Shown here: positions 1 to 64,000 of the stretch, piece by piece
Layout: every line of letters starts with the position of its first letter
How positions within the stretch are numbered: the first letter of the stretch is position 1
DNA from: a virus
Reading direction: 5' to 3' (one strand)
IMG/VR virus record: IMGVR_UViG_3300032092_000013
Span: 1-64,000 of that record
DNA: 64,000 bases
Notes under the pieces: generated by a model
The model's input: the letters and a program-made list of their open reading frames with translations, nothing else
What the model was told of the DNA's origin: nothing
Databases searched by the model: none
Translations under genes and position numbers: made by a program

Positions 1-1695
1 CACAAACGGTGGCGGCGCTGAACCACCTCCTCCACCACCAGCCATAGGTGCACTACCACCAATTTCTCCAGCTGGTGCCATAGCCGCTGCTTGGGCTTGT
101 AGCGCTTGTCTCCAATTAGGACCAGCCTGCTCAATCTGTGCCAATTCCCACACAAATTCTTTATCTTTCCTTAAGAATTCTCTATTTGCTTTTACATCAA
201 TATCAGACCATCCCAAATATTTCTTCTGTGCATAAGAAGGCGATATGCTTTGATTACTGGACATATTACCGAAATTTTGAACCTTCATTTCTAATTTTTG
301 ACTTTCTCTTAATTCATAGAAATTAGTTGGTACGTTAAATTCTAAATCAAAATGTTGTTCTTTTAATTTAAAATCTGCCCACAATCCCTTCAATTGAAGA
401 TGCGTAATAAATCCATTTTTAAATCCTGCAGCAACCTGTTGTTGCATTCTTATAATAAATCTAGCAAATTTTAATTCTTCTCTAAGAATTTCTTGACCGT
501 CTTTAAAAGTATCTTGCGGGTCTAATCGTGAAGAAGGTATCTTTAATGCACGATACAACTTCTTCATGAAGTACATTAAATCATCTAATTGGCCTAGATT
601 TGCACCTCCCGGTAATGTTGTGACAGACGTTCCTTCAGAACCAGCTCTCTTTGCAAACCAGTAACTATCTAACATAGTTTGCGGATTAAATTTTTGTACT
701 ACACCACCTTGATTATTGTCAAATGTTTTAGACGACCAATATTGTTGTTGCAATTTTCGTAGATAAGACTCTGCTTTAGGAGCAGGCATGTTACCCACAT
801 CAACATTAAAAACTAATCTTTCGGGTGCCCTGACTAAACGATAAATGATAATTGCATCTTCAATCATCGATAATTGACGATATGCTCTTCTGGCGTTTTC
901 TAAGAAAGGCAATCTCATGGTCTTATTTTCATTCCATATACCAGAATGAATATAAGTAATTTGATTTTTGTCCATCGGAACATATTCATGCCCCGTTTGT
1001 TTGGTGGGGTTATTAGGATCAAACTTTGGTTTGCGATATAAAAACGCTTTTACCATCATGTTTTGTACATTAGTAAAAACGGGATCAATCATATCCGCAC
1101 CCACTTGTACTGTGCCTAATATACCTTCTTTTGGATACTTTTCGTGAATAATGTGTTCAAAGAAGACTTCTCCTTCTACCAATAATGATCTAAAAATATT
1201 CCATCCTTTATTATCTAAATCAAAATATTGAATGTATTTTTGAAACTCTCTATTCAGTGTTTCTTCTTGTGTTTCATTTAGATTATCATTTTTATAACGC
1301 AATTTGATAATATTACCGTCTGAATCTTTGTTAATTATCTCATCACAAATTTCATCTAATGCATCAGATACTTCTGAGAAGGCAGCGATAATACGATAGT
1401 CACGTATGCGCGCTGGTTTGTCCTTTTGTATATTAGCATACATGATTTCAGAAAATCTCGAATCTTTCTGAATTGCACCTATACCTGCATTATTAAATTC
1501 ACTATTTTGAGAGACAGAATGTCTAGATAAGGCTTCTGCTCTTCTTGAGCCAACTTCTTCGAAATACTTAAATTTAGGATTTAATTTTTCAGATGCATCT
1601 AAAACATTATAACCAGAATATGGCAATTTTGATGAAATATAATTCATCAAATCTCTGCCAAATGTAGAAGAACGACCATCATCTAAAGAACTCAT
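1..1695 (-). CDS. 20: Portal protein, T4 gp20-like (C-terminus outside the window)
   Basis: This is the dodecameric portal vertex through which DNA is packaged and to which the neck is attached. The frame is open for 565 codons leftward from the ATG at 1695-1693 to the window edge, so the gene is partial. Recognition rests on two T4-type portal signatures: RAPERLVFNVDVGNMP near residue 290, and SVTTLPGGANLGQLDD near residue 360 followed by MYFMKKLYRALKIPSSRL. T4 gp20 has 524 residues, so this one is longer; the visible end is a Gly/Ala/Pro-rich low-complexity tail. The late-promoter box GATAAATA ends 6 bases before the ATG. No overlap with the neighbouring tail gene. Confidence 0.93.
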   Translation of the reverse strand, partial: MSSLDDGRSSTFGRDLMNYISSKLPYSGYNVLDASEKLNPKFKYFEEVGSRRAEALSRHSVSQNSEFNNAGIGAIQKDSRFSEIMYANIQKDKPARIRDYRIIAAFSEVSDALDEICDEIINKDSDGNIIKLRYKNDNLNETQEETLNREFQKYIQYFDLDNKGWNIFRSLLVEGEVFFEHIIHEKYPKEGILGTVQVGADMIDPVFTNVQNMMVKAFLYRKPKFDPNNPTKQTGHEYVPMDKNQITYIHSGIWNENKTMRLPFLENARRAYRQLSMIEDAIIIYRLVRAPERLVFNVDVGNMPAPKAESYLRKLQQQYWSSKTFDNNQGGVVQKFNPQTMLDSYWFAKRAGSEGTSVTTLPGGANLGQLDDLMYFMKKLYRALKIPSSRLDPQDTFKDGQEILREELKFARFIIRMQQQVAAGFKNGFITHLQLKGLWADFKLKEQHFDLEFNVPTNFYELRESQKLEMKVQNFGNMSSNQSISPSYAQKKYLGWSDIDVKANREFLRKDKEFVWELAQIEQAGPNWRQALQAQAAAMAPAGEIGGSAPMAGGGGGGSAPPPFV

Positions 1696-1701
1696 TTCCA
1701 C

Positions 1702-1709
1702 TATTTATC
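1702..1709 (-). promoter_or_regulatory. Late promoter for the portal gene
   Basis: On the minus strand this reads GATAAATA, one base from the T4 late consensus TATAAATA. Six bases separate it from the ATG at 1695. With T4 geometry transcription would start about one base before the start codon. Confidence 0.65.
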
Positions 1710-1724
1710 AGCTTTTATAATATT

Positions 1725-3182
1725 TTAACCGTGGCTGGCATTGCCATTATAAATAACATCACCTATTATCGGAGCATATACTTTATTACTATTATTTGAT
1801 AAAAATGTAATGCCAGCAGTACCGGCATCAATAGAATTTGGATCAATCCATTGAGCATTATCGATATCTACAACAGGCCGCAATGTATGAGGTAAAACAA
1901 CAACATCTATAGTATCGTCTGGTATTAATGTTGCTTGTATTGTTTTTAATTCGTCACCGAACCAATTATCCAAATCATACCAATCATTATTCAATAACGA
2001 GAAGAAGTATTTTCCAATAACATCTACAATGGGTGGCGGTGGTAATAATGGTGGTGGTAATAGTAAACTACTCGGAGCATCACCAATGTTAAATTGATAT
2101 TTAAATTTTTCCCAACCTGCTCTATTTGCTACAATAATATTAAATGTGCCGTTGCTTATTAATTCAGGTAGATTTAATTCTATAGTATAATTGTTTATTA
2201 TTTTATAACACGATAAAGGTAAATTATATGCACTAATCGACGGATAATAATCAAAATTTAATACGGTTAATGATGAAGATAAAATAGTAGAAGTCGATGA
2301 GAGTAGTACATTAGTTGTATGGTCGTAATTATTTCCAAGCAACATAAATGGATAATTTGCTTCTTCTTTTTGAAAGATAAAGTCATCATCAATTAATGTG
2401 CCGTGAAAAAATATAGATGTGCATACAGGCGCAGCTGAAAATGTAATTGTTCTTGTATTTTGTCTAGCCGGTAATGTTATTGCTTCTGAATTTGACGCAT
2501 AAAAGTTATCACATTCTAGTAATGCTGAAGAAAAGTTAGTTTTAATAAAAAATACATTTTGTTGTTTTGGCATTTCTTTTTGAAACAACCAACCCTTTAT
2601 AGTAAATCCTGTAGATGCTTCTATTCTATATTTGTCTGATTTTGTTGTATCAGTAGGATAGCTCATGGTCATGTTTCCTGACCACATTACTTGAGACCTT
2701 ATTTCTTGTGTAGTGGCTGCTCCCATAGCATCCGGTATTTTCCATGCAATTACAACATAAGGATTTGAATACGGTATAAAATTAGAAAGTATTTGATCCA
2801 TATCCGTTTGATACTCAGTAAGAATTGACATAGATACATCTATGTTTACTGGTACCGGCATATTAATATGTGCATGATTTTTTCCGGGCTTTAAATCAGA
2901 AAAATGATCACTTTCGTCAAATCCGTAGAGTTTAGAAAACACTCTGTTTTCATCACGGCTTATACCTGTTACGTTGACAGCAATAACAGGCAATGTAATA
3001 TTTTGTGCTTTATTTACTATATCAAATAAGACTCTTTCTTTTGGAGAATATACGTAACGTACCTTGACATTTGATCTTGCGTCCCGGTTTTTATCATATC
3101 GATTTATAACTACATCATCAAAAGCAGCTATAAATTGTGATATGATATCACGTATCTCAAAATGAAATGTCTGTATTTCCAC
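1725..3182 (-). CDS. Tail sheath terminator/completion protein, gp15/gp3-like, with extra C-terminal domain
   Basis: Probable protein at the head-proximal end of the tail. The N-terminal third (DDVVINRYDK, then VKVRYVYSPKERVLFDIV, then ITLPVIAVNVTGISRDENRVF) has the pattern of T4-like tail-completion and sheath-stabiliser proteins. The frame is open upstream to a TTG at 3284, but that part overlaps the helicase gene in another frame. The GTG at 3182-3180, just after the helicase stop, gives MEIQTFHFEIRDIISQF and is preferred (486 residues). That is far longer than T4 gp15 (272) or gp3 (176). The extra C-terminal half has a Pro-rich linker (PPPLLPPPPIVDV) and a last domain with alternating Trp/Asp motifs (DWYDLDNWFGDEL) like bacterial surface repeats. 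The gp15 versus gp3 assignment is uncertain. Confidence 0.6.
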   Translation of the reverse strand: MEIQTFHFEIRDIISQFIAAFDDVVINRYDKNRDARSNVKVRYVYSPKERVLFDIVNKAQNITLPVIAVNVTGISRDENRVFSKLYGFDESDHFSDLKPGKNHAHINMPVPVNIDVSMSILTEYQTDMDQILSNFIPYSNPYVVIAWKIPDAMGAATTQEIRSQVMWSGNMTMSYPTDTTKSDKYRIEASTGFTIKGWLFQKEMPKQQNVFFIKTNFSSALLECDNFYASNSEAITLPARQNTRTITFSAAPVCTSIFFHGTLIDDDFIFQKEEANYPFMLLGNNYDHTTNVLLSSTSTILSSSLTVLNFDYYPSISAYNLPLSCYKIINNYTIELNLPELISNGTFNIIVANRAGWEKFKYQFNIGDAPSSLLLPPPLLPPPPIVDVIGKYFFSLLNNDWYDLDNWFGDELKTIQATLIPDDTIDVVVLPHTLRPVVDIDNAQWIDPNSIDAGTAGITFLSNNSNKVYAPIIGDVIYNGNASHG

Positions 3183-3190
3183 ACATATAT

Positions 3191-4813
3191 TTAATTGAAT
3201 CGCTTCAAGAAGTACTTTGGTAATCTGGTTTTGTTCTGAATGACCGCATCTACAATGCATCCGTCCAAGATATATGTCACACAATAATCATCTACTGATC
3301 TAACTCCTCGACCACACGCTTGGATGAGATTATTAAGCATCTTATTGACATACCATTGTCCATCTTCTTTAAAGAGACGTTTAATTCTTTCATCTCCTAA
3401 TGGCATATAAGCTGCTTTCACTAAGATTTGAAATCTAGCTAAATCATCTTTTAAATCTACCCCGTATGTCAATGAAGGTGACACTAAGATAGTTGGTGAT
3501 GGATCTTCTAAGTGTTGTTTGAGGATTTGTTCATTGGTCATACCATCTCCTCTGAAGATAAATCTAGGATCATTTATATTATTTCTAAGATAATTAGTAA
3601 TCTCCATAGTATGTGTATGGATTACGCCTTTCACATCCTTATGTTGATCACAAAGATTTTTGATTTGTTTTGCAATGTATGGTAATGATGATTTTAAATT
3701 TTTATAATTCAACTTAACCCTGCCCGTGCAAAAGATTGGAGCCTTCTTTGCAGAGAATGTAGAATCTACTTCAATATACTCATAATCAGTGATTCCAAGC
3801 GTTCTGGCAAAATGTTTATGATCAATGATAGTAGCAGACATCAAAAGGATTTTTTCCCCATAATTGAAAATATGTTGAGAAAGCTTATCAATTCTCAAAG
3901 GCTTTAAGGTAATTGCTTCATTTGTCTTTTCTAGAATATATTCACAGTCATCCCAAGTCTCAATAGTCGTCTTGAGCGACATATGCAAATTTCTAAATAA
4001 CGACAATCTTTGTCTATCTACTAATGAAGTAGATGTTTTTTTCTTCTTCATTGAATCCATCAATGTATTAACCTCTTCGGAAAGATCACCTACAAAGTTT
4101 TCTAACCATGTTCTAAACTTTGTATAATTATTAATTGGAATAGATGTAATAGAAATATTCATCTTCTTGAGAACTTTATAATTCAATTCTCTTGAAAATC
4201 TTTTCACCAATTCATCTTCTAATTCGGAAGCTTCATCGCAAATAATAAAATCTCTTTTCTTTACATGGCCAGGTAATGACAGAAACATGCTGTAATTCAG
4301 AACACCAAATTGTGATACTAGTGTATCGTTCCTTGAATTATAGTATGGACATTTATTAGCAACTTGACATTCGTGCTTCAAATCTGAATTAAAGATACAT
4401 GGTGCAATATCTGCTGTGAATTTCGGATCAATAGCACACGTATGATTTGCTTTACCTTTCAATGCCTTCGAATCATCAAATAATGATACATATTGATCTT
4501 GTAGTGTCTTAGTGATAGTTAATGCCATAGCACCAAATGTAGGCATACCTGAACAATCATCAGGATCAAGATATGCACCAAATTGATCCATTGCAAAAGC
4601 TTGATTTGATTCAATAGACTTAATAAATTCCGTAGGTGAAATAGAACTGCTATTAGCTAGTGTCTTAGCTAAAAAAGATTTGCCTGAGCCAGTAGGTGCA
4701 CAGCAAATAACAAACTTCTTACCTGATTCAAAGGCTCTTTCTATTCTTGGAATGATTTCTACTTGCTGAGGTAGTGGTTCATATCCATCAGGAAAAAATG
4801 ACATCAAATTCAT
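3191..4813 (-). CDS. Superfamily 2 DNA helicase, XPD/DinG-like, with probable Fe-S cysteines
   Basis: ATP-dependent helicase of the Rad3/XPD/DinG type. In order: Walker A APTGSGKS (39-46); four cysteines at 126, 139, 149 and 155 (the last in CPYYNSRND), placed like the 4Fe-4S ligands of this family; Walker B FIICDEASE near 190, a DEAS variant of DEAH; LLMSATI; and motif VI ACGRGVRS near the C-terminus. At 540 residues it is compact for the family. Its role here is inferred: repair, recombination or clearing of replication obstacles. The ATG at 4813 lies in the loop of an 11-bp inverted repeat; a second in-frame ATG at 4804 lies in the stem. No Shine-Dalgarno is seen. Confidence 0.85.
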   Translation of the reverse strand: MNLMSFFPDGYEPLPQQVEIIPRIERAFESGKKFVICCAPTGSGKSFLAKTLANSSSISPTEFIKSIESNQAFAMDQFGAYLDPDDCSGMPTFGAMALTITKTLQDQYVSLFDDSKALKGKANHTCAIDPKFTADIAPCIFNSDLKHECQVANKCPYYNSRNDTLVSQFGVLNYSMFLSLPGHVKKRDFIICDEASELEDELVKRFSRELNYKVLKKMNISITSIPINNYTKFRTWLENFVGDLSEEVNTLMDSMKKKKTSTSLVDRQRLSLFRNLHMSLKTTIETWDDCEYILEKTNEAITLKPLRIDKLSQHIFNYGEKILLMSATIIDHKHFARTLGITDYEYIEVDSTFSAKKAPIFCTGRVKLNYKNLKSSLPYIAKQIKNLCDQHKDVKGVIHTHTMEITNYLRNNINDPRFIFRGDGMTNEQILKQHLEDPSPTILVSPSLTYGVDLKDDLARFQILVKAAYMPLGDERIKRLFKEDGQWYVNKMLNNLIQACGRGVRSVDDYCVTYILDGCIVDAVIQNKTRLPKYFLKRFN

Positions 4814-4824
4814 GATGTCATTTT
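4795..4824 (-). promoter_or_regulatory. Hairpin with the helicase start codon in its loop
   Basis: Perfect 11-bp inverted repeat. Arms on the plus strand are AAAATGACATC (4795-4805) and GATGTCATTTT (4814-4824), with an 8-base loop that contains the start codon (4811-4813). In the mRNA the first codons pair with the bases just upstream of the ATG, so the fold would control ribosome access. Confidence 0.6.
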
Positions 4825-4843
4825 ATCTGGTTTCGTTTAGAGA

Positions 4844-5176
4844 TCACTCACCAACAATATAAACTACGTTATCGTAAATTTTAGCGTTAGTCTTTGGTGT
4901 CAAAGATTTCAATTTAAAATAAAGGTGATCACAATTATGTGAAATTTCATTTAATGTATAATTCATTTCAGCTGTCAATCCTTTTGAATTGCTATGAAAT
5001 GGATATGGCAATTCAAATTTCTTTTGTTCATTATTCACTCTCAATAAGAAAGTAATATAAAAATCTTTGACAGTGAATAATAATAGTTTGCCCTTCTTTA
5101 TGGTTTTATTGTTTACCATAAAAGATACTTCTCTTTGGAGAAAGTTATTTAAATTGTTTTCAAGTACGTTAATCAT
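4844..5176 (-). CDS. Hypothetical protein, 110 residues
   Basis: I do not recognise this protein. It is a single small domain with alternating hydrophobic and charged residues (KKGKLLLFTVKDFYITFLLRV, then VNNEQKKFELPYPF), which suggests a mostly beta fold. Its ATG at 5176 overlaps the TGA of the upstream gene by 4 bases, so the two are probably translated as a coupled pair, and its product may act with the Sm-like protein before it. No signal peptide or membrane segment. Confidence 0.65.
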   Translation of the reverse strand: MINVLENNLNNFLQREVSFMVNNKTIKKGKLLLFTVKDFYITFLLRVNNEQKKFELPYPFHSNSKGLTAEMNYTLNEISHNCDHLYFKLKSLTPKTNAKIYDNVVYIVGE

Positions 5177-5547
5177 GTGTTCATGAAGTTAATTTTTTGT
5201 GAAGTAGACATTGTATAAACGTTCTCATTGAAGTATTTCCAAAATTCATCGTTAGCTGGTAATTTTTGAATAATAGTACAATTGTCAACATTTATACATC
5301 TATAGTTTTGCATTAGAATGTCCCAAGTAATAATAATGTTTTCAGCTTGTGGATCAAATTTTGGATATTGCGTTGGCGCTGAGTATCCTAAAATTAATTT
5401 TCCATTATATGAATTAAGTAAATTAGTTGAATTTGTACATAACATTCTTCTTGTAGAACCTGAACCTGGTTTTGGTGTTCTTCTCAAGAATCTGATGTCT
5501 AATACGTTTTCTAATAATAAATTTCTTAATTCAGTAAAGCTTGCCAT
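5173..5547 (-). CDS. WYL_2/Sm-like small domain protein
   Basis: A 124-residue protein with the layout of the WYL_2 (formerly DUF2693) Sm-like phage domain. A basic patch (FLRRTPKPGSGSTRRMLCT) is followed by a conserved strand pair in which a Trp precedes the 'YRCINVDNCTIIQKL' segment (IIITWDILMQNYRCINVDN). Proteins of this kind are usually about 100 residues and are presumed to bind nucleic acid or act as modifiers; no reaction is known. It lies 2 bases after the gp31-like gene and overlaps the next gene by 4 bases. The family call is from motif memory, hence moderate confidence. Confidence 0.5.
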   Translation of the reverse strand: MASFTELRNLLLENVLDIRFLRRTPKPGSGSTRRMLCTNSTNLLNSYNGKLILGYSAPTQYPKFDPQAENIIITWDILMQNYRCINVDNCTIIQKLPANDEFWKYFNENVYTMSTSQKINFMNT

Positions 5548-5549
5548 AC

Positions 5550-5960
5550 TTACATTTTCTTACAAATACCAAAAAGTCTCTCCTCATTTAAGAACATTCC
5601 TTTTTTTACTTTTCCGTATCCTTCAATTTCGAGATTAGAAACAGAAGCACCTTTATCATTAGGAAATACGACAATATCATTTACTTTACAATATTTGACA
5701 CTAGGTCCTGTTAAAACAACCTTTGCTTTTCTCCATGCTTTAGTTACTGCATTAGTAGGAATGAATAATCCATTTCTTTGGATAGCGGAACCTTGTGCAT
5801 CTTCTACTTCATCAATCATTTCTACTAATACAATATCAGCAAAGACGAAGGAAAGCTTATATTCATCTAAACCAAAAAAGCCCCCAGAATGACCATCAAG
5901 GTCAATGAGGCTTTTGGAATTCTTTAAATTATCTAATTCTGTTGGTAATTCAGCGGGCAT
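5550..5960 (-). CDS. 31: Co-chaperonin, GroES/T4 gp31-like
   Basis: Predicted to cap host GroEL for folding of the major capsid protein, the known role of T4 gp31. The GroES core is readable from about residue 40: ADIVLVEMIDEVED (first strand), IQRNGLFIPTNAV (mobile-loop position), KVVLTGPSVKYCKVNDIVVFP, and the C-terminal strand EERLFGICKKM. It has 136 residues against 111 for T4 gp31 and 97 for GroES; the excess is a 35-residue N-terminal extension. The ATG (5958-5960) sits inside a GGGCATA/TATGCCC stem, so translation may be controlled by structure. It is followed closely by the WYL_2-like gene. Confidence 0.8.
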   Translation of the reverse strand: MPAELPTELDNLKNSKSLIDLDGHSGGFFGLDEYKLSFVFADIVLVEMIDEVEDAQGSAIQRNGLFIPTNAVTKAWRKAKVVLTGPSVKYCKVNDIVVFPNDKGASVSNLEIEGYGKVKKGMFLNEERLFGICKKM

Positions 5961-5983
5961 ACTATTAATTATGCCCTTTTTTT
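5955..5983 (+). terminator. Hairpin plus T-run over the gp31 start (possible antisense terminator or start-codon lock)
   Basis: On the plus strand GGGCATA (5955-5961), an 8-base loop, TATGCCC (5970-5976) and seven T (5977-5983) form a classical intrinsic terminator. It points against the local genes, so it could stop antisense transcription. In the sense (minus) mRNA the same stem holds the gp31 ATG. Confidence 0.55.
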
Positions 5984-5992
5984 ATAAGTCAA

Positions 5993-6697
5993 CTAAGATA
6001 AACGAATAGCTTCTGCTATATCTCTCTCTGTAATTTCTCCATCTATAAATTGTTGGAATTTAACTTTTAGCGATTCAGGCATTATCTTTTTCAATTCAAG
6101 CTCTAATTTGAATTTTTTCAATTCATCATTTTGCTTTACATACGCTTTGAATTTATTAAAAAGTTCACTCTTTTCACCAGTTAATTGATGTTGTAAAGAT
6201 TTTGTATTAAGAGGTGCTGTTTTTACTGTTTTAAACACTGTTCTAAGCATTTCCAAGAAAGCATCTTTAATAATAGGTGTATCGATTTCACTTCTGTCTT
6301 TTCCTCTTTCAATGGCTTGAACTTCTAAAGCTTTATCAATGCGGTCTTTATATTCGGCGTTTGCATGTTGAGATTCAGAATCAACTTTATCTGCTTTTTC
6401 TTTAGCAAAACGTTTTTCATCCCATGGGATGAAAACAGATCTAACCTTTTCAACAGTGCCATCACGTAATGAATCCAATTCAGATCTATCTTCTGAATCC
6501 CTCTTTTCTATTTTCATTTGAAAATAGTCATGGAGCAATCTTTCCAAACCTTTTATTCCTTCTCCCGACTCTTCAAATGATTTTACTATATCTTTATATA
6601 ATTGATGTGTTTGATAATATGGATCTTGTGTTAAACCTTCATTTAACACATCACCAAATAAATCTACTAAATGTTCATATAAAGAAGGGAAATTCAT
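5993..6697 (-). CDS. Late charged helical protein, possible internal head protein
   Basis: Not recognised. It has 234 residues, highly charged and apparently almost all helical (Lys/Glu-rich through 70-230). The N-terminus MNFPSLYEHLVDLFGDVLNEG is amphipathic and ends in L-N-E-G, which fits the gp21 prohead-protease rule (Leu/Ile-x-Glu before a small residue). It has a late promoter AATAAATA exactly 5 bases before the ATG. Together these suggest a protein packaged in the prohead or used in assembly; this is inference. The start codon and promoter lie in a 13-bp inverted repeat shared with the end of the gp62-like gene. Confidence 0.7.
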   Translation of the reverse strand: MNFPSLYEHLVDLFGDVLNEGLTQDPYYQTHQLYKDIVKSFEESGEGIKGLERLLHDYFQMKIEKRDSEDRSELDSLRDGTVEKVRSVFIPWDEKRFAKEKADKVDSESQHANAEYKDRIDKALEVQAIERGKDRSEIDTPIIKDAFLEMLRTVFKTVKTAPLNTKSLQHQLTGEKSELFNKFKAYVKQNDELKKFKLELELKKIMPESLKVKFQQFIDGEITERDIAEAIRLS

Positions 6698-6723
6698 GAG
6701 TCTATTTATTTAGACTCATGAAT
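6692..6723 (-). repeat. 13-bp inverted repeat carrying a late promoter and a start codon
   Basis: Perfect arms ATTCATGAGTCTA (6692-6704) and TAGACTCATGAAT (6711-6723) with a 6-base loop. The minus-strand late box AATAAATA (6703-6710) spans the loop and the ATG of the downstream gene lies in the stem, as does the end of the upstream gp62-like gene. Confidence 0.75.
6703..6710 (-). promoter_or_regulatory. Late promoter AATAAATA
   Basis: Minus strand AATAAATA, then 5 bases (GACTC), then the ATG at 6697. It lies over the end of the gp62-like coding region. Confidence 0.6.
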
Positions 6724-7086
6724 ATTTTTATATAATTGGACTTCTCTTTTAGAGATTTGATATTTTTGTGCTAATAGACTATCAATATCTATTGTCTCTT
6801 TCTTTTCTACTTTATCTTCTTTATGTTTTTTAATATATTCAATACGTTTTCGTTTAAACTTAGGAAAGATATTATATAAGAAATTGTATTGATCTTCTTT
6901 TGAAGTTAACGTCGGCCAGTATTTGTTGGTCGTTTCGTTAATAATTTCAGCAGAAACGTCGCTATACATAGAAATCCACCGATTACACATAAAAACGTTG
7001 AATTGTCCTTCTTCATACTTTATATCATCTATGTATCTCTTATCGAAAAGAATTGAATTGATATAATCAAAAATAGAAGCTTCCAT
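6706..7086 (-). CDS. 62: Clamp-loader small subunit, T4 gp62-like
   Basis: Probable small subunit of the gp44/gp62 loader that puts the sliding clamp on DNA. The match is to the short form seen in marine T4-like phages: N-terminal MEASIFDYINSILFDKRYID, a central SAEIINETTN segment, then DQYNFLYNIFPKFKRKRIEYIKK, which parallels 'HFNYLMAAVPRGKRYGKW' of T4 gp62. A C-terminal region (LAQKYQISKREVQLYKNI) parallels 'LAKRYQVNTNDAINYKSI' of T4. It has 126 residues against 187 in T4. The large subunit gp44 is not in this window. Its ATG shares one base with the stop of the DUF366-like gene. Confidence 0.7.
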   Translation of the reverse strand: MEASIFDYINSILFDKRYIDDIKYEEGQFNVFMCNRWISMYSDVSAEIINETTNKYWPTLTSKEDQYNFLYNIFPKFKRKRIEYIKKHKEDKVEKKETIDIDSLLAQKYQISKREVQLYKNIHESK

Positions 7087-7673
7087 TATAGAATAACTTT
7101 AGTAGTAGCAATCTGAATATCACGTACTGTATGATAGAATACTGCTTCTACATCCTTCATAAACAATTGAACCTGTTCGTCAGTTAATTTTGTTGAATAA
7201 GCAAAGTTGGGTGCACTCTTACCTGCATCAATATTGATACCCGTATGTCCAATAGCTACATTATTAGTAGAATATGTAATAGATACCGATGCTTTGCCTT
7301 TGGTTTGTTCTTTCCCATCAGATCCGGTAAAGACATCATGGACAATTAAATCATCACCCCTTAATTCAATTGGCTTTTGAATATATCGAACAGACAAGAT
7401 ATTAGCAATTTGAGTATTGAATAATCTCTGGAAAGCTACTGCACCAAATGGACAAAGATTTGGAATTTCCCAACAAAAATTAATTGCATCATTGCTATAG
7501 ATATAATCTTTAGCTAAGAGATCTTCTTGATCAATTAGGTTAGTTGTTACATTCATAGCACCGCGGAAACAAATTAAGTCTCCGATGGGTGATACGTTCT
7601 TACGAAGAAATTCGTAAGCAAAACGTTTATGAATAAGGTCGCCGTTATATGTTGTGGTTTGATCTAGAATCAT
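7086..7673 (-). CDS. DUF366-family protein
   Basis: The 195 residues follow the archaeal/bacterial DUF366 pattern: start ILDQTTTYNGDLIHKRFAYEFLR, GDLICFRGAMNV, a D-x-x-x-L-x-x-x-D-x-I-x-S segment, WEIPN, QRLFN, and a C-terminal KASVSITYSTNNVAIGHTGINIDAG. The family's reaction is not known to me. It is worth attention because the same phage carries a 7-deazaguanine pathway, where I recall unassigned enzymes such as a CDG decarboxylase (DpdL); linking DUF366 to that step would be a guess. It lies between the sugar locus and gp62, with a 38-base gap upstream that shows no clear promoter. Confidence 0.7.
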   Translation of the reverse strand: MILDQTTTYNGDLIHKRFAYEFLRKNVSPIGDLICFRGAMNVTTNLIDQEDLLAKDYIYSNDAINFCWEIPNLCPFGAVAFQRLFNTQIANILSVRYIQKPIELRGDDLIVHDVFTGSDGKEQTKGKASVSITYSTNNVAIGHTGINIDAGKSAPNFAYSTKLTDEQVQLFMKDVEAVFYHTVRDIQIATTKVIL

Positions 7674-7711
7674 TTGATTTATTTTAAAAACAAAGAGCTA
7701 TAAATCAATAT

Positions 7712-8542
7712 CTATATTGTGTCACAAAATTTTATAAAATTTTTTACTGTTTCTAATTCTTTTTCTTGTACTTGTTTAAAATTTTGCTCAACTAAATGAA
7801 GGGTTTCTTTAGCATGTTGAATTTCATCTATTCCATATGCTATTCCCATTTTTGTAGAGGGAAAATCATTGTGCCATTCAGCTGCGGTTTTATTTGTATT
7901 GGGCACTACTATTGATATGCAGCCACATAATGAAGCAATTACCGGCCAAAAGCAAGCATTATCATAACAATAAAAATATTCGACATTTTTTAAAATTACA
8001 GACATTCTTTGAAAGTCATTAGTAATGTTAGTCAAATCAATTGCATCTTGCGGATGCACTTTTTCTTTTATGCCACCTTTCTTTACTAAGAAAGCAGATC
8101 CTCTTCTAATTTCATTTCCCTTTCCAAAATAATTAGTATCTAAAAATGAACTTATCAATTTACCAGATAATTTATACCCTTCTCTAATTTTATAAAAATC
8201 TGAATAAGTAAAAAAATAATCTGTATTTTTTGATTTTTGGTAAAATTGATTTGCAAGCTCCTCACCTGAAGCTTCCGGTGTGTTTAACAACCATCTTATA
8301 ACATGTTTTGTACCAAAAGGATTTCCCACTACAACTTCCGGATAAATCCCGATAGTATTGTCTTTTTTAAAAGTAGCATTTGCAAAAAAAGGTGCATTTA
8401 ATGATGGATGTGTTTTAGGAGAAGTTATATATGCTTCTTCGCCCAAAGAATTTAAATCATGACATAATTTGTGCAAAGCGACACTACCACCACTATTATG
8501 CAAAAAAGCGCCCATGTATATAATATATTTTTTTTTATTCAT
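7712..8542 (-). CDS. Glycosyltransferase, GT4/GT-B-like
   Basis: Putative sugar transferase, last gene of the sugar locus. An N-terminal Rossmann half starts YIIYMGAFLHNSGGSVALHKLCHDL, the usual acceptor-side glycine-rich entry of GT4 enzymes. The C-terminal half has EYFYCYDNACFWPVIASLCGCISIVVPN, which has the layout of the donor-site 'E-x7-E' helix, although the acidic pair is replaced. With 276 residues it is short for GT4 (usually 350-400). Donor and acceptor are unknown; the adjacent Gmd/Fcl pair makes GDP-fucose the obvious candidate donor. It overlaps fcl by 8 bases. Confidence 0.65.
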   Translation of the reverse strand: MNKKKYIIYMGAFLHNSGGSVALHKLCHDLNSLGEEAYITSPKTHPSLNAPFFANATFKKDNTIGIYPEVVVGNPFGTKHVIRWLLNTPEASGEELANQFYQKSKNTDYFFTYSDFYKIREGYKLSGKLISSFLDTNYFGKGNEIRRGSAFLVKKGGIKEKVHPQDAIDLTNITNDFQRMSVILKNVEYFYCYDNACFWPVIASLCGCISIVVPNTNKTAAEWHNDFPSTKMGIAYGIDEIQHAKETLHLVEQNFKQVQEKELETVKNFIKFCDTI

Positions 8543-9449
8543 TAATTTTAGCTAAAAAGTCTTGATAAGCTTCTTTCAATCCTTCTTCAAAAGGAGTTTC
8601 TTCAAAAGACATAATGTTATTCAAAAGCGTGCAGTCAGTTTTCTTTCTTGGTGTTCCATCTAAGCTAGGATCTCCTGGAAGAATTTTACCTTCAAATCCA
8701 ACTACATTGCAAATTTTCTTTGTTAGTTCATATATGCTCAGTTCTGTATTGGAACCAGCATTAACAAGATTTGGGGGATTCTCAATTTCTAAAAGTTTAT
8801 AACAAATCTTAGCAAGATCGTCAGCATTCAAAAATTCTCTTAGAGGAGAACCACTTCCCCAAATTTGATATTCTATATGACCTCTTTCCTTAGCTTCATG
8901 AATCTTTCTGATCAAACCAGGAATAACATGAGAGTTCTCAGGATGATAGTTATCGTTCAAACCATATAGGTTGGTAGGCATTACAGAATGATAAATTACT
9001 CCGTATTGTTTACGATAGAATTCACAAAGTTTAATTCCAGCAATCTTAGCAATAGCATAAGCTTCATTAGTTGGTTCAAGACTGTCTGTAAGCAAGTATT
9101 CTTCCTTTAAAGGCTGAGGTGCAAACTTAGGATAAATGCATGTACTACCAAGAAACAATAATCTTTTAACGCCATGCTTATATGCGCTATTAATGATATT
9201 TGTTTGTATCATTAAATTATCATAAGCAAATTCAGCTGGATATGTATTGTTAGCTTTTATGCCTCCTACCTTTGCAGAACAAATAACAACCTTATCAGGT
9301 TTAGCAGCAGCAATAAAATCATCTACGTTTTGCTGATTACGCAAATCCAAGCTTTTTTTATCTATAACAATTGGATCATAATCTTTACAATGTCTTAACA
9401 TTGCTGAACCAACCATTCCTTTGTGACCAGCTATAAAAAGTTTATCCAT
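8535..9449 (-). CDS. fcl: GDP-L-fucose synthase
   Basis: Bifunctional 3,5-epimerase/4-reductase that converts GDP-4-keto-6-deoxy-D-mannose to GDP-L-fucose with NADPH. The extended SDR fold shows FIAGHKGMVGSAMLRH (NADP-binding glycine motif, 5-20), FLGSTCIYPKFAPQP (catalytic Ser), YAIAKIAG (YxxxK pair) and NLYGLNDNYHPENSHVIPGLI, all typical of WcaG/Fcl. The 304 residues agree with the family. It sits 1 base from gmd and works on its product. The AAAGGAAAG just upstream of the ATG is one of the few Shine-Dalgarno-like sequences in the window. Confidence 0.93.
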   Translation of the reverse strand: MDKLFIAGHKGMVGSAMLRHCKDYDPIVIDKKSLDLRNQQNVDDFIAAAKPDKVVICSAKVGGIKANNTYPAEFAYDNLMIQTNIINSAYKHGVKRLLFLGSTCIYPKFAPQPLKEEYLLTDSLEPTNEAYAIAKIAGIKLCEFYRKQYGVIYHSVMPTNLYGLNDNYHPENSHVIPGLIRKIHEAKERGHIEYQIWGSGSPLREFLNADDLAKICYKLLEIENPPNLVNAGSNTELSIYELTKKICNVVGFEGKILPGDPSLDGTPRKKTDCTLLNNIMSFEETPFEEGLKEAYQDFLAKINE

Positions 9450-9450
9450 A

Positions 9451-10473
9451 TTATCTTTCCTTTCTTGCTAATTCCCAATCAGCTTTAGTCATAATCTTCA
9501 CTAAATCATCAAACTTAACTTTAGGTTCCCATCCAAGCTTTTCTTTAGCTTTAGTTGCATCCCCAAGTAACAAATCTACTTCTGCTGGTCTGAAATACCT
9601 TGGATCAATTTTCACAAGAGCTTTTCCGGTCTTAGTATCAATGCCTTCTTCTTCTACATCTTCACCTCGAAACTCAATATCAATTCCAACTTCTTTAAAT
9701 GATTCTTTACAAAATCTTCTAATAGTATTTGTTTCTCCTGTAGCACAAACATAATCTTCAGGAGTATCCTGTTGCAGCATTCTCCACATCATGTCTGTGT
9801 ATTCTGGAGCATATCCCCAATCTCGTTTGGCATCTAAATTCCCAAGATACAAACAATCCTGCAAACCTTCTTTGATTCTTCCAACTGCTCTTGTAATTTT
9901 TCTTGATACAAAGGTTTCTCCTCTTCTAGGAGATTCGTGGTTAAATAATACTCCATTTGAAGCATGTATACCATAAGATTCCCTATAGTTAATAACACTC
10001 CAATAACCAAATAATTTTGCTACACCATATGGAGAACGAGGATAGAAAGGAGTTTTTTCTGTTTGAGGACACTCTTGAATTTTACCGTATAATTCAGAAG
10101 TTGATGCTTGATAGAATCTCGTTTTATCTTTTAGGCCAACTTCTTTGATTGCATCTAAAAATCTAAGAGTTCCTAATGCATCAACTTGAGCTGTATATTC
10201 TGGAATATCAAATGATACTCTTACGTGACTCTGTGCAGCTAAGTTATAAATTTCATCTGGACCAATTTGTTCAAGCAAACGGTTTACGTTAGAAGTATCT
10301 GTTACATCTCCATAGTGCAGTTTGAGGTCTTGGTAAATATGATCAATACGGGAGGTATTAAATGAAGAACTTCGTCGGACCATTCCATGCACTTGATACC
10401 CCTTATCTAAAAGCTGTTCAGCAAGATATGAACCGTCTTGTCCAGTAATACCTGTTATTAGGGCTTTCTTCAT
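9451..10473 (-). CDS. gmd: GDP-mannose 4,6-dehydratase
   Basis: Converts GDP-mannose to GDP-4-keto-6-deoxymannose, the first step to GDP-fucose, GDP-rhamnose or colitose. Diagnostic are [19 protein letters not shown] (8-12 start), [18 protein letters not shown], the catalytic [30 protein letters not shown] and [17 protein letters not shown]. Full length at 340 residues with all catalytic residues. The nucleotide sugar would come from host GDP-mannose; no guanylyltransferase is present here. Better conserved than the glycosyltransferases around it. Confidence 0.96.
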
Positions 10474-10497
10474 CTTTTATATATATAAGAAATAATA

Positions 10498-10521
10498 AAA
10501 ATATAGCCATGGCGATATTTT
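10498..10521 (-). terminator. Possible weak terminator between the GT11-like gene and gmd
   Basis: Arms AAAATAT (10498-10504) and ATATTTT (10515-10521) enclose a GCCATGGC core with one mismatch. In the minus direction it is followed by a T-rich stretch. It lies directly after the stop of the upstream gene and could attenuate transcription into gmd. Confidence 0.35.
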
Positions 10522-11343
10522 CTAAAATTTAATCAATTTAAAATTAGAAAAAACATTTTCTATTAAAATTTGAAAATGTAAAAAATAATCTTTCAAACAA
10601 CTATTTTTAACATATGGGTGTATAAGAATATGATTTGGATTTTTAGCCAATACAGAACCCAATATACCAAAACAAGAGGGGCAGCAAATATTATAATCAC
10701 TCAAAGTCATAAGACTTAATTGTATATAATTAATAAAATTTGCTCTTATTACCTCTCTGTCTTTAAAAAGGTATGTTAATTCGGATGAATTATTCACCCA
10801 TTCAAAATCATTCGATATGATCAATAATGTCACATCCTTAGGTATTTGTTCTAAAGCATTTTTATAATAATCCATATATGAATCCATATATATAGGATAA
10901 TCACCCCTTCTAAAGTTAACACAACACGTAGGCTTTCCTATTTTTTTTATAATGGAATTTGCAATTTCTAAAAATTTTGTTTTTATTTTAAAAATATTTT
11001 TAATCTCTGGTACAATATTTTTCCAATATACATAACCGTAATCAAAGCGCGCATTTAATATATAGTTGCAATTAGGATCAAGCTTTAAAATATTTTCCTC
11101 TATAACAGGTGAGTTGCAATATTGACTATTATATATTTGATAATCAACATTTTCGGGAAATGCGGAAAACGGTGTATCAAAACACTCTTCTACGACACCA
11201 AAAAATCTATTAGGCATTGTCGAAAATGCAACTTCGTGGCCTGTATGTTTTGATATAGCATACATGCAAAAATAATTAAAAGTTTGTGATCCCAACATCT
11301 CATTACAGCTAATGATATCATTTGTTATATAATGTTTATTCAT
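10522..11343 (-). CDS. Fucosyltransferase-like protein, GT11-like
   Basis: Resembles alpha-1,2-fucosyltransferases (GT11), which use GDP-fucose. CVNFRRGDYPIYM near residue 145 corresponds to the GDP-binding 'HxRRGDY' motif, here with Asn-Phe in place of His-Val. The late segment TLSDYNICCPSCFGILGSVLAKNP corresponds to the 'NSSFSWW' region, with Pro-Ser-Cys-Phe instead. A GT11-type role fits its place immediately before gmd and fcl. I start at the ATG at 11343 (273 residues); the frame also opens at a TTG at 11361 inside the upstream gene. Acceptor unknown. Confidence 0.65.
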   Translation of the reverse strand: MNKHYITNDIISCNEMLGSQTFNYFCMYAISKHTGHEVAFSTMPNRFFGVVEECFDTPFSAFPENVDYQIYNSQYCNSPVIEENILKLDPNCNYILNARFDYGYVYWKNIVPEIKNIFKIKTKFLEIANSIIKKIGKPTCCVNFRRGDYPIYMDSYMDYYKNALEQIPKDVTLLIISNDFEWVNNSSELTYLFKDREVIRANFINYIQLSLMTLSDYNICCPSCFGILGSVLAKNPNHILIHPYVKNSCLKDYFLHFQILIENVFSNFKLIKF

Positions 11344-12115
11344 ATAAATGTTTCGATACAATATCGATACCTTTTTCTAAACCAATAAAATTTATAAAAT
11401 TTTGATCAGTTGTATTTCCTGTATATGGAAAACCTAATTCAGTATTTTCTACATGAATATTTTTTTTATGATCTATTTTATAAAGATTGCATATGTATTT
11501 GGCGATATCATATAATGTATATTTTTTGATATAAGTACATTCAAATAGTTTATATGAAAATTCATTTTTTATATAGCAATCAACTATACTTAGTAGATCT
11601 TGCATATAAAAAAAATCAAAAAATTTATTTTGATATATATTTATATATTCATTTTTTTTACATTTTTGAATGCTTGATTTAATGAATCTCGTATCTAATT
11701 CATTTTCATCAAACAATCCAAATATTCTTAAATTATAAAAATTATTTTGTTCTATTATAGATTTGTTGATAATTCGTTTACTCAGACCGTATGGTGACTC
11801 GGGTGCTGTGATTTCTGCTCCAGAACCAAAATGGATTAATTTTCCGAATTTATTTCTATTGTTAAGTAAATTATAGTACATTCGAAGATTATTATCCATA
11901 TCCGAATATGTATCTGTTGTTAGCCTACTACCACCACTAACAGCGGTATGTATTATAATATCAAAATATTTTCCATGAAAGTAATTTGCTGTTTCGTGAG
12001 AATTACTCAAATCAAAATTTTGTCTCTTTACAGAAATTACATTATATTTTTTCTTTAAATTATTAAATAAAGAATTCCCAATATAACCACCGCCTCCAGT
12101 AATCAATATTTTCAT
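11336..12115 (-). CDS. NAD(P)-dependent sugar epimerase/reductase (extended SDR)
   Basis: Nucleotide-sugar SDR with ILITGGGGYIGNSLFNNL (3-20, glycine-rich NAD site), HTAVSGGS, HFGSGAEI and the YGLSKRI catalytic YxxxK. At 259 residues it is shorter than full epimerases and looks like a 4-ketoreductase. In yersiniose-type pathways a reductase of this class acts right after the thiamine-dependent chain-adding step. Here it directly follows the two thiamine-enzyme genes and overlaps the beta subunit by 4 bases, so that order of action is plausible but inferred. Confidence 0.75.
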   Translation of the reverse strand: MKILITGGGGYIGNSLFNNLKKKYNVISVKRQNFDLSNSHETANYFHGKYFDIIIHTAVSGGSRLTTDTYSDMDNNLRMYYNLLNNRNKFGKLIHFGSGAEITAPESPYGLSKRIINKSIIEQNNFYNLRIFGLFDENELDTRFIKSSIQKCKKNEYINIYQNKFFDFFYMQDLLSIVDCYIKNEFSYKLFECTYIKKYTLYDIAKYICNLYKIDHKKNIHVENTELGFPYTGNTTDQNFINFIGLEKGIDIVSKHLYE

Positions 12116-12648
12116 TTTGATTTACAAAAATCAGCAAATTCAACTAAAATTGTATTTTTACCATCAGTTCTGTTCAATGCCTTTATATATGAAGGAACAA
12201 TATCCTCTGATTCAATTAATTCAATAATTTCAGTATTTTTCGTCATATATCTAAATGCATCAGAAAAATTTCCTTTATGTTGACATTGGGGATCTACGGG
12301 TTGTTCGCTGCCTACTGCTACTCTTATAATGACCCGCGGTGTACATTTTCCATCAGACATTGAATTGAATTTATCTAAATGATTTACAATTTGATCAACA
12401 CCCATCAACAAAAAATTCCAACGAGGAAAAGTTGATATAGGAATTAGTCCTTCAATTGCCATGCCATTGGCTAAACCACATTGCAAATATTCTGCAACAG
12501 GTAATTCAATTTTTTTATTTGTGGGTAAATGTTTTAATGAATCATAAAGTCCTGTGCCTTCAAACTCAACAGCTTGGCCAATAAAAAAAGTTTTTGGATG
12601 TTCGGCTAATAAAGACATAGCCTTTTTTATTTCTTCAAAATATTTCAT
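12112..12648 (-). CDS. Thiamine-diphosphate enzyme, beta (pyrimidine-binding) subunit, PDH-E1-beta-like
   Basis: The 178 residues cover only the transketolase-type pyrimidine domain: FFIGQAVEFEGTG with the conserved Glu, ELPVAEYLQCGLANGMAIEGLIPISTF (E1-beta 'P-x-x-E' helix), MGVDQIVNHLDKF, and a C-terminal VPSYIKALN segment. Pyruvate-dehydrogenase E1 beta is about 325 residues, so the transketolase C-terminal domain is missing. It pairs with the alpha-like gene 3 bases upstream. Known relatives in sugar pathways (avilamycin AviB1/AviB2) add two-carbon branches to keto-sugars, which is the proposed role here. Confidence 0.75.
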   Translation of the reverse strand: MKYFEEIKKAMSLLAEHPKTFFIGQAVEFEGTGLYDSLKHLPTNKKIELPVAEYLQCGLANGMAIEGLIPISTFPRWNFLLMGVDQIVNHLDKFNSMSDGKCTPRVIIRVAVGSEQPVDPQCQHKGNFSDAFRYMTKNTEIIELIESEDIVPSYIKALNRTDGKNTILVEFADFCKSK

Positions 12649-12651
12649 ATA

Positions 12652-13281
12652 TTAAAATTGTACTCTTTTGCCTGCGCCTGCATGTGGATATTTTTTATTA
12701 TCATATTGATAATAAATTAAATTTTCTTGTTTGTATATACCCCCAGTATATTCCGAATTTAAATAATATGGCATTTCTCTTTTCCAAACTTCTGGCGTCG
12801 GTGTACAAACAGATTTTTTATTATCTTCCACGATAAAAGTAATTGGTAATTTATGATTTACACTGTATTTGTACGCCTCATGAAAAGCACCAGTTTCTGC
12901 ACTCATGTCACCGACCCAACACCAAACCTTATTAGTTTTATTTTGTAATTTTATCGACATTGCGATACCAGCTGCAATAGAAGGTATACCCCCCACAATT
13001 GAACTACAAATAAATTTATATTCTGGCAAATTCATAATCATAGACTTACCATTTATTATTTTTTCTTTCAAGAGACTGCTGGGTATACCTTTTAATAACG
13101 CTTGATAATGGTTTCTCCATGTACAACATACCCAATCATTTTCAGTATCTATATCAGCAAAAATTGATAGCATTATGTCTTCATTGCCGTGATAGAGGTG
13201 AATAGGGGCTTTGATTTCGCCTTGATTAAAAATATCTCCTATTTCCGTTTCAAAATTTATAAGTGTTTCTTTTGTTACCAT
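12652..13281 (-). CDS. Thiamine-diphosphate enzyme, alpha (TPP-binding) subunit, PDH-E1-alpha-like
   Basis: Carries the diphosphate-binding domain. WCWVGDMSAETGAFHEAYKY near 120-140 aligns with the 'GDGA-x-x-QG-x-x-xEA' motif, with Met for the last Gly and Glu-Thr for Asn-Gln. It continues to NHKLPITFIVEDN, the end of the motif. Upstream, WRNHYQALLKGIPSS matches the 'RGH-x-x-x-L-x-x-G' region of E1 alpha. It is 209 residues against about 360, so both subunits are minimal. The substrate is probably pyruvate or another 2-oxo acid, inferred from the family. It lies just downstream of an RmlB-like gene and overlaps it by 7 bases. Confidence 0.75.
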   Translation of the reverse strand: MVTKETLINFETEIGDIFNQGEIKAPIHLYHGNEDIMLSIFADIDTENDWVCCTWRNHYQALLKGIPSSLLKEKIINGKSMIMNLPEYKFICSSIVGGIPSIAAGIAMSIKLQNKTNKVWCWVGDMSAETGAFHEAYKYSVNHKLPITFIVEDNKKSVCTPTPEVWKREMPYYLNSEYTGGIYKQENLIYYQYDNKKYPHAGAGKRVQF

Positions 13282-14222
13282 ATAAAATTATTTTTATAAT
13301 AATTTGTAATTTTTGTTAATTCGTCATCAAAATTTGCTGCCGGCTTCCAACCTAGATTTCTTAATTTATCATCATTTAATGCATATCTCAAATCTTGACC
13401 TTCTCTATTATAGCTAAAATCAATATACTTTTCAATATCATTAATGCCATAACAATTTAATATTTTTTTGAAGGTTTCAAGATTACTTTGCTCATATCCG
13501 CCACAAATGTTGTATATTTCATTTTTAACATTATTGTCAATTATTGTCATAATACCAGATGCTGTGTCTTTTGCATGTAACCAATTTCGAATTGGACTAC
13601 CATTGTTATGTAATGGCATTTTTTTATTCAAATTTATATATTTGCATGCTTTTGGAATTAGTTTTTCAACATATTGGCCTATGCCATAATTATTAGTGGG
13701 CCTGACAATTACATAAGGTATATTAAAAGTTCTAGACCATGCCAAAATTAACATGTCGGCTGCTGCCTTTGTAGCTGAATAAGGATTGCTTGGTTTTAAT
13801 ATATCTGTTTCTATGTGTTCACCTTCGATTATATCACCATATACTTCATCTGTACTAAAATGCAGCAATGTTGGTTTTTTATTTGTTTCTTGTCGATAAT
13901 TTTTTATTAATTCTAATAATTTATAAACACCATCTATATTTGAATGAATGAATTCTTGACTATCGGTAATTGAATTACCTACATGAGTTTCTGCTGCAGT
14001 ATTTATTACATAATCACATTCATATAAAAATTTTAAATCATTGATATCACAGTGCAAAAAAGAAAAATTAGAATATTGATTAAATTCATCTAGCAATTTT
14101 TTATTAGATGCGTATGTCATTTTGTCTACTCCTTTAACGTACCAACCACGTAGTAAACATTCTCTTGTTACATAAGATCCTATAAATCCTAAACATCCTG
14201 TTACATATACTATTTTTTTCAT
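13275..14222 (-). CDS. Nucleotide-sugar 4,6-dehydratase, RmlB-like (first copy)
   Basis: Extended SDR that would make a 4-keto-6-deoxy sugar nucleotide. Seen: YVTGCLGFIGSYVTREC (NAD site), NTAAETHVGNSI, HFSTDEVYGD (catalytic Thr-Asp-Glu), PYSATKAAADML (YxxxK) and RPTNNYGIGQYVEKLIPKA. It is more divergent than the copy at 20094-21029 (GCLGF for GGYGF) and may act on a CDP- or other NDP-sugar, supplying the E1-type dehydratase two genes upstream. I chose the ATG at 14222, which overlaps the previous gene by 4 bases, over a TTG at 14234; this gives 315 residues. Confidence 0.85.
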   Translation of the reverse strand: MKKIVYVTGCLGFIGSYVTRECLLRGWYVKGVDKMTYASNKKLLDEFNQYSNFSFLHCDINDLKFLYECDYVINTAAETHVGNSITDSQEFIHSNIDGVYKLLELIKNYRQETNKKPTLLHFSTDEVYGDIIEGEHIETDILKPSNPYSATKAAADMLILAWSRTFNIPYVIVRPTNNYGIGQYVEKLIPKACKYINLNKKMPLHNNGSPIRNWLHAKDTASGIMTIIDNNVKNEIYNICGGYEQSNLETFKKILNCYGINDIEKYIDFSYNREGQDLRYALNDDKLRNLGWKPAANFDDELTKITNYYKNNFIW

Positions 14223-14893
14223 AAATTTGGCCAATATTCTTTTATTAAATTTACACGTTCAGATGCAGAAGTACCTGTTAAATGAACTAAAAAGGATTCA
14301 GGTGTCCACGGATCTACAATACCTGTGCGATTATTATCTTCTCTCCAGGTTTTAGTATTAATTAAACAAGATGGCACACTGTTTAAAAATTTATGAGGCA
14401 ATATATTAAACATGTGTTTATATTCTGGTAAATTGGAGTAAATGTAGTTTAAGGTGCCTTGCTCTTGTAAAATATCATTTAACCAAAAACGAGATATTTG
14501 CAAAAACATATCAAATAACTTTTGTGTATCATCATTTCTTGATACTATGAAATTACCCGTACTAAAAGTAGTATAATGCATCCAATCATATGATGCTGTA
14601 ACACAACTTTTTTCATTTACAAAATCACTAATTTTATAATTTGGATTGGTAATTAATGCATCAGCATCAATCCACATAATATGTTCATATTGTCTTAATA
14701 ATTTGAAGCATGTAGTTGCTCTCAAAAATCCAATATGCCTGGAATCAAAACCACATTTTTTGTCTGCTGAAAATGACCTTAAACACATAAAATCATAACC
14801 ATGGTTAAACGCATATTTCTGTTTCGAAGAAACAGATAAGTCTAAAACTTCATGCATACTTGAATCTGAGCCAGTAACTATCAATGTTTTCAT
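14219..14893 (-). CDS. Glycosyltransferase, GT34 (GMA12/MNN10)-like
   Basis: GT-A fold transferase. The DxD metal and nucleotide-sugar site is in HIMWIDADALITNPN near residue 75. Downstream are FSTGNFIVSRND (the GT34 'NtG-x-f-l-i-r' motif), EQGTLNYI (catalytic acidic region) and FLVHLTG near the C-terminus. Length 224 fits bacterial short forms. It would transfer hexosyl residues; donor and acceptor are not evident. It starts 1 base from the E1-type dehydratase. Confidence 0.7.
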   Translation of the reverse strand: MKTLIVTGSDSSMHEVLDLSVSSKQKYAFNHGYDFMCLRSFSADKKCGFDSRHIGFLRATTCFKLLRQYEHIMWIDADALITNPNYKISDFVNEKSCVTASYDWMHYTTFSTGNFIVSRNDDTQKLFDMFLQISRFWLNDILQEQGTLNYIYSNLPEYKHMFNILPHKFLNSVPSCLINTKTWREDNNRTGIVDPWTPESFLVHLTGTSASERVNLIKEYWPNL

Positions 14894-16213
14894 CTATTTT
14901 TTAAAAAAAATATTTACAATATTTTCAATATAATCAATTTGTTCGTCAGTAATTACAGGACTTGTACCTAAAAAGAAAGTATCCGTAGTAACTTTTCTGG
15001 CATTAGGAAAGTTTTTAATAACATCCTCAGCTGCTATTAATCCTTCATAAGCTGGTTGTAACATAATGTTACCTGCAAAATAAGGTCTGGTTTGTATTTT
15101 ATTACTTTCTAAATAATTGACAATATCAAATCTTTTAAACGGGGCATTGTCTTTTATAGTAAGAGCAAAAGCAAACCAACTAGGATCGCTTAATTCTGTA
15201 GCTTTCGGCAAAACAAAAAATTCTTCATGTGGTTTAAAAATTTCAACTAAACGTTGATGATTATGCTTTCTTCTTTTGGTAATTTCTGGAAGCTTTTTAA
15301 GTTGCTCTAACCCCATAGCAGCTTGTAGTTCAATTGGTTTTAAATTATAACCAATCTCATCATATACGTATTTATGATCAAATACTTCGTCCGGCAATGA
15401 AGGTAACCAATTAGAAAATCTTTTACCACAACTTCCATTTTTAAGTAAATTAGCTTTTAAACCAGTACAAAAACAACCTCTACCCCATTCTCTAAAACTG
15501 CGAGCAACAGTTTCTTGATGCTTTGTGTTACATGCAACAAAGCCACCTTCTCCCATGGTAATGTGATGGGCAGGGTAAAAGGAACAACTTGCAAATTCAC
15601 CAAAACTTCCTAACAATTTACCATTATAAGAAGAACCTAATGCATCACAACAATCTTCAAGTAGTACTAAATTATAATTTTTTACTATTTGCATTAGTTG
15701 ATTCATATTAGGAGGATTTCCTAATACATGAGCAAACGTAATAACTTTAGCTCCTTTTTTAGCTTGCTCTTCTACTTGTTCTAAATTTAGATTAAGTGTA
15801 TCTAAATCAATATCAACAAAAGCCGGTTCAAACCCACATTGAAAAATGGGGTTAATTGTAGTAGGAAATCCGGCAATTGGAGTAATAACTTTAGTTCCTT
15901 TAGGAAAATTATACAACCTTTTTGAAGTCAGGGAAGACATCATTATTAAATTTGAACTACTACCGCTGTTAGTAAGAATACCGTATTCTTTTCCTACTTC
16001 TTTAGGGAAAACATTTTCAAAAGAAAGTCCTTTTGACCCCAAAACTAACCAACCTTCTAATAAAGTTTCTATGGAAGAAATATATTCATTTTCATCAAAA
16101 TATGGCCCAGCATATTGGACCCAGTCTTTTCCTGGTATCCACGGTTTTTCTAGGGTTTTTTGATTGATTAATTCTTTAATTAAAGAGAAAATTTGAGTTT
16201 TTTTATTTTGCAT
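14894..16213 (-). CDS. rfbH: E1/RfbH-type 3-dehydratase (PMP and [2Fe-2S] dependent)
   Basis: Removes the C-3 hydroxyl of a 4-keto-6-deoxy sugar nucleotide to give 3,6-dideoxy sugars. The DegT/DnrJ fold is clear, but the PLP-binding Lys is replaced: the site reads SFYPAHHITMGEGG with His216-His217, as in E1 (CDP-6-deoxy-xylo-4-hexulose 3-dehydratase) and ColD. Cysteines 189, 247 and 249 have the E1 spacing C-x57-C-x-C exactly; the fourth, Cys262 in GSCGKRF, is 12 residues on instead of 7. The 439 residues match E1 (437), not ColD (about 390). The partner reductase E3 is not in the window, so a host flavoprotein or ferredoxin may serve. Confidence 0.87.
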   Translation of the reverse strand: MQNKKTQIFSLIKELINQKTLEKPWIPGKDWVQYAGPYFDENEYISSIETLLEGWLVLGSKGLSFENVFPKEVGKEYGILTNSGSSSNLIMMSSLTSKRLYNFPKGTKVITPIAGFPTTINPIFQCGFEPAFVDIDLDTLNLNLEQVEEQAKKGAKVITFAHVLGNPPNMNQLMQIVKNYNLVLLEDCCDALGSSYNGKLLGSFGEFASCSFYPAHHITMGEGGFVACNTKHQETVARSFREWGRGCFCTGLKANLLKNGSCGKRFSNWLPSLPDEVFDHKYVYDEIGYNLKPIELQAAMGLEQLKKLPEITKRRKHNHQRLVEIFKPHEEFFVLPKATELSDPSWFAFALTIKDNAPFKRFDIVNYLESNKIQTRPYFAGNIMLQPAYEGLIAAEDVIKNFPNARKVTTDTFFLGTSPVITDEQIDYIENIVNIFFKK

Positions 16214-16250
16214 ATTTTATATTATAATATTTCTTTTACAATTCAATATT

Positions 16251-17033
16251 TTAATAATGCGGAAGATGTTTATCTATTTGATTTGATCTGCATTCGGGAT
16301 TGAGCATTAAGCTATATCCTATTACATTACTAGCTGTATGAATTACCTCATTGCATAATGAAATGCATACACCATCTAAAATCACGTCTTCCATTAATTT
16401 ATGTTTATATGGAAAAGTTGGATCTAAATGTAATCCTTGACCAGTAGTACTTCTAATTATATTTTTATTATAAATTACGGTTTTTTCTCCATATCTATTA
16501 ATAATTTGTTCTAAAACCTTTTCATCATCAGTTGCAACAAATAAACCGTTAATTGATTTATTTTTTCTTACAGCTGTTTCTATTGCATTAAAATAATCAG
16601 TTATCGGGAGATAAGGTCTGTGTTGTGTCGAATCTGTATATCTTGCATGTACACCTAAACAACATTTGTTTATTTGAACTTTAGCTATATCAAACATTTT
16701 ATTATATATAGGATTTTCGAAATATTTAATATGTGTAAGAATATTATTGAGTTCTGTAAATATAGACTTATTTGCAAACACAAAAGGAGCCCAAATTTTA
16801 ACTTCTTCGAGAGCATCTACATGTAAAATACTATCAGGCATTTCTATGACTGTCTGCCTAACAAAAACATCATCATATAAATTTTTTGTTTGATCATCTT
16901 GATAGCGCCAATTGTTCCATATTATGTTATAATCTGTAATATTATTTTTATAGCAATGCAGCAAACTACTTACAATTAAATTAAAGTCAGAAAAAAAGCC
17001 TGAATGTCGTTGTTGTTTAATTAATAATTTCAT
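16251..17033 (-). CDS. Fucosyltransferase-like protein (O-FucT/NodZ type)
   Basis: Resembles GT-B fucosyltransferases of the NodZ/GT23/O-FucT group. CCLGVHARYTDSTQHRP near residue 125 parallels 'GVHVR-x-TD'. The next blocks are ITDYFNAIETAVRK, LFVATDDEKVLEQII (donor-side ATDD motif) and a terminal LCNEVIHTASNVIGYSLML like 'SNVG-x-x-x'. This links it to the GDP-fucose made by gmd/fcl. It has 260 residues. No Shine-Dalgarno; the next gene follows without a gap. The family call is from motif layout only. Confidence 0.6.
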   Translation of the reverse strand: MKLLIKQQRHSGFFSDFNLIVSSLLHCYKNNITDYNIIWNNWRYQDDQTKNLYDDVFVRQTVIEMPDSILHVDALEEVKIWAPFVFANKSIFTELNNILTHIKYFENPIYNKMFDIAKVQINKCCLGVHARYTDSTQHRPYLPITDYFNAIETAVRKNKSINGLFVATDDEKVLEQIINRYGEKTVIYNKNIIRSTTGQGLHLDPTFPYKHKLMEDVILDGVCISLCNEVIHTASNVIGYSLMLNPECRSNQIDKHLPHY

Positions 17034-17897
17034 TTATATAACTTTATTATGTTTTATTGCATAATCATATATGCCCATACCCCAATCACCAAGATTGGGA
17101 ATGTTATATTTTTTTGTATATTTTTTAATATATTGCAATTTGAAATTATCCTCTATAGATTGTGTAGAATAAATATCTTCTCTTATTTGTAAAGGAAAAT
17201 TGAAGTCTTTGTATATCCAATTAAAATTATTTACAGATAAATCATAATCATTTCGATTTATAATATGAACTCCTTGTTCTAAATTTGCTACATAATCCCA
17301 AACCTTCCAAAAATATTGCTTAATACCAACCCAGCGTTTGTCCAGCCACTGCAAATGCGATATAAATAAATGCTGTGGATCAACACGTGTAGCTTTATGA
17401 TTATAAGGTAAATGACTTGAGTGACTAAATGCCTTTCCAAATTTTGCATCAAAACCGAAATTGCCTACTCTATCATGATACACGTTATCCCATGGTGAAT
17501 CAATTCTGATTTTATTTTTACTAGTATATTGGATCCACTGAAGCATTAATGTTGTATTTTTATTTTTGTCTAAAATAAATTCTAGATTTTCTTTAGAAGC
17601 CAAACCATCCAAATATTCATCCGTGTCTAAACATATTAAATTATTAGAATATTTGCATGCAACGTCAAAAAGTTTTTGTCTGCAATTTGTTTCATATTCT
17701 TCTGCTTTAACATTTTCATTACTTTCTAATATTTCTAATATATTATATTTTTCTTTATTTGCATGCAAATATTCTAAAGTGTCATCAGTTGATGAGTCAC
17801 TGATAAAAACAAACCCATCTGCATATTTTTTCCATATGGGTAACATTTCTTTTATTAAAAAACATTCGTTGCGCGTACGCGTCATTTGTACTATCAT
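17034..17897 (-). CDS. Glycosyltransferase, GT2/GT92-like
   Basis: GT-A transferase of the 'RNE' class: VQMTRTRNECFLIKEMLPIW at the N-terminus, FVFISDSSTDDTLEYL (UDP-sugar strand), and LICLDTDEYLDGL as the DxD site near residue 95. After residue 130 come Trp/His-rich segments (FISHLQWLDKRWVGIKQYFWKVW) usual in the acceptor half. 287 residues. Part of a run of five small GT-A enzymes with gaps of 0-5 bases or 4-base overlaps. Confidence 0.72.
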   Translation of the reverse strand: MIVQMTRTRNECFLIKEMLPIWKKYADGFVFISDSSTDDTLEYLHANKEKYNILEILESNENVKAEEYETNCRQKLFDVACKYSNNLICLDTDEYLDGLASKENLEFILDKNKNTTLMLQWIQYTSKNKIRIDSPWDNVYHDRVGNFGFDAKFGKAFSHSSHLPYNHKATRVDPQHLFISHLQWLDKRWVGIKQYFWKVWDYVANLEQGVHIINRNDYDLSVNNFNWIYKDFNFPLQIREDIYSTQSIEDNFKLQYIKKYTKKYNIPNLGDWGMGIYDYAIKHNKVI

Positions 17898-17898
17898 A

Positions 17899-18564
17899 TT
17901 ATTTAAAATTATTTTTCTTTCTGGTTAAAAAAACATTTTTATCATATTCTTCTAATTTGTCATTTCTTATATATAATTCATCAGGCAACTCATTAATAAT
18001 TGAGTATTGTATGTGTTTTATAATTACATCATCAAAATATTTCGCCTTATTTAAACTTGTCGAGACAATAGTAAATTCGGTATCAGAATATAATGACTTG
18101 TAATCCGGATGATATATATAACCAAATCTATCATAATATTTTTTACCCAATATACATAATGTATTAAGTCTATCTTTTTGATAACCATCATTAAACCAGA
18201 GCACACCATCGGTATCTGGAAAATACTCTGACATTTTTTTCTTGATTATTTGATCATATCCTGCTTTTACGGGAAGCATATCATCTGATGCTAATAATAA
18301 AATATCAAAATTTTTATCTTTTAAATTATTATTAATTGCTTCTATTTTTGTTTTATTTTCGCAAAAATAATAGGAGAGAAATGGGTATGTTTGTAACTTT
18401 TCAATTACCGAATTATTGTTCATTGTTGCATCATCTATGTCGCAAGATACAACAAATTCAAAATTTGAATCTCGCAACATCGAATAATATTCATCTATTA
18501 TTTTAAAAAATTTACTGGGTCTATTTCGTGTAGGAAATTTAATTAGCAATTTTAAATTATTCAT
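17899..18564 (-). CDS. Glycosyltransferase, GT2-like
   Basis: Short GT-A enzyme: LLIKFPTRNRPSKFFKIIDEYY (entry motif with Arg-Asn-Arg), FVVSCDIDDATM, and DILLLASDDMLPVKAGYD (DD in the metal site) near residue 95. The rest (VLWFNDGYQKDRLNTLCILGKKYYDRFGYIY) fits a nucleotide-diphospho-sugar transferase domain. At 221 residues it is minimal. Extremely A/T-rich codon use with many Asn, Lys and Ile, like its neighbours. Confidence 0.68.
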   Translation of the reverse strand: MNNLKLLIKFPTRNRPSKFFKIIDEYYSMLRDSNFEFVVSCDIDDATMNNNSVIEKLQTYPFLSYYFCENKTKIEAINNNLKDKNFDILLLASDDMLPVKAGYDQIIKKKMSEYFPDTDGVLWFNDGYQKDRLNTLCILGKKYYDRFGYIYHPDYKSLYSDTEFTIVSTSLNKAKYFDDVIIKHIQYSIINELPDELYIRNDKLEEYDKNVFLTRKKNNFK

Positions 18565-18569
18565 AAAAA

Positions 18570-19301
18570 TTAAATTGAATTAATTTTAATATTTTTGTAT
18601 ATTTCTATTTGGTCTTGATATACTCTTTCAATAAACTTACCATATTTTAGTAATTCACTATTATTATGGGTAGCAGAAGGATCCAGATCAATATTTCCGT
18701 CTTTATTTCCATACTTTAAAACTCGCCATGACATACCTTCGTAATGTTTAAAGTAAACATCTTGTAAATTAACATTTCCTATTTTTAAATTATTTTTCTT
18801 TATATCTTCAAAAAAAGTTGCTCCTACATCATATATTTTATCTGTCTTATTGTTTTGGTGTCTGTCAATATCAAAAAATTTTATATTTTTATTTTTTATT
18901 TTTTCAATATCTATAAAACAATGCCATGGGTGAACTCTATTATGTAGGCGCTTGCCTCCCCGATCACCGCAAATTTCCCCCATCAATGTTAAATCCATTA
19001 ATTTGAATTGCTTGAAAATATCTTCGTGTGCTTTGAGAAAAATAATATCAGTATCTACCAATAGCATATATTTTGTTTTACAATTATTAATTAGTATATC
19101 TACAGATGGTGCATGTAATCCGTTTTTATTTTTAATAAAATTAACACGATGATCTTGCAATAATTTTGAAGTATCATCATTTGTAGAATTATCACAAATT
19201 AAAACAGATGTCTGATCATGAAATTTAAAAAACGACTTTAACATAGTTAAAGTCACATCTGGTGTATTGTATGAACATGTAGCTAAAGTAATATCATTCA
19301 T
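18570..19301 (-). CDS. Glycosyltransferase family 2 protein
   Basis: Classical GT2 start: ITLATCSYNTPDVTLTMLKSFF, then VLICDNSTNDDTSKLL, NKNGLHAPSVDILINNCKTKYMLLVDTDIIF with the DTD metal site near residue 85. The middle part LMGEICGDRGGKRLHNRVHPWHCFIDI resembles acceptor loops of hexosyl or rhamnosyl transferases. 243 residues. The ATG overlaps the TGA of the upstream gene by 4 bases, suggesting coupled translation. Confidence 0.78.
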   Translation of the reverse strand: MNDITLATCSYNTPDVTLTMLKSFFKFHDQTSVLICDNSTNDDTSKLLQDHRVNFIKNKNGLHAPSVDILINNCKTKYMLLVDTDIIFLKAHEDIFKQFKLMDLTLMGEICGDRGGKRLHNRVHPWHCFIDIEKIKNKNIKFFDIDRHQNNKTDKIYDVGATFFEDIKKNNLKIGNVNLQDVYFKHYEGMSWRVLKYGNKDGNIDLDPSATHNNSELLKYGKFIERVYQDQIEIYKNIKINSI

Positions 19302-20080
19302 TTGTTTTTATAAATTTGTTTTAATTTTTGTTTTACTTGATCTAAAGATAAGTTGGGTGTGTGTAATATATGATGGCCATGTTTCTTAGTGAAATGGTCA
19401 TAAGACTTTGCAATAATGTTATTGCGATTATTACCTTGTGAAATAGTACTAGTAGACGGTGACCACGGGAAGTCTTCTAGATATTGATTTGAATTAGCTA
19501 TATCAGCAAACCACCAAAAAGGGGGATGCATCTCTTTTTTGATAATAGTATAGGTATGATCTAAATGTTCGGTTGCATTAAAATAAAAATCATCCATTAA
19601 TCCTGATTCAGCTAAACAACGTTTAGTATAAAAAGAAAATGCACCAACACAATGCATATGCAAATCTATAGATATATTATTTTTATAATCAATTCTAGTG
19701 CGGGGGTTAGGGATTTCAGTACCTGTTTTTTTATTCATCAACCCATGTTGACTATAATTAAAATGTTGAATGCCAGTTTCAAGTGAAGCTTCTATATATT
19801 TTGTAAAAACATTATTGTCTTTTATAAGGATATCATCTTCCATTAAAAAATAATAATCACAGTCTTTTGATTGCAAATATTTCAAAGCATCGTTCTTTGA
19901 AATACCAATTCCTTTGTTTTTGGCATGTTGTATTAAATGATAAGGAACATCAAAATCATAAGGTGTGCCGTCGTTGACAACCACAATTTCATTTATTTTG
20001 CTATTATCAATTCGTTTGATACATTCTTTAAAGTAATCAGGTCTCTTATACGTAAGAATACCTAAACCTATTTTTGACAT
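19298..20080 (-). CDS. Glycosyltransferase family 2 protein
   Basis: GT2 enzyme with IGLGILTYKRPDYFKECIKRI, EIVVVNDGTPYD, NKGIGISKNDALKYL and YYFLMEDDILIKDNN (EDD metal site near residue 85). Later DLHMHCVGAFSFYTKRCLAESGLMDDFYFNATEHLDHTYTI is the acceptor region with the catalytic Glu-His-Leu-Asp. 260 residues. First transferase gene in the locus after rmlB, 13 bases downstream of it. Donor and acceptor unknown. Confidence 0.78.
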   Translation of the reverse strand: MSKIGLGILTYKRPDYFKECIKRIDNSKINEIVVVNDGTPYDFDVPYHLIQHAKNKGIGISKNDALKYLQSKDCDYYFLMEDDILIKDNNVFTKYIEASLETGIQHFNYSQHGLMNKKTGTEIPNPRTRIDYKNNISIDLHMHCVGAFSFYTKRCLAESGLMDDFYFNATEHLDHTYTIIKKEMHPPFWWFADIANSNQYLEDFPWSPSTSTISQGNNRNNIIAKSYDHFTKKHGHHILHTPNLSLDQVKQKLKQIYKNK

Positions 20081-20093
20081 ATATTTATTAACT

Positions 20094-21029
20094 TTATTTT
20101 ATATAAAAATCAATAGTCTTCTTGAGCCCAGTTTCAAAAGATGTTTTAGGTAACCAACCCAATTCATTATTGATTTTTGAAAAGTCAATAGCATATCTGA
20201 AGTCGTGTCCTTTTCGGTCTTCTACAAACTCAATATATTCTTCATGATCTTTGCCTAATAATTTACAAATCGCTTTTGCGATTTGTAAATTATTCATTTC
20301 GCAATCACCACCTACATTATAAGTATCTCCGGATTTTCCTTTTAAAAGTATCTTCCAAATAGCTTCACAATGATCTTCTACATACAACCAATCACGAACA
20401 TTTTGACCAGTACCGTAAATTGGAATTTTTTTATTTTGATTTAAATTAGTAATAATTTTCGGAATTAATTTTTCTGTGTGTTGATTGGGTCCATAATTAT
20501 TGGAACAATTGCTAATTGTAGTATTCAATCCGTAGGTATGATGATAGGCGTTTACTAAGTGATCTGAAGCAGCTTTTGATGCTGAATACGGTGACCGTGG
20601 ATTGTAAGGTGTAGATTCTTTAAAAAAACCTATAGGTCCTAATGATCCATATACTTCATCTGTTGATACATGATGAAATCTTTCTAATTTACCATATTGT
20701 TTTGCGGCTTCTAGAAGAGAAAATGTACCGTTAATATTGGTATTAATAAAGGTCTCTGGTCCATTAATGCTATTGTCCACATGACTTTCAGCTGCAAAGT
20801 GAACAATATGTGTGATATTAAAATTGCATAAATGATTGAATATTAAATGTTGTCTATTGATAGATAATTCTAAATTTTTTATTTTTGTGTTAAAAATAAT
20901 ATTTGTCCTGTTTGCAGCATATGTAATTGAATCAATATTCAAAATCTGTTCTACTTCATCTTTTTTAGCGATAAAATTAATAAAATTACTGCCAATAAAA
21001 CCATATCCACCTGTAACTAAAATGTTCAT
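20094..21029 (-). CDS. rmlB: dTDP-glucose 4,6-dehydratase
   Basis: Near-canonical RmlB: ILVTGGYGFIGSNFINFI (NAD site), HFAAESHVDNSINGP, HVSTDEVYGSLG (catalytic Thr-Asp-Glu), RSPYSASKAASDHLV (YxxxK), NNYGPNQHTEKLIPK and a C-terminal FVEDRKGHDFRYAIDFSKI. 311 residues. It makes dTDP-4-keto-6-deoxyglucose from dTDP-glucose. RmlA, C and D are not here, so the activated sugar must be host-supplied and the product goes elsewhere than the usual rhamnose path. First gene of the sugar locus on the minus strand; it diverges from the next gene over 32 bases. Confidence 0.93.
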   Translation of the reverse strand: MNILVTGGYGFIGSNFINFIAKKDEVEQILNIDSITYAANRTNIIFNTKIKNLELSINRQHLIFNHLCNFNITHIVHFAAESHVDNSINGPETFINTNINGTFSLLEAAKQYGKLERFHHVSTDEVYGSLGPIGFFKESTPYNPRSPYSASKAASDHLVNAYHHTYGLNTTISNCSNNYGPNQHTEKLIPKIITNLNQNKKIPIYGTGQNVRDWLYVEDHCEAIWKILLKGKSGDTYNVGGDCEMNNLQIAKAICKLLGKDHEEYIEFVEDRKGHDFRYAIDFSKINNELGWLPKTSFETGLKKTIDFYIK

Positions 21030-21047
21030 AGTTTATTTTAATTTTTC

Positions 21048-21055
21048 CGTAAATA
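21048..21055 (+). promoter_or_regulatory. Probable late promoter CGTAAATA
   Basis: CGTAAATA followed by 6 bases and the ATG at 21062. Two bases from the T4 consensus, but position and A-rich flank match the other late boxes. Confidence 0.45.
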
Positions 21056-21061
21056 AAATCA

Positions 21062-21823
21062 ATGGCTATTAAAAAAGATGATATTAATATTCTTGATTTG
21101 CCGGTGGTAGAAAATGTAGCTGCTGGTGATTATTTAGTATTAGAAACACCTGATGGTACTTCTATTATCGATTATGAAAATTTTATCATCGGGCCAGAAA
21201 ATACTACTCTATCAGTAACTGTGTCAACTATAGCAAATGATGTAGTAGCTATTAATGAAAATTTAATAAGTACTATCGATACATTATCAACAGAAATTTA
21301 TGATAACTTTAAGCAAGTATATATAGGTACTGCAAATATTACTATAGATTCGGGGCATACGGCAACTTCTTATTTGGATCCCATTCCACCCAGAGAATTA
21401 GAAACTTTAGAAGATAAAGATTTTATTGTAATACCGGCTAATGAAGCTGCTTGTCTTTATCCTTGTTATATAACCGACATTAATAATACAGAGGCTGGCT
21501 GGGGTACTTTTTCAGTATATGCTCCATTTAAGAAAAATAATACTGCTATACAAGGCTCTGTTACGTCAGACTTGAGAAGTAAAGGATTAAATATTGATAC
21601 ATCACAAATGGGTATTCAATACACAAATGGGTTAGTAGATACTTTTGATTGGAATGGATTTGAAATGGCTATTAAAGATTTTATTACTAAAAATTATTAC
21701 GCTACGAGTCAGGGTGTAACACAAGAAAATCCACAAACCATCAATGAAGATGTTGTGGATTTTACAGCTGATGTTTTGGATGAAAAACCTACCTATATTA
21801 TTAAGGTTGTTAGGACTTACTAA
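21062..21823 (+). CDS. Virion protein with tail-fibre-type N-terminal adaptor
   Basis: Not recognised as a family. The N-terminus (DDINILDLPVVENVAAGDYLVLETPDGTSIIDYENFI) has the same plan as the three collar proteins at 25-28 kb ('I-S-x-L ... x-x-V-N-Q ... LETR ... F'), so it may use the same attachment site on the virion. The C-terminal half has alternating short strands and no collar domain. 253 residues. It has a late-type promoter and its 3' end overlaps the convergent kinase gene by 14 bases. A baseplate or tail role is inferred. Confidence 0.6.
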   Translation: MAIKKDDINILDLPVVENVAAGDYLVLETPDGTSIIDYENFIIGPENTTLSVTVSTIANDVVAINENLISTIDTLSTEIYDNFKQVYIGTANITIDSGHTATSYLDPIPPRELETLEDKDFIVIPANEAACLYPCYITDINNTEAGWGTFSVYAPFKKNNTAIQGSVTSDLRSKGLNIDTSQMGIQYTNGLVDTFDWNGFEMAIKDFITKNYYATSQGVTQENPQTINEDVVDFTADVLDEKPTYIIKVVRTY

Positions 21824-22553
21824 TTTCTTTCTTTAATTCATTAAGCATTGCAATTTGCTCTTTCTTGAATTGTTCTGAATAGTGTGTGTCTTTTTGTTCT
21901 TCTAGAAGAGCTTTTAATTCTTTGAGGTTTTCTTCAGAAAATAATGTATCGTGCTCTGCTCCAAAGACATCACCATTTGCATTTAAATATTGCTTAATTA
22001 ATTGAATACGTTGCTCTCTATTACCGAAAATTTCAATTACACCTGGTGAATCGTCAGCTGGAAAAAATGGTGTAGAATTTAAATTACATTGATATTGTTG
22101 AACAATAGCTTTAAAAATATTATCAATTTCTTGAATATATTCAGGATCAGATTCACGTCTACCGTCATTAACAATAGTTACTGGAGACATCTTTGATATG
22201 GGTAAAAAGAAAATAATATCTAAAAACCTCATACTTTCTTTTACTAAAGGAATGCATTTAGAAATAAATGCATCATCTACTTTTTTATATCCATTTGCCC
22301 AAAGTGAATAAATTAAATTATCTAGTGGGCATCGATCAAAAATTACATAATCATCTTTACTATACTTTTGTAATTCATCAATCATGTTATTCAAGATCAT
22401 CCATTGTGTATCTTGATCTGTACTCTTACTATGATTCTTTAATAAAGAACGATAAGTATAATTATTTTTTGTATAATTTGGCCATTCTTTAATAAAGTCC
22501 TCGATTAGCGTGGTTTTTCCAATATTTGATGTACCACTAATAGCAATTCTCAT
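21810..22553 (-). CDS. P-loop kinase, NadR/AAA_28-like
   Basis: Nucleotide or nucleoside kinase-type P-loop protein. RIAISGTSNIGKTTLIEDFI (Walker A GTSNIGKT, 7-14), DYVIFDRCPLDNLIYSLWA (Walker B plus the 'DR' motif of nucleoside/NadR kinases) and FLDIIFFLPI are typical of the NadR ribosylnicotinamide-kinase/AAA_28 group. A charged coiled-coil tail follows residue 200. The ATG at 22553, 4 bases after the Nudix stop, is chosen over an upstream in-frame start at 22586 inside that gene. Possible role in NAD salvage with the Nudix protein; inferred from the pairing. Confidence 0.72.
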   Translation of the reverse strand: MRIAISGTSNIGKTTLIEDFIKEWPNYTKNNYTYRSLLKNHSKSTDQDTQWMILNNMIDELQKYSKDDYVIFDRCPLDNLIYSLWANGYKKVDDAFISKCIPLVKESMRFLDIIFFLPISKMSPVTIVNDGRRESDPEYIQEIDNIFKAIVQQYQCNLNSTPFFPADDSPGVIEIFGNREQRIQLIKQYLNANGDVFGAEHDTLFSEENLKELKALLEEQKDTHYSEQFKKEQIAMLNELKKEISKS

Positions 22554-22557
22554 AATA

Positions 22558-22965
22558 TTAATTATCTTCTTCTTCAGTAGAGTCAATGACAGTGTTTTTT
22601 GTTACATTTAAAATAGTTTGTAAATATCGAATATCTCTAAATGTAAATTTACATACATTTAATTTTAAAGCATCTTTAACAGGTGCCCAAATATATTTTA
22701 AATGTTCATCTGATAATTTGATATGATTCAATTTTAATCTACCAATATATAAACAAATATTATAACTAGTAAATCCTATACGATGGTAATATTTTAATTG
22801 TTGTCCTGTTTCTTCATGAACTTCTCTTTGCAGAGCTTGTTCAAATGTTTCATTTTGATCTACATGACCACCGGGTAAATGATATTTGTTTAAATGTTTA
22901 GATAACAAGAGTAACACTTTATCACCATTCATGATAAAGATTTTTGAAACTTTTTGTGTATCCAT
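22558..22965 (-). CDS. Nudix hydrolase
   Basis: The Nudix box is complete: GGHVDQNETFEQALQREVHEETGQQ near residues 31-55 (G-x5-E-x7-RE-x2-EE-x-G). It hydrolyses a nucleoside diphosphate linked to another group; the substrate is not predictable. 135 residues, standard for a single domain. Between QueE (1 base away) and the NadR-like kinase (4 bases), as one minus-strand operon; a NAD, ADP-ribose or damaged-nucleotide role would fit that neighbour, but this is inference. Confidence 0.88.
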   Translation of the reverse strand: MDTQKVSKIFIMNGDKVLLLLSKHLNKYHLPGGHVDQNETFEQALQREVHEETGQQLKYYHRIGFTSYNICLYIGRLKLNHIKLSDEHLKYIWAPVKDALKLNVCKFTFRDIRYLQTILNVTKNTVIDSTEEEDN

Positions 22966-22966
22966 A

Positions 22967-23719
22967 TTAAACTTTAAGAGCTTTATTCCAAAGTACTAAA
23001 TGTAGTCTGGGTGAAAAATTAACATTCCATTGCCTAGCCCATTCAGCTACTTGTGTCGCTTTCTCGGTATGTTCTTCTCGAGAACCACAACAGGGCATAA
23101 ACCAAATATCTTTATTATCTAAAAATAATTTATTGATATATTTTTCAACAATTTCATCAATATCATCCTCGGATTGAACCACAAATTTAAAAGATGAACG
23201 ATTGCTATTCTTATGCCACTTTAGAGCATCAAGATTATATCGCTTCTTCTCTGGATCACCGTTAGAAGATAATTTTGGTGATACAGTAAATGTCGCACCT
23301 AGATCTAACCATTCATCTGATGGTACTAATGTACCATTTGTTTCAAAATCAATTTTTGGAATAAATCCATTTTTTAATTCAAAATAACTAATAAATTTTA
23401 ATAATTTCTTTTCTTGTAAGAAAGGTTCTCCTCCAGTAAGCTTAAGAATAGCTCCAGCTTTTAATCTCTCGATAAAGCCATTATCAAGCATATATTGATC
23501 AATCTCTTTAAATGCCATCTTGTTCTTAACAGACCAAGAAACAAATGAATCACATCCATGCGGCGAATCAGGAGATGCAAATCCTTTACAAGTAAGATTA
23601 CACATTGATAAACGTAAGAATACAGAAGGCATGCCAACATACTTACCTTCTCCTTCTAACGTATAAAAGAGTTTATCATCAGAGATAAACATAGTTTCAT
23701 TATCATCTAAATTATCCAT
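22967..23719 (-). CDS. queE: 7-carboxy-7-deazaguanine synthase (radical SAM)
   Basis: Turns 6-carboxytetrahydropterin into CDG, third step towards preQ0. FYTLEGEGKYVGMPSVFLRL (18-37) is the QueE signature before the cluster loop. The cluster cysteines are C40-x3-C44-x11-C56 (C-N-L-T-C-K-G-F ... GCDSF); the usual C-x3-C-x2-C has an 11-residue insertion, as seen in QueE variants with an extended loop. LTGGEPFLQE supplies the SAM-binding GGEP. 250 residues. It begins the minus-strand unit queE-nudix-kinase and diverges from phoH over 49 bases. Confidence 0.9.
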   Translation of the reverse strand: MDNLDDNETMFISDDKLFYTLEGEGKYVGMPSVFLRLSMCNLTCKGFASPDSPHGCDSFVSWSVKNKMAFKEIDQYMLDNGFIERLKAGAILKLTGGEPFLQEKKLLKFISYFELKNGFIPKIDFETNGTLVPSDEWLDLGATFTVSPKLSSNGDPEKKRYNLDALKWHKNSNRSSFKFVVQSEDDIDEIVEKYINKLFLDNKDIWFMPCCGSREEHTEKATQVAEWARQWNVNFSPRLHLVLWNKALKV

Positions 23720-23754
23720 GTTTTATAATAACGTGAGCATGTATGCAAATCACC

Positions 23755-23762
23755 CATAAATA
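23755..23762 (+). promoter_or_regulatory. Late promoter CATAAATA before phoH
   Basis: CATAAATA, then 6 bases, then the ATG at 23769, in the 49-base divergent gap between queE and phoH. Confidence 0.6.
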
Positions 23763-23768
23763 AGTTTA

Positions 23769-24536
23769 ATGGCCAAGAAAACCAGAAAACGGATGCAAGA
23801 AGAAGAGGATCTCAAATTAGATGCAGATGTACTTCTTCATAACCTAGAAGTTAGCAAACGAAAAGATTGGTTTTGTAATTTTAAAATACAAAACAAATTC
23901 AAACTGAATGATGTTCATAATTCATTCCTTGAAATGCTAATGTATGATCAAACAAAAATGGTATTTGTTGATGGGCCTGCCGGGACAGCTAAAACCTATC
24001 TTGCGGTATTAGCCGGATTACAAATGCTCAAAACAAAATCTATTAATAATATTATCTATATTAGAAGTATAGTAGAAAGTGCTTCGAAAAGTATGGGATC
24101 TTTGCCTGGTGAATTGCAAGAAAAGTTTCAACCATGGTCATTGCCTTTAATAGAGAAACTAGATGAATTAGTAGGCCCAAAAATTGGTGGGGATCTCATG
24201 AGAGATAATTTTGTTAAATGCATGCCTGTTAATTTCGTCCGAGGTTTAACATTCAGAGATTCTGTTGTTATTGTAGATGAAGCGCAGAATATGAATTCTG
24301 CTGAATTGACAACTATTTTGACGCGTTTTGGGGAGAATTCAAAATATATTATTATAGGTGATTCATTTCAAGCAGATATTGGAAATAAATCAGGATTTTC
24401 CAAAATTAGACATGTTTTTAATAATGAAGAAAGTGAAGAACAAGGTATTCACACCTTCCTCTTCACTGAAAATGAAGTTGTAAGATCTCAGATTCTTAAA
24501 TTTATTGTGAAGAAGTTAGAGTCGGTACAACACTAG
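23769..24536 (+). CDS. phoH: PhoH-like ATPase
   Basis: RNA/DNA-associated P-loop ATPase common in marine phages. Walker A GPAGTAKT (69-76), IRSIVESASKSMGSLPGELQEKFQPW (PhoH signature), VNFVRGLTFRDSVVIVDEAQNM (Walker B with DEAQ) and LTRFGENSKYIIIGD (sensor I) are all in place. 255 residues. Cellular function is unsettled; links to phosphate stress and RNA helicase/nuclease activity are reported. A late-type promoter suggests late expression. The end overlaps a convergent small gene by 35 bases. Confidence 0.93.
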   Translation: MAKKTRKRMQEEEDLKLDADVLLHNLEVSKRKDWFCNFKIQNKFKLNDVHNSFLEMLMYDQTKMVFVDGPAGTAKTYLAVLAGLQMLKTKSINNIIYIRSIVESASKSMGSLPGELQEKFQPWSLPLIEKLDELVGPKIGGDLMRDNFVKCMPVNFVRGLTFRDSVVIVDEAQNMNSAELTTILTRFGENSKYIIIGDSFQADIGNKSGFSKIRHVFNNEESEEQGIHTFLFTENEVVRSQILKFIVKKLESVQH

Positions 24537-24702
24537 ATTTTTCCAATTCTAATAATTCTTTTAAAGCATCTTCGAAAGAAACAAATTTTACATCTGTTTT
24601 AGGGCTCGATTGTTTTATATCGGGCCCTAAAATTTCATTCATTTTTGAAAATATATTATTTTCAAGTCCTACTAAATTTGGATCTCTTTCTCTTTTTATC
24701 AT
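24502..24702 (-). CDS. Small hypothetical protein coupled to QueD
   Basis: A 66-residue charged protein (MIKRERDPNLVGLENNIFSKMNEIL, then FEDALKELLELEKSS), probably two helices. Not recognised. I accept it because its ATG overlaps the TGA of queD by 4 bases, the sign of coupled translation, and it fills the gap to phoH. Its last 35 bases overlap the phoH 3' end on the other strand. Confidence 0.5.
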   Translation of the reverse strand: MIKRERDPNLVGLENNIFSKMNEILGPDIKQSSPKTDVKFVSFEDALKELLELEKSSVVPTLTSSQ

Positions 24703-25280
24703 CCCCAGCTAGTTCCTTTAAATAAACCACCCAGTCCTGTTGTTACTTGATTACCAACGGCTGCACCATGACTTACTCGCGTTGCTGCTGGTGGTACTGG
24801 TGTTGTAGCTGCTTGTACAACAGCTTCTGTTAAAGTTTTACCCTCATATGTCGCAGAATTAAGATCGTGCTCCCATACTTCTACTTTTTCTACCCAACAC
24901 CTTCCATTTGTTAATGTTTTGATATGTTCTGATGCGAGATTGAAACAGAATTCTGCTGTTCTTTCAATGCCAACACCGTTAGGCATGATTCTTAAATCAC
25001 AAGCCTTCGCATCATGTAATTGTTGAAATAAAGACAATTGAGGATCATCACCGGCGATGCACAATGTATGATCAAATTGATCCTGTAATTTTGCTTTAAG
25101 TTCTTTAAGACCACCAAAGTCTACAGCCCAATTACGTTCGTCTAATTCTGAACAACCAAACCAAAATTTAGCCTTTAACTGATATCCGTGCACGTAACTG
25201 CATCTGGAGTGTACTGCCCTCCATTGTCTAAATGCACAAGAACCTAATTCAATTATCTTAGTAGAGACATATGTACACAT
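24699..25280 (-). CDS. queD: 6-carboxytetrahydropterin synthase-like protein
   Basis: Second step to preQ0: 7,8-dihydroneopterin triphosphate to 6-carboxytetrahydropterin. The fold is clear: HSRCSYVHGYQLKAKFWF (24-41) with the catalytic Cys27; NWAVDFGGLKELKAKLQDQFDHTL; NGVGIERTAEFCFNL; and VEKVEVWEHD with the conserved Glu. The usual Zn-binding His-Gly-His is His31-Gly-Tyr33 here, and the first Zn His of 'AAH' seems replaced by the FRQWRA segment. I recall the same RQWRA/HGY form in other T4-like phages, so it is a phage subfamily rather than decay. 193 residues, with a low-complexity Ala/Thr/Gly tail. Confidence 0.8.
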   Translation of the reverse strand: MCTYVSTKIIELGSCAFRQWRAVHSRCSYVHGYQLKAKFWFGCSELDERNWAVDFGGLKELKAKLQDQFDHTLCIAGDDPQLSLFQQLHDAKACDLRIMPNGVGIERTAEFCFNLASEHIKTLTNGRCWVEKVEVWEHDLNSATYEGKTLTEAVVQAATTPVPPAATRVSHGAAVGNQVTTGLGGLFKGTSWG

Positions 25281-25295
25281 AAAAATATCATAAAC

Positions 25296-25303
25296 CTTAA
25301 ATA
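25296..25303 (+). promoter_or_regulatory. Weak late-promoter candidate CTTAAATA
   Basis: CTTAAATA lies 10 bases before the ATG of the first collar gene. Both sequence and spacing are off the pattern seen elsewhere. Confidence 0.3.
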
Positions 25304-25313
25304 AAGATAATCT

Positions 25314-26072
25314 ATGGATAATATGATAAAAATATCAGAATTGCAAAAAGCATACCCGCTTGATGAAAATGATGTTTTTGTTGTCAATCAAGAGAATCCT
25401 AAAAACAAAGTTCTCGAAACACGTTATACAACAACTAGTGATATTTCAAAATTTATCGAAGCAGCTGTCAATAAAATACTGTTGAAACAAATTCCTATTG
25501 GTTGTGTAAAGATGTATGCTGGTGATATAACACAATTTGATAAACTCGAAGGATGGCTGGTATGTAATGGCCAAGCAGTTTCGCGGGTTAGATACTCAGA
25601 ACTGTATAAAGTGATAGGAGGTATATATGGAACCCCTACCGCAGAAACATTCATATTACCTGACTTTAGAGGGAAAATACCTTTGGGATATTGCGGCACA
25701 AACAAACAACCCATATTATTAGGTGATACAGGAATTGAAGTTTCATTGGCCGAAACTGGAGGCGAATATAGACATCGTTTAACAGAGAGTGAATTAGCAT
25801 CACATACACACCCAGACGCCGGTCATAAGCACAGACATTTTGATGTAACCAGAACACCCAGTTCTATAAATGATCTTACTGGAGGCGACAGAGTTTGGAG
25901 TGCTGTTAAAAATAAAAAAATTTACGATCAAGTAAAAAAAGATTTAGAAGTTGCTCCAGAATATTATTCGTTATCTAAAACAGGCAATGCTGATATTCAG
26001 AATGCCGGTGGTGATATACCACATAATAATATACAACCTTATCTAGCTGTAAATTATATTATAAAATATTAA
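25314..26072 (+). CDS. Tail collar/short fibre protein, copy 1
   Basis: Receptor-side fibre with a phage tail-collar domain (PF07484 type). Residues 1-50 are the adaptor (KISELQKAYPLDENDVFVVNQ, LETRYT). Then come IPIGCVKMYAGDI, GWLVCNGQAVSR, YSELYKVIGGIYG and FILPDFRGKIPLGY, the collar core. A His-rich HTHPDAGHKHRHFD near 165 resembles the metal-binding HxH of T4 gp12. It ends in HNNIQPYLAVNYIIKY. 252 residues. Two paralogues follow at 26516 and 27582; the stretch between the His motif and the end differs in each and probably forms the receptor tip. Confidence 0.88.
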   Translation: MDNMIKISELQKAYPLDENDVFVVNQENPKNKVLETRYTTTSDISKFIEAAVNKILLKQIPIGCVKMYAGDITQFDKLEGWLVCNGQAVSRVRYSELYKVIGGIYGTPTAETFILPDFRGKIPLGYCGTNKQPILLGDTGIEVSLAETGGEYRHRLTESELASHTHPDAGHKHRHFDVTRTPSSINDLTGGDRVWSAVKNKKIYDQVKKDLEVAPEYYSLSKTGNADIQNAGGDIPHNNIQPYLAVNYIIKY

Positions 26073-26482
26073 CAAAATAAAGCATTTTTATATACTGCTA
26101 AAATATCAAAATCAGACATTCCTTTTTCTCTCAAAAAGGCTTCAACACATTCTGGTGTATGAGCCATGTAAATAGATTTTAATAGAATTTCATCTGCTAA
26201 TCCTTTATTAATTAAAAATTGTAATGCATTAATTTTTAACTTCTCTACCGGATTTAAAGTATCTTGTATTGATACAATAGTTTTAGGTAGATCAACAGCT
26301 AATCCAATATTTTCCACATATACTGTATAAAAGGTTTCTTTTTCTGCTAATATATAGCCTTCATATCCATTATATTTTAATATTTCACCTGAGGTACAGT
26401 TAGCGGGATCAACTTTAAGCTTTACTCTAACCAATTGACTATCTTTAAGACTATTCTCAATAACCTTATTAAAACGCTTCAT
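26069..26482 (-). CDS. Late hypothetical protein, 137 residues
   Basis: Not recognised. The first 75 residues look like a small beta barrel (LVRVKLKVDPANCTSGEILKYNGYEGYILAEKETFYTVYVENIGLAVDLP), SH3-like in layout. The rest is helical (KLKINALQFLINKGLADEILLKSIYM ... FLREKGMSDFDILAVYKNALF). It has a good late promoter, CATAAATA 5 bases before the ATG. Two other late-expressed collar genes flank it on the other strand, and its stop overlaps copy 1 by 4 bases. Confidence 0.65.
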   Translation of the reverse strand: MKRFNKVIENSLKDSQLVRVKLKVDPANCTSGEILKYNGYEGYILAEKETFYTVYVENIGLAVDLPKTIVSIQDTLNPVEKLKINALQFLINKGLADEILLKSIYMAHTPECVEAFLREKGMSDFDILAVYKNALFC

Positions 26483-26487
26483 GTTTA

Positions 26488-26495
26488 TATTTATG
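26488..26495 (-). promoter_or_regulatory. Late promoter CATAAATA
   Basis: Minus-strand CATAAATA, 5 bases before the ATG at 26482; it faces a second box for the plus-strand gene 6 bases away. Confidence 0.62.
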
Positions 26496-26501
26496 ATTTT
26501 T

Positions 26502-26509
26502 ATTAAATA
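26502..26509 (+). promoter_or_regulatory. Late promoter ATTAAATA
   Basis: ATTAAATA, 6 bases before the ATG of collar copy 2, forming a divergent pair with the box at 26488-26495. Confidence 0.5.
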
Positions 26510-26515
26510 TGTGTA

Positions 26516-27580
26516 ATGGCTGACTTTCCTGTTAAAATTTCAGAATTAGATAAATCTTATAGTCTATCAGCTAGCCCTATTTCTATATTGATTAATCAAC
26601 GAAATGAAAATAATACATTTGAAACAAAGTCATTGCCATTATCTGTTATAACACAATTTGCAAAAGAAGAAGCTAAAAAACTACTATCTGGATTTATTGA
26701 AGTAGGTACAATAATCCCATTTGCAGGAAAGGTATTGGGTCAAGAATCTATAAAAGGGTGGTTACTGTGTAATGGCAGGCAAGTAAGAAAGGATGATTAC
26801 CCGGAGCTATGGAATAAATTGGGCGAAACATATGGTCCAGCTGATAATGTATTATTTTCCTTACCTGATTTAAAGGGTCGTATAGAAATGGGATATTCGC
26901 ATACTGGAGAATCATATGAACCCAATTTTGGAAATTGGCCTGCGGGGGAAGAATTACATCTAGGGGAAGGTAATAATGCAAATTACCCTGATAGGGGTGA
27001 ATTCTTTCATCAGTTAAAAGATGAAAATATTCAAAACCATATCCATTCTGTACCAGTGCATACGCATAAGATTTTTAATTATGCAAACATGGCTGATTAT
27101 AATCGCGGAAAAGGTAGATGGGTTATAAGATGGGGGCCTGTTTATGGGTTTTTTGATACAAAGCAAAATCAAAATATAGAATCAGATTCCATAAATTGGA
27201 TAAATTTGCAGGGGTTGTCACCAACTCCTGGTAATATTGATCATGTTTATTTTGGCGTTGGCGGTGCGCAGGTGGGTCTAATAGCCAGCAAAAATTATGA
27301 AAAAATTTTATTTAATCGATTAAATTATAAATCATATTATCCCGAAAGAATAAGAGCGGTTAAGAAATATATCAGTAATAATCCCATAAGAACTATTTTT
27401 ACATATAAAAAAGAATTTATAGATGAAATAAAAAACAGAAACAAAAAGCCCTTTCCTATAATAGATCCGCAGTATGATAATAATGTAAAATTCGGTACCG
27501 ATCATGGGTCACGAGGGGGCGATCAGTTTCATTCTAATATACAACCCAATGTTGCAATGAATTTTTTAATTAAATATTAA
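26516..27580 (+). CDS. Tail collar/short fibre protein, copy 2
   Basis: The longest of the three collar proteins (354 residues). Adaptor VKISELDKSYSLSASPISILINQ, then IEVGTIIPFAGKV, GWLLCNGRQVRKDDYPELWNKLGETYG and FSLPDLKGRIEMGY. A His motif NHIHSVPVHTHKIF sits near 180. A 120-residue insert between this and the C-terminal HSNIQPNVAMNFLIKY is unique to this copy and rich in Tyr, Asn and Trp, as expected for a receptor-binding tip. The specificity is unknown. Confidence 0.87.
   Translation: MADFPVKISELDKSYSLSASPISILINQRNENNTFETKSLPLSVITQFAKEEAKKLLSGFIEVGTIIPFAGKVLGQESIKGWLLCNGRQVRKDDYPELWNKLGETYGPADNVLFSLPDLKGRIEMGYSHTGESYEPNFGNWPAGEELHLGEGNNANYPDRGEFFHQLKDENIQNHIHSVPVHTHKIFNYANMADYNRGKGRWVIRWGPVYGFFDTKQNQNIESDSINWINLQGLSPTPGNIDHVYFGVGGAQVGLIASKNYEKILFNRLNYKSYYPERIRAVKKYISNNPIRTIFTYKKEFIDEIKNRNKKPFPIIDPQYDNNVKFGTDHGSRGGDQFHSNIQPNVAMNFLIKY
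27569..27576 (+). promoter_or_regulatory. Possible late promoter ATTAAATA inside the end of copy 2
   Basis: ATTAAATA, 5 bases before the ATG of collar copy 3. It also encodes the conserved FLIKY end of copy 2, so the match may be a by-product of coding. Confidence 0.35.
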
Positions 27581-27581
27581 A

Positions 27582-28397
27582 ATGGATGATCGAATACCTA
27601 TATCGAATTTAAAAACAGCATATACCCTTTTAGGTGATGAAGCTTTTGTCGTAAATCAAAAAAATCCTGTAGATAAAAAACTAGAAACGAGATATACACC
27701 ACTAAATGATTTAATGTCTTATATAAAAGGAGAAATAAAAGAATCTCTTGAGGAAGTGATGCCTATAGGATCCATAAAGGCATATACTGGAAAAGTAACT
27801 AACGTAGATAGTATTCCAGGATGGTTATTATGCAATGGTGATATGGTGTCTAGGACAAAATACAAGAAGTTATATGATGTGATAGGTAGTTTATATGGAC
27901 CAACGGGCGCAGAATCCTTTTCTTTACCAGACTTAAGAGGTAGGGTAATTATGGGATATTGTAATGGGACGTCACCTCTTAATCCTTTATTTGGAAATTG
28001 GAAATCAGGACAAAATATTTCCTTAGGAAAAAATCCAGGTGCCGCAGGAGAATTTTATCATCCATTAACACAATCAGAATTACCGTCACATTCACACCCA
28101 AATAGCCACACTCACCAATATTTCAATATTGCGCATCTAGACTATAGATATATTGATATGTATAGAGTGCACGGTAATTACTCTAGAGGCAATGCTGTAA
28201 TTTCATTTGCACCGGCAGATAAGGCAGCTAAAGCTATTGAAGAGTCTAAAAATAACGACACAACGTTTTCACCTGATGTATCTGCTTATGTAGGCGAAAC
28301 CAGTCCAGCTGGGGGCTTTACGGGAACAGCTGGAGATAATGTCGCTCATAATAACATGCAACCATTTGTTACAGTGAATTATCTTATAAAATATTGA
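27582..28397 (+). CDS. Tail collar/short fibre protein, copy 3
   Basis: Same plan as the two copies before it: adaptor IPISNLKTAYTLLGDEAFVVNQ with LETRYTPLNDL, a short helical stretch, then MPIGSIKAYTGKV, GWLLCNGDMVSRTKYKKLYDVIGSLYG and FSLPDLRGRVIMGY. The metal-type HSHPNSHTHQYF is near 170, the end is HNNMQPFVTVNYLIKY. 271 residues. Starts 1 base after copy 2. Confidence 0.87.
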   Translation: MDDRIPISNLKTAYTLLGDEAFVVNQKNPVDKKLETRYTPLNDLMSYIKGEIKESLEEVMPIGSIKAYTGKVTNVDSIPGWLLCNGDMVSRTKYKKLYDVIGSLYGPTGAESFSLPDLRGRVIMGYCNGTSPLNPLFGNWKSGQNISLGKNPGAAGEFYHPLTQSELPSHSHPNSHTHQYFNIAHLDYRYIDMYRVHGNYSRGNAVISFAPADKAAKAIEESKNNDTTFSPDVSAYVGETSPAGGFTGTAGDNVAHNNMQPFVTVNYLIKY

Positions 28398-28406
28398 TAT
28401 CAAACG

Positions 28407-28426
28407 AAACCATTTTATAATGGTTT
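28407..28426 (+). promoter_or_regulatory. Hairpin immediately before the folE start codon
   Basis: Perfect 8-bp stem AAACCATT (28407-28414) and AATGGTTT (28419-28426) with a 4-base loop, ending 1 base before the ATG at 28428. It occupies the whole ribosome-binding region; no Shine-Dalgarno is seen. Confidence 0.55.
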
Positions 28427-28427
28427 A

Positions 28428-29081
28428 ATGTCTAAACTAGGTAATAAATTATTGACAAGAGCTAATGGTAATTTGCCATTAGATGAATCTGATAAAAAGG
28501 CTGTTATTGAGAAAGCAGCCGCAGCATATGCTCAATTCTTAGATGCATTACAATTTGATTGGAAATCTGATACTAATAGTGCTGATACACCTAGACGTGT
28601 AGCTAAAGCATTTGTTAATGATCTTATTTCTGGATGTTATAATGAACCTCCTAATATCACAGCATTTGATAATGAAGATGGTTATGATGGAATGGTTTGT
28701 CAAAACAATATCAAAGTAACATCTCTTTGTTCACATCACCACGCAGCCTTTACTGGTGTAGCTCATGTAGCTTATATTCCATCACCAGAAGGTAAAGTTA
28801 TTGGATTATCTAAATTGAATCGTATTGTTGATTGGTTTTCTAGGAGACCGCAAATTCAAGAAGGACTAACTTCACAAATTCATGACTATGTTAATAGTAT
28901 CTGTGAAGGTAATAAAGGTGTTGCTGTTCTTATTGAATGTAAACATACATGTTGTTCCAATAGAGGTATCAAACAGGATTCTACTATGAGAACAGCTAAG
29001 ATGTCAGGAGCTTATATGGATAATGGTAATAATGCTCGAGCTGAGTTCTATAAGTTTGTTGAATTCTCTCAGTCTCGTTAA
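28428..29081 (+). CDS. folE: GTP cyclohydrolase I
   Basis: First step of the preQ0 route: GTP to dihydroneopterin triphosphate. TPRRVAKAFVNDLISG, then the Zn and active-site stretch SLCSHHHAAFTGVAHVAYIP (Cys101, His103, His104; Ser102 replaces the usual Glu of CEHH), KVIGLSKLNRIVDWFSRRPQIQEGLT, and ECKHTCCSNRGIKQ carrying the last Zn Cys. 217 residues, E. coli-like length. It is expressed from its own start preceded by a hairpin, and convergent with the gene at 29078 (4-base overlap). Confidence 0.94.
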   Translation: MSKLGNKLLTRANGNLPLDESDKKAVIEKAAAAYAQFLDALQFDWKSDTNSADTPRRVAKAFVNDLISGCYNEPPNITAFDNEDGYDGMVCQNNIKVTSLCSHHHAAFTGVAHVAYIPSPEGKVIGLSKLNRIVDWFSRRPQIQEGLTSQIHDYVNSICEGNKGVAVLIECKHTCCSNRGIKQDSTMRTAKMSGAYMDNGNNARAEFYKFVEFSQSR

Positions 29082-29575
29082 GCAGCGTTACTAGTACCAC
29101 CAGTAGCAGTTATATTTGTAGGAGGTAATGCCGGAGTAATATTACTTGCGGCATTATTTTTTTGTCCTTGTTGTAATTTTCTTTTTGCTATTTCAATAAT
29201 CTTTTTTTGTTGATCTTGCGGTATGGTTTTCCATGTATTGGTATCAACAACTGTTTTTGATTGATTAAATTTACCTAATTCATTTTTCAATTCAGGATCT
29301 TGTTTAAGCATTTCTGCAGCTGCAGCTTTATGATCATCATTATTGTCTAAATCCAAAGAACTGCTAGATAATGAAGGTGCAACAGTTTCGAACAAGTAAG
29401 CCTTTAATAAATCATTACACAATGAATCAAATGATTCTCTGACATTAATATTAAGTGCAGTTAAATGTTTTTGCGCTTCTGTTTTTGTTTTATGTGCTTT
29501 GAGGTTTTTCTTTTTACCTGTTTTGGCATTAACAACAAAGTAACCTGAACCTTGTTTTTTTATTTTATAAGGCAT
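29078..29575 (-). CDS. Hypothetical protein with basic N-terminal repeat-like module
   Basis: 165 residues, not recognised. The start MPYKIKKQGSGYFVVNAKTGKKK with KTKTEAQKHLTALN is a small basic module seen in many viral proteins. Then NVRESFDSLCNDLLKAYLFET looks like the amphipathic N-termini of the late proteins here. The tail is Ala/Gln/Thr-rich. I start at the ATG at 29575, one base after the previous stop, not at the in-frame GTG at 29587. Operon with the gene at 29577; probably late. Confidence 0.62.
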   Translation of the reverse strand: MPYKIKKQGSGYFVVNAKTGKKKNLKAHKTKTEAQKHLTALNINVRESFDSLCNDLLKAYLFETVAPSLSSSSLDLDNNDDHKAAAAEMLKQDPELKNELGKFNQSKTVVDTNTWKTIPQDQQKKIIEIAKRKLQQGQKNNAASNITPALPPTNITATGGTSNAA

Positions 29576-29576
29576 A

Positions 29577-29978
29577 TTATACTTCACCTCCAGGTAATAA
29601 TTCCCTTACCTTGCTTTTAATTTCATAAAACTTGTCTGGCGTGGCTGATTCAGTATCAGTGACACTAGCTGCATCAATAATATTTTGTAATTTATCATCT
29701 AATACATCACCTTTAGTTGAATTTAATTCACTAGCAAATGTTTGTTTAATAACACTCATAACATCTCTAATCATGTCTAGAGAATCTTTTACAATTAAAG
29801 AAACTTTTGAATCGACATCTTTTTTTAGATCATCAATTTCATTAGGAGTTGCCGGCTCGGGTTCTACAGGTGGAGGCATTGCTGCATCTGGTTGCATAGG
29901 AGGTTGATTAGATTGTACTGGTAATTCAGCCTCACCATAGAGCCTTAATTTTTCATTTACTAGCTGGGTAAACTTCAT
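29577..29978 (-). CDS. Late hypothetical protein, possible head component
   Basis: 133 residues. N-terminus MKFTQLVNEKLRLYGEAELP resembles T4 capsid-targeting peptides (short amphipathic helix then Glu-Ala). A Pro/Gln-rich spacer (NQPPMQPDAAMPPPVEPEPATP) leads into a helical region (EIDDLKKDVDSKVSLIVKDSLDMIRDVM). No known domain. GCTAAATA 6 bases before the ATG is a degenerate late box. Prohead or internal protein role inferred. Confidence 0.6.
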   Translation of the reverse strand: MKFTQLVNEKLRLYGEAELPVQSNQPPMQPDAAMPPPVEPEPATPNEIDDLKKDVDSKVSLIVKDSLDMIRDVMSVIKQTFASELNSTKGDVLDDKLQNIIDAASVTDTESATPDKFYEIKSKVRELLPGGEV

Positions 29979-29983
29979 AAAGT

Positions 29984-30487
29984 TTATTTAGCTAATGACA
30001 TTCTCAAATGTTGATCAATATCGATAGATTTTGTAAGTTGATAAAATCCACCTTCTTTGAGAAACTTTTTTATTGTATAAATTTTATTAGTTGTAATGTC
30101 ACAACGTTGCAAGTTTCTTTTAATATCTAAAAGATCAGTAGTTTGTAAATTGTTTATATTATTATAATTAATATAACAAATTTTGAATTTTCGTAATACC
30201 TTATTAATTATAATATCTATATCATTTAAATGGCAACTATCTAATATCTGTAGTTGTAGATTATTATAATTTAATATAATTTTCTCAGCACCCGGATTTT
30301 TAATATATTGTAAAATATTATTAATAATAAAATGTGTAATTAATCGTTTACAGTCACGAGATTTAAAATTAATAATAATATTGTTATTATGGAAATATTT
30401 AAATATATCGAGTTCAGCAATATTAATAATATTAATTAAGTTATATATTTTAATATTATATTCACTATATGTTACACTCTCTATCAT
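29984..30487 (-). CDS. Hypothetical Ile/Asn-rich protein
   Basis: 167 residues, dominated by Ile and Asn (IYNLINIINIAELDIFKYFHNNNIIINF), reflecting extreme A+T. Not recognised, though the alternation of ILDSCHLNDIDIIINKVL-type segments suggests leucine-rich-repeat-like strands and helices. It has one of the few plausible Shine-Dalgarno sequences (AGAGG, 5 bases before the ATG), but this lies in a 6-bp hairpin stem. Probably foreign or rapidly evolving. Confidence 0.55.
   Translation of the reverse strand: MIESVTYSEYNIKIYNLINIINIAELDIFKYFHNNNIIINFKSRDCKRLITHFIINNILQYIKNPGAEKIILNYNNLQLQILDSCHLNDIDIIINKVLRKFKICYINYNNINNLQTTDLLDIKRNLQRCDITTNKIYTIKKFLKEGGFYQLTKSIDIDQHLRMSLAK
29985..29992 (-). promoter_or_regulatory. 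Degenerate late promoter GCTAAATA
   Basis: Minus-strand GCTAAATA, 6 bases before the ATG at 29978, overlapping the end of the upstream gene. Confidence 0.4.
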
Positions 30488-30491
30488 CGAA

Positions 30492-30514
30492 CCTCTATTA
30501 TAGTTATCTAGAGG
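30492..30514 (-). promoter_or_regulatory. Hairpin covering the Shine-Dalgarno of the gene at 29984
   Basis: Arms CCTCTA (30492-30497) and TAGAGG (30509-30514), loop 11 bases. In the minus mRNA the 3' arm contains AGAGG, the likely ribosome-binding site, 5 bases before the ATG at 30487. Confidence 0.45.
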
Positions 30515-30536
30515 GTCTAATTATCAACCCGGTATT

Positions 30537-30935
30537 TTAAACTTTTCTTTTAATCTTACCAATTCTCAGATTAATTATACCATTATAATAATCATCACAC
30601 ATGAGGACTTCTCTGTCAAATTGTTCTTTTGCTTCATAGTAAGCTAATTCACTTTTACTATCACAGAACCTTAAGATTTGAAATTTAAATTTATCTTTTC
30701 CAAATTTTTCAATATCACTTAATAATTCATTTGAAGAAGACATATATTCTTTCCAATCTGTTTCTATAACAAAATGTCTCTTGTTCTTTTTACCTTTTAA
30801 AGGTTTTAATTTTTTAACAGTTTGCATTTGTTTTTTACCAATATATTTCTTATTAGAGACTGTATTGGTTATTAGATATACAAAACCATATGCAGAAACA
30901 AACGGAATAGTGCTTTCCCAGTGTCCAGTATCCAT
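30537..30935 (-). CDS. GIY-YIG-type nuclease-like protein
   Basis: The N-terminal half carries a GIY-YIG-like motif: YGFVYLITNTVSNKKYIGKKQM (residues 16-37), with Gly-Phe-Val-Tyr for GIY and Tyr-Ile-Gly for YIG. The later Tyr and Glu (ELAYYEAKEQF) fit the catalytic glutamate. 132 residues, single domain, no DNA-binding extension as in homing enzymes such as SegA. Conserved stand-alone versions occur in T4-like phages; possible role in DNA processing. A true Shine-Dalgarno (AAGGA) precedes the ATG by 7 bases. Confidence 0.7.
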   Translation of the reverse strand: MDTGHWESTIPFVSAYGFVYLITNTVSNKKYIGKKQMQTVKKLKPLKGKKNKRHFVIETDWKEYMSSSNELLSDIEKFGKDKFKFQILRFCDSKSELAYYEAKEQFDREVLMCDDYYNGIINLRIGKIKRKV

Positions 30936-31144
30936 TATAAGGTCCTTTTAAGGTTTCTTTTCTGGAATCTCATTTTGCGCCTTTTACGCGCTCCTAATGG
31001 CTTAGCTAGTACTGCACTACCGGGATTATAAAAATCTTTATTGCCAACAGCACCACCCATGTTTGTTTCAGAACCGGGTCCTAAAACATCTGCAGACATC
31101 ATCTCCATTAATTGTTTATATAATTCTTCAAAGGACCTTGACAT
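30935..31144 (-). CDS. Small late protein with basic C-terminus
   Basis: 69 residues. N-terminus MSRSFEELYKQLMEMMSADVLG is an amphipathic helix of the type shared by several late proteins here. The middle has Gly/Asn (NMGGAVGNKDFYNPGSAV) and the end is very basic (GARKRRKMRFQKRNLKRTL), suggesting DNA binding. A small DNA-associated head protein is plausible but not shown. Late box GATAAATA lies 10 bases upstream; the stop touches the GIY-YIG gene start. Confidence 0.6.
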   Translation of the reverse strand: MSRSFEELYKQLMEMMSADVLGPGSETNMGGAVGNKDFYNPGSAVLAKPLGARKRRKMRFQKRNLKRTL

Positions 31145-31154
31145 TAATGATTTT

Positions 31155-31162
31155 TATTTATC
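31155..31162 (-). promoter_or_regulatory. Late promoter GATAAATA
   Basis: Minus-strand GATAAATA in the 26-base divergent gap to uvsY, 10 bases before the ATG at 31144, so this one would leave a short leader. Confidence 0.5.
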
Positions 31163-31170
31163 ATTATTCA

Positions 31171-31566
31171 ATGGAGTTATTAGATCGTTATATAAAAGAA
31201 ATCGAAGCAGATCTAGTACTAGATGAAATGAACATAAGAGATGTTCAACTTCGATTACCTTCTAAAAAGCATTTTTGGGTAGGCCGTTTAATTAAACACA
31301 AAGTAGAAATCAATGTTTTGCAAAAACAAAAAGAAGAACTTAAAAAAAGTCTCTTAGAAAGAGTAATATCAGATGCACCGGTTGCAATCTCTAAAATCAC
31401 AGCTGAGAAAAGAATTGATGATTTTCAAGAAGTAGCTCTTCTAAATAAAAAAATAAAAGAATTAGAGTATGTTGTGGAACTTCTAGAAAAGGTTGAAAAG
31501 AATTTCAATTCTATGACCTATGATATTAAGAACGTTATTGAAATTCTAAAACTAGAACAGCAATGA
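31171..31566 (+). CDS. uvsY: Recombination mediator UvsY
   Basis: Loads UvsX recombinase onto gp32-coated single-stranded DNA. 131 residues (T4: 137). Recognised from the KKHFWVGRLIKHKVEINVLQKQKEELKKSL block, which parallels the 'YSKWLNKHSSIKKEMLRIEAQKKVALKARL' region of T4 UvsY, and from its position directly before uvsW. The ATG at 31171 gives MELLDRYIKEIEAD; the frame extends to a TTG at 31063, but that would run through the divergent gene. It overlaps uvsW by 4 bases. Confidence 0.85.
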   Translation: MELLDRYIKEIEADLVLDEMNIRDVQLRLPSKKHFWVGRLIKHKVEINVLQKQKEELKKSLLERVISDAPVAISKITAEKRIDDFQEVALLNKKIKELEYVVELLEKVEKNFNSMTYDIKNVIEILKLEQQ

Positions 31567-32990
31567 TAGAGATTGATTACAATGTTAAGAAGAAGAAAGG
31601 GATCTTATCTGGAGATCATTTTGAGTTAATCAGAGAACATTTTTCTGTAGAAAATCCGGCGGCAAAATTCATGAGGTATAGTCGTTTCATACCAAAGCGA
31701 TTATATTCTATAACACCGACTGGATTATTTGATATAGGACTGATTAATGAAATAAAACAATTTTTATTTAAAAGCAATTACTCTACAGAAATACATTTAA
31801 CAAAAGCAGCTAAAGATGCTTTATCTCCTAATTTAGTATATCAATTTAAAAATAATTATTTCGAAAAGTTTCCTTTGAGAGACTATCAAGAAGATACAGT
31901 AAAATTATGTTTAGAAAGAGGGAGAGGCGTTGCTGTTTTGGGTACCGGTGCAGGTAAGACACTGACTATGGCTACCTTAGTTCAATCTTGTTGGCACCCT
32001 ACTTTTAAATGTTTAATTATTGTACCTGATTTAGGATTAGTGAATCAAACCTATTCAGACTTTAAAGAATATGGTGTAACTTTTTCTATGACAAAATGGA
32101 CTGGATCTATCGAACTAGACTCAAGCGCAGATATTATTATTGCTAATACCGGTATTATTCAAAGCCGTTTTGAAGATAGTGATTGGATCCAGTATGTCGA
32201 CATGGTTATTGTAGACGAGGTTCATAAAGCTGGTAAAGATACTAAGTTAACCAAAATCCTACAAAAGATAGAAACAAATTGCAAATTTGGATTTACAGGT
32301 ACATTACCTGAATCAAAAATAGATTCATGGAATATTATAGGTAAAATAGGTCCTGTTTTAATTACAAAGAATTCACATGAATTGAGATTAGAAAATTATC
32401 TCACTAATGTAGAGGTAAAAGTATTTGAATTGGATTATAAAACAAAACCAGAAAAGATTGAAGATAAACAATTTGCGACAGAAGAATATGCTGCAGAGAA
32501 TGATTTCATAAAGACAAATCATTATCGAAATAATACCATAAAAACTATTTGTGGTAATTTTAAAAATAATGTGCTGATCATGGTTAACCACATTGATCAC
32601 GGTGAGATTTTAGAATCTATATTGTCAACCTTGACAAACAAGAAGGTATATTTTATACGCGGCGAAGTTGAAGTAGAAGATCGCGATAAAATTAAACATA
32701 TCATGGAAACAGAAAATAATGTGGTTTGCGTTGCCATATCTTCTATTTTCTCCACCGGCGTAAACATCAAAAATATTCATTTAATTATTTTTGCTGCCGG
32801 TGGTAAAAGCTTTATTCGCATTGTACAAAGTATCGGTCGTGGTTTGCGTAAGCATGAGAATAAAGAAAAATTAATCATTATAGACTTAGCTGATCAATTA
32901 AAGTATGGGATGCAACACGGATTAAAGAGACAAACCATTTATAAAGGAGAAAATATTCCATATTCTATCCATAAATTGGCTGAAAAATAG
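31563..32990 (+). CDS. uvsW: Recombination helicase UvsW
   Basis: RecG-like SF2 helicase that processes recombination intermediates and R-loops and switches off origin replication in T4. Motif I GTGAGKT, motif II MVIVDEVHKAGK, motif III GFTGTLPES, motif VI IVQSIGRGLRKHE are all readable. 475 residues against 503 in T4, with the ~90-residue N-terminal domain (YNVKKKKGILSGDHFELIREHF) preserved. ATGA overlap with uvsY. Confidence 0.93.
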   Translation: MIEIDYNVKKKKGILSGDHFELIREHFSVENPAAKFMRYSRFIPKRLYSITPTGLFDIGLINEIKQFLFKSNYSTEIHLTKAAKDALSPNLVYQFKNNYFEKFPLRDYQEDTVKLCLERGRGVAVLGTGAGKTLTMATLVQSCWHPTFKCLIIVPDLGLVNQTYSDFKEYGVTFSMTKWTGSIELDSSADIIIANTGIIQSRFEDSDWIQYVDMVIVDEVHKAGKDTKLTKILQKIETNCKFGFTGTLPESKIDSWNIIGKIGPVLITKNSHELRLENYLTNVEVKVFELDYKTKPEKIEDKQFATEEYAAENDFIKTNHYRNNTIKTICGNFKNNVLIMVNHIDHGEILESILSTLTNKKVYFIRGEVEVEDRDKIKHIMETENNVVCVAISSIFSTGVNIKNIHLIIFAAGGKSFIRIVQSIGRGLRKHENKEKLIIIDLADQLKYGMQHGLKRQTIYKGENIPYSIHKLAEK

Positions 32991-33006
32991 TAGATTATTA
33001 TTTGGA

Positions 33007-33034
33007 ATAACTTATTATTGTCAAAATAGGTTAT
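33007..33034 (+). promoter_or_regulatory. Hairpin touching the gp55 start codon
   Basis: Arms ATAACTTATT (33007-33016) and AATAGGTTAT (33025-33034) pair over 10 positions with one G-U. The second arm includes the first two bases of the ATG (33033) and any purine-rich ribosome site (AGG). Confidence 0.5.
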
Positions 33035-33533
33035 GGCAACGTTAACGTCTCAAAATAAAAAAGAAACTAAGGCTAAGGTAAAAGCTGTGCCTAAAGTAGG
33101 CAAAGATAAACATTATGTCAATTGTGAAGAATTAAAAACAGCAATTACTGATTATTATAAATCAGATGATTGTTCTGTTTTTTTGTGTGAAGCTCTGAAT
33201 AAAATTGCACAAGGACTTTCATTTTCTCCTTCTTTCATCAATTATTCATATAAAGAAGAGATGATTGGTGATGCAATCGTAAAAATGTTTTCAGCTTTAA
33301 AGAGAAAGAAGTATGATATTAATTCAGAGACATCTCCATTCTCTTATTTTACTACCATTGCTTTCCATGCATTTATTAATCGTATTAAGAAAGAAAAGAA
33401 ACATCATGATGCAATTACTGCCTATCGTGATCAGAAATATGAAGAACTTCTTACTAGTGGCGAAATAAATGTTTATGTAAAACCCGTGATTGACGGGGAT
33501 GGGGATTGCGGGTATAATGACGACAGTGAATAA
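33033..33533 (+). CDS. 55: Late sigma factor gp55
   Basis: Sigma-like protein that directs host RNA polymerase to late promoters in T4. 166 residues (T4: 185). KEEMIGDAIVKMFSALKRKKYDINSETSPFSYFTTIAFHAFINRIKKEKKHHDA is the sigma-2-like block shared with gp55. Its presence supports the NATAAATA boxes in this window as real late promoters. The coactivator gp33 is not recognised here. The C-terminus overlaps gp47 by 17 bases. Confidence 0.88.
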   Translation: MATLTSQNKKETKAKVKAVPKVGKDKHYVNCEELKTAITDYYKSDDCSVFLCEALNKIAQGLSFSPSFINYSYKEEMIGDAIVKMFSALKRKKYDINSETSPFSYFTTIAFHAFINRIKKEKKHHDAITAYRDQKYEELLTSGEINVYVKPVIDGDGDCGYNDDSE

Positions 33534-34578
33534 CTTCTTTAAAAAACAAAAGATTGCTATCTTCTCAGATCTTCACATCGGAGTACACCAAAACTCCCGA
33601 TTTTGGCATAATATAGCAAAAGATTGGGTTGAATGGTACATTAGCAATCTTAAGAAAGAAGAAATTGAAGACGTGGTATTTTGCGGAGACTTCTTCCATA
33701 CACGGGATGAAGTCTCCGTTGATTCTTTGCATTTTGGTTCTTGGGTCTTAGAACAATTCAAAGATTTTAATGTTACCTTAATTACCGGTAACCATGATTG
33801 TTACTTAAAAGACTCTTCTGAAATTAATTCATTATCTCCATTCAGAGGATGGAGAAATGTTACTTTGATTGATACACCCAGAACAGTAGAATCACACGGA
33901 CATTCATTTAACTTTATTCCGTGGGGTACTAAATTAAAAGATTTTCAAAATGCACATATTACTTTCGGCCATTTTGAAATCAATAATTTCAAAACAAATA
34001 ATTATTACATTTGTGATCATGGTGATAATGCTTCTGATGTCTTAGAAAAGAGTGACCTTATTATTACAGGACATTTTCATTTGAGAGATGAAAAGAAATT
34101 TAATAACGGCACTATTCTTTATGTGGGCAATCCATTTCAAATGGACTTTAATGATGCTGCAACTGTTAAAGGATTTTATATTTTAGATGTTTGTGACAAG
34201 TCTTATCGCTTTATAGAAAATACAGTATCTCCATTGCATCATAATATACTCCTTTCAGATCTTGTAAGAAAACAAACAATTACAGAAGAAGTAAAAGAGC
34301 TTTTTAAAGATAATTTAATCAAATTAAAAATTGATAAACGTATTACAGCAGATGATACGGATATTCTTTTAACAAAACTAAAACAATTGAATCCTCTACA
34401 ATTTACTGTAGAATATGATTCATCGTATTCGCCTTATGATATAGCTGAAGATAAAAAAGATTTATCTGGCATTGATGTTCAACAAGCCATTATAGAATTT
34501 ATTGAATTGATGGATATCAATAACAAAAGCGAAATTATTAATTACACATTAGATTTGTATAAAAAGATTCAAAAATGA
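33517..34578 (+). CDS. 47: Recombination endonuclease subunit gp47 (Mre11-like)
   Basis: Metal-dependent nuclease of the gp46/47 complex, which resects DNA ends for recombination-dependent replication. IAIFSDLHIGVHQNS, VVFCGDFFHTRDEVS, LITGNHDCY and ITGHFHLRDE give the phosphoesterase motifs in order. 353 residues (T4: 339). I chose the ATG at 33517, inside the end of gene 55 (MTTVNNFFKKQKIAIF), rather than a TTG at 33490. Its TGA overlaps gene 46 by 4 bases. Confidence 0.93.
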   Translation: MTTVNNFFKKQKIAIFSDLHIGVHQNSRFWHNIAKDWVEWYISNLKKEEIEDVVFCGDFFHTRDEVSVDSLHFGSWVLEQFKDFNVTLITGNHDCYLKDSSEINSLSPFRGWRNVTLIDTPRTVESHGHSFNFIPWGTKLKDFQNAHITFGHFEINNFKTNNYYICDHGDNASDVLEKSDLIITGHFHLRDEKKFNNGTILYVGNPFQMDFNDAATVKGFYILDVCDKSYRFIENTVSPLHHNILLSDLVRKQTITEEVKELFKDNLIKLKIDKRITADDTDILLTKLKQLNPLQFTVEYDSSYSPYDIAEDKKDLSGIDVQQAIIEFIELMDINNKSEIINYTLDLYKKIQK

Positions 34579-36389
34579 AAAAAGTAAATTTTAAAGAGGT
34601 AGAAATTAAAAATTTTCTTTCTATTGGAACTAATCCAGTAAAACTCGAATTCAAACCAGGATTACATATTATTACGGGTATTAATCGTGATAAGATTGAT
34701 CGCAGAAATGGGATCGGCAAAACCTCTGTTATTGAATCTGTTTACTTTGCTATTTTTGGGAGCACCATGAGAGAATTAAAGAAAGATTTAATTCCAAATA
34801 CATATACTAATGGTACATGCGAAGTCAAATTAACTTTTGATGTCATTCAAAATAATGCATCGCACACGTATAAAATTGTAAGAACTTTAAATCCATCTAA
34901 ACTTTCTTTATTTTGTGATGGTAAAGACGTTACACGTGATTCTATTAAGAATACTGAAGAAGAGATTTTCAATGTATTAAATGCATCTCCTTCCATTTTT
35001 GAAAATTGTGTTATTATGACTTTGAATAATACAGTGCCATTCATGGCTAAATCAAAAGTTGAAAAGAGAAAATTTATTGAAGGTATTTTTAATTTAGAAG
35101 TATTTTCTCAGATGCTTTCTCTTCTCAGAGAAGAATTTAGTGATCATAAACGAATATATGAAATTGAATTGACAAAATTTGAAGAAGCACAAAAGACTAG
35201 AGAGAATTTAGAAAATCAAAAACAAACTATTCTTGACACCAGAAAACAAAAAATTTCAACTTATCTTGCTCGTAAAGAAAATAATTCATCCGAGAAAATC
35301 AAATTAATTGAACAATTAGAAGAACATATTGATATTGATGAAAATTCAATTAATGAACAAGTTAAAAAGTTAGAAGAAGGTTTAATTCAATGTGATCAAA
35401 AGATTGAAAAATTCACAGAAGCTAAATCAAAGATTACAACAACTCTAGATCAATTAAATCAAAAATTTAAAATTATTGGTACAAATAAAAACACATGCCC
35501 CGTTTGTCTTAAACCAGTAACGGAACATGATAAAGAAGAGTTAGAAAAAGAAAAAAATAATATTCAAAATGAAATTAATTCATTAAATGAAAAATTATTA
35601 ACATGTGCAGATAACTTAGCTACTCTTAAGAAGAAAAAACCTACTATTAGAACAGCAATTGATAAACTCAATTTAAAGGTTAATGAAATTAAGTTACTAG
35701 AACAAAAGAAAATCAATATTAATGATCGGATTAAACAGTTAGATGAATGGTTAGTTCAACTAGATGATGATATCGAATCTTTGAAATCAAATACAACAGA
35801 TGTTGATGATATTTTAGTTGATATGATCAGCAGAGTAGAAACCGCTAAAGAAATTGTTAATAAACATAAAACACATCTCAACTTGCTCGAAACAATTAAG
35901 TATATCGTTTCTGAAGAAGGTGTTAAATCTTATATTGTCAATAAAATTCTCGCATTGTTTAATTCTATTTTGATGTCTTATTTGCGTAAGATGGATGCTA
36001 ATTGTTCTTGCTTCTTTAATGAATATTTCGAAGAAGAAATCATTAATGAAAAAAATAAGATTTGTTCATATTTTAATTTCTCGGGTGCTGAAAGAAAGAA
36101 TATGGATTTTGCATGCTTATTCACATTCATGGATATGCGTAGATTACAAGGTGACGTTGTTTATAACATTTCTATCTATGATGAATTGTTTGATTCATCG
36201 TTAGATGAAAAGGGCGTAGAATTAGTCACAAACATTTTAAAAGATCGTGTGCATGCACATAATGAATGTGTAATGGTTATTTCACATAGAAAAGAAAGTA
36301 TTCAACATGCTACGGGTGACGTAATTTTTCTAGAAAAGAAAAATGGAGTAACATCAAAGATTGATTATAATCCTTTTTTGGATAATTAA
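34575..36389 (+). CDS. 46: Recombination endonuclease subunit gp46 (Rad50/SMC-like)
   Basis: ATPase half of the Mre11/Rad50-type end-resection complex. Walker A in IDRRNGIGKTSVIESVYF near residue 45; long coiled coils; Zn-hook CPVCLKPV near 310; then a second coiled coil and the C-terminal lobe with FSGAERKNMDFACLFTFMDM (signature motif in modified form), YDELFDSSLDEKG (Walker B) and VISHRKE. 604 residues (T4: 560). Translationally coupled to 47. Confidence 0.93.
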   Translation: MKKVNFKEVEIKNFLSIGTNPVKLEFKPGLHIITGINRDKIDRRNGIGKTSVIESVYFAIFGSTMRELKKDLIPNTYTNGTCEVKLTFDVIQNNASHTYKIVRTLNPSKLSLFCDGKDVTRDSIKNTEEEIFNVLNASPSIFENCVIMTLNNTVPFMAKSKVEKRKFIEGIFNLEVFSQMLSLLREEFSDHKRIYEIELTKFEEAQKTRENLENQKQTILDTRKQKISTYLARKENNSSEKIKLIEQLEEHIDIDENSINEQVKKLEEGLIQCDQKIEKFTEAKSKITTTLDQLNQKFKIIGTNKNTCPVCLKPVTEHDKEELEKEKNNIQNEINSLNEKLLTCADNLATLKKKKPTIRTAIDKLNLKVNEIKLLEQKKININDRIKQLDEWLVQLDDDIESLKSNTTDVDDILVDMISRVETAKEIVNKHKTHLNLLETIKYIVSEEGVKSYIVNKILALFNSILMSYLRKMDANCSCFFNEYFEEEIINEKNKICSYFNFSGAERKNMDFACLFTFMDMRRLQGDVVYNISIYDELFDSSLDEKGVELVTNILKDRVHAHNECVMVISHRKESIQHATGDVIFLEKKNGVTSKIDYNPFLDN

Positions 36390-36397
36390 TCTTTAGG

Positions 36398-37594
36398 ATG
36401 TTCACACCGAAAATTAATACCATGCCCATGGGCCTGCAACCAACAGGCCAACCAGCTCAGGCACCACCACCTAAATCAGAACACGCACCCGAAGATCTCA
36501 TGAGGGTCGTTCATTATAATGCAGACCATTCTGGTTGTGGTTTGTGGCGTATGTCTTGGCCAGCCCACCTTATTAATTTCCATAATAAGGCAATGATTAC
36601 TGAATCAACAGTAATGATTACCGATCCCAGATGGTATCAAAATGTAAAGGCTATTCGTGTACAAAGACAAGCTACACCACATCAATTACAATTCGTAAAA
36701 TTTTTGAAGAGTATTCAAAAAGATATTGGATTTAAATTAATCTATGAAGTTGATGATGTTATCTTCCGCGAAGATATTCCAGATTACAATAAATTCAAAA
36801 CAGCTTTCGTAGCAGATGAGATTAGACAAAGTGCAATAGAAATTATTAATCTTTGTGATGAAATGACAGTCACATGTGATTATATGAAAGAACTGTATCG
36901 TGAACGTACAGGTAAAAATGAAATCACAGTGATTCCGAATTTCGTACCAAGATTCTGGATGGGGAATTATTTCAGCGAAGCTAAGGTTTCTAGAAATTAT
37001 GATAAGCATAAGAAGAAGCCTCGTGTACTATATGCTGGTTCCGGAGCACACTTTGATGTAGAAAATCGTGTAGGCCAGAAGGATGATTTCGAACACGTAT
37101 TAAAAGCAGTCATTGATTCACGCAAGAAATATCAATGGGTGTTTATTGGTGCCTTCCCATTAGCGCTTAGGCCTTATATCCAAAATGGAGATATTGAATT
37201 CCATCCATGGCAAAAGTTGTATGAATATCCAAAAAAGATTTCTGATTTAGAAATTCAGATGTCTGTTGCGCCATTACAGAACAATAGCTTTAATAAAGCA
37301 AAGTCTGATCTCAAATATATCGAAGCATGTTGCTATGGAATTCCTGTTGCTTGTCAAGATATGGAAACATATAAAGATGCTGAACTTAAATTTAAGACTG
37401 GTGATGAAATGTTAGATTGTATTGCAAAAGAATTAGGACGTGTAGGCCATTATAAGAATCAGGCTATTCAACGATATAAAGTAGCTGATAATCGTTTCTT
37501 AGAGCACGATCGTAATTTGGATTGTTACATGGAATTGTATAAGTATCCTTATCGCGATCAAAACCGCGTCAATTTGAGACGATATAATCCTTGA
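36398..37594 (+). CDS. Glycosyltransferase GT4-like inside the replication cluster
   Basis: GT-B type transferase, 398 residues. N-terminal half: VVHYNADHSGCGLWRMSWPAHLI and IYEVDDVIF. C-terminal half: ITVIPNFVPRFW, RVLYAGSGAHFD, YQWVFIGAF, DIEFHPWQKLYEYPK and SVAPLQNNSFNKAKSDLKYIEACCYGIPVAC, the nucleotide-sugar site. Unlike the sugar-locus enzymes it lies between gp46 and the DNA polymerase. In T4 the DNA alpha-glucosyltransferase is also beside 46/47, so DNA glycosylation is one hypothesis; virion or surface glycosylation is the other. A Pro-rich 35-residue leader precedes the domain. Confidence 0.8.
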   Translation: MFTPKINTMPMGLQPTGQPAQAPPPKSEHAPEDLMRVVHYNADHSGCGLWRMSWPAHLINFHNKAMITESTVMITDPRWYQNVKAIRVQRQATPHQLQFVKFLKSIQKDIGFKLIYEVDDVIFREDIPDYNKFKTAFVADEIRQSAIEIINLCDEMTVTCDYMKELYRERTGKNEITVIPNFVPRFWMGNYFSEAKVSRNYDKHKKKPRVLYAGSGAHFDVENRVGQKDDFEHVLKAVIDSRKKYQWVFIGAFPLALRPYIQNGDIEFHPWQKLYEYPKKISDLEIQMSVAPLQNNSFNKAKSDLKYIEACCYGIPVACQDMETYKDAELKFKTGDEMLDCIAKELGRVGHYKNQAIQRYKVADNRFLEHDRNLDCYMELYKYPYRDQNRVNLRRYNP

Positions 37595-37599
37595 TTATA

Positions 37600-37643
37600 G
37601 TTGCGATACCTATTATCATTTCTCTATGATTGGGTATCGCAAC
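37600..37643 (+). promoter_or_regulatory. Inverted repeat enclosing the DNA polymerase start codon (candidate translational operator)
   Basis: Perfect 11-bp arms GTTGCGATACC (37600-37610) and GGTATCGCAAC (37633-37643). The 22-base loop contains the start codon 37626-37628. The position recalls the T4/RB69 gp43 autogenous operator, an mRNA hairpin at the gene 43 start to which polymerase binds; sequence and geometry differ. Confidence 0.6.
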
Positions 37644-40193
37644 GCTTGTTATAATCCTAAAGATCAAACTGTAGAAATTTACACTTGGTCAGACGATGGG
37701 GATCGTATTTCATACACTACAAAATACCATCCCTATTATTTTTATGAAGACAAAAGAGGGAATGAAGTATCGATTTACAATACGCCATTAGCTAAAAGAT
37801 CATTTAATAATGCATATGAACGGCAAAAGTATATTACCGAATCAGGAATTAGAAGGGTGTATGAACATTTCGGCGCAGTACAACAGGCCCTATTAGATAT
37901 CTTTTGGCAACATAATGAAACAGATGACTTTTCTAAGTTTCCTTTAAAGACATACTTTATTGATATCGAAGCAGTATGCAAAGATCGCTTTCCTGATCCT
38001 ACATTAGCAGATGTGCCTATTAACGTATTGACAATTTATGATTCCTTTTCAAAGAAATTTTATGCATGGGGTTTAAAACCATATAAAGCAAAAAGGAATG
38101 ATGTTGTTTATTATTATTGTAAATCAGAAGAAGACCTTCTAGCTGGTGTTATTGAATTTTTTAAGAATGATCCACCAGATGTATTGTCGGGCTGGAATAG
38201 TGCTGGGTTTGATATTCCATACATTATTAATCGATTGAAGAATATCTTTGGTGAAGCTGGTATGAATGAAATTTCACCAGTAAAGAGAACTTATGTGAGA
38301 ACATTCATTGGTACATTCGGGAAGACACAAGCAAGCTATCATATCGATGGTATTTCATGTGTAGACTACTTGGATGTATATAAGAGATTCTCTTTTGCTA
38401 ATAGAGAAAGTTATAAATTAGATAGCATTGGTGAATTAGAATTAGGTGAAAAGAAAGTTGCTATCGAAAAGGATTTGTATGATGTCATGGTAGATGATTG
38501 GGATACGTTTATTGATTATAACATTCAGGACGTAAACATTTTGGTTAAGCTTGAAGAGAAACTACAATTCCTTTCATTGATTCGAATGATTTCATATATT
38601 GGTTGTACAACATTTGAAGGTGCATTGGGTACGTTGGGTATTATCACAGGCGCAGCTGCTATTAGAGCAAGAAAGAAAGGACAACGCATTTCTACTTTCA
38701 TCAGAAAAGAAGATGATGGTTCGAGGAATCCTGGGGCATATGTAGCAGAACCATTAAATGGATTTCAGGAAGATATTGTATCGTTTGATGCTAACTCACT
38801 ATATCCTAACTTAATGATTTCATTGAACATGTCTCCAGAGACAAAAGTCGGCAAGATTATTGAAACAACAGATGAAGATGTAACAGTACAACATGTCAAT
38901 GGCCAAGTCTTTAAATTGTCAAAACCAAAATTTGCACAATTTATTAAGAAAGAAGATGTGGCTATTAGTAAAGCAAAAGTCCTTTTTACGCAAAAGAATA
39001 AAGGAATTGTACCAGAGATGGTTGATTTTTATTATCAAAAAAGAAAGGTTATTCAAACAGAACTCAAAAAATATAAGAAAGAATATTCAAATAAAGAATT
39101 ACCATCTGATAGAAAATTATTTTTAGAAACAAAAATCACACAGCTTAACGCAAAGCAACAAAGTATAAAAATCTTTATCAATAGTTGTTACGGTTATTTC
39201 GGCAATAAACACGCACCTATTGGAGATGATGATATTGCTTCATCAATTACATTGACTGGACAAGCCGTTATTAAACAAGCAAGAGAAATTGCAAAGAAAT
39301 ATATCTCAAAACATAGTAATATTACTGATCAAAAAACATTAGAAACTGTAGCAATTTATGGTGATACTGACAGTGTTTATCTTTCATTAAAGCTGCTTCC
39401 AATTGATTTTAGTAGTAATGGTAAAATAACAAAAGAAGGATTTGAACACGCAGAAGGTTTAGAAAATTCATTGAATGATGAGATTCAAATTTGGGCTAAA
39501 TCAACATTAAATTCAAAAGATTGTCGATTGGCATTTAAGAGAGAAGCGATGGCAGATGTCGGGCTTTTTTTAGAAAAGAAGCGCTATGTATTGCATGTAT
39601 TAGATGATGAAGGTATTCCGTGCGATAAATGGAAATATACTGGTGTAGATGTAGTAAGAACAACAATGCCTAAGAATGTTAAACCATATGTAAAGAAGAT
39701 CATTGAGACTATGTTGACTACTAAGTCTTGTGCTAAGACAAATGAAGTGTTAAAAGAAGCATACGATGTATTCCAAGCATTACCTATTGAAGACGTATCA
39801 AGAACAAGTGGGATTCGTGGTTATGAAAAATATGCGAATATGTGCCATGACTTTAAAGTGAGTAAAGGAATGCCTAATCATGTAAAGGCTGCTTATTTTC
39901 ATAACATTATTTTGGATAAATTAAACCTTTCAGGAAAACATGAGAAGATTGCTTCCGGTGATAAGATCAAATACTTTTATGTACAACAACCAAATAAGTA
40001 TGGAATTAATTGTATTGGATTTAAGTATGTTTTTCCTGAAGAGTTTAAATCAATATTTTTACCTGATAGAGAATTATTATTTGAAAAGATTGTATATGCA
40101 GCAGTAGAACGTTTTTATCAATGTGTTAATTGGACACCAAGAAAACCCAGCGAACAAGTTCTCTTTGAATTGGATGATCTATTTGGTGAATAA
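37626..40193 (+). CDS. 43: DNA polymerase gp43 (family B)
   Basis: Replicative polymerase with proofreading. Exonuclease motifs: YFIDIEAV near 120 (ExoI), DVLSGWNSAGFDIPYII (ExoII), DYNIQDVNILVKLE (ExoIII). Polymerase motifs: VSFDANSLYPNLMISLNMSPET (A), KIFINSCYGYFGNKHA (B), IYGDTDSVYLSL (C) and LEKKRYVLHV. 855 residues (T4: 898). Uninterrupted, no intron or split. The start codon is enclosed by an 11-bp inverted repeat. Confidence 0.97.
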   Translation: MIGYRNACYNPKDQTVEIYTWSDDGDRISYTTKYHPYYFYEDKRGNEVSIYNTPLAKRSFNNAYERQKYITESGIRRVYEHFGAVQQALLDIFWQHNETDDFSKFPLKTYFIDIEAVCKDRFPDPTLADVPINVLTIYDSFSKKFYAWGLKPYKAKRNDVVYYYCKSEEDLLAGVIEFFKNDPPDVLSGWNSAGFDIPYIINRLKNIFGEAGMNEISPVKRTYVRTFIGTFGKTQASYHIDGISCVDYLDVYKRFSFANRESYKLDSIGELELGEKKVAIEKDLYDVMVDDWDTFIDYNIQDVNILVKLEEKLQFLSLIRMISYIGCTTFEGALGTLGIITGAAAIRARKKGQRISTFIRKEDDGSRNPGAYVAEPLNGFQEDIVSFDANSLYPNLMISLNMSPETKVGKIIETTDEDVTVQHVNGQVFKLSKPKFAQFIKKEDVAISKAKVLFTQKNKGIVPEMVDFYYQKRKVIQTELKKYKKEYSNKELPSDRKLFLETKITQLNAKQQSIKIFINSCYGYFGNKHAPIGDDDIASSITLTGQAVIKQAREIAKKYISKHSNITDQKTLETVAIYGDTDSVYLSLKLLPIDFSSNGKITKEGFEHAEGLENSLNDEIQIWAKSTLNSKDCRLAFKREAMADVGLFLEKKRYVLHVLDDEGIPCDKWKYTGVDVVRTTMPKNVKPYVKKIIETMLTTKSCAKTNEVLKEAYDVFQALPIEDVSRTSGIRGYEKYANMCHDFKVSKGMPNHVKAAYFHNIILDKLNLSGKHEKIASGDKIKYFYVQQPNKYGINCIGFKYVFPEEFKSIFLPDRELLFEKIVYAAVERFYQCVNWTPRKPSEQVLFELDDLFGE

Positions 40194-40197
40194 AGGG

Positions 40198-40225
40198 TTG
40201 ACAAATATTGCAATATTACTAATAT
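40198..40225 (+). promoter_or_regulatory. Sigma-70-type promoter with internal palindrome
   Basis: TTGACA (40198-40203) and, 16 bases on, TAATAT (40220-40225; alternatively TATATT at 40223-40228). The spacer holds a perfect 14-bp palindrome, AATATTG/CAATATT (40204-40217), placed like an operator. It drives the gene at 40233 and possibly uvsX. Confidence 0.5.
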
Positions 40226-40232
40226 ATTAAAG

Positions 40233-40580
40233 ATGTCACAACTAATTTTTATTGACCAAATCGGAAGAACCATTATCGGTGAAGAACTTTCACGTGATGG
40301 TGGTCGTCTACAAGTGAAGAATCCTTGTATGATTAATGTAAATCAATTGCAAAATGGGCAATTGCAAGTTCAATTATTTCCACTTTTCTTTCCTGAATTT
40401 CTTTCAGAAGCCAATCGTAGCAGCGGTTCTGTTTTTGAATTTAATCTTGCTAATCTTGCATTAGGTGTAGGTGTAGAAGTAGACGGGCGTTTAGTAGAAC
40501 AATATACTCGTATTTGTAATCCACCGCCTGTTGCTCAAACATCTGACGAACCACCCGTCATTAAGTTGTTTGATGAATAA
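40233..40580 (+). CDS. Conserved T4-like hypothetical protein, Sm-like layout
   Basis: 115 residues: IFIDQIGRTIIGEELSRDGGRLQVKNPCMINV, then GQLQVQLFPLFFPEFLSE. This is the pattern of a small Sm-like beta barrel found near the polymerase and uvsX in marine T4-like phages, function unknown. The C-terminus is acidic and Pro-rich (PPPVAQTSDEPPVIKLFDE), which might bind the sliding clamp or polymerase; that is speculation. Its own sigma-70-like promoter and a strong terminator bracket it, so it may be a one-gene early transcript. Confidence 0.7.
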   Translation: MSQLIFIDQIGRTIIGEELSRDGGRLQVKNPCMINVNQLQNGQLQVQLFPLFFPEFLSEANRSSGSVFEFNLANLALGVGVEVDGRLVEQYTRICNPPPVAQTSDEPPVIKLFDE

Positions 40581-40604
40581 TTTTGTTTGCTGAGTGTTGT
40601 GTGT

Positions 40605-40641
40605 AAAATCCCGAGAGATTTAAATCTCTCGGGATTTTTTT
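40605..40641 (+). terminator. Strong intrinsic terminator before uvsX
   Basis: A 17-bp perfect inverted repeat, 40605-40621 with 40622-40638, with core CCCGAGAGATTT/AAATCTCTCGGG, followed by T through 40641 (seven T from 40635). Both strands could use it because an A-run precedes it. It separates the gene at 40233 from uvsX. Confidence 0.92.
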
Positions 40642-40663
40642 ATAGTTTGATTTAATATGAGTT

Positions 40664-41758
40664 ATGGACAAAGACCTATTAAAATCATTAGAAATTTTAG
40701 ATGACGGTAATCCTTTCGCGACATTCCTTTCTCAGTCTACTTTATCAGTTATTGATAAATGGATTGATACTGGTTCATATGTTTTAAATGCTATTATCTC
40801 TGGAAAGATTCGTGGTGGTGGTATTCCTTCGGGCCGGGTTACCATGTTATATGGTGAATCACAAACTTTTAAATCTTCTTTGGTTATGAAGATTCTTGCC
40901 AATGCTCAGAAACAAGGAATGATTCCGGTTATTTTTGATACAGAGAATGCTGTAGATCCAGAAAGTGCTTCGCGCCTAGGATTAGATACGACAAAGGTAA
41001 AATATGTACCTACTTTTAATGTTGAACAATGTCGTAATGCTATTCATAAATTTTTGACATCTGTAAAAGAAAAAGGACAAGAAGGCAAATTCATTATTGC
41101 CATTGATTCTCTGGGTAATCTTGAAAGTCAAATGGAACAATCACGTATTGAGAAAGATTCTGTAGCACCTGATATGGGATCAAGAGCTCGTGCTATTAAA
41201 ACACTACTTAGAACAGTAACGCAACTTTCTGCTATTACTAAAACACCCGTTTTGATTACAAATCACTTGTATGATAATCCAGCAGAATTACATCCATCAT
41301 TAGTCAAGACAATGCCTGGCGGTAAGTCAGTCATTTATATGCCTTCTGTATCAGTTCAATTAATGAGAAAGCCCGTCAAAGAAGATGTTGTCAAATCAGA
41401 TTCATCTGGATTAGCTACATTCCAACGCAATTACGTCGGCATTATCATTCGTGCATTAACTTCAAAGAATCGTTTTATTAAACCATATCTAGAAGGAGAA
41501 TTATATGTATCATTTACTAATGGTGCAGACAAGTATCATGGATTATTAGATCTTGCTGTTGGATTAGGCATTATTGAACAATCTGGTGCTACTTATGCTT
41601 TTAATGGTGAAAAGCTAGGATATGCAAAGAGCTTTTTGAATAATGTAGATTTTTGGGAAAATGATATCATTCCTTTAGTAGAAAAGAAGATTGCTGTTGA
41701 ATGGGCATATTCTTCATCAGAAGATGCAGAATCAACTGAAGTCGAAGACGAAGAATAA
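40664..41758 (+). CDS. uvsX: Recombinase UvsX (RecA-like)
   Basis: Strand-exchange protein for recombination-dependent replication and repair. IRGGGIPSGRVTMLYGESQTFKSSLVMKIL holds Walker A (GESQTFKS, a variant of GxxxxGKT as in T4 UvsX). IPVIFDTENAVDPESASRLG and KFIIAIDSLGNLESQ (Walker B) follow, then VTQLSAITKTPVLITNHLYDN and MPGGKSVIYMPSVSVQLMRK (loop L2 region). 364 residues (T4: 391). Ends in an acidic tail. It lies 23 bases after a terminator, so it needs its own promoter, not clearly seen. Confidence 0.94.
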   Translation: MDKDLLKSLEILDDGNPFATFLSQSTLSVIDKWIDTGSYVLNAIISGKIRGGGIPSGRVTMLYGESQTFKSSLVMKILANAQKQGMIPVIFDTENAVDPESASRLGLDTTKVKYVPTFNVEQCRNAIHKFLTSVKEKGQEGKFIIAIDSLGNLESQMEQSRIEKDSVAPDMGSRARAIKTLLRTVTQLSAITKTPVLITNHLYDNPAELHPSLVKTMPGGKSVIYMPSVSVQLMRKPVKEDVVKSDSSGLATFQRNYVGIIIRALTSKNRFIKPYLEGELYVSFTNGADKYHGLLDLAVGLGIIEQSGATYAFNGEKLGYAKSFLNNVDFWENDIIPLVEKKIAVEWAYSSSEDAESTEVEDEE

Positions 41759-41761
41759 ATA
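41754..41761 (+). promoter_or_regulatory. Late promoter AATAAATA
   Basis: AATAAATA across the uvsX stop, 5 bases before the ATG at 41767. Confidence 0.6.
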
Positions 41762-41766
41762 ATATC

Positions 41767-42150
41767 ATGCAAAATGATACAGATTTAATCTTCGAAGCCT
41801 ATAAAGAAATCTATTCAGAAGGATGGAAAGATGTTACTGCAGCCCTATTAATGATGGTAGGTGCTGCGGCGGGTGCAGGTAAAATAGGTAGTGAAATTTC
41901 ACAGCGTTTAGGTGGTTATGAAAAATTAACACCACCTCAAATTGAACGGGGGGTTTTAACTGCTGATCAACAATCAATTAAAAATTATTTAGAAAAAATG
42001 ATGCATATTAGTGAGCTCAATGCAGTTCCAAGGCAGCATTTAGATGCTCTTAAGGCAATTTCTGAAAATGAGAAATATCCAGCGGAATCAGCAGAAGCAA
42101 AAAAAATTCTCTCAATTATGAGAGATAGAGCTAGCCGAAAATCATTTTAA
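41767..42150 (+). CDS. Small late protein with Ala/Gly-rich helix
   Basis: 127 residues. The start MQNDTDLIFEAYKEIYSEGWKD contains two gp21-like sites (I-F-E-A and Y-S-E-G). Then VTAALLMMVGAAAGAGKIG, a hydrophobic Ala/Gly segment that could be a membrane or packed helix, and a helical remainder. Not recognised. Late promoter with 5-base spacing, inside the early replication block between uvsX and queC. Candidate internal or ejected head protein. Confidence 0.62.
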   Translation: MQNDTDLIFEAYKEIYSEGWKDVTAALLMMVGAAAGAGKIGSEISQRLGGYEKLTPPQIERGVLTADQQSIKNYLEKMMHISELNAVPRQHLDALKAISENEKYPAESAEAKKILSIMRDRASRKSF

Positions 42151-42179
42151 TTATTGATTAAAAATATAATTTAAGTTAT

Positions 42180-42212
42180 AATAACCACATGACTAATACT
42201 CATGTGGTTATT
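42180..42212 (+). promoter_or_regulatory. 13-bp hairpin with the queC start codon in its stem
   Basis: Arms 42180-42192 (AATAACCACATGA) and 42200-42212 (TCATGTGGTTATT) pair perfectly around a 7-base loop. The ATG at 42189 is inside the first arm. The following bases (CCTTTTTCT) are T-rich, so a terminator for the late gene upstream is another reading. Confidence 0.65.
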
Positions 42213-42932
42213 CCTTTTTCTGGGGGTATGGATTCCTCGGTGCTTGTACATTTAGCCTTATCAGAAGGATACTTTGTGCATGTTTTATCATTTAATTATG
42301 GCCAAAGACATTCACAGGAATTAGATTGTGCATCTAAACAAATTCAGAAATTAAAGTCTTTATATCCGAATTTGAAATCATATAAGACTATTGATGTGTC
42401 TTATATTAAAGATATTGCACCTACATCATCATTAACTAATAATGATATTGAGACACCAGATGTGCGCAAAATTAAAGGTGAAGCGCAACCAAAATCATAT
42501 GTTCCTAATCGCAATATGATGTTTCTATCTATTGCATCAGCTTGGGCAGAATCAATCGGTGCTTCTGAAGTATGGCATGGTGCCGCACAAGCAGATTCAT
42601 TAGCAGGTTATTGGGATGGATCACCTGAATTTTTAGAATCAATTAACAATGTTCTTTCTTTGAATAGAGAAAAACGAATTGAAATTAAAGCACCATTAAT
42701 CGAATTAAGTAAAGCAGAGATTATTAAATTGGGTGTAAAAAAGAAAGTAGACTTCAGCTTGACTTATACCTGTTATTCAGGAGAAGAAAAACCTGATGCA
42801 TATTCAGCATCATCTTCGTTAAGATTGCAAGGTTTTATTGAAGCAGGATACAAGGATCCCCTACAATATAAACAGCAAGACCAATTAGAAGAAGCGTATA
42901 AGAAAAAAGGCTGTAAAGAAATTAACCTCTAA
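42189..42932 (+). CDS. queC: 7-cyano-7-deazaguanine (preQ0) synthase
   Basis: ATP-dependent conversion of CDG to preQ0, last step of the pathway. PP-loop SGGMDSS (11-17) in VVIPFSGGMDSSVLVHLA, then FNYGQRHSQELD, KSYVPNRNMMFLSIASAWAESIG and the LIELSKAEIIKLG helix. Normally four C-terminal cysteines bind Zn; only Cys195 (TYTCYSGEE) remains, and the 'CGxCxxC' portion reads DAYSASSSLRLQGF. The downstream DP is kept. 247 residues. Start codon held in a 13-bp hairpin. It is convergent with the gene at 42922 (11-base overlap). Confidence 0.9.
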   Translation: MTNTHVVIPFSGGMDSSVLVHLALSEGYFVHVLSFNYGQRHSQELDCASKQIQKLKSLYPNLKSYKTIDVSYIKDIAPTSSLTNNDIETPDVRKIKGEAQPKSYVPNRNMMFLSIASAWAESIGASEVWHGAAQADSLAGYWDGSPEFLESINNVLSLNREKRIEIKAPLIELSKAEIIKLGVKKKVDFSLTYTCYSGEEKPDAYSASSSLRLQGFIEAGYKDPLQYKQQDQLEEAYKKKGCKEINL

Positions 42933-44178
42933 ACAACTCTTCAATACGATAAGCAAACTGTTTGCGTTTAATATATTGTTCTTGTAGTAAACGATCAGTT
43001 TGCTTTCTTGTTAATTTAACTGATTCTTTATAAGCTGTTAAAGCGCCGACAATTTCGTCATACATGTCTTTAACATCTTCATTGTCGTATGTTAATACAG
43101 ATAAATTTTCGATCAATTGATCGATGAAATCAGATGCTGAACCAGACTTTAATGCTTCTAAAGCATTTATAATACCTTCAGCTACATCATCATTATCACT
43201 CACAATATTACTGAATTTTTGTAAAATAGCTGTGACCAATTGAAGTGCTTTTAATTTATCTTCTTTGACTGGCGTTTCTTCTTCTTGTTTTACTTCTGCG
43301 GTAACACCATTCAACTTACTAAGCACCTTAGACCATTCATTTACCTTAAATCGAACATCGGGTGTTACTTCGTCACCACCTCTTTTAGCAACATATTCTT
43401 CTGCAGGTGCAGTAGCTTTATGTGCCCATATATTAACAGACACATCTTGCATATAATCTGTTGGCTTAGTTTCAATAGAACTTTTTAAATTTTCCATTAA
43501 AGAAGAAACAGCTGTAGTTATAACTTTAGAGCCAAATCCCTTTGTTTTTAAATCATATATTTTTTGCAAAGAGATACGATGCTCAACAACGCCATGGCGT
43601 ATACGATTTCCTGATGCATCAAATAATCCAGTAGCTTCTTTTTCTAGAGCTTTATATTGTTGTACGAAATCATTAAATGCTAAAAATTGATTTATTGTAT
43701 TTTTTACTAAAACCATGCCATTAATGCCATCATCAGTATTTTCAGTTCTAATAACATTTGCACCTTCTACTTTAAATGTTATATTTGCGTCACCCTTTCT
43801 TGCAAAGAAAATCATATCACCTACTGCAAAATCGGATGATTTAGCTGTGAACGTGGCATCACCAGTGACATTAATTAAACTACCCACATCTGATGAATTT
43901 AATTCACCACCACTTCTAGCTTCACTATCTTCTTCACCCATTTTTGCAGCAAATTCATCATTCTTATTATTACAGTCACGTATAATTGCAAAACGCAACA
44001 TTTTAATGATTAATTTATTTAAACGATCAATAGTGCCAGTTTCGATGCTATTCTTGTAATATTTGTTGGCGTATAATTCTACATATTTGTTTAATTCGCC
44101 AAAATAAGCTTCTCTTGCTTCATTAAGGAACGATTCGTCAATACGTGCTGCCCAACCCGGTGCTCTTAAAATAGACAT
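42922..44178 (-). CDS. Late protein, 418 residues, not recognised
   Basis: No known domain seen. The N-terminus (RIDESFLNEAREAYFGELNKYV) includes L-N-E-A, matching the gp21 cleavage rule. Residues 100-170 form a strand-rich module (VTGDATFTAKSSDFAVGDMIFFARKGDANITFKVEGANVI). The C-terminal 150 are helical and charged. Late promoter AATAAATA with 5-base spacing. A virion or prohead function is inferred from expression class and N-terminus only. Placed as a single minus-strand gene inside the plus-strand replication block. Confidence 0.68.
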   Translation of the reverse strand: MSILRAPGWAARIDESFLNEAREAYFGELNKYVELYANKYYKNSIETGTIDRLNKLIIKMLRFAIIRDCNNKNDEFAAKMGEEDSEARSGGELNSSDVGSLINVTGDATFTAKSSDFAVGDMIFFARKGDANITFKVEGANVIRTENTDDGINGMVLVKNTINQFLAFNDFVQQYKALEKEATGLFDASGNRIRHGVVEHRISLQKIYDLKTKGFGSKVITTAVSSLMENLKSSIETKPTDYMQDVSVNIWAHKATAPAEEYVAKRGGDEVTPDVRFKVNEWSKVLSKLNGVTAEVKQEEETPVKEDKLKALQLVTAILQKFSNIVSDNDDVAEGIINALEALKSGSASDFIDQLIENLSVLTYDNEDVKDMYDEIVGALTAYKESVKLTRKQTDRLLQEQYIKRKQFAYRIEELFRG

Positions 44179-44183
44179 AACTA

Positions 44184-44191
44184 TATTTATT
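44184..44191 (-). promoter_or_regulatory. Late promoter AATAAATA
   Basis: Minus-strand AATAAATA, 5 bases before the ATG at 44178, in the 50-base divergent gap. Confidence 0.62.
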
Positions 44192-44211
44192 GATTTATCA
44201 AAAATTAAATG

Positions 44212-44229
44212 TAATATGAAAGCATATTA
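44212..44229 (+). promoter_or_regulatory. Hairpin ending on the amidotransferase start codon
   Basis: TAATATG (44212-44218), 4-base loop, CATATTA (44223-44229): a 7-bp stem whose last base is the A of the ATG. Confidence 0.4.
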
Positions 44230-44915
44230 TGTGCGCAATCTATGGTTCTAAAGACAGAAATCTTTTTGATATACTTCATGATGTTACTATTGATAGAGGA
44301 TCATTTGCTTCGTCATTTGCCTTCCTAGAACATAAGAAAAGAAATTTATTCATTACAAGATTAAAAGGTCATCCAAAAAAGATGGAATTATTGAATCCAG
44401 AAGATTCATTTCCTACTTGTAAAAATAAGAATATAACGCATTATCTCGGGCATAATCAAGCACCAACTTCCTCACAAAGAGAACATGATGTAGCAACATC
44501 GCATCCATTTGTTGCGCATAATTGGGTAGTAGCACATAACGGTGTTTTAACCAATTATAAAGAAATTAATAAAAAATATTGTGCATGGAATAAGAATCCG
44601 GTAGATTCAAGTAATATTCCACATTTATTACATGCTCTAGAAACAAAAGAACCAAATAAATCAGAAGAAGAACTTATTTGCGAAGCACTTTCTCTTTTAG
44701 AAGGTACATTTGCATTGTGGATCTTTAATGAAAAGACGGGTAATATCTTTGTAGCAAGACAAGGTAGTACTTTATTTGCAAATGAAAAAGGCGACTTTTG
44801 TTCTATACAATCAAAGAATTGGTTAGAATTAGAAGAAGGAGTATTATACAAAGTCACTAGAAAGCTTGAATTAGTAGGTAATTTTAAAAACACAACACCA
44901 TTTTTCACATTATGA
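44229..44915 (+). CDS. Class II glutamine amidotransferase
   Basis: N-terminal-nucleophile glutaminase: MCAIYG puts the catalytic Cys at position 2. THYLGHNQAPTSS, HPFVAHNWVVAHNGVLTNYKEI (Gln-binding and oxyanion Asn-Gly) and VDSSNIPHLLHAL complete the fold. 228 residues, a glutaminase domain with no synthase domain, so it must hand ammonia to a partner. In phages with archaeosine-like DNA this domain occurs fused to QueC (Gat-QueC); here the two are separate genes 1.3 kb apart. Asparagine- or GlcN-type partners are the alternative. Confidence 0.82.
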   Translation: MCAIYGSKDRNLFDILHDVTIDRGSFASSFAFLEHKKRNLFITRLKGHPKKMELLNPEDSFPTCKNKNITHYLGHNQAPTSSQREHDVATSHPFVAHNWVVAHNGVLTNYKEINKKYCAWNKNPVDSSNIPHLLHALETKEPNKSEEELICEALSLLEGTFALWIFNEKTGNIFVARQGSTLFANEKGDFCSIQSKNWLELEEGVLYKVTRKLELVGNFKNTTPFFTL

Positions 44916-45607
44916 ACAATTTAATTGTTACTTGTACACAAAAAAATAGACATCAATTCCAAGAAACAGATATCTATAAATCATATAATGAATGCAAATT
45001 ATCTTCTGATTTTGAATTAGAAGTATTTTATCAAAATAAAGAAGGATTGTCAAAACAATATAATACTATCCTCAATAATGAAAAATATAAAAATTATGAA
45101 TGGATTGTATTCGTTCATGATGATGTTTATATTGACGATGCCAGACTTTTACAAAAATTGAACGAAGCAAAAAAATTAGATTACGACATAGTTGGTTTGG
45201 CTGGCGGATTGAATCCACGAATTGGCGGAATTAACCTTTGGCATTTAATGACAGATAGAAAAGATCATCGGGGGTTCGTAGCACACCCAGTAAACGAAAA
45301 GCAAATGATGGTTACTAATTTTGGCCCTTCACCTTCTCGTGTTGTAATTATTGATGGATTATTCTTTGCTGTTTATAATCCTAAAGCAAAAAAAGTTAGC
45401 TTTAATTTTAATGAAAATTATACATTTCATCATTATGATATTTCTGCATCATTAGAAGCTAATATGAAAAAATTAAAAATTGGTGTCTATCCAATTAATG
45501 TAATTCATCGCTCTCCTGGTTTATTGTCAATTGAAAATCCTACATGGAAAAGCAGCAACGAAACATTTATCAAAGAATACGGTGTAAATCGTAAAGACAC
45601 CAAATAA
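44912..45607 (+). CDS. Glycosyltransferase-like protein (GT-A)
   Basis: 231 residues: EVFYQNKEGLSKQYNTILNNEKYKNYEWIVFVHDDVYIDD (DD metal site near 70), YDIVGLAGGLNPRI, VVIIDGLFFAVYNPKA and FHHYDISASLEANMKKL. This follows the StrF/Glyco_tranf_2_5 type of small transferase. It overlaps the amidotransferase by 4 bases and precedes gene 41, so it is outside the main sugar locus and is co-expressed with replication genes. Donor and target unknown; DNA-base decoration is one possibility. Confidence 0.72.
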   Translation: MNNLIVTCTQKNRHQFQETDIYKSYNECKLSSDFELEVFYQNKEGLSKQYNTILNNEKYKNYEWIVFVHDDVYIDDARLLQKLNEAKKLDYDIVGLAGGLNPRIGGINLWHLMTDRKDHRGFVAHPVNEKQMMVTNFGPSPSRVVIIDGLFFAVYNPKAKKVSFNFNENYTFHHYDISASLEANMKKLKIGVYPINVIHRSPGLLSIENPTWKSSNETFIKEYGVNRKDTK

Positions 45608-45615
45608 TATTAAGC

Positions 45616-46941
45616 ATGGATAAAATTGATTTAGATCATTTTGAGAAGATTTTCTGTCTTAAGATGATTACTGATGAGGAATATTTCTCTTCAGTTGTTG
45701 ATAATACAGATCCGGATTATTTTCGGGACAAAGATGTCAAAGCGATGTTTTTGTTAGTAAAAGAATATTTTGAAAAGAGAGATTGTTTACCCAATCTCTC
45801 TGAATTAAAAAATTATCTTACCACACAAGAATTAAAAGATTCTTTTAAAAATGTATTATTAATGATTCAATCATTAGATAAGAATTATAATCATGACGAA
45901 TTAATCAAGAATACAGAACGTTTCTTGAAAGAAAGAGCTGTATATAAGACTATGCTTGATGTTGCAGATAAATTGCAACAAGGAAAAGCTGATACTTCTT
46001 GGGTCTTAGATCAATTTGAAAAGACATGCAATATTAATTTGACAACAGATATTGGATTAGATCTTTATCATAATCCCGAAAAGTTAATCAAAGAATTAAA
46101 TTCAGATGAACCAGTTATTCCATCAAAGTGGGAATGGTTAGATGAAAAATTAAATGGAGGATTCATGCAAAATGGTAGGGCATTGTATATTTTTGCTGGT
46201 CAAGCAAATGTCGGTAAGAGTATTGTATTAGGAAATGTAGCTAAAAATATTGCTGAGCAAGGTAAAACAGTATTGCTTGTTACATTGGAAATGTCCGAGA
46301 TCATGTACGCAAAACGTATTGCATCATCAGCTACTAAGATACCTATTAGAACATTGCGTGAAGAGTCAGAATCATTGCAAAATGCTCTTGAAGAAATCAA
46401 AGAGAAGAATCCACGAGGAAGGATTTTGATTAAAGAATTTCCGCCATCAACAATTACACCTAATCAATTATCATCATTCATTAAGACATTAAGAAATAAA
46501 GGCATCTTTGTTGATGCTGTAGTATTAGATTATTTGAATCTATTACATACTACATATGGAAATAATTCATATGAAAAGGTGAAACACTTATCAGAACAGA
46601 CTAGGGCATTGTCGTATGTTTATAATTGTCCGTTTATTACTGCAACACAGTTAAACCGATCGGGATATGATGTCGCAGAACCAACTATGCAATCACTTTC
46701 AGAAAGTTATGGACTAGCTACAACAGGTGATTTTATTGCTTCTGTTTATCAATTAGAAGAAGATGCAGAACAAGGTGTTATGAGAGTAGCTATGATGAAA
46801 AATCGTTTCGGTCCTAACTTTGGATCATCAGCATTTAGAATTGATTATTCGACATTGACTTTAAAAGAAGACCAAGAATTGGCTTCAATGGTAGATAGTA
46901 CAGAATCCGCAAGAGATGTATTAGCTTCTTTAGCAGACTAG
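45616..46941 (+). CDS. 41: Replicative DNA helicase gp41 (DnaB-like)
   Basis: Hexameric 5'-3' helicase of the replisome, partner of primase gp61. DnaB-type ATPase: ALYIFAGQANVGKSIVLGNVA (Walker A near 195), VLLVTLEMSEIMYAKRIAS, VDAVVLDYLNLLHTT (Walker B) and FITATQLNRSGYD. 441 residues (T4: 475). The N-terminal 150 residues are the helical collar domain. Follows the GT-A gene by 8 bases. Confidence 0.93.
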   Translation: MDKIDLDHFEKIFCLKMITDEEYFSSVVDNTDPDYFRDKDVKAMFLLVKEYFEKRDCLPNLSELKNYLTTQELKDSFKNVLLMIQSLDKNYNHDELIKNTERFLKERAVYKTMLDVADKLQQGKADTSWVLDQFEKTCNINLTTDIGLDLYHNPEKLIKELNSDEPVIPSKWEWLDEKLNGGFMQNGRALYIFAGQANVGKSIVLGNVAKNIAEQGKTVLLVTLEMSEIMYAKRIASSATKIPIRTLREESESLQNALEEIKEKNPRGRILIKEFPPSTITPNQLSSFIKTLRNKGIFVDAVVLDYLNLLHTTYGNNSYEKVKHLSEQTRALSYVYNCPFITATQLNRSGYDVAEPTMQSLSESYGLATTGDFIASVYQLEEDAEQGVMRVAMMKNRFGPNFGSSAFRIDYSTLTLKEDQELASMVDSTESARDVLASLAD

Positions 46942-46944
46942 TTG

Positions 46945-46970
46945 AACAAAATTCCATTTTGACTATATAT
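46945..46970 (+). promoter_or_regulatory. Possible early promoter before the DHH gene
   Basis: TTGAAC followed by 16-18 bases and TATATA, in the 39-base gap after gene 41. The composition makes chance matches likely. Confidence 0.3.
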
Positions 46971-46987
46971 ACTCATATTAATGAGTA
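46970..46987 (+). promoter_or_regulatory. Hairpin with the DHH-gene start codon in its stem
   Basis: TACTCAT (46970-46976), 4-base loop, ATGAGTA (46981-46987). The second arm begins with the ATG itself. Confidence 0.4.
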
Positions 46988-47871
46988 AAGAAGTCATATG
47001 GACTAATTATGGATTAGATGGTGCAGGATGTTGCCTACTTTTGAAATGGCTCAAAGGTAGTAACATTGAAATACAATATACTACACCAAGAAAATTCCGC
47101 GATGATTTCCTTAAATGGCAATTAGAAAATGGAATGACAAAATATTCCAAGATCTATATAACCTCTATAGATTTATCAAAATGCTTAGATGTCGCAGACA
47201 AGTCTAATTGTGTTATCATTGATACACATAAATCACATTGTGATAAAAAACATTTATACACAGATGCAAAAACAGCTATAGCTGAAACTAGTTCAACTAC
47301 CAGATTGATTTTTAGATTATTTAAAAATGAATTAATCAAAAAACTAACACCTAAGCAAATCAAATTAATTAGTTTGATTGATGATTATATTTCGGGTAAA
47401 AATAAATTTAAAGAATCAAATTTTTTAAATGCATTATATTGGGGTGTCAGTGCTGATCGTTTAATTCAATTTATTAAACAATTTGATAATGGATATAACG
47501 GATTCAATCAACAACAACAGAACGTAATTAATTTACATTTTAAACGAATTGCAAAAACCGTATCAGAATTAGATATATTCCAAGGAATATTGCCCGCTAA
47601 AGGAAAGAAATATAAAGTAGTATCTACATTTGCTGAAAATTATTTTCCAGAAATTTCAAATCATTTAATTGATGTATATAATGTAGATATTGTAATGGTA
47701 GTCAATTTAGGACTCAAGACTGTTTATATGCAACAAAAAGTAACATCAGACGCACCATTACATCTGATTGCAGAAAAGTTAGTTGAAGGCGGTGGAACAC
47801 AACGGTACGCAGGAGGTAATCTAACTTCAAAATTTATAGAATTTACTAAAACTTTACAAAAAATATGGTAG
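46981..47871 (+). CDS. DHH-family phosphoesterase-like protein
   Basis: RecJ/NrnA/exopolyphosphatase relative with 296 residues. Motif I WTNYGLDGAGCCLLLKW (7-23) has Asp13 but not the second Asp of 'D-x-D'; motif II is IYITSIDLSK; motif III is VIIDTHKSHCD, where DHH reads Asp-Thr-His; the DHHA1 domain ends in EGGGTQRYAGGNLTSKF (GGGHPxAAG type). Probably a 3'-5' exonuclease or nanoRNase acting on primers, by position next to helicase gp41. The changed metal motifs could mean altered or weak activity. Confidence 0.7.
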   Translation: MSKEVIWTNYGLDGAGCCLLLKWLKGSNIEIQYTTPRKFRDDFLKWQLENGMTKYSKIYITSIDLSKCLDVADKSNCVIIDTHKSHCDKKHLYTDAKTAIAETSSTTRLIFRLFKNELIKKLTPKQIKLISLIDDYISGKNKFKESNFLNALYWGVSADRLIQFIKQFDNGYNGFNQQQQNVINLHFKRIAKTVSELDIFQGILPAKGKKYKVVSTFAENYFPEISNHLIDVYNVDIVMVVNLGLKTVYMQQKVTSDAPLHLIAEKLVEGGGTQRYAGGNLTSKFIEFTKTLQKIW

Positions 47872-48164
47872 CTAATCTTGTAATCGAAAAGAGGGAAATA
47901 GAACATAATTTTTTATGTTTCTGTTCATTAATGTGTTTGATATCTGGCAAGAAATTAAATCTGCCTAATATTTTTTTATTACTCCTTAAGAATCCTACAT
48001 ACAAACAGATTCTTAAGAAAATGGTATCTATCGATACAGATTATGAATTATTCAAGTTGTTTATCGACTTTGATCCTTCTTTGAGCAAAAGCAAATATAT
48101 AAGTAAGTTCTTGAATTCTAAAGAAGGTGCTACTATTATAGCTAATAATGTTAAGCGATTTTGA
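47865..48164 (+). CDS. Hypothetical protein, 99 residues
   Basis: Not recognised. Small helical protein with a hydrophobic start (EHNFLCFCSLMCLISGKK, NIFLLLLKNPTYKQILKKM) then a basic C-terminus. It overlaps the DHH gene by 7 bases and the next gene by 17, so it lies in a tight replication operon. It could be a small replisome accessory protein. Confidence 0.6.
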   Translation: MVANLVIEKREIEHNFLCFCSLMCLISGKKLNLPNIFLLLLKNPTYKQILKKMVSIDTDYELFKLFIDFDPSLSKSKYISKFLNSKEGATIIANNVKRF

Positions 48165-48777
48165 AGAAAGACTATATAACGAATACCTAAAAACTAGTCG
48201 CCAAGCTAAAAACCTACCATATAAGTTAAGAAAAAATTTCAATGATATTCCATCTGATGTATTGGTTTATCTTAAGAGAATATCTAACATACTGAGAAAA
48301 TTTCCCAGTATACACATCAATGATTTTTTTAAGGCACCATATGCTATCTATGGTGTTGAAGAATATTTCGATTTGAAATATTTTACATCACAAAAAGCAA
48401 TTAAAGCATATACTCTCTATATTCAAAAAGAGGCTGATTTAGATCCGGATTCGGAGGATATGTTATTAAAAGTATTAGAGAGTTTAAAATTCTTAAAAGA
48501 ATTTTTAACACAAAATAATATTTCATTAAATCAATATCTTGCACACAAGACTAATGAAATGAAAAGCTTCATGCTGCATTGGAAAGAAAGAAAAATGCAT
48601 CCTTATGTGTTGATCGAATTGCCAAATGCACTAAACTATATTAGACACGAAGATCAAGAATTATTGAAATTCATGTTTGGCGAGAATGTCTATGAAAATA
48701 TACAATTGTATACGAATAGATATTTCTCATCGAAGAAATTAAAAGTATTAGTAAAACAAGGATTAAAAAAAATATAA
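48148..48777 (+). CDS. Hypothetical protein upstream of gp32, candidate helicase-loader (gp59) analogue
   Basis: 209 residues, mainly helical and basic: FEERLYNEYLKTSRQAKNLPYKLRKNF, FPSIHINDFFKAPYAIYG, YFDLKYFTSQKAIKAYTLYIQK, YVLIELPNALNYIR, SSKKLKVLVKQGLKKI. T4 gp59 (217 residues, helical, basic) is encoded next to gene 32 in the same way, and no other gp59 candidate is in the window. I see no clear sequence identity with gp59, so this is a positional proposal. Confidence 0.5.
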   Translation: MLSDFEERLYNEYLKTSRQAKNLPYKLRKNFNDIPSDVLVYLKRISNILRKFPSIHINDFFKAPYAIYGVEEYFDLKYFTSQKAIKAYTLYIQKEADLDPDSEDMLLKVLESLKFLKEFLTQNNISLNQYLAHKTNEMKSFMLHWKERKMHPYVLIELPNALNYIRHEDQELLKFMFGENVYENIQLYTNRYFSSKKLKVLVKQGLKKI

Positions 48778-48801
48778 CGAAACCAATTAAAAATATTCAA
48801 T

Positions 48802-49656
48802 ATGTATACAGCATCAATGTTCCAATCAATCAAGAATGCCTTAGCTAAAGAAGATACCGGTGGATCTTCATATAAAGACATTCTCAAGTTAGAAGTAGGT
48901 AAGACATACACCGTTCGTCTTCTTCCAAATACAAAATCACCTGCAGATACATTCTTTCATTATTACCTGAATGGGTGGCAATCATTTGCAACCGGTCAAT
49001 TCGTATCAGCCGTTTCATTGCAATCATTTGGAGAACGCGATCCAATTCAAGAAGAACGTTATCGTATCCTTCGACTTGGTACAGATGTAGAAAAGAAGAA
49101 GGCTGAAAAAGTTAATCGTTCTGAGAAGTGGATGGTTAATGCTTATATTATTGATGATCCAACCAATCCTGAAAATAATGGTACTGTTAAGATTCTTCGA
49201 TATGGTCGTCAGTTAGCTAAGATTATCGATGAAGCTATGGATGGTGAAGACGCTGCTGAGTTCGGTCCTCGTATTTTTGACCTGAGTAAAGGTGGATGTA
49301 ATCTTAAGGTCAAGGTAGAGAAACAAGGTGAATATCCATCCTATGTATCTTCACGATTCACATCACCAGTAGATCTTGGATTATCAGAAGCAAAGATTAA
49401 TGAGTTGTATAATTCAGTTCATGATCTTAAGAAAATCGCAGGGGTTAAGACCGCTGATGAACTTCGTGAATTATGGGAAGAACATTTCCTATGCAAGAGC
49501 TCAGTGTCTTCAGCAGCTGCTCCCGTTGAATCAGTACAAGCTACTGTTCTAGCAGAACCTACTACAGTAACTAAATCATCAGCACCAGCATCTTCAGATG
49601 ACGATGACATTCTTGATGATGCAACTGTACAAGAACTTTTGAAAGGATTAGACTAA
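48802..49656 (+). CDS. 32: Single-stranded DNA-binding protein gp32
   Basis: Coats single-stranded DNA for replication and recombination. SMFQSIKNALAKED and LKLEVGKTYTVRLLPNTKSP are the basic N-terminal and OB-fold entry. FATGQFVSAVSLQSFGERDPIQEERYRIL covers the region of the T4 zinc finger, but Cys77, 87 and 90 of T4 have no counterpart, so zinc binding is lost as in other marine T4-like phages. KWMVNAYIIDDPTNPENNG and the acidic tail SSDDDDILDDATVQELLKGLD, which in T4 recruits partners, are kept. 284 residues (T4: 301). Confidence 0.9.
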   Translation: MYTASMFQSIKNALAKEDTGGSSYKDILKLEVGKTYTVRLLPNTKSPADTFFHYYLNGWQSFATGQFVSAVSLQSFGERDPIQEERYRILRLGTDVEKKKAEKVNRSEKWMVNAYIIDDPTNPENNGTVKILRYGRQLAKIIDEAMDGEDAAEFGPRIFDLSKGGCNLKVKVEKQGEYPSYVSSRFTSPVDLGLSEAKINELYNSVHDLKKIAGVKTADELRELWEEHFLCKSSVSSAAAPVESVQATVLAEPTTVTKSSAPASSDDDDILDDATVQELLKGLD

Positions 49657-49657
49657 T

Positions 49658-50026
49658 ATGGATGAAGATGTACAAGGAATGCTTCAACAATTCATAGGAC
49701 AAACCTATGGAGAGTTAGCGAAGCTTGATCAAAACATTGTAGGGCGCACTCAACATCTGCGTCCACAGAGTCAAGAGTTTAAAGCAATTGCAACTAATAT
49801 TTTAACTAATATCCCAAACAATAGGCAATTAACTCAGACTGAAGCACCGCCAATTCAACCACAAAATATTCAACCTCGAGTACAGATTCAACCAAAATCA
49901 CCTAGTGATCAATTGGAATTTGATTTTGATGACACAGCTACCGCTAAGAATATTTTTGCTTCATTGAAGCGCATCGAAGATAAATTAAGTAATATCAGTA
50001 ATAGGTTGCAAAAGCTAGAAGCTTAA
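49658..50026 (+). CDS. Hypothetical protein between gp32 and the sliding clamp
   Basis: 122 residues. N-terminal helix (MDEDVQGMLQQFIGQTYGELAKLDQNIV), a Pro/Gln-rich linker (APPIQPQNIQPRVQIQPKSP), then acidic LEFDFDD and a coiled coil (IFASLKRIEDKLSNISNRLQKLEA). Flexible linker plus short motif suggests an adaptor, possibly clamp-binding. Gene 33 (late coactivator) lies near 32 in T4, but I see no sequence support for that identity. Confidence 0.55.
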   Translation: MDEDVQGMLQQFIGQTYGELAKLDQNIVGRTQHLRPQSQEFKAIATNILTNIPNNRQLTQTEAPPIQPQNIQPRVQIQPKSPSDQLEFDFDDTATAKNIFASLKRIEDKLSNISNRLQKLEA

Positions 50027-50038
50027 TACAATTAATAC

Positions 50039-50773
50039 ATGAAATTATCTTTTAAGAATAAGAATAGTTTTTGTAATAATTTCCTATCTCCAATTTCAAG
50101 GCTGTCAGATTTAGCTATTCTGACAGCTAAGAATAATGAAATCATTTCATTAAACAAAACAGCAGATAATAATAGCATTCTTTATGCTAAATGTTCTGAT
50201 GCTACATTAGACAATGATCAGCAAGTATCATTGAATATTCCTGATGTCAAAAAGTTCATTAAAGCATTTGATTGCATTGAAGATCAAAACATTGAATTGA
50301 CCGTCAATTCAAATAATATCGAATACAAATCACCTAAAATTAAATTTAAATATCATTTATTAGAAGATGGTATTATTGCACCAGTTGGTTTATCTTTAAG
50401 TAAAATACAATCTTTTGAATTTGATGTAGAGTTTACTATTGATATTGTTACATTTCAAAATTTGTTGAAATGCAGTACTTTTAATAACAGTGAAAAGATT
50501 TATTTTTATTCAGAAAATGGTGAAATTCATTGTGAATTAACAGATAAAAGTAAACATAATGTTGATAGCTTTACTACTGTTTTAGCAGAAACATATCAAG
50601 GTAATGCATTATCAAAACCGATGCCATTCTTATTTGATGTAGTTCGAAGCATTTCGACATTAAGATCTAGTCAATTGCAATTCAAAATTAATTCAAGCAA
50701 AGGTATTTTATGTGTTGAAGTAGAAGAACCGGGATATTATTTGAAATATATAACCACTGCGAAAGTGATTTAA
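50039..50773 (+). CDS. 45: Sliding clamp gp45
   Basis: Processivity clamp for gp43; in T4 also the mobile enhancer of late transcription together with gp55 and gp33. The match is to fold pattern: LSFKNKNSFCNNFLSPISRLSDLAIL, VSLNIPDVKKFIKAFDCI, IEYKSPKIKFKYHLLEDGI, and second-domain FTIDIVTFQNLLKCSTFN and GILCVEVEEPGYYLKYITTAKVI. 244 residues (T4: 228). The gp45-gp55 pair in the window supports T4-style late transcription. Confidence 0.87.
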   Translation: MKLSFKNKNSFCNNFLSPISRLSDLAILTAKNNEIISLNKTADNNSILYAKCSDATLDNDQQVSLNIPDVKKFIKAFDCIEDQNIELTVNSNNIEYKSPKIKFKYHLLEDGIIAPVGLSLSKIQSFEFDVEFTIDIVTFQNLLKCSTFNNSEKIYFYSENGEIHCELTDKSKHNVDSFTTVLAETYQGNALSKPMPFLFDVVRSISTLRSSQLQFKINSSKGILCVEVEEPGYYLKYITTAKVI

Positions 50774-50798
50774 AATTAATTTTAATTATATATAAAAA

Positions 50799-51146
50799 AT
50801 GAATAAGAGACAAAAAAATAAAATATCTACACCCGGATATTTTATTAAAAGATTAAGAGATTGTGGGTTTAGTGTAATTCGTATTTTTCAAAAATACGGT
50901 GCCCATGATCCGAGAAGATGGACTGTATTAATTGATCCGGGCCGTTCTTCTATTTTTGTTACTTGTTTTACTAATAAAACATTTATCGATGAAATTTATT
51001 TTGAATTAAATGATGGCGGTATCTTATTTCCTAAGAATTTTGCCATATCTACACAATCAATTGAAGTAATTGTATCACATTTAAACGAAAAAAATATTCA
51101 AACAATTGACGAAAAAAGCCCATACTATGTTGAAAAGAATAAATAA
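50799..51146 (+). CDS. Conserved T4-like hypothetical protein
   Basis: 115 residues with a strongly patterned core: GYFIKRLRDCGFSVIRIFQKYGAHDPRRWTVLIDPGRSSIFVTCF and FELNDGGILFPKNFAISTQSIEVIVSHLNEKNI. I recall this family next to the clamp in cyanophage and pelagiphage relatives, without a function. Alpha/beta with many conserved Arg and Gly, so possibly nucleic-acid binding. The last codons contain the late box for the next gene. Confidence 0.72.
   Translation: MNKRQKNKISTPGYFIKRLRDCGFSVIRIFQKYGAHDPRRWTVLIDPGRSSIFVTCFTNKTFIDEIYFELNDGGILFPKNFAISTQSIEVIVSHLNEKNIQTIDEKSPYYVEKNK
51138..51145 (+). promoter_or_regulatory. Late promoter AATAAATA
   Basis: AATAAATA at the end of the upstream gene, 5 bases before the ATG at 51151. 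This spacing decides the start of that gene. Confidence 0.58.
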
Positions 51147-51150
51147 TTCT

Positions 51151-51468
51151 ATGGGCGAAAATCCCGATGATAAAAAGAAAAGAATACCAAAAAATAATTC
51201 TGATAAAATCGGGAAAGAACAGATTAAACAGCTTCTAAAAGAAGCATTACAAGCTGATTTACTAGAAAGATCTCGTAAATCAGCAGACAATAAAGTCGCT
51301 ATCTCTTCTACATTAGAAGAGTTTATGAAATGTTTTATCGTTTTAGGATATGACATGAACGGAAATCCAATTAATTTAGTACATGCAAACAGCCAACAAG
51401 ACGCAGATTCCCTTTCTACGGCGGTTAATAGATTCTTTATGCAGAATAATAACCCCGATGCTTTTTAA
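51151..51468 (+). CDS. Late small protein
   Basis: 105 residues when started at the ATG 5 bases after the late box (51151); the frame is open to a TTG at 51106. Lys-rich N-terminus (MGENPDDKKKRIPKNNSDK), helical EQIKQLLKEALQADLLERSRK, then SSTLEEFMKCFIVLGYDMNGNPINLVHANSQQDADSLSTAVNRFFMQ, which looks like a conserved phage domain but I cannot name it. Overlaps the next gene by 11 bases. Confidence 0.62.
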   Translation: MGENPDDKKKRIPKNNSDKIGKEQIKQLLKEALQADLLERSRKSADNKVAISSTLEEFMKCFIVLGYDMNGNPINLVHANSQQDADSLSTAVNRFFMQNNNPDAF

Positions 51469-51718
51469 GGTTCCAAAAAAAGGAACTGCATTCGGTGTTT
51501 TAGAGGGTGATCATAAAGGTAAAATGTTTGTAATGATAGAAAGTAGTTTTTCGCAATGCCATTTTCTAACAATACCAGAAATAAAAAATCAAACAGTTTC
51601 AAAATTTGATTTAAAACGTGGTTTAAAAAACGGAATTCTTGAGAAAGTAGAGATCTTACCTAAAGATCTCTATGTTTTTCTAAAAGAACAATTTTTATTC
51701 AACAAAAAACATAAATAG
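51458..51718 (+). CDS. Hypothetical beta-rich small protein
   Basis: 86 residues, started at the ATG at 51458 rather than further up in the overlapping frame. MLFKVPKKGTAFGVLEGDHKGKMFVMIESS has the rhythm of a small beta barrel; the end YVFLKEQFLFNKKHK is basic. Not recognised. Its last codons contain the late box of the next gene. Confidence 0.55.
   Translation: MLFKVPKKGTAFGVLEGDHKGKMFVMIESSFSQCHFLTIPEIKNQTVSKFDLKRGLKNGILEKVEILPKDLYVFLKEQFLFNKKHK
51710..51717 (+). promoter_or_regulatory. Late promoter CATAAATA
   Basis: CATAAATA at the end of the preceding gene, 5 bases before the ATG at 51723. Confidence 0.6.
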
Positions 51719-51722
51719 ATAC

Positions 51723-51932
51723 ATGGACTTCGTAAAACCAGAAAGAATTGCATCACCCATTTCAGGACAACCAGTAAATCCTCGCATCATGGAAAAGAGA
51801 ATCGGTGATAAAATTTTTGTCGAAGCTCATTGGTATGATCCTTCTTCTGGTACATTTATCAGAAAAGGATTAGTAAAAGTTTTAGATGCAGAAACCGGTA
51901 ATGATATTTCGGGTTCTTGTAAATTTAATTAA
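51723..51932 (+). CDS. Small late protein, 69 residues
   Basis: MDFVKPERIASPISGQPVNPRIMEKRIGDKIFVEAHWYDPSSGTFIRKGLVKVLDAETG: a compact beta domain that looks like a small decoration or completion protein, but I do not recognise it. The late promoter argues for a virion or assembly role. Between replication genes (clamp side) and primase. Confidence 0.6.
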   Translation: MDFVKPERIASPISGQPVNPRIMEKRIGDKIFVEAHWYDPSSGTFIRKGLVKVLDAETGNDISGSCKFN

Positions 51933-51949
51933 ACCCCTTATCATAAGGC

Positions 51950-52975
51950 ATGATCATCTTGCCCGAAGAATATATTGCACAAAAATTCTTCCAACATGCT
52001 GGCGTGCCGAAACATAATCGTTTCAATAAAACATATGTAGGTTCGTGCCCGATCTGCAGAGAAGGCAAGTCATGGTTAAAAAAGCAGCGTTGTTATTACA
52101 TTCCAAAAAATAACAATATATATTGTCATAACTGTGGTTGGAGTTCTACGCCAATTTCGTGGATCCAAGAGGTAACAAGAATGTCTATATTAGACATTAA
52201 AAAAGAATTAGAAAATTATTCGACAATATCATTAGACGATATAACAACAGAAAAGAAAGAAATTGTTCAATCATCAACATTGCCAGAAGATTGCATTAAT
52301 TTATTTGATGAACAGCAAGTAGAATATTATAAAGACGAAACGGTAGTCATCAGAGCATTAGAATTTATTGAAGCAAGAAGATTAAAAACAGCATGCAATA
52401 AACCAAAAGCACTTTATATATCACTAACTGATCCTGTGCATAAGAATAGATTAGTAATACCATTCTTTGATAAAAATAATAAGATTGTTCATTATCAAAC
52501 CAGAACAATATTGGCTGCGGACAACAAGATTAAACCACGTTATATCTCAAAAATTAATAGTGAAAAGACAATATTCAATATTGATCAGATCAATGATGAT
52601 AATGAAGTTTTTATTTTCGAAGGACCATTCAATTCTTGTTTTGTTAAAAATGGAATAGCTGTTGCTGGAATCCAGGATGAATCTGAAAAGCTATTTTCTA
52701 TGAAACAACAAGATCAAATAAATTCGTTGTTATTGAAAGATTTTATTTGGGTGTTGGATTCACAGTGGATAGATCAAGCAGCTAAGAAGAAAAGTCAAAT
52801 CTTAGCTAAGAATGGTGAAACTCTTTTTATTTGGCCAGAGAGTGTAGGTAAGAAAATAAAAGACTTTAATGACTTAGCAATTGCATTAAAGATTAATGAA
52901 ATACCAAAAGAATTTATTAAGAAAAATTCTTACAAAGGATTAGCTGCTGAGATTAGATTAAAGGCGATATATTAG
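51950..52975 (+). CDS. 61: DNA primase gp61
   Basis: Makes RNA primers with helicase gp41. N-terminal zinc finger: SCPICREGKSW and IYCHNCGWSS (Cys pairs near residues 33/36 and 59/62). TOPRIM domain: EVFIFEGPFNSCFVKNGIAVAG (catalytic Glu) and DFIWVLDSQWIDQAAK (the D-x-D region with Gln in place of the second Asp). 341 residues (T4: 342). The ATG has AAGG 5 bases upstream, inside a small CCTTA/TAAGG hairpin (51936-51948). Confidence 0.9.
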   Translation: MIILPEEYIAQKFFQHAGVPKHNRFNKTYVGSCPICREGKSWLKKQRCYYIPKNNNIYCHNCGWSSTPISWIQEVTRMSILDIKKELENYSTISLDDITTEKKEIVQSSTLPEDCINLFDEQQVEYYKDETVVIRALEFIEARRLKTACNKPKALYISLTDPVHKNRLVIPFFDKNNKIVHYQTRTILAADNKIKPRYISKINSEKTIFNIDQINDDNEVFIFEGPFNSCFVKNGIAVAGIQDESEKLFSMKQQDQINSLLLKDFIWVLDSQWIDQAAKKKSQILAKNGETLFIWPESVGKKIKDFNDLAIALKINEIPKEFIKKNSYKGLAAEIRLKAIY

Positions 52976-53391
52976 ACACCTTTGTACTTAGGATCAGCAG
53001 AAGAAGCAACATAACCATTTAACATTTGTTGGAATCCTGCTAATTCACGAGCAACCAATGCAATCTTCTTGGTTTCTGCTGTTTTGATAGATCCAAACAA
53101 ACTCTTTTCATGAGCTTTGGATAATTGTGTTTGAACTGAATCAGGACCCTGCCCATTTAAGAATTCAGTAAATTCTGCAATCTTCGAAATCCAATGATGC
53201 AATTTTTCAACCATAGCAACATTAGCTTTAGCAGCAGCAATTGAGGCTTGTTGTGTACCAGCTTCAATATCATAATCACTTGGTGTGGTCCCAGCATCTA
53301 ATGTTGAAGCCATAGCCTCTGTATCAGACATTGGTACCTCATCTGCTTCAACTAATACACGTTTGAATGCATTTTCAAATAGATTACTCAT
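52972..53391 (-). CDS. Late protein with capsid-targeting-type N-terminus
   Basis: 139 residues. MSNLFENAFKRVLVEADEVP ends in L-V-E-A, a textbook gp21 prohead-protease site, after an amphipathic helix. The rest is helical, Ala-rich (YDIEAGTQQASIAAAKANVAMVEKLHHWISKIAEFTEFLN). Strong late promoter with 5-base spacing. Best candidate in the window for an internal head protein. Convergent with primase (4-base overlap). Confidence 0.7.
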   Translation of the reverse strand: MSNLFENAFKRVLVEADEVPMSDTEAMASTLDAGTTPSDYDIEAGTQQASIAAAKANVAMVEKLHHWISKIAEFTEFLNGQGPDSVQTQLSKAHEKSLFGSIKTAETKKIALVARELAGFQQMLNGYVASSADPKYKGV

Positions 53392-53396
53392 GCATT

Positions 53397-53404
53397 TATT
53401 TATT
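53397..53404 (-). promoter_or_regulatory. Late promoter AATAAATA
   Basis: Minus-strand AATAAATA, 5 bases before the ATG at 53391. Confidence 0.65.
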
Positions 53405-53409
53405 CAAAC

Positions 53410-53784
53410 ATGATAAATAAAATTGTGAGAAGAAGATTTTTTACTGAAGATAATACCATAGCAGATGCTAATCGTAATGTAACGGGTATAGGGCCCGATG
53501 CATCAGACTCTTCATTAACAGATTTAAAATCACAAATAACATCTGAAATTGATACGCCAAAAATACTTCCGCATCAATTTCAATCATCAGTTATTATACC
53601 GCAGATTGCTAATTATATTGTAGAACTAAAAAATCTATCAGATAAAATTAGTGATTATGGCAAATCAGATGTGGCGTCTGAATCTAAAAAAATGATCGCG
53701 GGTAAATTGATTGATCGTATTAATAAGATTAATGCCATTTTTGCTCAAGACGTAATTAAATATCTTGACAAATTATCATTTTAG
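53410..53784 (+). CDS. Late hypothetical protein
   Basis: 124 residues from the ATG at 53410. The late box GATAAATA (53412-53419) lies within this start, and 5 bases after it is an in-frame GTG at 53425, giving MRRRFFTEDNTIADANRN; by the spacing seen elsewhere the GTG may be the real leaderless start. The rest is helical (ITSEIDTPKILPHQFQSSVIIPQIANYIVELKNLSDKI). Not recognised; late class suggests a virion or assembly role. Confidence 0.6.
   Translation: MINKIVRRRFFTEDNTIADANRNVTGIGPDASDSSLTDLKSQITSEIDTPKILPHQFQSSVIIPQIANYIVELKNLSDKISDYGKSDVASESKKMIAGKLIDRINKINAIFAQDVIKYLDKLSF
53412..53419 (+). promoter_or_regulatory. Late promoter GATAAATA
   Basis: GATAAATA, 5 bases before an in-frame GTG at 53425; it overlaps the ATG at 53410. 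Confidence 0.55.
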
Positions 53785-53798
53785 TTTATATTGAAAGA

Positions 53799-54206
53799 AT
53801 GTTACGTGCTGTAATTATTCTTTTTGTGACATCAGGCACAATATCATATATATTTTCTAGTGATGTAAAAACATTTTTTGGTTGGATGATTTGCTTATCT
53901 TTTTTGCAAATTATATTTTATAATGTTTGGAATACATTTCTCAATGTTATTAATGAAAAAAATCAAATTGAAATTTTGAAAGAATATTCTAAACAAGGCT
54001 GTAACGTAAAATGTCCATGTGATAAAGCAATTGATAATTTCATCCCTATTAGGTTAGATGAAGATAATTCATATCGTTGTTTAGAATGTAATAAAAATGT
54101 TCGTGTTAATCTAGAAATCAAGACATTTCTGCAAACAGAACCGGTAAAGTTAGAAAAATCTGAAGCTTATAATTTAGTATACAAAGAAAATGGAGAACCA
54201 GTTTAA
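53799..54206 (+). CDS. Membrane protein with zinc-ribbon-like cysteines
   Basis: 135 residues. Two membrane segments: LRAVIILFVTSGTISYIF (2-19) and WMICLSFLQIIFYNVWNTF (29-47). The rest is a soluble domain with Cys pairs CNVKCPCD and CLECNK, likely a zinc ribbon. Topology suggests the ribbon in the cytoplasm. Not recognised by name; could act at the host inner membrane. Overlaps the next gene by 17 bases. Confidence 0.65.
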   Translation: MLRAVIILFVTSGTISYIFSSDVKTFFGWMICLSFLQIIFYNVWNTFLNVINEKNQIEILKEYSKQGCNVKCPCDKAIDNFIPIRLDEDNSYRCLECNKNVRVNLEIKTFLQTEPVKLEKSEAYNLVYKENGEPV

Positions 54207-54597
54207 TTCAAAAGAATTGCAAAATATAACAGAAAAACTTTCTTCGCCAACCGCTTTCAATGAAGAAAGAGTAAAACGTGCAGATATTATTAATATTGTC
54301 GAAAAGTATTGTTTACAACAAACCCACCGCACGTTCAAAGCATATGAAAAAGGTTATAGCTTAGCAAAGAAATCAAACAATATAAATCTTTTAAAAGAAA
54401 TTGTATCTTCTGTTAAAAATTACATTATCGATAATCTAGAAGACAGTGAAAAAAGAATTGCATATAAGAAATTAGATTTACTATTTGAATCATTAGATAG
54501 CATAATAGATCTTATGGGGCACGATTTTGAAAAACAAATAAATCATGATTTAGTTTATTTTTTGTTAGGAAACCTATTAAAAAATATACATGAATAA
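54190..54597 (+). CDS. Hypothetical helical protein
   Basis: 135 residues, almost all helical and charged: ADIINIVEKYCLQQTHRTFKAYEKGYSLAKK, LLKEIVSSVKNYIIDNLEDSEK, LDLLFESLDSIIDLMGHDFEKQI. No known domain seen. Coupled to genes on both sides by overlaps of 17 and 8 bases. Confidence 0.6.
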   Translation: MENQFNSKELQNITEKLSSPTAFNEERVKRADIINIVEKYCLQQTHRTFKAYEKGYSLAKKSNNINLLKEIVSSVKNYIIDNLEDSEKRIAYKKLDLLFESLDSIIDLMGHDFEKQINHDLVYFLLGNLLKNIHE

Positions 54598-54883
54598 AAA
54601 TATTGAAGTTACTATTGGTGATCATAAGATGTCAGTTGAAACATATGCTCGTTGGCTTTGCTTGATCGAAGCTTTGGATATTGTTACTAAGACTGCTGAA
54701 GAGCATAATATTGATTTGAATAAAAGAACAGATTGGATTAAACCGTTAGACTTCCAAAAGTATATTGTAGAAAGAGCACCAGCTATGATTCATGACGTAA
54801 AGGTTGAAGAATTCATCTATGATCTAGAAATTCTTAAGGAAGAGGATTTCCGTAGCAATGAAAATTGCGCACCTTCAATTTAA
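54590..54883 (+). CDS. Hypothetical protein, 97 residues
   Basis: EVTIGDHKMSVETYARWLCLIEALDIVTKTAEEHNIDLNKRTDWIKPLDFQKYIVER: small, acidic and helical. Not recognised. Its 3' end overlaps the convergent virion gene by 50 bases, longer than other overlaps here, so the last residues may be poorly constrained. Confidence 0.6.
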   Translation: MNKNIEVTIGDHKMSVETYARWLCLIEALDIVTKTAEEHNIDLNKRTDWIKPLDFQKYIVERAPAMIHDVKVEEFIYDLEILKEEDFRSNENCAPSI

Positions 54884-55454
54884 ATCCATCACTACCTTGT
54901 ATGGGTGTAGCAAATGATATGCCCATATATAATTTTTGGGGTTCTAGAAAAGTTGATAATGTTTCAACTGATGAAATTAATTTATAATTAAAATTTTCAT
55001 CACAATAAAATGAATTTAATGTATTTCCTTTATTCGTTAATTGGAATCTTAATGTCTGCCAGATATTAGAATTAATGTAAAAATCTAATCCATGTGATGT
55101 GACTAAATCAAATTGTGTACCTTTTCTATAAGTGAGTGAATTAAAAATAGGTAAAGACAATCCTGTATTAAATCCAGACCCGGATGTTCCAAAATAACCA
55201 GTTGTGTCGAATCCCATCGCCAAAAAATTTGCATCAACACCGTTATAATTGTCTGTGCCTGATACAAAAGGACCATAACCCAATCCATATTTTATACCAC
55301 CTTGACTTTGTGCCGATAGAAAATTTAAAAAAGTAGTAAATCCACCACCACCAAAAACACCCGGATCATTTTCTATTTTATAAGAGAATGACCATATGAT
55401 ATCTTTAGAAGCATCAAAAGCGGAAATACAGGTAAAGTTCATTCCAGTCGACAT
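54834..55454 (-). CDS. Virion-associated lectin-like protein
   Basis: 206 residues rich in Gly, Phe, Tyr and Asn: FSYKIENDPGVFGGGGFTTFLNFLSAQ, GIKYGLGYGPFVSGTDNYNGVDANFLAMGFDTTGYFG and a terminal LYMGISFATPIQGSDGFKLKVRNFHCYG. The strand layout is that of concanavalin/lectin-type folds, often found on phage tails. It is transcribed divergently from the large tail fibre from a palindromic late promoter, which supports a tail or capsid-surface role. No family match claimed. Confidence 0.6.
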   Translation of the reverse strand: MSTGMNFTCISAFDASKDIIWSFSYKIENDPGVFGGGGFTTFLNFLSAQSQGGIKYGLGYGPFVSGTDNYNGVDANFLAMGFDTTGYFGTSGSGFNTGLSLPIFNSLTYRKGTQFDLVTSHGLDFYINSNIWQTLRFQLTNKGNTLNSFYCDENFNYKLISSVETLSTFLEPQKLYMGISFATPIQGSDGFKLKVRNFHCYGNPLP

Positions 55455-55460
55455 TAAAAG

Positions 55461-55468
55461 TATTTAAT
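55461..55468 (-). promoter_or_regulatory. Late promoter ATTAAATA
   Basis: Minus-strand ATTAAATA, 6 bases before the ATG at 55454. Confidence 0.5.
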
Positions 55469-55471
55469 AAG

Positions 55472-55479
55472 TGTAAATA
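55472..55479 (+). promoter_or_regulatory. Late promoter TGTAAATA
   Basis: TGTAAATA, 6 bases before the ATG at 55486. Confidence 0.5.
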
Positions 55480-55485
55480 CTTTCA

Positions 55486-58107
55486 ATGTCCGGAAATGCA
55501 CGTTTTCATGATAAATTACACAGAGCCAATCACCATACATTGTCTACTGGTGGTTTATTGGATAGTGCTTATGATCCTATTGCTTCGCCAGAACACCCAT
55601 TTCGAGGTGATTTCATATTAAGCGGTGGCCTGTCAGCATTGGGTGATATAATAGCAAATGGGTTAACAATCAAAAACGCAATAAATATTGAAGGTAATAC
55701 TACCACACAAAATCAAACTATTGTAGGTAGTTTAGAATTGCATAAACAACATTATGGCGGAACCGCTATATACGCAATCAATCCCACTACAAACCCCCAA
55801 CCATATACATTATCAATAAATTATCAAAATGGTGTTTTTGTTTCAGATAATTTTTATGTAGGTGGCAATACAATTACAAATGATATAACAGCAAACGGCA
55901 CAATATATGGAAAATTGCCAGCAATAGGGATATATGCACCAAATACATGGGATATCAGCAGCAGCTATTATACTTTATGTTCTCTTTCAGCTAATTGGAC
56001 ACAAGCAACTACATGGGTGAATACAAATTCATCCAATATGTCAGTAAATAATTTACTTGTTACTGGTAATTTAACAGCGTTGGGTTCTACTACATTAGTT
56101 AATTTGACTACGAATACATCTGATTCTCTCAGTGTAGTAAATGTAGGTTTGGCTGTACCGGCAATATATGCCGAAATTGTTACTGCAGATAAACCAGTTT
56201 TATCATTAAAACAAAACGGAATTGGGCCAATTTTATCAGCTACTAGTACTAATTCGACATTTATAATAGGGAATAGTGGTTGGGTGGGCATAGGAGGTAC
56301 GCCTTCTACACAATTAGATATATATGCATTATCATCTACTGTAGATGGTGGTAATTTAAAATTGAGGGGTGCTACAGGTTCAAGTAAAAACTATGTTGTA
56401 TCTGTAAAAAATTCAAATTTAAATTTTTCTCACACACCTACTAATAGTGATACAAAAACGGTAGCGATGGCCGTTACGCCTTCTAATCAATTATCGATAA
56501 ATGCAGAATCAGTACCGGGTTGGGCGGGTACTGACCCCAAACTTTATGTGGCCGGTGGATTTCTTTTATCGGGATCCAATCAAACAATAGTCGAGAATAT
56601 AGATTATCAAAATATTTATAATTATGATAATATGGTGCCCGAAAGAGGCGGCGCGATAACAAGAATATATAATTTATCGGGTAATAGTGCCACACCTTTA
56701 TCCGGATTTAGCTCAAACCCCGGATACAATGCGCCGGGTTACTATACTGCTTGGAGTATGAGAGTTTATCCGTATGTTGGTGGTACATTGGGCAGTGGTT
56801 ATGGCGCCTTGGGCGGCGGCGGTGTTGCGCGCATAGATATTGGTTATGAGGGGCTACAATCACAAGCAGAATTAAAGGGTGTAATTTCATTTGCTACATT
56901 ATGCGCATCACAAATCACTTCAGTTCCTGGTACTGTGGAACGCATGCGTATAAATTCAGTTGGTAATGTAGGTATAGGAATATCACTACCAACATATAGA
57001 TTACACGTTTTGGGAGACAATGATAATGATATAAACTTCATGACCAATGGTACTTTGGGTGTTTATAATAAATTGGATGCAAATAGATCTTATGGATTTT
57101 TATCTGTATCCCAACAGTACACATTACTCGGATCTAATTTAAGATTATCTGGTGAAACAGCATCGCCAGTTTACAAAAAAGGTACAAACGCGCGCGCTGG
57201 TGCAGGCATATTAATATATAATGCAAATGGCACCAACGCAATACCTACTACAAAATTTGTATATTCACCAGATACAGATAATGATTTGTATACTGTAAGT
57301 GAATCAATGGTGATAAGCGGGGCTGATGTAATTATACCCGGTAATTTATATATTAATGGTGATTTTTACGGGAATGCAACGTATAGGTCTTTGACATCAA
57401 ATTGGCAAAATACTTATAGTACAGTCAATAGCAATAGTGCTACTACATGGTCCTATCAAGGAGCAGACTTAAAGGCTTTAACAGGCAATTGGCAGAATAC
57501 TTATAGTACAGTATCTACTATGAGTGCTATATGGAGCAGCACATTGCCTACCGATCACACAAAATGGGATAGTACATATAATACTGTTAGTTCCTTAAGC
57601 AGTAATTGGCAGAATACTTATAGTACAGTCAATAGCAATAGTGCTACTACATGGTCCTATCAAGGAGCAGACTTAAAGGCTTTAACAGGCAATTGGCAGA
57701 ATACTTATAGTACAGTCAATAGCAATAGTGCTACTTGGAATGCTGTTACTACATATGTAAAATTTAAATCATATTCCGAAACATCTGTGACAGTATCTAT
57801 TCCTGGTACTTTTATATATGCAGTAGATTTGTCACAAGGCACAGTATTTCCAATTACATTAGATAAAAATATTACAAGTTTCCAACTTCAAAATATACCA
57901 ACAGGTGTTAATTCGTTTTTGATACTTTTAACACAAGATGGAACAGGCGGCAAGACAGTAACGTGGGCATTTACTGGAAAAACAATTAAATGGAGTGGCG
58001 GTGCACCTACTGTTACATCTACAGCAAATGCTACCGACATATACTCTTTTATGAGTGTAGATGGAAATACCTGGTACGGATCAGTAGCAGGCAAAAACTT
58101 TGTTTAA
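55486..58107 (+). CDS. Long tail fibre protein with internal repeats
   Basis: 873 residues, a probable receptor-binding or structural fibre. The N-terminal part is Gly/Asn/Thr-rich with beta-fibre features (GNTTTQNQTIVGSL, GGNTITNDITANGTI). The middle has glycine-rich loops. From about residue 630 there are repeated blocks 'NWQNTYSTVNSNSATTWS' and 'YQGADLKALTG', typical triple-helical shaft repeats, followed by a small C-terminal beta domain (FIYAVDLSQGTVFPITLD ... WAFTGKTIKWSGG). No intramolecular chaperone peptidase is evident. Late promoter, divergent from the lectin-like gene. Confidence 0.82.
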   Translation: MSGNARFHDKLHRANHHTLSTGGLLDSAYDPIASPEHPFRGDFILSGGLSALGDIIANGLTIKNAINIEGNTTTQNQTIVGSLELHKQHYGGTAIYAINPTTNPQPYTLSINYQNGVFVSDNFYVGGNTITNDITANGTIYGKLPAIGIYAPNTWDISSSYYTLCSLSANWTQATTWVNTNSSNMSVNNLLVTGNLTALGSTTLVNLTTNTSDSLSVVNVGLAVPAIYAEIVTADKPVLSLKQNGIGPILSATSTNSTFIIGNSGWVGIGGTPSTQLDIYALSSTVDGGNLKLRGATGSSKNYVVSVKNSNLNFSHTPTNSDTKTVAMAVTPSNQLSINAESVPGWAGTDPKLYVAGGFLLSGSNQTIVENIDYQNIYNYDNMVPERGGAITRIYNLSGNSATPLSGFSSNPGYNAPGYYTAWSMRVYPYVGGTLGSGYGALGGGGVARIDIGYEGLQSQAELKGVISFATLCASQITSVPGTVERMRINSVGNVGIGISLPTYRLHVLGDNDNDINFMTNGTLGVYNKLDANRSYGFLSVSQQYTLLGSNLRLSGETASPVYKKGTNARAGAGILIYNANGTNAIPTTKFVYSPDTDNDLYTVSESMVISGADVIIPGNLYINGDFYGNATYRSLTSNWQNTYSTVNSNSATTWSYQGADLKALTGNWQNTYSTVSTMSAIWSSTLPTDHTKWDSTYNTVSSLSSNWQNTYSTVNSNSATTWSYQGADLKALTGNWQNTYSTVNSNSATWNAVTTYVKFKSYSETSVTVSIPGTFIYAVDLSQGTVFPITLDKNITSFQLQNIPTGVNSFLILLTQDGTGGKTVTWAFTGKTIKWSGGAPTVTSTANATDIYSFMSVDGNTWYGSVAGKNFV
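57400..57512 (+). repeat. 113-bp direct repeat, unit A
   Basis: Identical to 57604-57716 except for one base near 57409 (A against G). Spacing is 204 bp, so the reading frame is preserved. A third partial unit follows at about 57690-57735. Confidence 0.9.
57604..57716 (+). repeat. 113-bp direct repeat, unit B
   Basis: Second copy of the fibre-shaft unit, in frame with unit A. Near identity at DNA level indicates recent duplication or gene conversion. Confidence 0.9.
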
Positions 58108-58389
58108 TTAAAAATCACCGCCTTGAACTACATCAACATCACGTTGAATAAAGTCATTCATAGTATCGTTTACATTTGTAATAACAATATTTTTAATTTG
58201 ATTAAATGCTACTGAAGGTGGTGTCACTATTTGATCACCGTCACCGCCCTCTCCTTCTTCGGGACCCACTGAAAACCCACCGTAGACAGAAGTATTATTT
58301 ACTGACATATCAAAATAGAGTTTACTCTCTTCATCAGTGCTGCCTGGATATGATTTTCTGGGTGTTGGTGTTGATCCTGGTATTGACAT
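58108..58389 (-). CDS. Small acidic virion-type protein
   Basis: 93 residues: MSIPGSTPTPRKSYPGSTDEESKLYFDMSVNNTSVYGGFSVGPEEGEGGDGDQIVTPPSV. Extended, Pro/Gly/Asp-rich, no domain recognised. It ends in the same Gly-Gly-Asp-Phe (GGDF) as the gp14-like protein just upstream (ADDGGDF), so the two C-termini may share a binding partner or origin. 5 bases after that gene, same operon, hence probably a neck or head-tail connector part. Confidence 0.6.
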   Translation of the reverse strand: MSIPGSTPTPRKSYPGSTDEESKLYFDMSVNNTSVYGGFSVGPEEGEGGDGDQIVTPPSVAFNQIKNIVITNVNDTMNDFIQRDVDVVQGGDF

Positions 58390-58394
58390 AAAAA

Positions 58395-59201
58395 TTAAAA
58401 ATCACCGCCATCATCAGCGGGGTTGGGTAAAGGTTCAATTATACCGCCGTCTACTGCATCCGCAAAGTCACCTACATAATCACCTAATTCATCCGGGAAA
58501 TTATTTTCAACTAAATTTTCAACGAAAGTAATTGGTATATTATTTGTTAACGGATCTTCTGTTATGTTTGTAGACAATAGACCTGCAAATGTATCGTCAT
58601 AAACCTGATCATTTTTAGATTCACCAGATATACCAGGTTGAAATGAATACTCAAGACGTTTAGCTGCTAATCGCCATGTGTAATGACCACCCAAAGGATT
58701 GATATCAGAAATATCCTGATCACGTCTTTCTGTTATAATAAAATAATTGCCAGCTCTGCCATGTGATCTAGTACTCCCATATTCAGTCATACAAAATACA
58801 TCTCCTGCTTTAGGCTCTACTGGTTGATCTAAACTTAAGTAAATCCAATCTTCTGTGAAGACTCTTTTGTATCCTTGTATAGAAACGAATGCTGTTATTT
58901 CATCCTCTGCATTGAACCCAAATTTTGATAATGCTAATGAAGATTCATTTAGATTAATGATCATCTTTATTGTATAGGGTCCATGATATACCATGGTGGG
59001 CTGTTCGCCATATAAATTATCTGCACTAGTAGGTTGATATGTATTGACAAAATATTCTACTTTTTGACCCAATAAATTAATTGATTCATCTACTGTATTT
59101 TGAATTAATTGCATATCGGGTTGTAAGCGAGTCTTATCATATAATTCATAACAAAGACTTCCATTTCCGGCCCCCGAATAATAACATGTATAAGTAGACA
59201 T
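58395..59201 (-). CDS. 14: Neck protein, T4 gp14-like
   Basis: Probable head-completion/neck protein. Its plan follows gp14: N-terminal QLIQNTVDESINLLGQKVEYFVNTYQ (cf. 'ESLIIEAIQIYGQDVYYLPR'), LSKFGFNAEDEITAFVSIQGY ('SKFGLEIRDEATFIVARRR'), VEPKAGDVFCMTEYG ('RPREGDLIYFPL'), and the terminal strand pair YTWRLAAKRLEYSFQPGI. 268 residues (T4: 256). It has an acidic C-terminal tail ending ADDGGDF. Identity is by pattern, not by close similarity. Confidence 0.65.
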   Translation of the reverse strand: MSTYTCYYSGAGNGSLCYELYDKTRLQPDMQLIQNTVDESINLLGQKVEYFVNTYQPTSADNLYGEQPTMVYHGPYTIKMIINLNESSLALSKFGFNAEDEITAFVSIQGYKRVFTEDWIYLSLDQPVEPKAGDVFCMTEYGSTRSHGRAGNYFIITERRDQDISDINPLGGHYTWRLAAKRLEYSFQPGISGESKNDQVYDDTFAGLLSTNITEDPLTNNIPITFVENLVENNFPDELGDYVGDFADAVDGGIIEPLPNPADDGGDF

Positions 59202-59202
59202 T

Positions 59203-59559
59203 TTATTTGTTGGTAAGAACGTATTGCCCTGTGTTATTAATAGAAAGAAAAACCTGATTAGTAGAATCGCCAGATCTACCCAATGCTACTTTTTCTCCTT
59301 CTTTTGTAGGAAAATTATGTTGAGGATATGTAAGTTTTATATATTGTTCAAAAGGTTTTGTCACAACTAAAAATGAGGCAGCACCTGATCTTAAATTTTC
59401 TATTGCCTCTTCATATTCATTTGTCTTTCTATTAACTGCATATGTCATGTTGAAATTACCAGCAGTTTTTTTACCAAATCCCTTAAATGCATTCAAATGA
59501 TGCGGATTTCTTTCTCCCTTTCTATTCTCTAAATAAAATTCCTTAAAAGTAGGAAACAT
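59203..59559 (-). CDS. Late small protein upstream of gp14
   Basis: 118 residues. MFPTFKEFYLENRKGERNPHH has the shape of a capsid-targeting peptide (F-K-E-F with L-E-N). Then NFNMTYAVNRKTNEYEEAIENLRSGAASFLVVTKP and SGDSTNQVFLSINNTGQYVLTNK, alpha/beta. Not recognised. Late promoter CATAAATA with 5-base spacing; it heads the minus-strand operon with the gp14-like gene (1 base apart), behind a terminator. Confidence 0.65.
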   Translation of the reverse strand: MFPTFKEFYLENRKGERNPHHLNAFKGFGKKTAGNFNMTYAVNRKTNEYEEAIENLRSGAASFLVVTKPFEQYIKLTYPQHNFPTKEGEKVALGRSGDSTNQVFLSINNTGQYVLTNK

Positions 59560-59564
59560 ATTAT

Positions 59565-59572
59565 TATTTATG
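59565..59572 (-). promoter_or_regulatory. Late promoter CATAAATA
   Basis: Minus-strand CATAAATA, 5 bases before the ATG at 59559, just downstream of a terminator. Confidence 0.65.
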
Positions 59573-59579
59573 TTTAAAC

Positions 59580-59612
59580 AAAAAAAGAGACTCTACTTTC
59601 ATAGAGTCTCTT
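59580..59612 (-). terminator. Intrinsic terminator (minus strand)
   Basis: Arms AAGAGACTCTA (59585-59595) and TAGAGTCTCTT (59602-59612), 11 bp, 6-base loop, followed on the minus strand by seven T (59580-59586). Ends the transcript of the acidic structural gene. Confidence 0.93.
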
Positions 59613-59635
59613 AAAATTATTAGCTTACTAAAAAA

Positions 59636-60373
59636 TTAAGAACCGAAGATTGTTCCTGATGTACTAAATCCAGCGACCTTATTATTCTTGTTTTGAAGTG
59701 TTTCGGGCTTACCGCTAAATGCTTTTGGTTCTGCTTCCAAAGCTGGAATGCTTCCTGTATGTGCTTTACCACCAGCTGCTTTGTATTTAGAAGAAACTTT
59801 ATTATCTCTCTTTTGAAGAGTTTCTGCTTTTGCGCCAAAAGGTTTTGGCTCTGCAACAACTTCAATGGATTCACCCATTGCACCTTCATCTTCACCTTCA
59901 CCACCGAAATCTTCTCCGCCTTCTTCTCCACCTTCACCATCAAGCTCTCCTTCATCTTCACCAACTCCGCCCATAGCTCCTTGGATAAGATCGATAAGCT
60001 TTTCTGCTGTAGCACGATCAAGTGTAATGGTAACTTCATCCCCACCACCGAGATCTTCTCCGCCTTCACCACCACCAACATCAATACCGAGATCAGCAGC
60101 ATCATCTCCGCCACCGAATTCAGAACCTGACATTACGTCTTCAAATAGTTTGTCGAATAAAAATTTACTCATATTGGATGTATTTATACTTTCTTTAGCT
60201 ACTTTTTCGCAAGAGTCACAACTTTCTTCTCTTTTTGAAAAGTCAATTTCTTTGGGTTCTGCAACACCCATAGATGCCACACCTTTTTTACCAGCTATGG
60301 TGGGTGGTGTCATGTAAGGGTGAATTTTCTTATCAGAGGTATTCTGAAATGTTGGTGAGCCTTTTTTGTTCAT
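59636..60373 (-). CDS. Acidic Gly/Glu-rich structural or scaffold-type protein with nested late start
   Basis: 245 residues. Residues 1-67 are a Lys/Pro-rich leader with a Cys-x2-Cys pair (CDSCEK). From Met68 (ATG at 60172) comes MSKFLFDKLFEDVMSG, an amphipathic start, then a very acidic Gly-rich body (GGGEGGEDLGGGDEV, GELDGEGGEEGGEDFGGEGEDEGAMG). The C-terminus holds two copies of a basic unit (AEPKPFGAKAETLQKRDNKV and AEPKAFSGKPETLQNKNNKV). Two exact TATAAATA late promoters precede codons 1 and 68, suggesting two products. Acidic prohead core protein is a candidate role (inference). Confidence 0.68.
   Translation of the reverse strand: MNKKGSPTFQNTSDKKIHPYMTPPTIAGKKGVASMGVAEPKEIDFSKREESCDSCEKVAKESINTSNMSKFLFDKLFEDVMSGSEFGGGDDAADLGIDVGGGEGGEDLGGGDEVTITLDRATAEKLIDLIQGAMGGVGEDEGELDGEGGEEGGEDFGGEGEDEGAMGESIEVVAEPKPFGAKAETLQKRDNKVSSKYKAAGGKAHTGSIPALEAEPKAFSGKPETLQNKNNKVAGFSTSGTIFGS
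60181..60188 (-). promoter_or_regulatory. Exact late promoter TATAAATA (internal)
   Basis: Perfect T4 late box on the minus strand, 8 bases before the in-frame ATG at 60172, inside the longer reading frame. Confidence 0.7.
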
Positions 60374-60420
60374 ATAGATAACTATTTATACATGGGCAGA
60401 CAAAAAGTCTATTTGAACAA
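60366..60420. promoter_or_regulatory. Long inverted repeat spanning the terminase start and its divergent neighbour's start
   Basis: TTGTTCA-T-ATAGA (60366-60378) pairs with TCTAT-T-TGAACAA (60408-60420), 12 pairs with one mismatch. The 29-base loop contains the late box and the terminase ATG (60392); the first arm contains the divergent ATG (60371-60373). Confidence 0.45.
60383..60390 (-). promoter_or_regulatory. Exact late promoter TATAAATA
   Basis: Perfect consensus on the minus strand, 9 bases before the ATG at 60373 and 1 base from the terminase start on the other strand. Confidence 0.68.
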
Positions 60421-62074
60421 TCCTAATCTACCAACGGTTGACGCACAGTTTGATTACGGCATTGAAGAGATTAAAGAAATAAAAAAATGTCAAGACAATA
60501 TATTACATTTTGCTGAAAATTATTTTCATATCATTGCTCCAGATGACGGCAAAATTAAAATACCACTTCATACTTATCAAAAGAAAGCATTGAGGATGAT
60601 GCGGGATAATCGTTTCTCTCTATTATTATTTGCAAGACAAAGCGGCAAGAGTACTATATCGACTATCTATTGTTTATGGACTGCTTGCTTTAATGAACAT
60701 CAAAATATTTTAATTGTAGCCAATAAAGAAAGTACTGCTAAAGAAATTTTTAAAAGAATTCGATTAGCATATGAAGAATTGCCTAACTGGTTAAAACCTG
60801 GTGTGAAAGAATATGGAAAAGAATCCATGGAATTGGCAAACGGATCTCGCATAGGTATCACCACCACAACTGGTTCAGCAGGTCGTGGTAGTTCAGCTAA
60901 TTTATTGTTTGTCGATGAAGCGGACTGGATTGAACCTCACTTGCTAGAAAGTTTTTGGGCTTCTGTGTATCCTATCATTTCAAATTCAAAGAAGTCTAAA
61001 ATTATTATGGCTTCAACACCTAGAGATACCTCTGGTTTGTTTTTTAAATTATATGACGGTTCTGTAAAGAATGAAAATAGTTGGGTGCAAATGAAAGTAC
61101 CTTGGTATGACGTTCCCGGAAGAGATGAAAAGTGGAAGAAAGAAACAATGGGTTCTATGGCTTCTCCAGAAGACTTTTTAAGAGAATTTGAATGTATATT
61201 TGATGAAGTAGGCGAAGCATCAATCAATGCAGCTACTTTTGATACACTAAGAACAAAAGCATCATCACCTGAATATGTTTACATGGATGGTTCTTATAAG
61301 ATTTGGGATCTTCCAAAAGAAGGTAGGCTATATGTAGCTGGTGTTGATGTTGCAGAAGGTGTAGGCAAGGACAATACTGTTGTGCAAATTTTAGATCTAA
61401 CTGATTTGCATGCCATTAATCAGGTTGCTGTATATTCATGTAATACTATTACTCCTATTGAATTTACTAGTAAATTGCATGAAATACTATTGCAATGGGG
61501 ATCACCATTGCTACTTATAGAGAGAGACAAGTGCGGTGCTCAAGTAGTTGATAATTTAAGAAAAGATTATCAGTATGAGAATATTATTTCTCATGGTTAT
61601 AAAGAATTGAATCGAAGCGTTATTCCATTGGGCGTCGTTTGTCATACTAATACAAAATATGATAATGTTATCAATCAAAGATATTGGATTAATACATTAG
61701 ATGCTGTTAGAATAAATGATGTACATACAGTAGAAGAACTAAGGGACTTCGTAAGGATGCCGAATGGGACATGGAAAGCTAAGAATGATAAACATGATGA
61801 CCGCGTTATGTCTTTAGGTTGGGCATTATTAATATTACATGAAAAACTTGTCACAAAATATTTTGAAGTCATTACTATGGATGAGAATAATAAACCAGCG
61901 GTTATTCGTCCATATGATTGGGGTGTAGGTTCATTTAAGAATCCAGGTGCTTTTTATATGAATGAAAAAGATTCTAGTCAATATAATGTTATTCCTACTT
62001 TTGTTGGGAGTCATTTTGGGTTTGATGATGATTTAAATGATTTAATGCAGTCTGGTTGGAAACCTCTACAATGA
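60392..62074 (+). CDS. 17: Terminase large subunit gp17
   Basis: DNA-packaging motor ATPase and headful nuclease. Walker A in LLLFARQSGKSTIS (81-88), Walker B with LLFVDEADWIEP near 172, IIMASTPRDTSGLFFKLYDG (coupling motif III), and the RNase H-type nuclease: VAGVDVAEGVGKDNTV, LLLIERDKCGAQVVDNL and DKHDDRVMSLGWAL for the three acidic positions. 560 residues (T4: 610). The small subunit gp16 is not in this window. No promoter of its own seen on the plus strand. Confidence 0.96.
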   Translation: MGRQKVYLNNPNLPTVDAQFDYGIEEIKEIKKCQDNILHFAENYFHIIAPDDGKIKIPLHTYQKKALRMMRDNRFSLLLFARQSGKSTISTIYCLWTACFNEHQNILIVANKESTAKEIFKRIRLAYEELPNWLKPGVKEYGKESMELANGSRIGITTTTGSAGRGSSANLLFVDEADWIEPHLLESFWASVYPIISNSKKSKIIMASTPRDTSGLFFKLYDGSVKNENSWVQMKVPWYDVPGRDEKWKKETMGSMASPEDFLREFECIFDEVGEASINAATFDTLRTKASSPEYVYMDGSYKIWDLPKEGRLYVAGVDVAEGVGKDNTVVQILDLTDLHAINQVAVYSCNTITPIEFTSKLHEILLQWGSPLLLIERDKCGAQVVDNLRKDYQYENIISHGYKELNRSVIPLGVVCHTNTKYDNVINQRYWINTLDAVRINDVHTVEELRDFVRMPNGTWKAKNDKHDDRVMSLGWALLILHEKLVTKYFEVITMDENNKPAVIRPYDWGVGSFKNPGAFYMNEKDSSQYNVIPTFVGSHFGFDDDLNDLMQSGWKPLQ

Positions 62075-62080
62075 TAAATA
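62073..62080 (+). promoter_or_regulatory. Late promoter GATAAATA
   Basis: GATAAATA at the end of the terminase gene, 5 bases before the ATG at 62086. Confidence 0.6.
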
Positions 62081-62085
62081 GAAGC

Positions 62086-63339
62086 ATGAAGAGCTTTAAG
62101 GATTATTTTATTTTAATGGAAAATGCAGATGCTACTAATAAGCATCTCACACATTTAGATGAATTAATTCTTAAAAAGGGAAAAGAAGGTGCTATTAAAA
62201 CTTTGCAATATATTTCAGTTTTACTGGATATGTTAAAAAGTAATACTGATAGAAAGATTAACATGACTGTTAAGATTGATGGCGCACCTGCAGTTATATG
62301 CGGTAGAGACTCTTACGGTAAATTTTTTATATCTACTAAAAGTGCATTTAACAATGAACCATTACTATCTTATAGTGTAGTAGATATTAAAAAGAATCAT
62401 GGCGAAGCTCCCGGACTGATTGAGAAATTAATATATGCTTTTAATGCATTGAAAAGCGTAAATTTTGACGGCGTGTATCAAGGTGATTTATTGTTTTGGC
62501 CCGGATTAGTGCAAAAATACGTTATAGGTGGTAAAAATTATTTGGGGTTTAGACCAAATACTATTTTGTATACATTCCCCGAAGATTCAAAAGAGGCTAA
62601 AGATATTAAGAAATATCAAATAGGTATTGCCTTCCATACAAAATATGATCCTTCTGTAGATGAAGAAGGCAAACAACGATTTGTTAATAAAAAATTTGGC
62701 ATCTCTGCAGAACATTTAAAATCTAAAACAGCATATATCATAGATGCATTATTTGAAAATAAAGCCGGTACTATTAGTTTAACTGAAGAAGAAACAAACT
62801 TTGTGAGAAGAACACTACAAAATGCTGAAACTCATATCAATTTAATAAATTTCTCTTTCATAAATGGGAAGGTCGCCGACTTAATAAACATATTTTTAAA
62901 CACGAAAATTAAAGAAGGTGAATTTTTAAATGATCTTCGTTATTCATTGAATGAATTCATACAATGGGTTGGCGCCCGACTAGACAAAGAAATAGAAAAA
63001 GCTAAAAGAAAAGAATCTAAAATAGCAGCTAAAAATGAAATGACTAAACTTCTAGAACGGCACGCTGATACTATTTTACACCTATTTAACTATATTAGAG
63101 ATGTGAAGCAAATTAAGGATATTTTTATACAAAAATATAATTCAATCATGCAAGGTGCTATGATGGGAACATTCTTGATAATGCCTAATGGTGATATTAA
63201 GGTGACAAATCCCGAAGGTTATGTTGCATTTGATCAAGATCAAAATGGTGTAAAGTTTATTGATCGACTAGAATTCAGCAGAGCTAATTTTTTAATGCCG
63301 AAGAATTGGGTAAAACCAGAAACACAACCAATTGAATAA
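62086..63339 (+). CDS. Ligase-motif (KxDG) phage protein with capsid-targeting-type N-terminus
   Basis: 417 residues from the ATG at 62086; an ATG at 62071 (ATGA overlap with the terminase stop) is the alternative start. MKSFKDYFILMENADATNK resembles T4 capsid-targeting peptides. NMTVKIDGAPAVICGRD (K63-x-D65-G66) matches nucleotidyltransferase motif I of ATP-dependent DNA/RNA ligases; GKFFISTKS, FDGVYQGDLLFWPG and IGIAFHTKYDP follow in ligase-like order. I believe such proteins are listed as DUF6267 in related phages. Possibly a capsid-borne ligase-like protein; activity is not proven by sequence. Confidence 0.72.
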   Translation: MKSFKDYFILMENADATNKHLTHLDELILKKGKEGAIKTLQYISVLLDMLKSNTDRKINMTVKIDGAPAVICGRDSYGKFFISTKSAFNNEPLLSYSVVDIKKNHGEAPGLIEKLIYAFNALKSVNFDGVYQGDLLFWPGLVQKYVIGGKNYLGFRPNTILYTFPEDSKEAKDIKKYQIGIAFHTKYDPSVDEEGKQRFVNKKFGISAEHLKSKTAYIIDALFENKAGTISLTEEETNFVRRTLQNAETHINLINFSFINGKVADLINIFLNTKIKEGEFLNDLRYSLNEFIQWVGARLDKEIEKAKRKESKIAAKNEMTKLLERHADTILHLFNYIRDVKQIKDIFIQKYNSIMQGAMMGTFLIMPNGDIKVTNPEGYVAFDQDQNGVKFIDRLEFSRANFLMPKNWVKPETQPIE

Positions 63340-63342
63340 AAA

Positions 63343-63939
63343 ATGATAGGCAATCACACAACTTCTAATGATCAGGCAATCCTAAACAAAGCATTAGGAG
63401 ATAAGTTTCAAATGTTTTTTGATATACCTCCTATATTAAGAAACATTAATAAGAGATTTGAACGCAAAAATACATCCATATCGTTAGATACAATGGCATT
63501 TTCTGTATATGGTGCTATAGTACCTGCCATTAATGTACCTTCTGTTGATTTAAACTATAGTGGATCGCCGTTTAGTATCACATCACATACACATCCTAAG
63601 TATGATCCACTGAAGGTTAGCTTCACGGTTGATAATATGTTTAATAATTATTGGGTAATTTACACATGGCTCAATGCTTTGAGAGAAGCTCAAGAAGGAA
63701 CATATGCAACTTCTTTAAGATGTAATGATATTACTGGATTAGAAGGTACTATTGCAGAATATAGTACCGATATCACTATTGTAGGTAAAGATGAATTTAA
63801 TAATGACGTCATTAAATGGATGTATAAAAATGCATTTCCTACAACATTAGATGGTATTAGTTACACATATCGACAATCCAATGAAATAGAATCTTCTTTT
63901 ACACTTGCATTCTCAGAACTATATTGTGCTTTAGTATAA
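63343..63939 (+). CDS. 19: Tail tube protein, gp19-like
   Basis: 198 residues with tube-protein layout: FQMFFDIPPILRN, FSVYGAIVPAINVPSVDLNYSG (cf. 'FQCKATALPAG'), DPLKVSFTVDNMFNNYWVIYTWLNALREAQEG ('WTVTVMNDEAHDARQKFVDWQ'), STDITIVGKDEFNNDVIKWMYKNAFPTTLDGISYTYRQSNEIESSFTLAFSEL ('LWPTNVGELQLDWDSNNEIQTFEVTLALDYW'). These parallels are to T4 gp19 (163 residues). Follows the ligase-motif gene by 3 bases. Confidence 0.72.
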   Translation: MIGNHTTSNDQAILNKALGDKFQMFFDIPPILRNINKRFERKNTSISLDTMAFSVYGAIVPAINVPSVDLNYSGSPFSITSHTHPKYDPLKVSFTVDNMFNNYWVIYTWLNALREAQEGTYATSLRCNDITGLEGTIAEYSTDITIVGKDEFNNDVIKWMYKNAFPTTLDGISYTYRQSNEIESSFTLAFSELYCALV

Positions 63940-63957
63940 AAAAGGACTCAAAAAAAG

Positions 63958-63965
63958 TATAAATA
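63958..63965 (+). promoter_or_regulatory. Exact late promoter TATAAATA
   Basis: Perfect T4 late consensus, 8 bases before the ATG at 63974. Confidence 0.72.
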
Positions 63966-63973
63966 AGTCCTAT

Positions 63974-64000
63974 ATGAGAACTATTCAGTCACCTGGCGTG
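63974..64000 (+). CDS. 18: Start of a tail sheath-type protein (cut by the window edge)
   Basis: Only nine codons are visible: MRTIQSPGV. 'SPGV' near the N-terminus is the hallmark of contractile-tail sheath proteins (usually SPGVEI), and an exact late promoter precedes it. Next to tube and terminase this fits gp18, but the rest lies outside the window. Confidence 0.5.

Follow-up and report, generated by a model that had tools for sequence, protein, structure and literature searches.

Branched 3,6-dideoxy sugars are known in a few O-antigens and antibiotics. Can a phage make one too? The question is raised by a stretch of viral DNA (hereafter the window: 64,000 nucleotides, positions 1 to 64,000 of IMG/VR record IMGVR_UViG_3300032092_000013), for which an initial annotation, made from the letters alone, proposed a route to such a sugar through an E1/RfbH-type dehydratase, an RmlB-like 4,6-dehydratase, a split thiamine enzyme and a short reductase. 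A search of the literature on phage-encoded branched or 3,6-dideoxy sugars found nothing relevant.

Gene order and the deoxygenation enzymes

The proposed branched-sugar cassette lies on the minus strand of a large T4-like phage contig, with all named genes intact and placed as first annotated. Its open reading frames overlap or almost abut each other and are transcribed in the order E1, GT34-like, RmlB-like, TPPa, TPPb, SDR. The features of the cassette and its surroundings are as follows:

8535–9449, minus strand: GDP-L-fucose synthase (Fcl, 407 bits)
9451–10473, minus strand: GDP-mannose 4,6-dehydratase (NCBIfam gmd, above cut-off)
10522–11361, minus strand: GT11-type (fucosyltransferase-like) glycosyltransferase, overlapping the SDR end (Pfam Glyco_transf_11)
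11336–12115, minus strand: short RmlD-like SDR, 259 aa, proposed branched-sugar ketoreductase (Epimerase/RmlD matches in a domain search)
12112–12648, minus strand: TPPb, minimal PYR-domain subunit, 178 aa (PDH-E1-beta models, alignment to human E1 beta, fold)
12652–13281, minus strand: TPPa, 209 aa, the minimal PP-domain subunit of a ThDP enzyme of the alpha-keto-acid-dehydrogenase type (Pfam E1_dh, alignment, AlphaFold)
13275–14234, minus strand: RmlB-like NDP-hexose 4,6-dehydratase, virus-cassette subfamily, 319 aa from the called TTG start (TIGR01181)
14219–14893, minus strand: GT34-like glycosyltransferase within the cassette, 224 aa (Pfam Glyco_transf_34, 51 bits)
14894–16213, minus strand: E1/RfbH-type PMP-dependent NDP-4-keto-6-deoxyhexose 3-dehydratase, 439 aa (NCBIfam RfbH, 3bcx alignment, motif survey of viral homologues)
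20094–21029, minus strand: true RmlB (dTDP-glucose 4,6-dehydratase; 430 bits on TIGR01181, over the cut-off), at the far end of the glycan cluster

The GDP-fucose module (8535–10473) is an adjoining second sugar, outside the branched-sugar core, and the GT11-type gene probably serves the fucose branch of the same glycan. The GT34-like gene is found in many viral cassettes, not all, and its protein is a candidate transferase for a product sugar.

The E1 homologue scored 463 bits against the NCBIfam RfbH equivalog NF011936 (cut-off 423), and its closest solved structure was E1 itself (3bcx, E = 4e-103), with the FYPAHHIT motif in common. The first His of this motif is H220 of E1, and the K-variant 3bb8 has FYPAKHIT; alignment to 3bcx thus bears out the reading of His where the PLP-binding Lys would be expected. 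A plain aminotransferase was ruled out for this gene by the His-for-Lys exchange and the RfbH score, and the motif survey likewise identified a His-type 3-dehydratase. The cysteines predicted to hold the [2Fe-2S] cluster are C189, C247, C249 and C262. Their pattern had been described as exactly that of E1, which is correct for C189-x57-C247-x-C249 but not for the fourth, C262, which follows at a spacing of x12 rather than x7, a trait of this viral subfamily according to a survey of viral homologues. We found no dedicated E3 reductase partner: the contig, which may be incomplete, held no Fer2 domain, and NAD_binding_1 was absent from all 12 viral records searched (this contig and 11 others). 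SpnQ, of the same class as E1, uses ferredoxin or flavodoxin systems in place of E3 (PMC8987622).

The gene at 13275–14234 scored 300 bits on TIGR01181, under the RmlB cut-off of 365, and just 75 bits on the CDP-glucose 4,6-dehydratase model TIGR02622, so it is not of the RfbG type. Its coordinates and TIGR01181 score confirm an RmlB-like enzyme grouped with E1, the thiamine pair and the SDR, and it is conserved together with the E1, ThDP and SDR genes in viral loci. The short SDR reductase was also confirmed beside the E1 and thiamine genes, and the first 4 nt of its gene are shared with the end of TPPb.

A minimal two-subunit ThDP enzyme

HMM searches placed TPPa with Pfam E1_dh (59 bits) and TPPb with PDH-E1-beta models. 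TPPa conserves the invariants H58, G124-D125 and N154 in the family alignment and ends in the signature YPHAGAGxRVQF; the GDG motif of the pair has Met as its third residue. Catalytic E53 and H124 of TPPb are conserved, as judged by alignment to human E1 beta and a survey of invariants. An AlphaFold model of TPPa (pLDDT 90.6) found its best fold matches in PDH E1 alpha, and the fold of TPPb matches E1 beta, so that the pair is of alphaKADH type, neither TK nor DXS type. Domain matches, catalytic residues and fold therefore uphold the description of a split PDH-E1-like thiamine enzyme. YerE it is not: the pair is a two-gene E1-type enzyme, as against a single-chain AHAS-like ThDP flavoprotein.

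At about 390 residues (209 + 178 aa), the pair is truncated compared with PDH E1 alpha/beta. It forms a discrete clade, scoring 270–293 bits compared with at most 92 for other E1 alpha proteins, and the E1-associated pair forms a viruses-only group in the tree. The closest characterised sequences are nonetheless PDH/BCKDH E1, as would suit a stripped 2-oxo-acid dehydrogenase or decarboxylase that aids host central metabolism during infection. Such a role is scarcely plausible for a pair embedded in a glycan cluster and set apart from cellular PDH-type E1 alpha: TPPb lacks the E1-beta C-terminal domain (a domain search gave no transketolase C domain match) and the contig has no Biotin_lipoyl match, hence no lipoyl E2. 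On the same two absences, we rejected a component of the PDH complex.

Viral sister cassettes and their ThDP enzymes

These genes recur as a set in well over 100 viral loci, under purifying selection; the cassette is no chance grouping. In hundreds of related contigs from aquatic viruses, the set is kept with one or another of three unrelated ThDP types. The initial annotation knew of no phage with this combination, which holds for the isolate phages searched but fails for IMG/VR contigs, where the combination is common. Presence in isolate phages was rejected: among 50,697 phage records, the window SDR had no match above 26% identity (the best isolate match, in one pelagiphage, with no ThDP annotation in its neighbourhood), E1 reached at most 45% identity in a few cyanophages and marine or uncultured viruses, where the pair was not seen nearby, and ThDP homologues were distant only, fused in two cyanophages and split in records of uncultured 735 kb phages.

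As a direct query of viral contigs, the window SDR recovered only two contigs because this protein evolves fast, and SDRs in viral contigs were therefore surveyed by HMM in place of a direct sequence scan. Three kinds of enzyme occupy the slot before the SDR: the minimal pair, an AHAS/YerE-like enzyme or a split transketolase. The ThDP gene placed there often overlaps the SDR start by 4 nt. In one sister contig (L089), E1 is 90% and the RmlB-like enzyme 80% identical, yet an AHAS-like enzyme with HpcH/DHQS-like partners replaces the pair; some viral contigs carry both. Sequence, fold and gene context agree on the enzyme families, their intact catalytic residues, their co-conservation and the interchange of ThDP classes.

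Among nonredundant viral E1 clusters, 58 had a ThDP enzyme and the SDR, 13 a ThDP enzyme only, seven neither and none the SDR alone; in the E1-scan subset, the corresponding counts were 31, 16, 18 and 0. RmlB control clusters had the SDR in 0/80 and a ThDP enzyme in 1/80. PLP enzymes near the pair in viruses were uniformly His-type (74 His, 0 Lys), compared with 8 His and 9 Lys in the RmlB-anchored viral control.

These counts bear on a simpler product, an unbranched 3,6-dideoxyhexose (paratose- or abequose-like) made by the RmlB-like enzyme, E1 and the SDR, with the ThDP pair serving an unrelated step. E1 plus a reductase is the established route to such sugars (PMC8987622), the seven nonredundant E1 loci above had no ThDP enzyme in the flank examined, and the L007 and S-H68 loci carry E1 with RmlB-like and SDR genes and no pair was seen there. 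We nevertheless consider an unbranched product improbable, given that the cassette-family SDR of viral E1 loci occurs only with a ThDP enzyme, often overlapping its gene, that three unrelated ThDP classes fill one slot and that such enzymes are almost missing from the control clusters.

A branched sugar, as first proposed, is supported because the three ThDP superfamilies found in front of the SDR are those with a known or proposed ability to join carbon units to ketones: ketone-accepting superfamilies comprise DC (YerE), TK and alphaKADH2, ketone activity of split transketolases being still unproven (PMC12247030). It is also supported because likely keto-acid-donor genes occur only in the AHAS-type version; candidate alpha-keto-acid-making genes accompany 80 of 96 AHAS slots, 0 of 67 pair slots and 0 of 51 transketolase slots. 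On balance, we favour the view that aquatic viruses keep a branched-sugar factory built of modules: a constant core of 4,6-dehydratase, 3-dehydratase and reductase is joined by any of three unrelated ThDP superfamilies (AHAS with its own alpha-keto-acid-making genes), giving closely related phages different C-branched 3,6-dideoxy surface sugars, the E1-linked pair being virus-specific. If so, phages use specialised branched sugars to vary the surface glycans of their own particles or of their hosts, and branching chemistry is exchanged between close phage relatives. The cassettes, with their minimal pairs and split transketolases, also provide an evolutionary test set for ThDP-dependent carbon addition to ketones, which is of interest as a way to chiral tertiary alcohols.

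Proposed route and related systems

The cassette in the window probably makes an activated C-4-branched 3,6-dideoxyhexose. With pyruvate as the source of the branch, the likeliest product is a yersiniose-like NDP-3,6-dideoxyhexose that carries first a 4-C-acetyl and then a hydroxyethyl group. From these gene families we infer the order of substrates, the pyruvate donor, the branch position at C4 and the role of the SDR. The RmlB-like enzyme would convert host NDP-glucose to NDP-4-keto-6-deoxyhexose, which E1 would deoxygenate at C3, with electrons from a host ferredoxin- or flavodoxin-type reductase, to NDP-4-keto-3,6-dideoxyhexose. TPPa/TPPb would then decarboxylate pyruvate and attach the two-carbon acyl unit at the C4 ketone; the product would be a tertiary alcohol bearing an acetyl branch. 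The SDR would turn the branch ketone into a hydroxyethyl group, although the ring 4-ketone may be its substrate instead, and a glycosyltransferase of the cluster would transfer the sugar to a surface glycan of the phage or the host. Against this route count the missing E3, the fused and dehydratase-free relatives described below, the contigs with both a pair and an AHAS-like enzyme, the short subunits and the Met in the GDG motif.

The yersiniose pathway of Yersinia pseudotuberculosis VI (E1/E3, YerE, reductase) likewise combines E1-type C3 deoxygenation, ThDP carboligation and a reductase, with YerE acting on CDP-3,6-dideoxy-4-keto-glucose (PMC12247030), and many viral sister cassettes carry an AHAS/YerE-like enzyme. 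The window cassette is not simply this pathway, because no E3 was found and its 4,6-dehydratase is RmlB-like rather than of the CDP-glucose type (RfbG); it also has the minimal pair in place of YerE, and no nucleotidyltransferase was found.

Similar in architecture and context are AviB1/AviB2, Pau11/Pau12 and KbDH (alphaKADH2) of actinobacterial antibiotics, two-subunit PDH-E1-like ThDP enzymes from deoxysugar clusters with a predicted pyruvate donor and C2 branch. AviB1/B2 and Pau11/12 are proposed to form C4 acetyl branches (PMC4753412, PMC4425429), and alphaKADH2 is restricted to C2 branches (PMC12247030). The window pair differs in its partner, an E1 3-dehydratase, in its setting, a phage glycan cluster, and in its size, Pau11/12 having 325/345 aa compared with 209/178 aa.

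Bacterial members of the same pair family (46–54% identity) recall the ColD colitose pathway in their His-type 3-dehydratase. They differ from the window in that this enzyme is ColD-like and has GHMP kinase, nucleotidyltransferase and B12-radical-SAM genes alongside. A His-type dehydratase, mostly ColD-like, was present in 69 of 80 bacterial loci with the pair, the other 11 having no dehydratase in the flank examined; PLP enzymes near the pair were 69 His and 3 Lys (69/72 His-type). In viruses and bacteria alike, then, the pair is tied to 3-deoxysugar genes and not to a 2-oxo-acid dehydrogenase complex.

Cyanophages S-SM2 and P-TIM68 encode fused relatives (phrog_34187, 'transketolase central region' proteins) with homologous PP and PYR domains at about 40% identity, as a single ORF in heptose-type clusters with no E1 nearby. 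Both these fused forms and the bacterial homologues adjoin GHMP kinase, nucleotidyltransferase and phosphoheptose-isomerase-like (SIS) genes, as might be expected of a transketolase- or acyl-transfer enzyme for a heptose/octose or other sugar-phosphate precursor rather than a nucleotide-sugar carboligase. For the window pair this is highly improbable: its cassette has none of these three genes, its sequence and fold are of alphaKADH type, and even in bacteria the dehydratase is its usual companion. The wider family may use other acceptors, because the cyanophage fused forms lack E1 and the 11 bacterial loci lack a dehydratase. Among 297 actinomycete genomes searched for AviB1-like proteins, where most matches were E1 alpha-type proteins at about 24–31% identity in loci too short for judging gene context, we found two true members of the pair family.

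The cassette and its enzymes

The source viral record, of which the window is part, spans 98.6 kb and carries T4-like DNA polymerase, helicases, primase, terminase and tail-collar genes. A glycan cluster lies on the minus strand at ~7.7–21 kb of the window, where all the cassette genes named in the initial annotation proved intact, tightly packed and correctly placed:

14894–16213, minus strand, RfbH-type 3-dehydratase (E1-like)
minus strand, GT34-like transferase
13275–14234, minus strand, RmlB-like 4,6-dehydratase
12652–13281, minus strand, TPPa, thiamine diphosphate (ThDP) subunit
12112–12648, minus strand, TPPb, ThDP subunit
11336–12115, minus strand, SDR reductase

TPPb and the SDR gene overlap by 4 nt. 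GMD, GDP-fucose synthase and a GT11 enzyme adjoin the cassette, and a true RmlB sits at the far end of the cluster; the contig gave no NTP_transferase hit, so the host is presumed to supply the NDP-sugar. Read by eye, window 22967–23719 has the look of a QueE-type radical SAM gene (7-deazaguanine synthesis), adjoining NUDIX-like and kinase-like genes.

The E1-like protein (439 aa) scores above the NCBIfam RfbH cut-off and has Yersinia E1 (3bcx) as its closest solved relative, sharing with it the motif FYPAHHIT, which places His at the aminotransferase Lys position. The cysteine spacing, previously described as exactly that of E1, agrees for C189, C247 and C249 but not for the fourth Cys (x12 vs x7); the longer loop before this residue is general among viral relatives. 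The E1/SpnQ class is marked by His-for-Lys plus four Cys and requires a reductase, and ColD, the His-type 3-dehydratase of the colitose pathway, is without the Fe-S cluster (PMC8987622). Searches for Fer2 in the contig and for NAD_binding_1 in 12 viral records both came back empty, so E1 presumably draws electrons from a host donor. Inside one cassette, an LdpA-like protein with 4Fe-4S domains (L093 13501–14658) could itself pass electrons to E1. Elsewhere, short (~380 aa) His-type 3-dehydratases nearest E1 and without cluster Cys (L009 4999–6141, L027 3862–5007, L046 5903–7045) are possibly Fe-S-free, ColD-like derivatives of E1.

TPPa (209 aa) is an E1_dh PP domain and TPPb (178 aa) a PYR domain; both keep the PDH E1 catalytic residues, and their AlphaFold models (pLDDT 90.6 and 85.4) match PDH/BCKDH E1 alpha and beta. 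The E1-beta C-terminal domain is missing from the pair, and no lipoyl domain was found in the contig. The minimal pair is a discrete family, its members scoring 270–293 bits with the family model and other E1 alpha proteins ≤92. In the tree, window-type, E1-associated pairs form a viruses-only group, set apart from bacterial pairs and a second viral set, mostly adjoining ColD-like enzymes. The nearest genome relatives found (46–54% identity) come from Nitrospira, Verrucomicrobia, Pelagibacteraceae and others. In a 735 kb phage (LR756501; L005 8388–10606), the TPPb and TPPa genes of a distant minimal pair flank a radical SAM gene, with sugar C-methyltransferase-like genes nearby.

Partners of the pair and the slot before the SDR

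For every DegT-family enzyme near the pair, the catalytic residue was taken from a profile alignment. Viral pair loci gave 74 His and 0 Lys, and bacterial pair loci 69 His (mostly ColD-like) and 3 Lys, against 8 His and 9 Lys in control viral loci retrieved by RmlB. His-type partners in both settings link the pair to C3 deoxygenation in viruses and bacteria alike, with dehydratases of different types, including the short enzyme lacking cluster Cys (L009 and others). Nitrospira, Verrucomicrobia, Pelagibacter and other bacteria share a conserved cluster (L153–L232, e.g. L163 8013–13177, L176 10001–14857) in which the minimal ThDP pair is accompanied by a ColD-like dehydratase, a GHMP kinase, a nucleotidyltransferase, an SDR and a B12-binding radical SAM protein; a branched deoxyheptose is a possible product. 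Some viruses (L127, L130, L133, L136, L152) have an E1 gene plus an opposite-strand, bacterial-type set of ColD-like enzyme and minimal pair.

Where viral E1 loci lack the pair, a ~585-aa AHAS/YerE-like enzyme occupies the slot before the SDR; two apparent exceptions (L100, L145) hold a split transketolase there. With the transketolase class recognised post hoc, flanks incomplete in many contigs and related contigs non-independent, nonredundant E1 clusters numbered 58 with ThDP and SDR, 13 with ThDP only, seven with neither and none with SDR but no ThDP, and loci fetched by E1 alone 31, 16, 18 and 0, respectively (Fisher p ~5e-7). Reverse scans, retrieving by transketolase pair and AHAS enzyme rather than by SDR or E1, recovered both the SDR and an RmlB-like gene at almost every locus, and most loci had E1 or the short dehydratase; control RmlB loci had SDR in 0/80 and ThDP in 1/80. 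The window phage has a near relative in L089 (E1 90%, GMD 92%, RmlB 90%), where an AHAS enzyme replaces the pair. The broader result, that ThDP carboligases are interchangeable within a viral cassette, outweighs the single window in interest.

Several viral cassettes encode the AHAS-like enzyme as two adjacent ORFs (~340 + 250 aa):

L107, 10243–11992, split AHAS-like
L119, 7052–8811, split AHAS-like
L142, 11130–12888, split AHAS-like
L149, 10477–12221, split AHAS-like
L150, 9320–11126, split AHAS-like

Donors and the proposed route

Candidate alpha-keto-acid or precursor genes up to the SDR occurred in 80/96 AHAS loci, 0/67 pair loci and 0/51 transketolase loci, using queries drawn from AHAS loci, which other kinds of donor gene in pair or transketolase slots would escape. 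By family name, the likely donor genes are PanB, acetaldehyde dehydrogenase with DmpG-type aldolase, HpcH/HpaI aldolases, NeuB-like and DHQ-synthase-like proteins. In AHAS/YerE-type cassettes they adjoin the ThDP gene:

L089, 10988–13421
L090, 10596–13335
L093, 12049–13496
L099, 12480–13400
L103, 12859–14367
L135, 10766–12684

YerE-like enzymes accept C2–C8 keto acids and ErwE accepts 4-hydroxy-2-oxo acids; the alphaKADH2 type adds only C2, from pyruvate, and hydroxyacetyl transfer is proposed for transketolases (PMC12247030). The donor-gene distribution fits these ranges, and the predicted donor of the window pair is accordingly pyruvate.

The best-supported reading of the cassette is a route in which the RmlB-like enzyme would carry out 4,6-dehydration, E1 would deoxygenate C3, the pair would add C2 to the C4 ketone and the SDR would reduce the resulting ketone. 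Independent context tests (partners, slot, donors) support the branched-sugar interpretation first proposed for this locus. The cassette would work as in yersiniose biosynthesis, yet is a different pathway: neither an RfbG-type dehydratase nor the dedicated reductase E3 nor YerE was found in the window. The pair resembles AviB1/B2 and Pau11/12 (PMC4753412, PMC4425429), although the window subunits are much shorter. None of the isolate phages searched was found to carry the cassette; cyanophages S-SM2 and P-TIM68 encode a distant, fused ThDP homologue without E1.

All cassette genes are under purifying selection: pN/pS is ~0.1–0.3 for core enzymes and ~0.5 in the case of the SDR, and synonymous sites are close to saturation. 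Among core genes the SDR evolves fastest, at a rate consistent with adaptation to differing branches.
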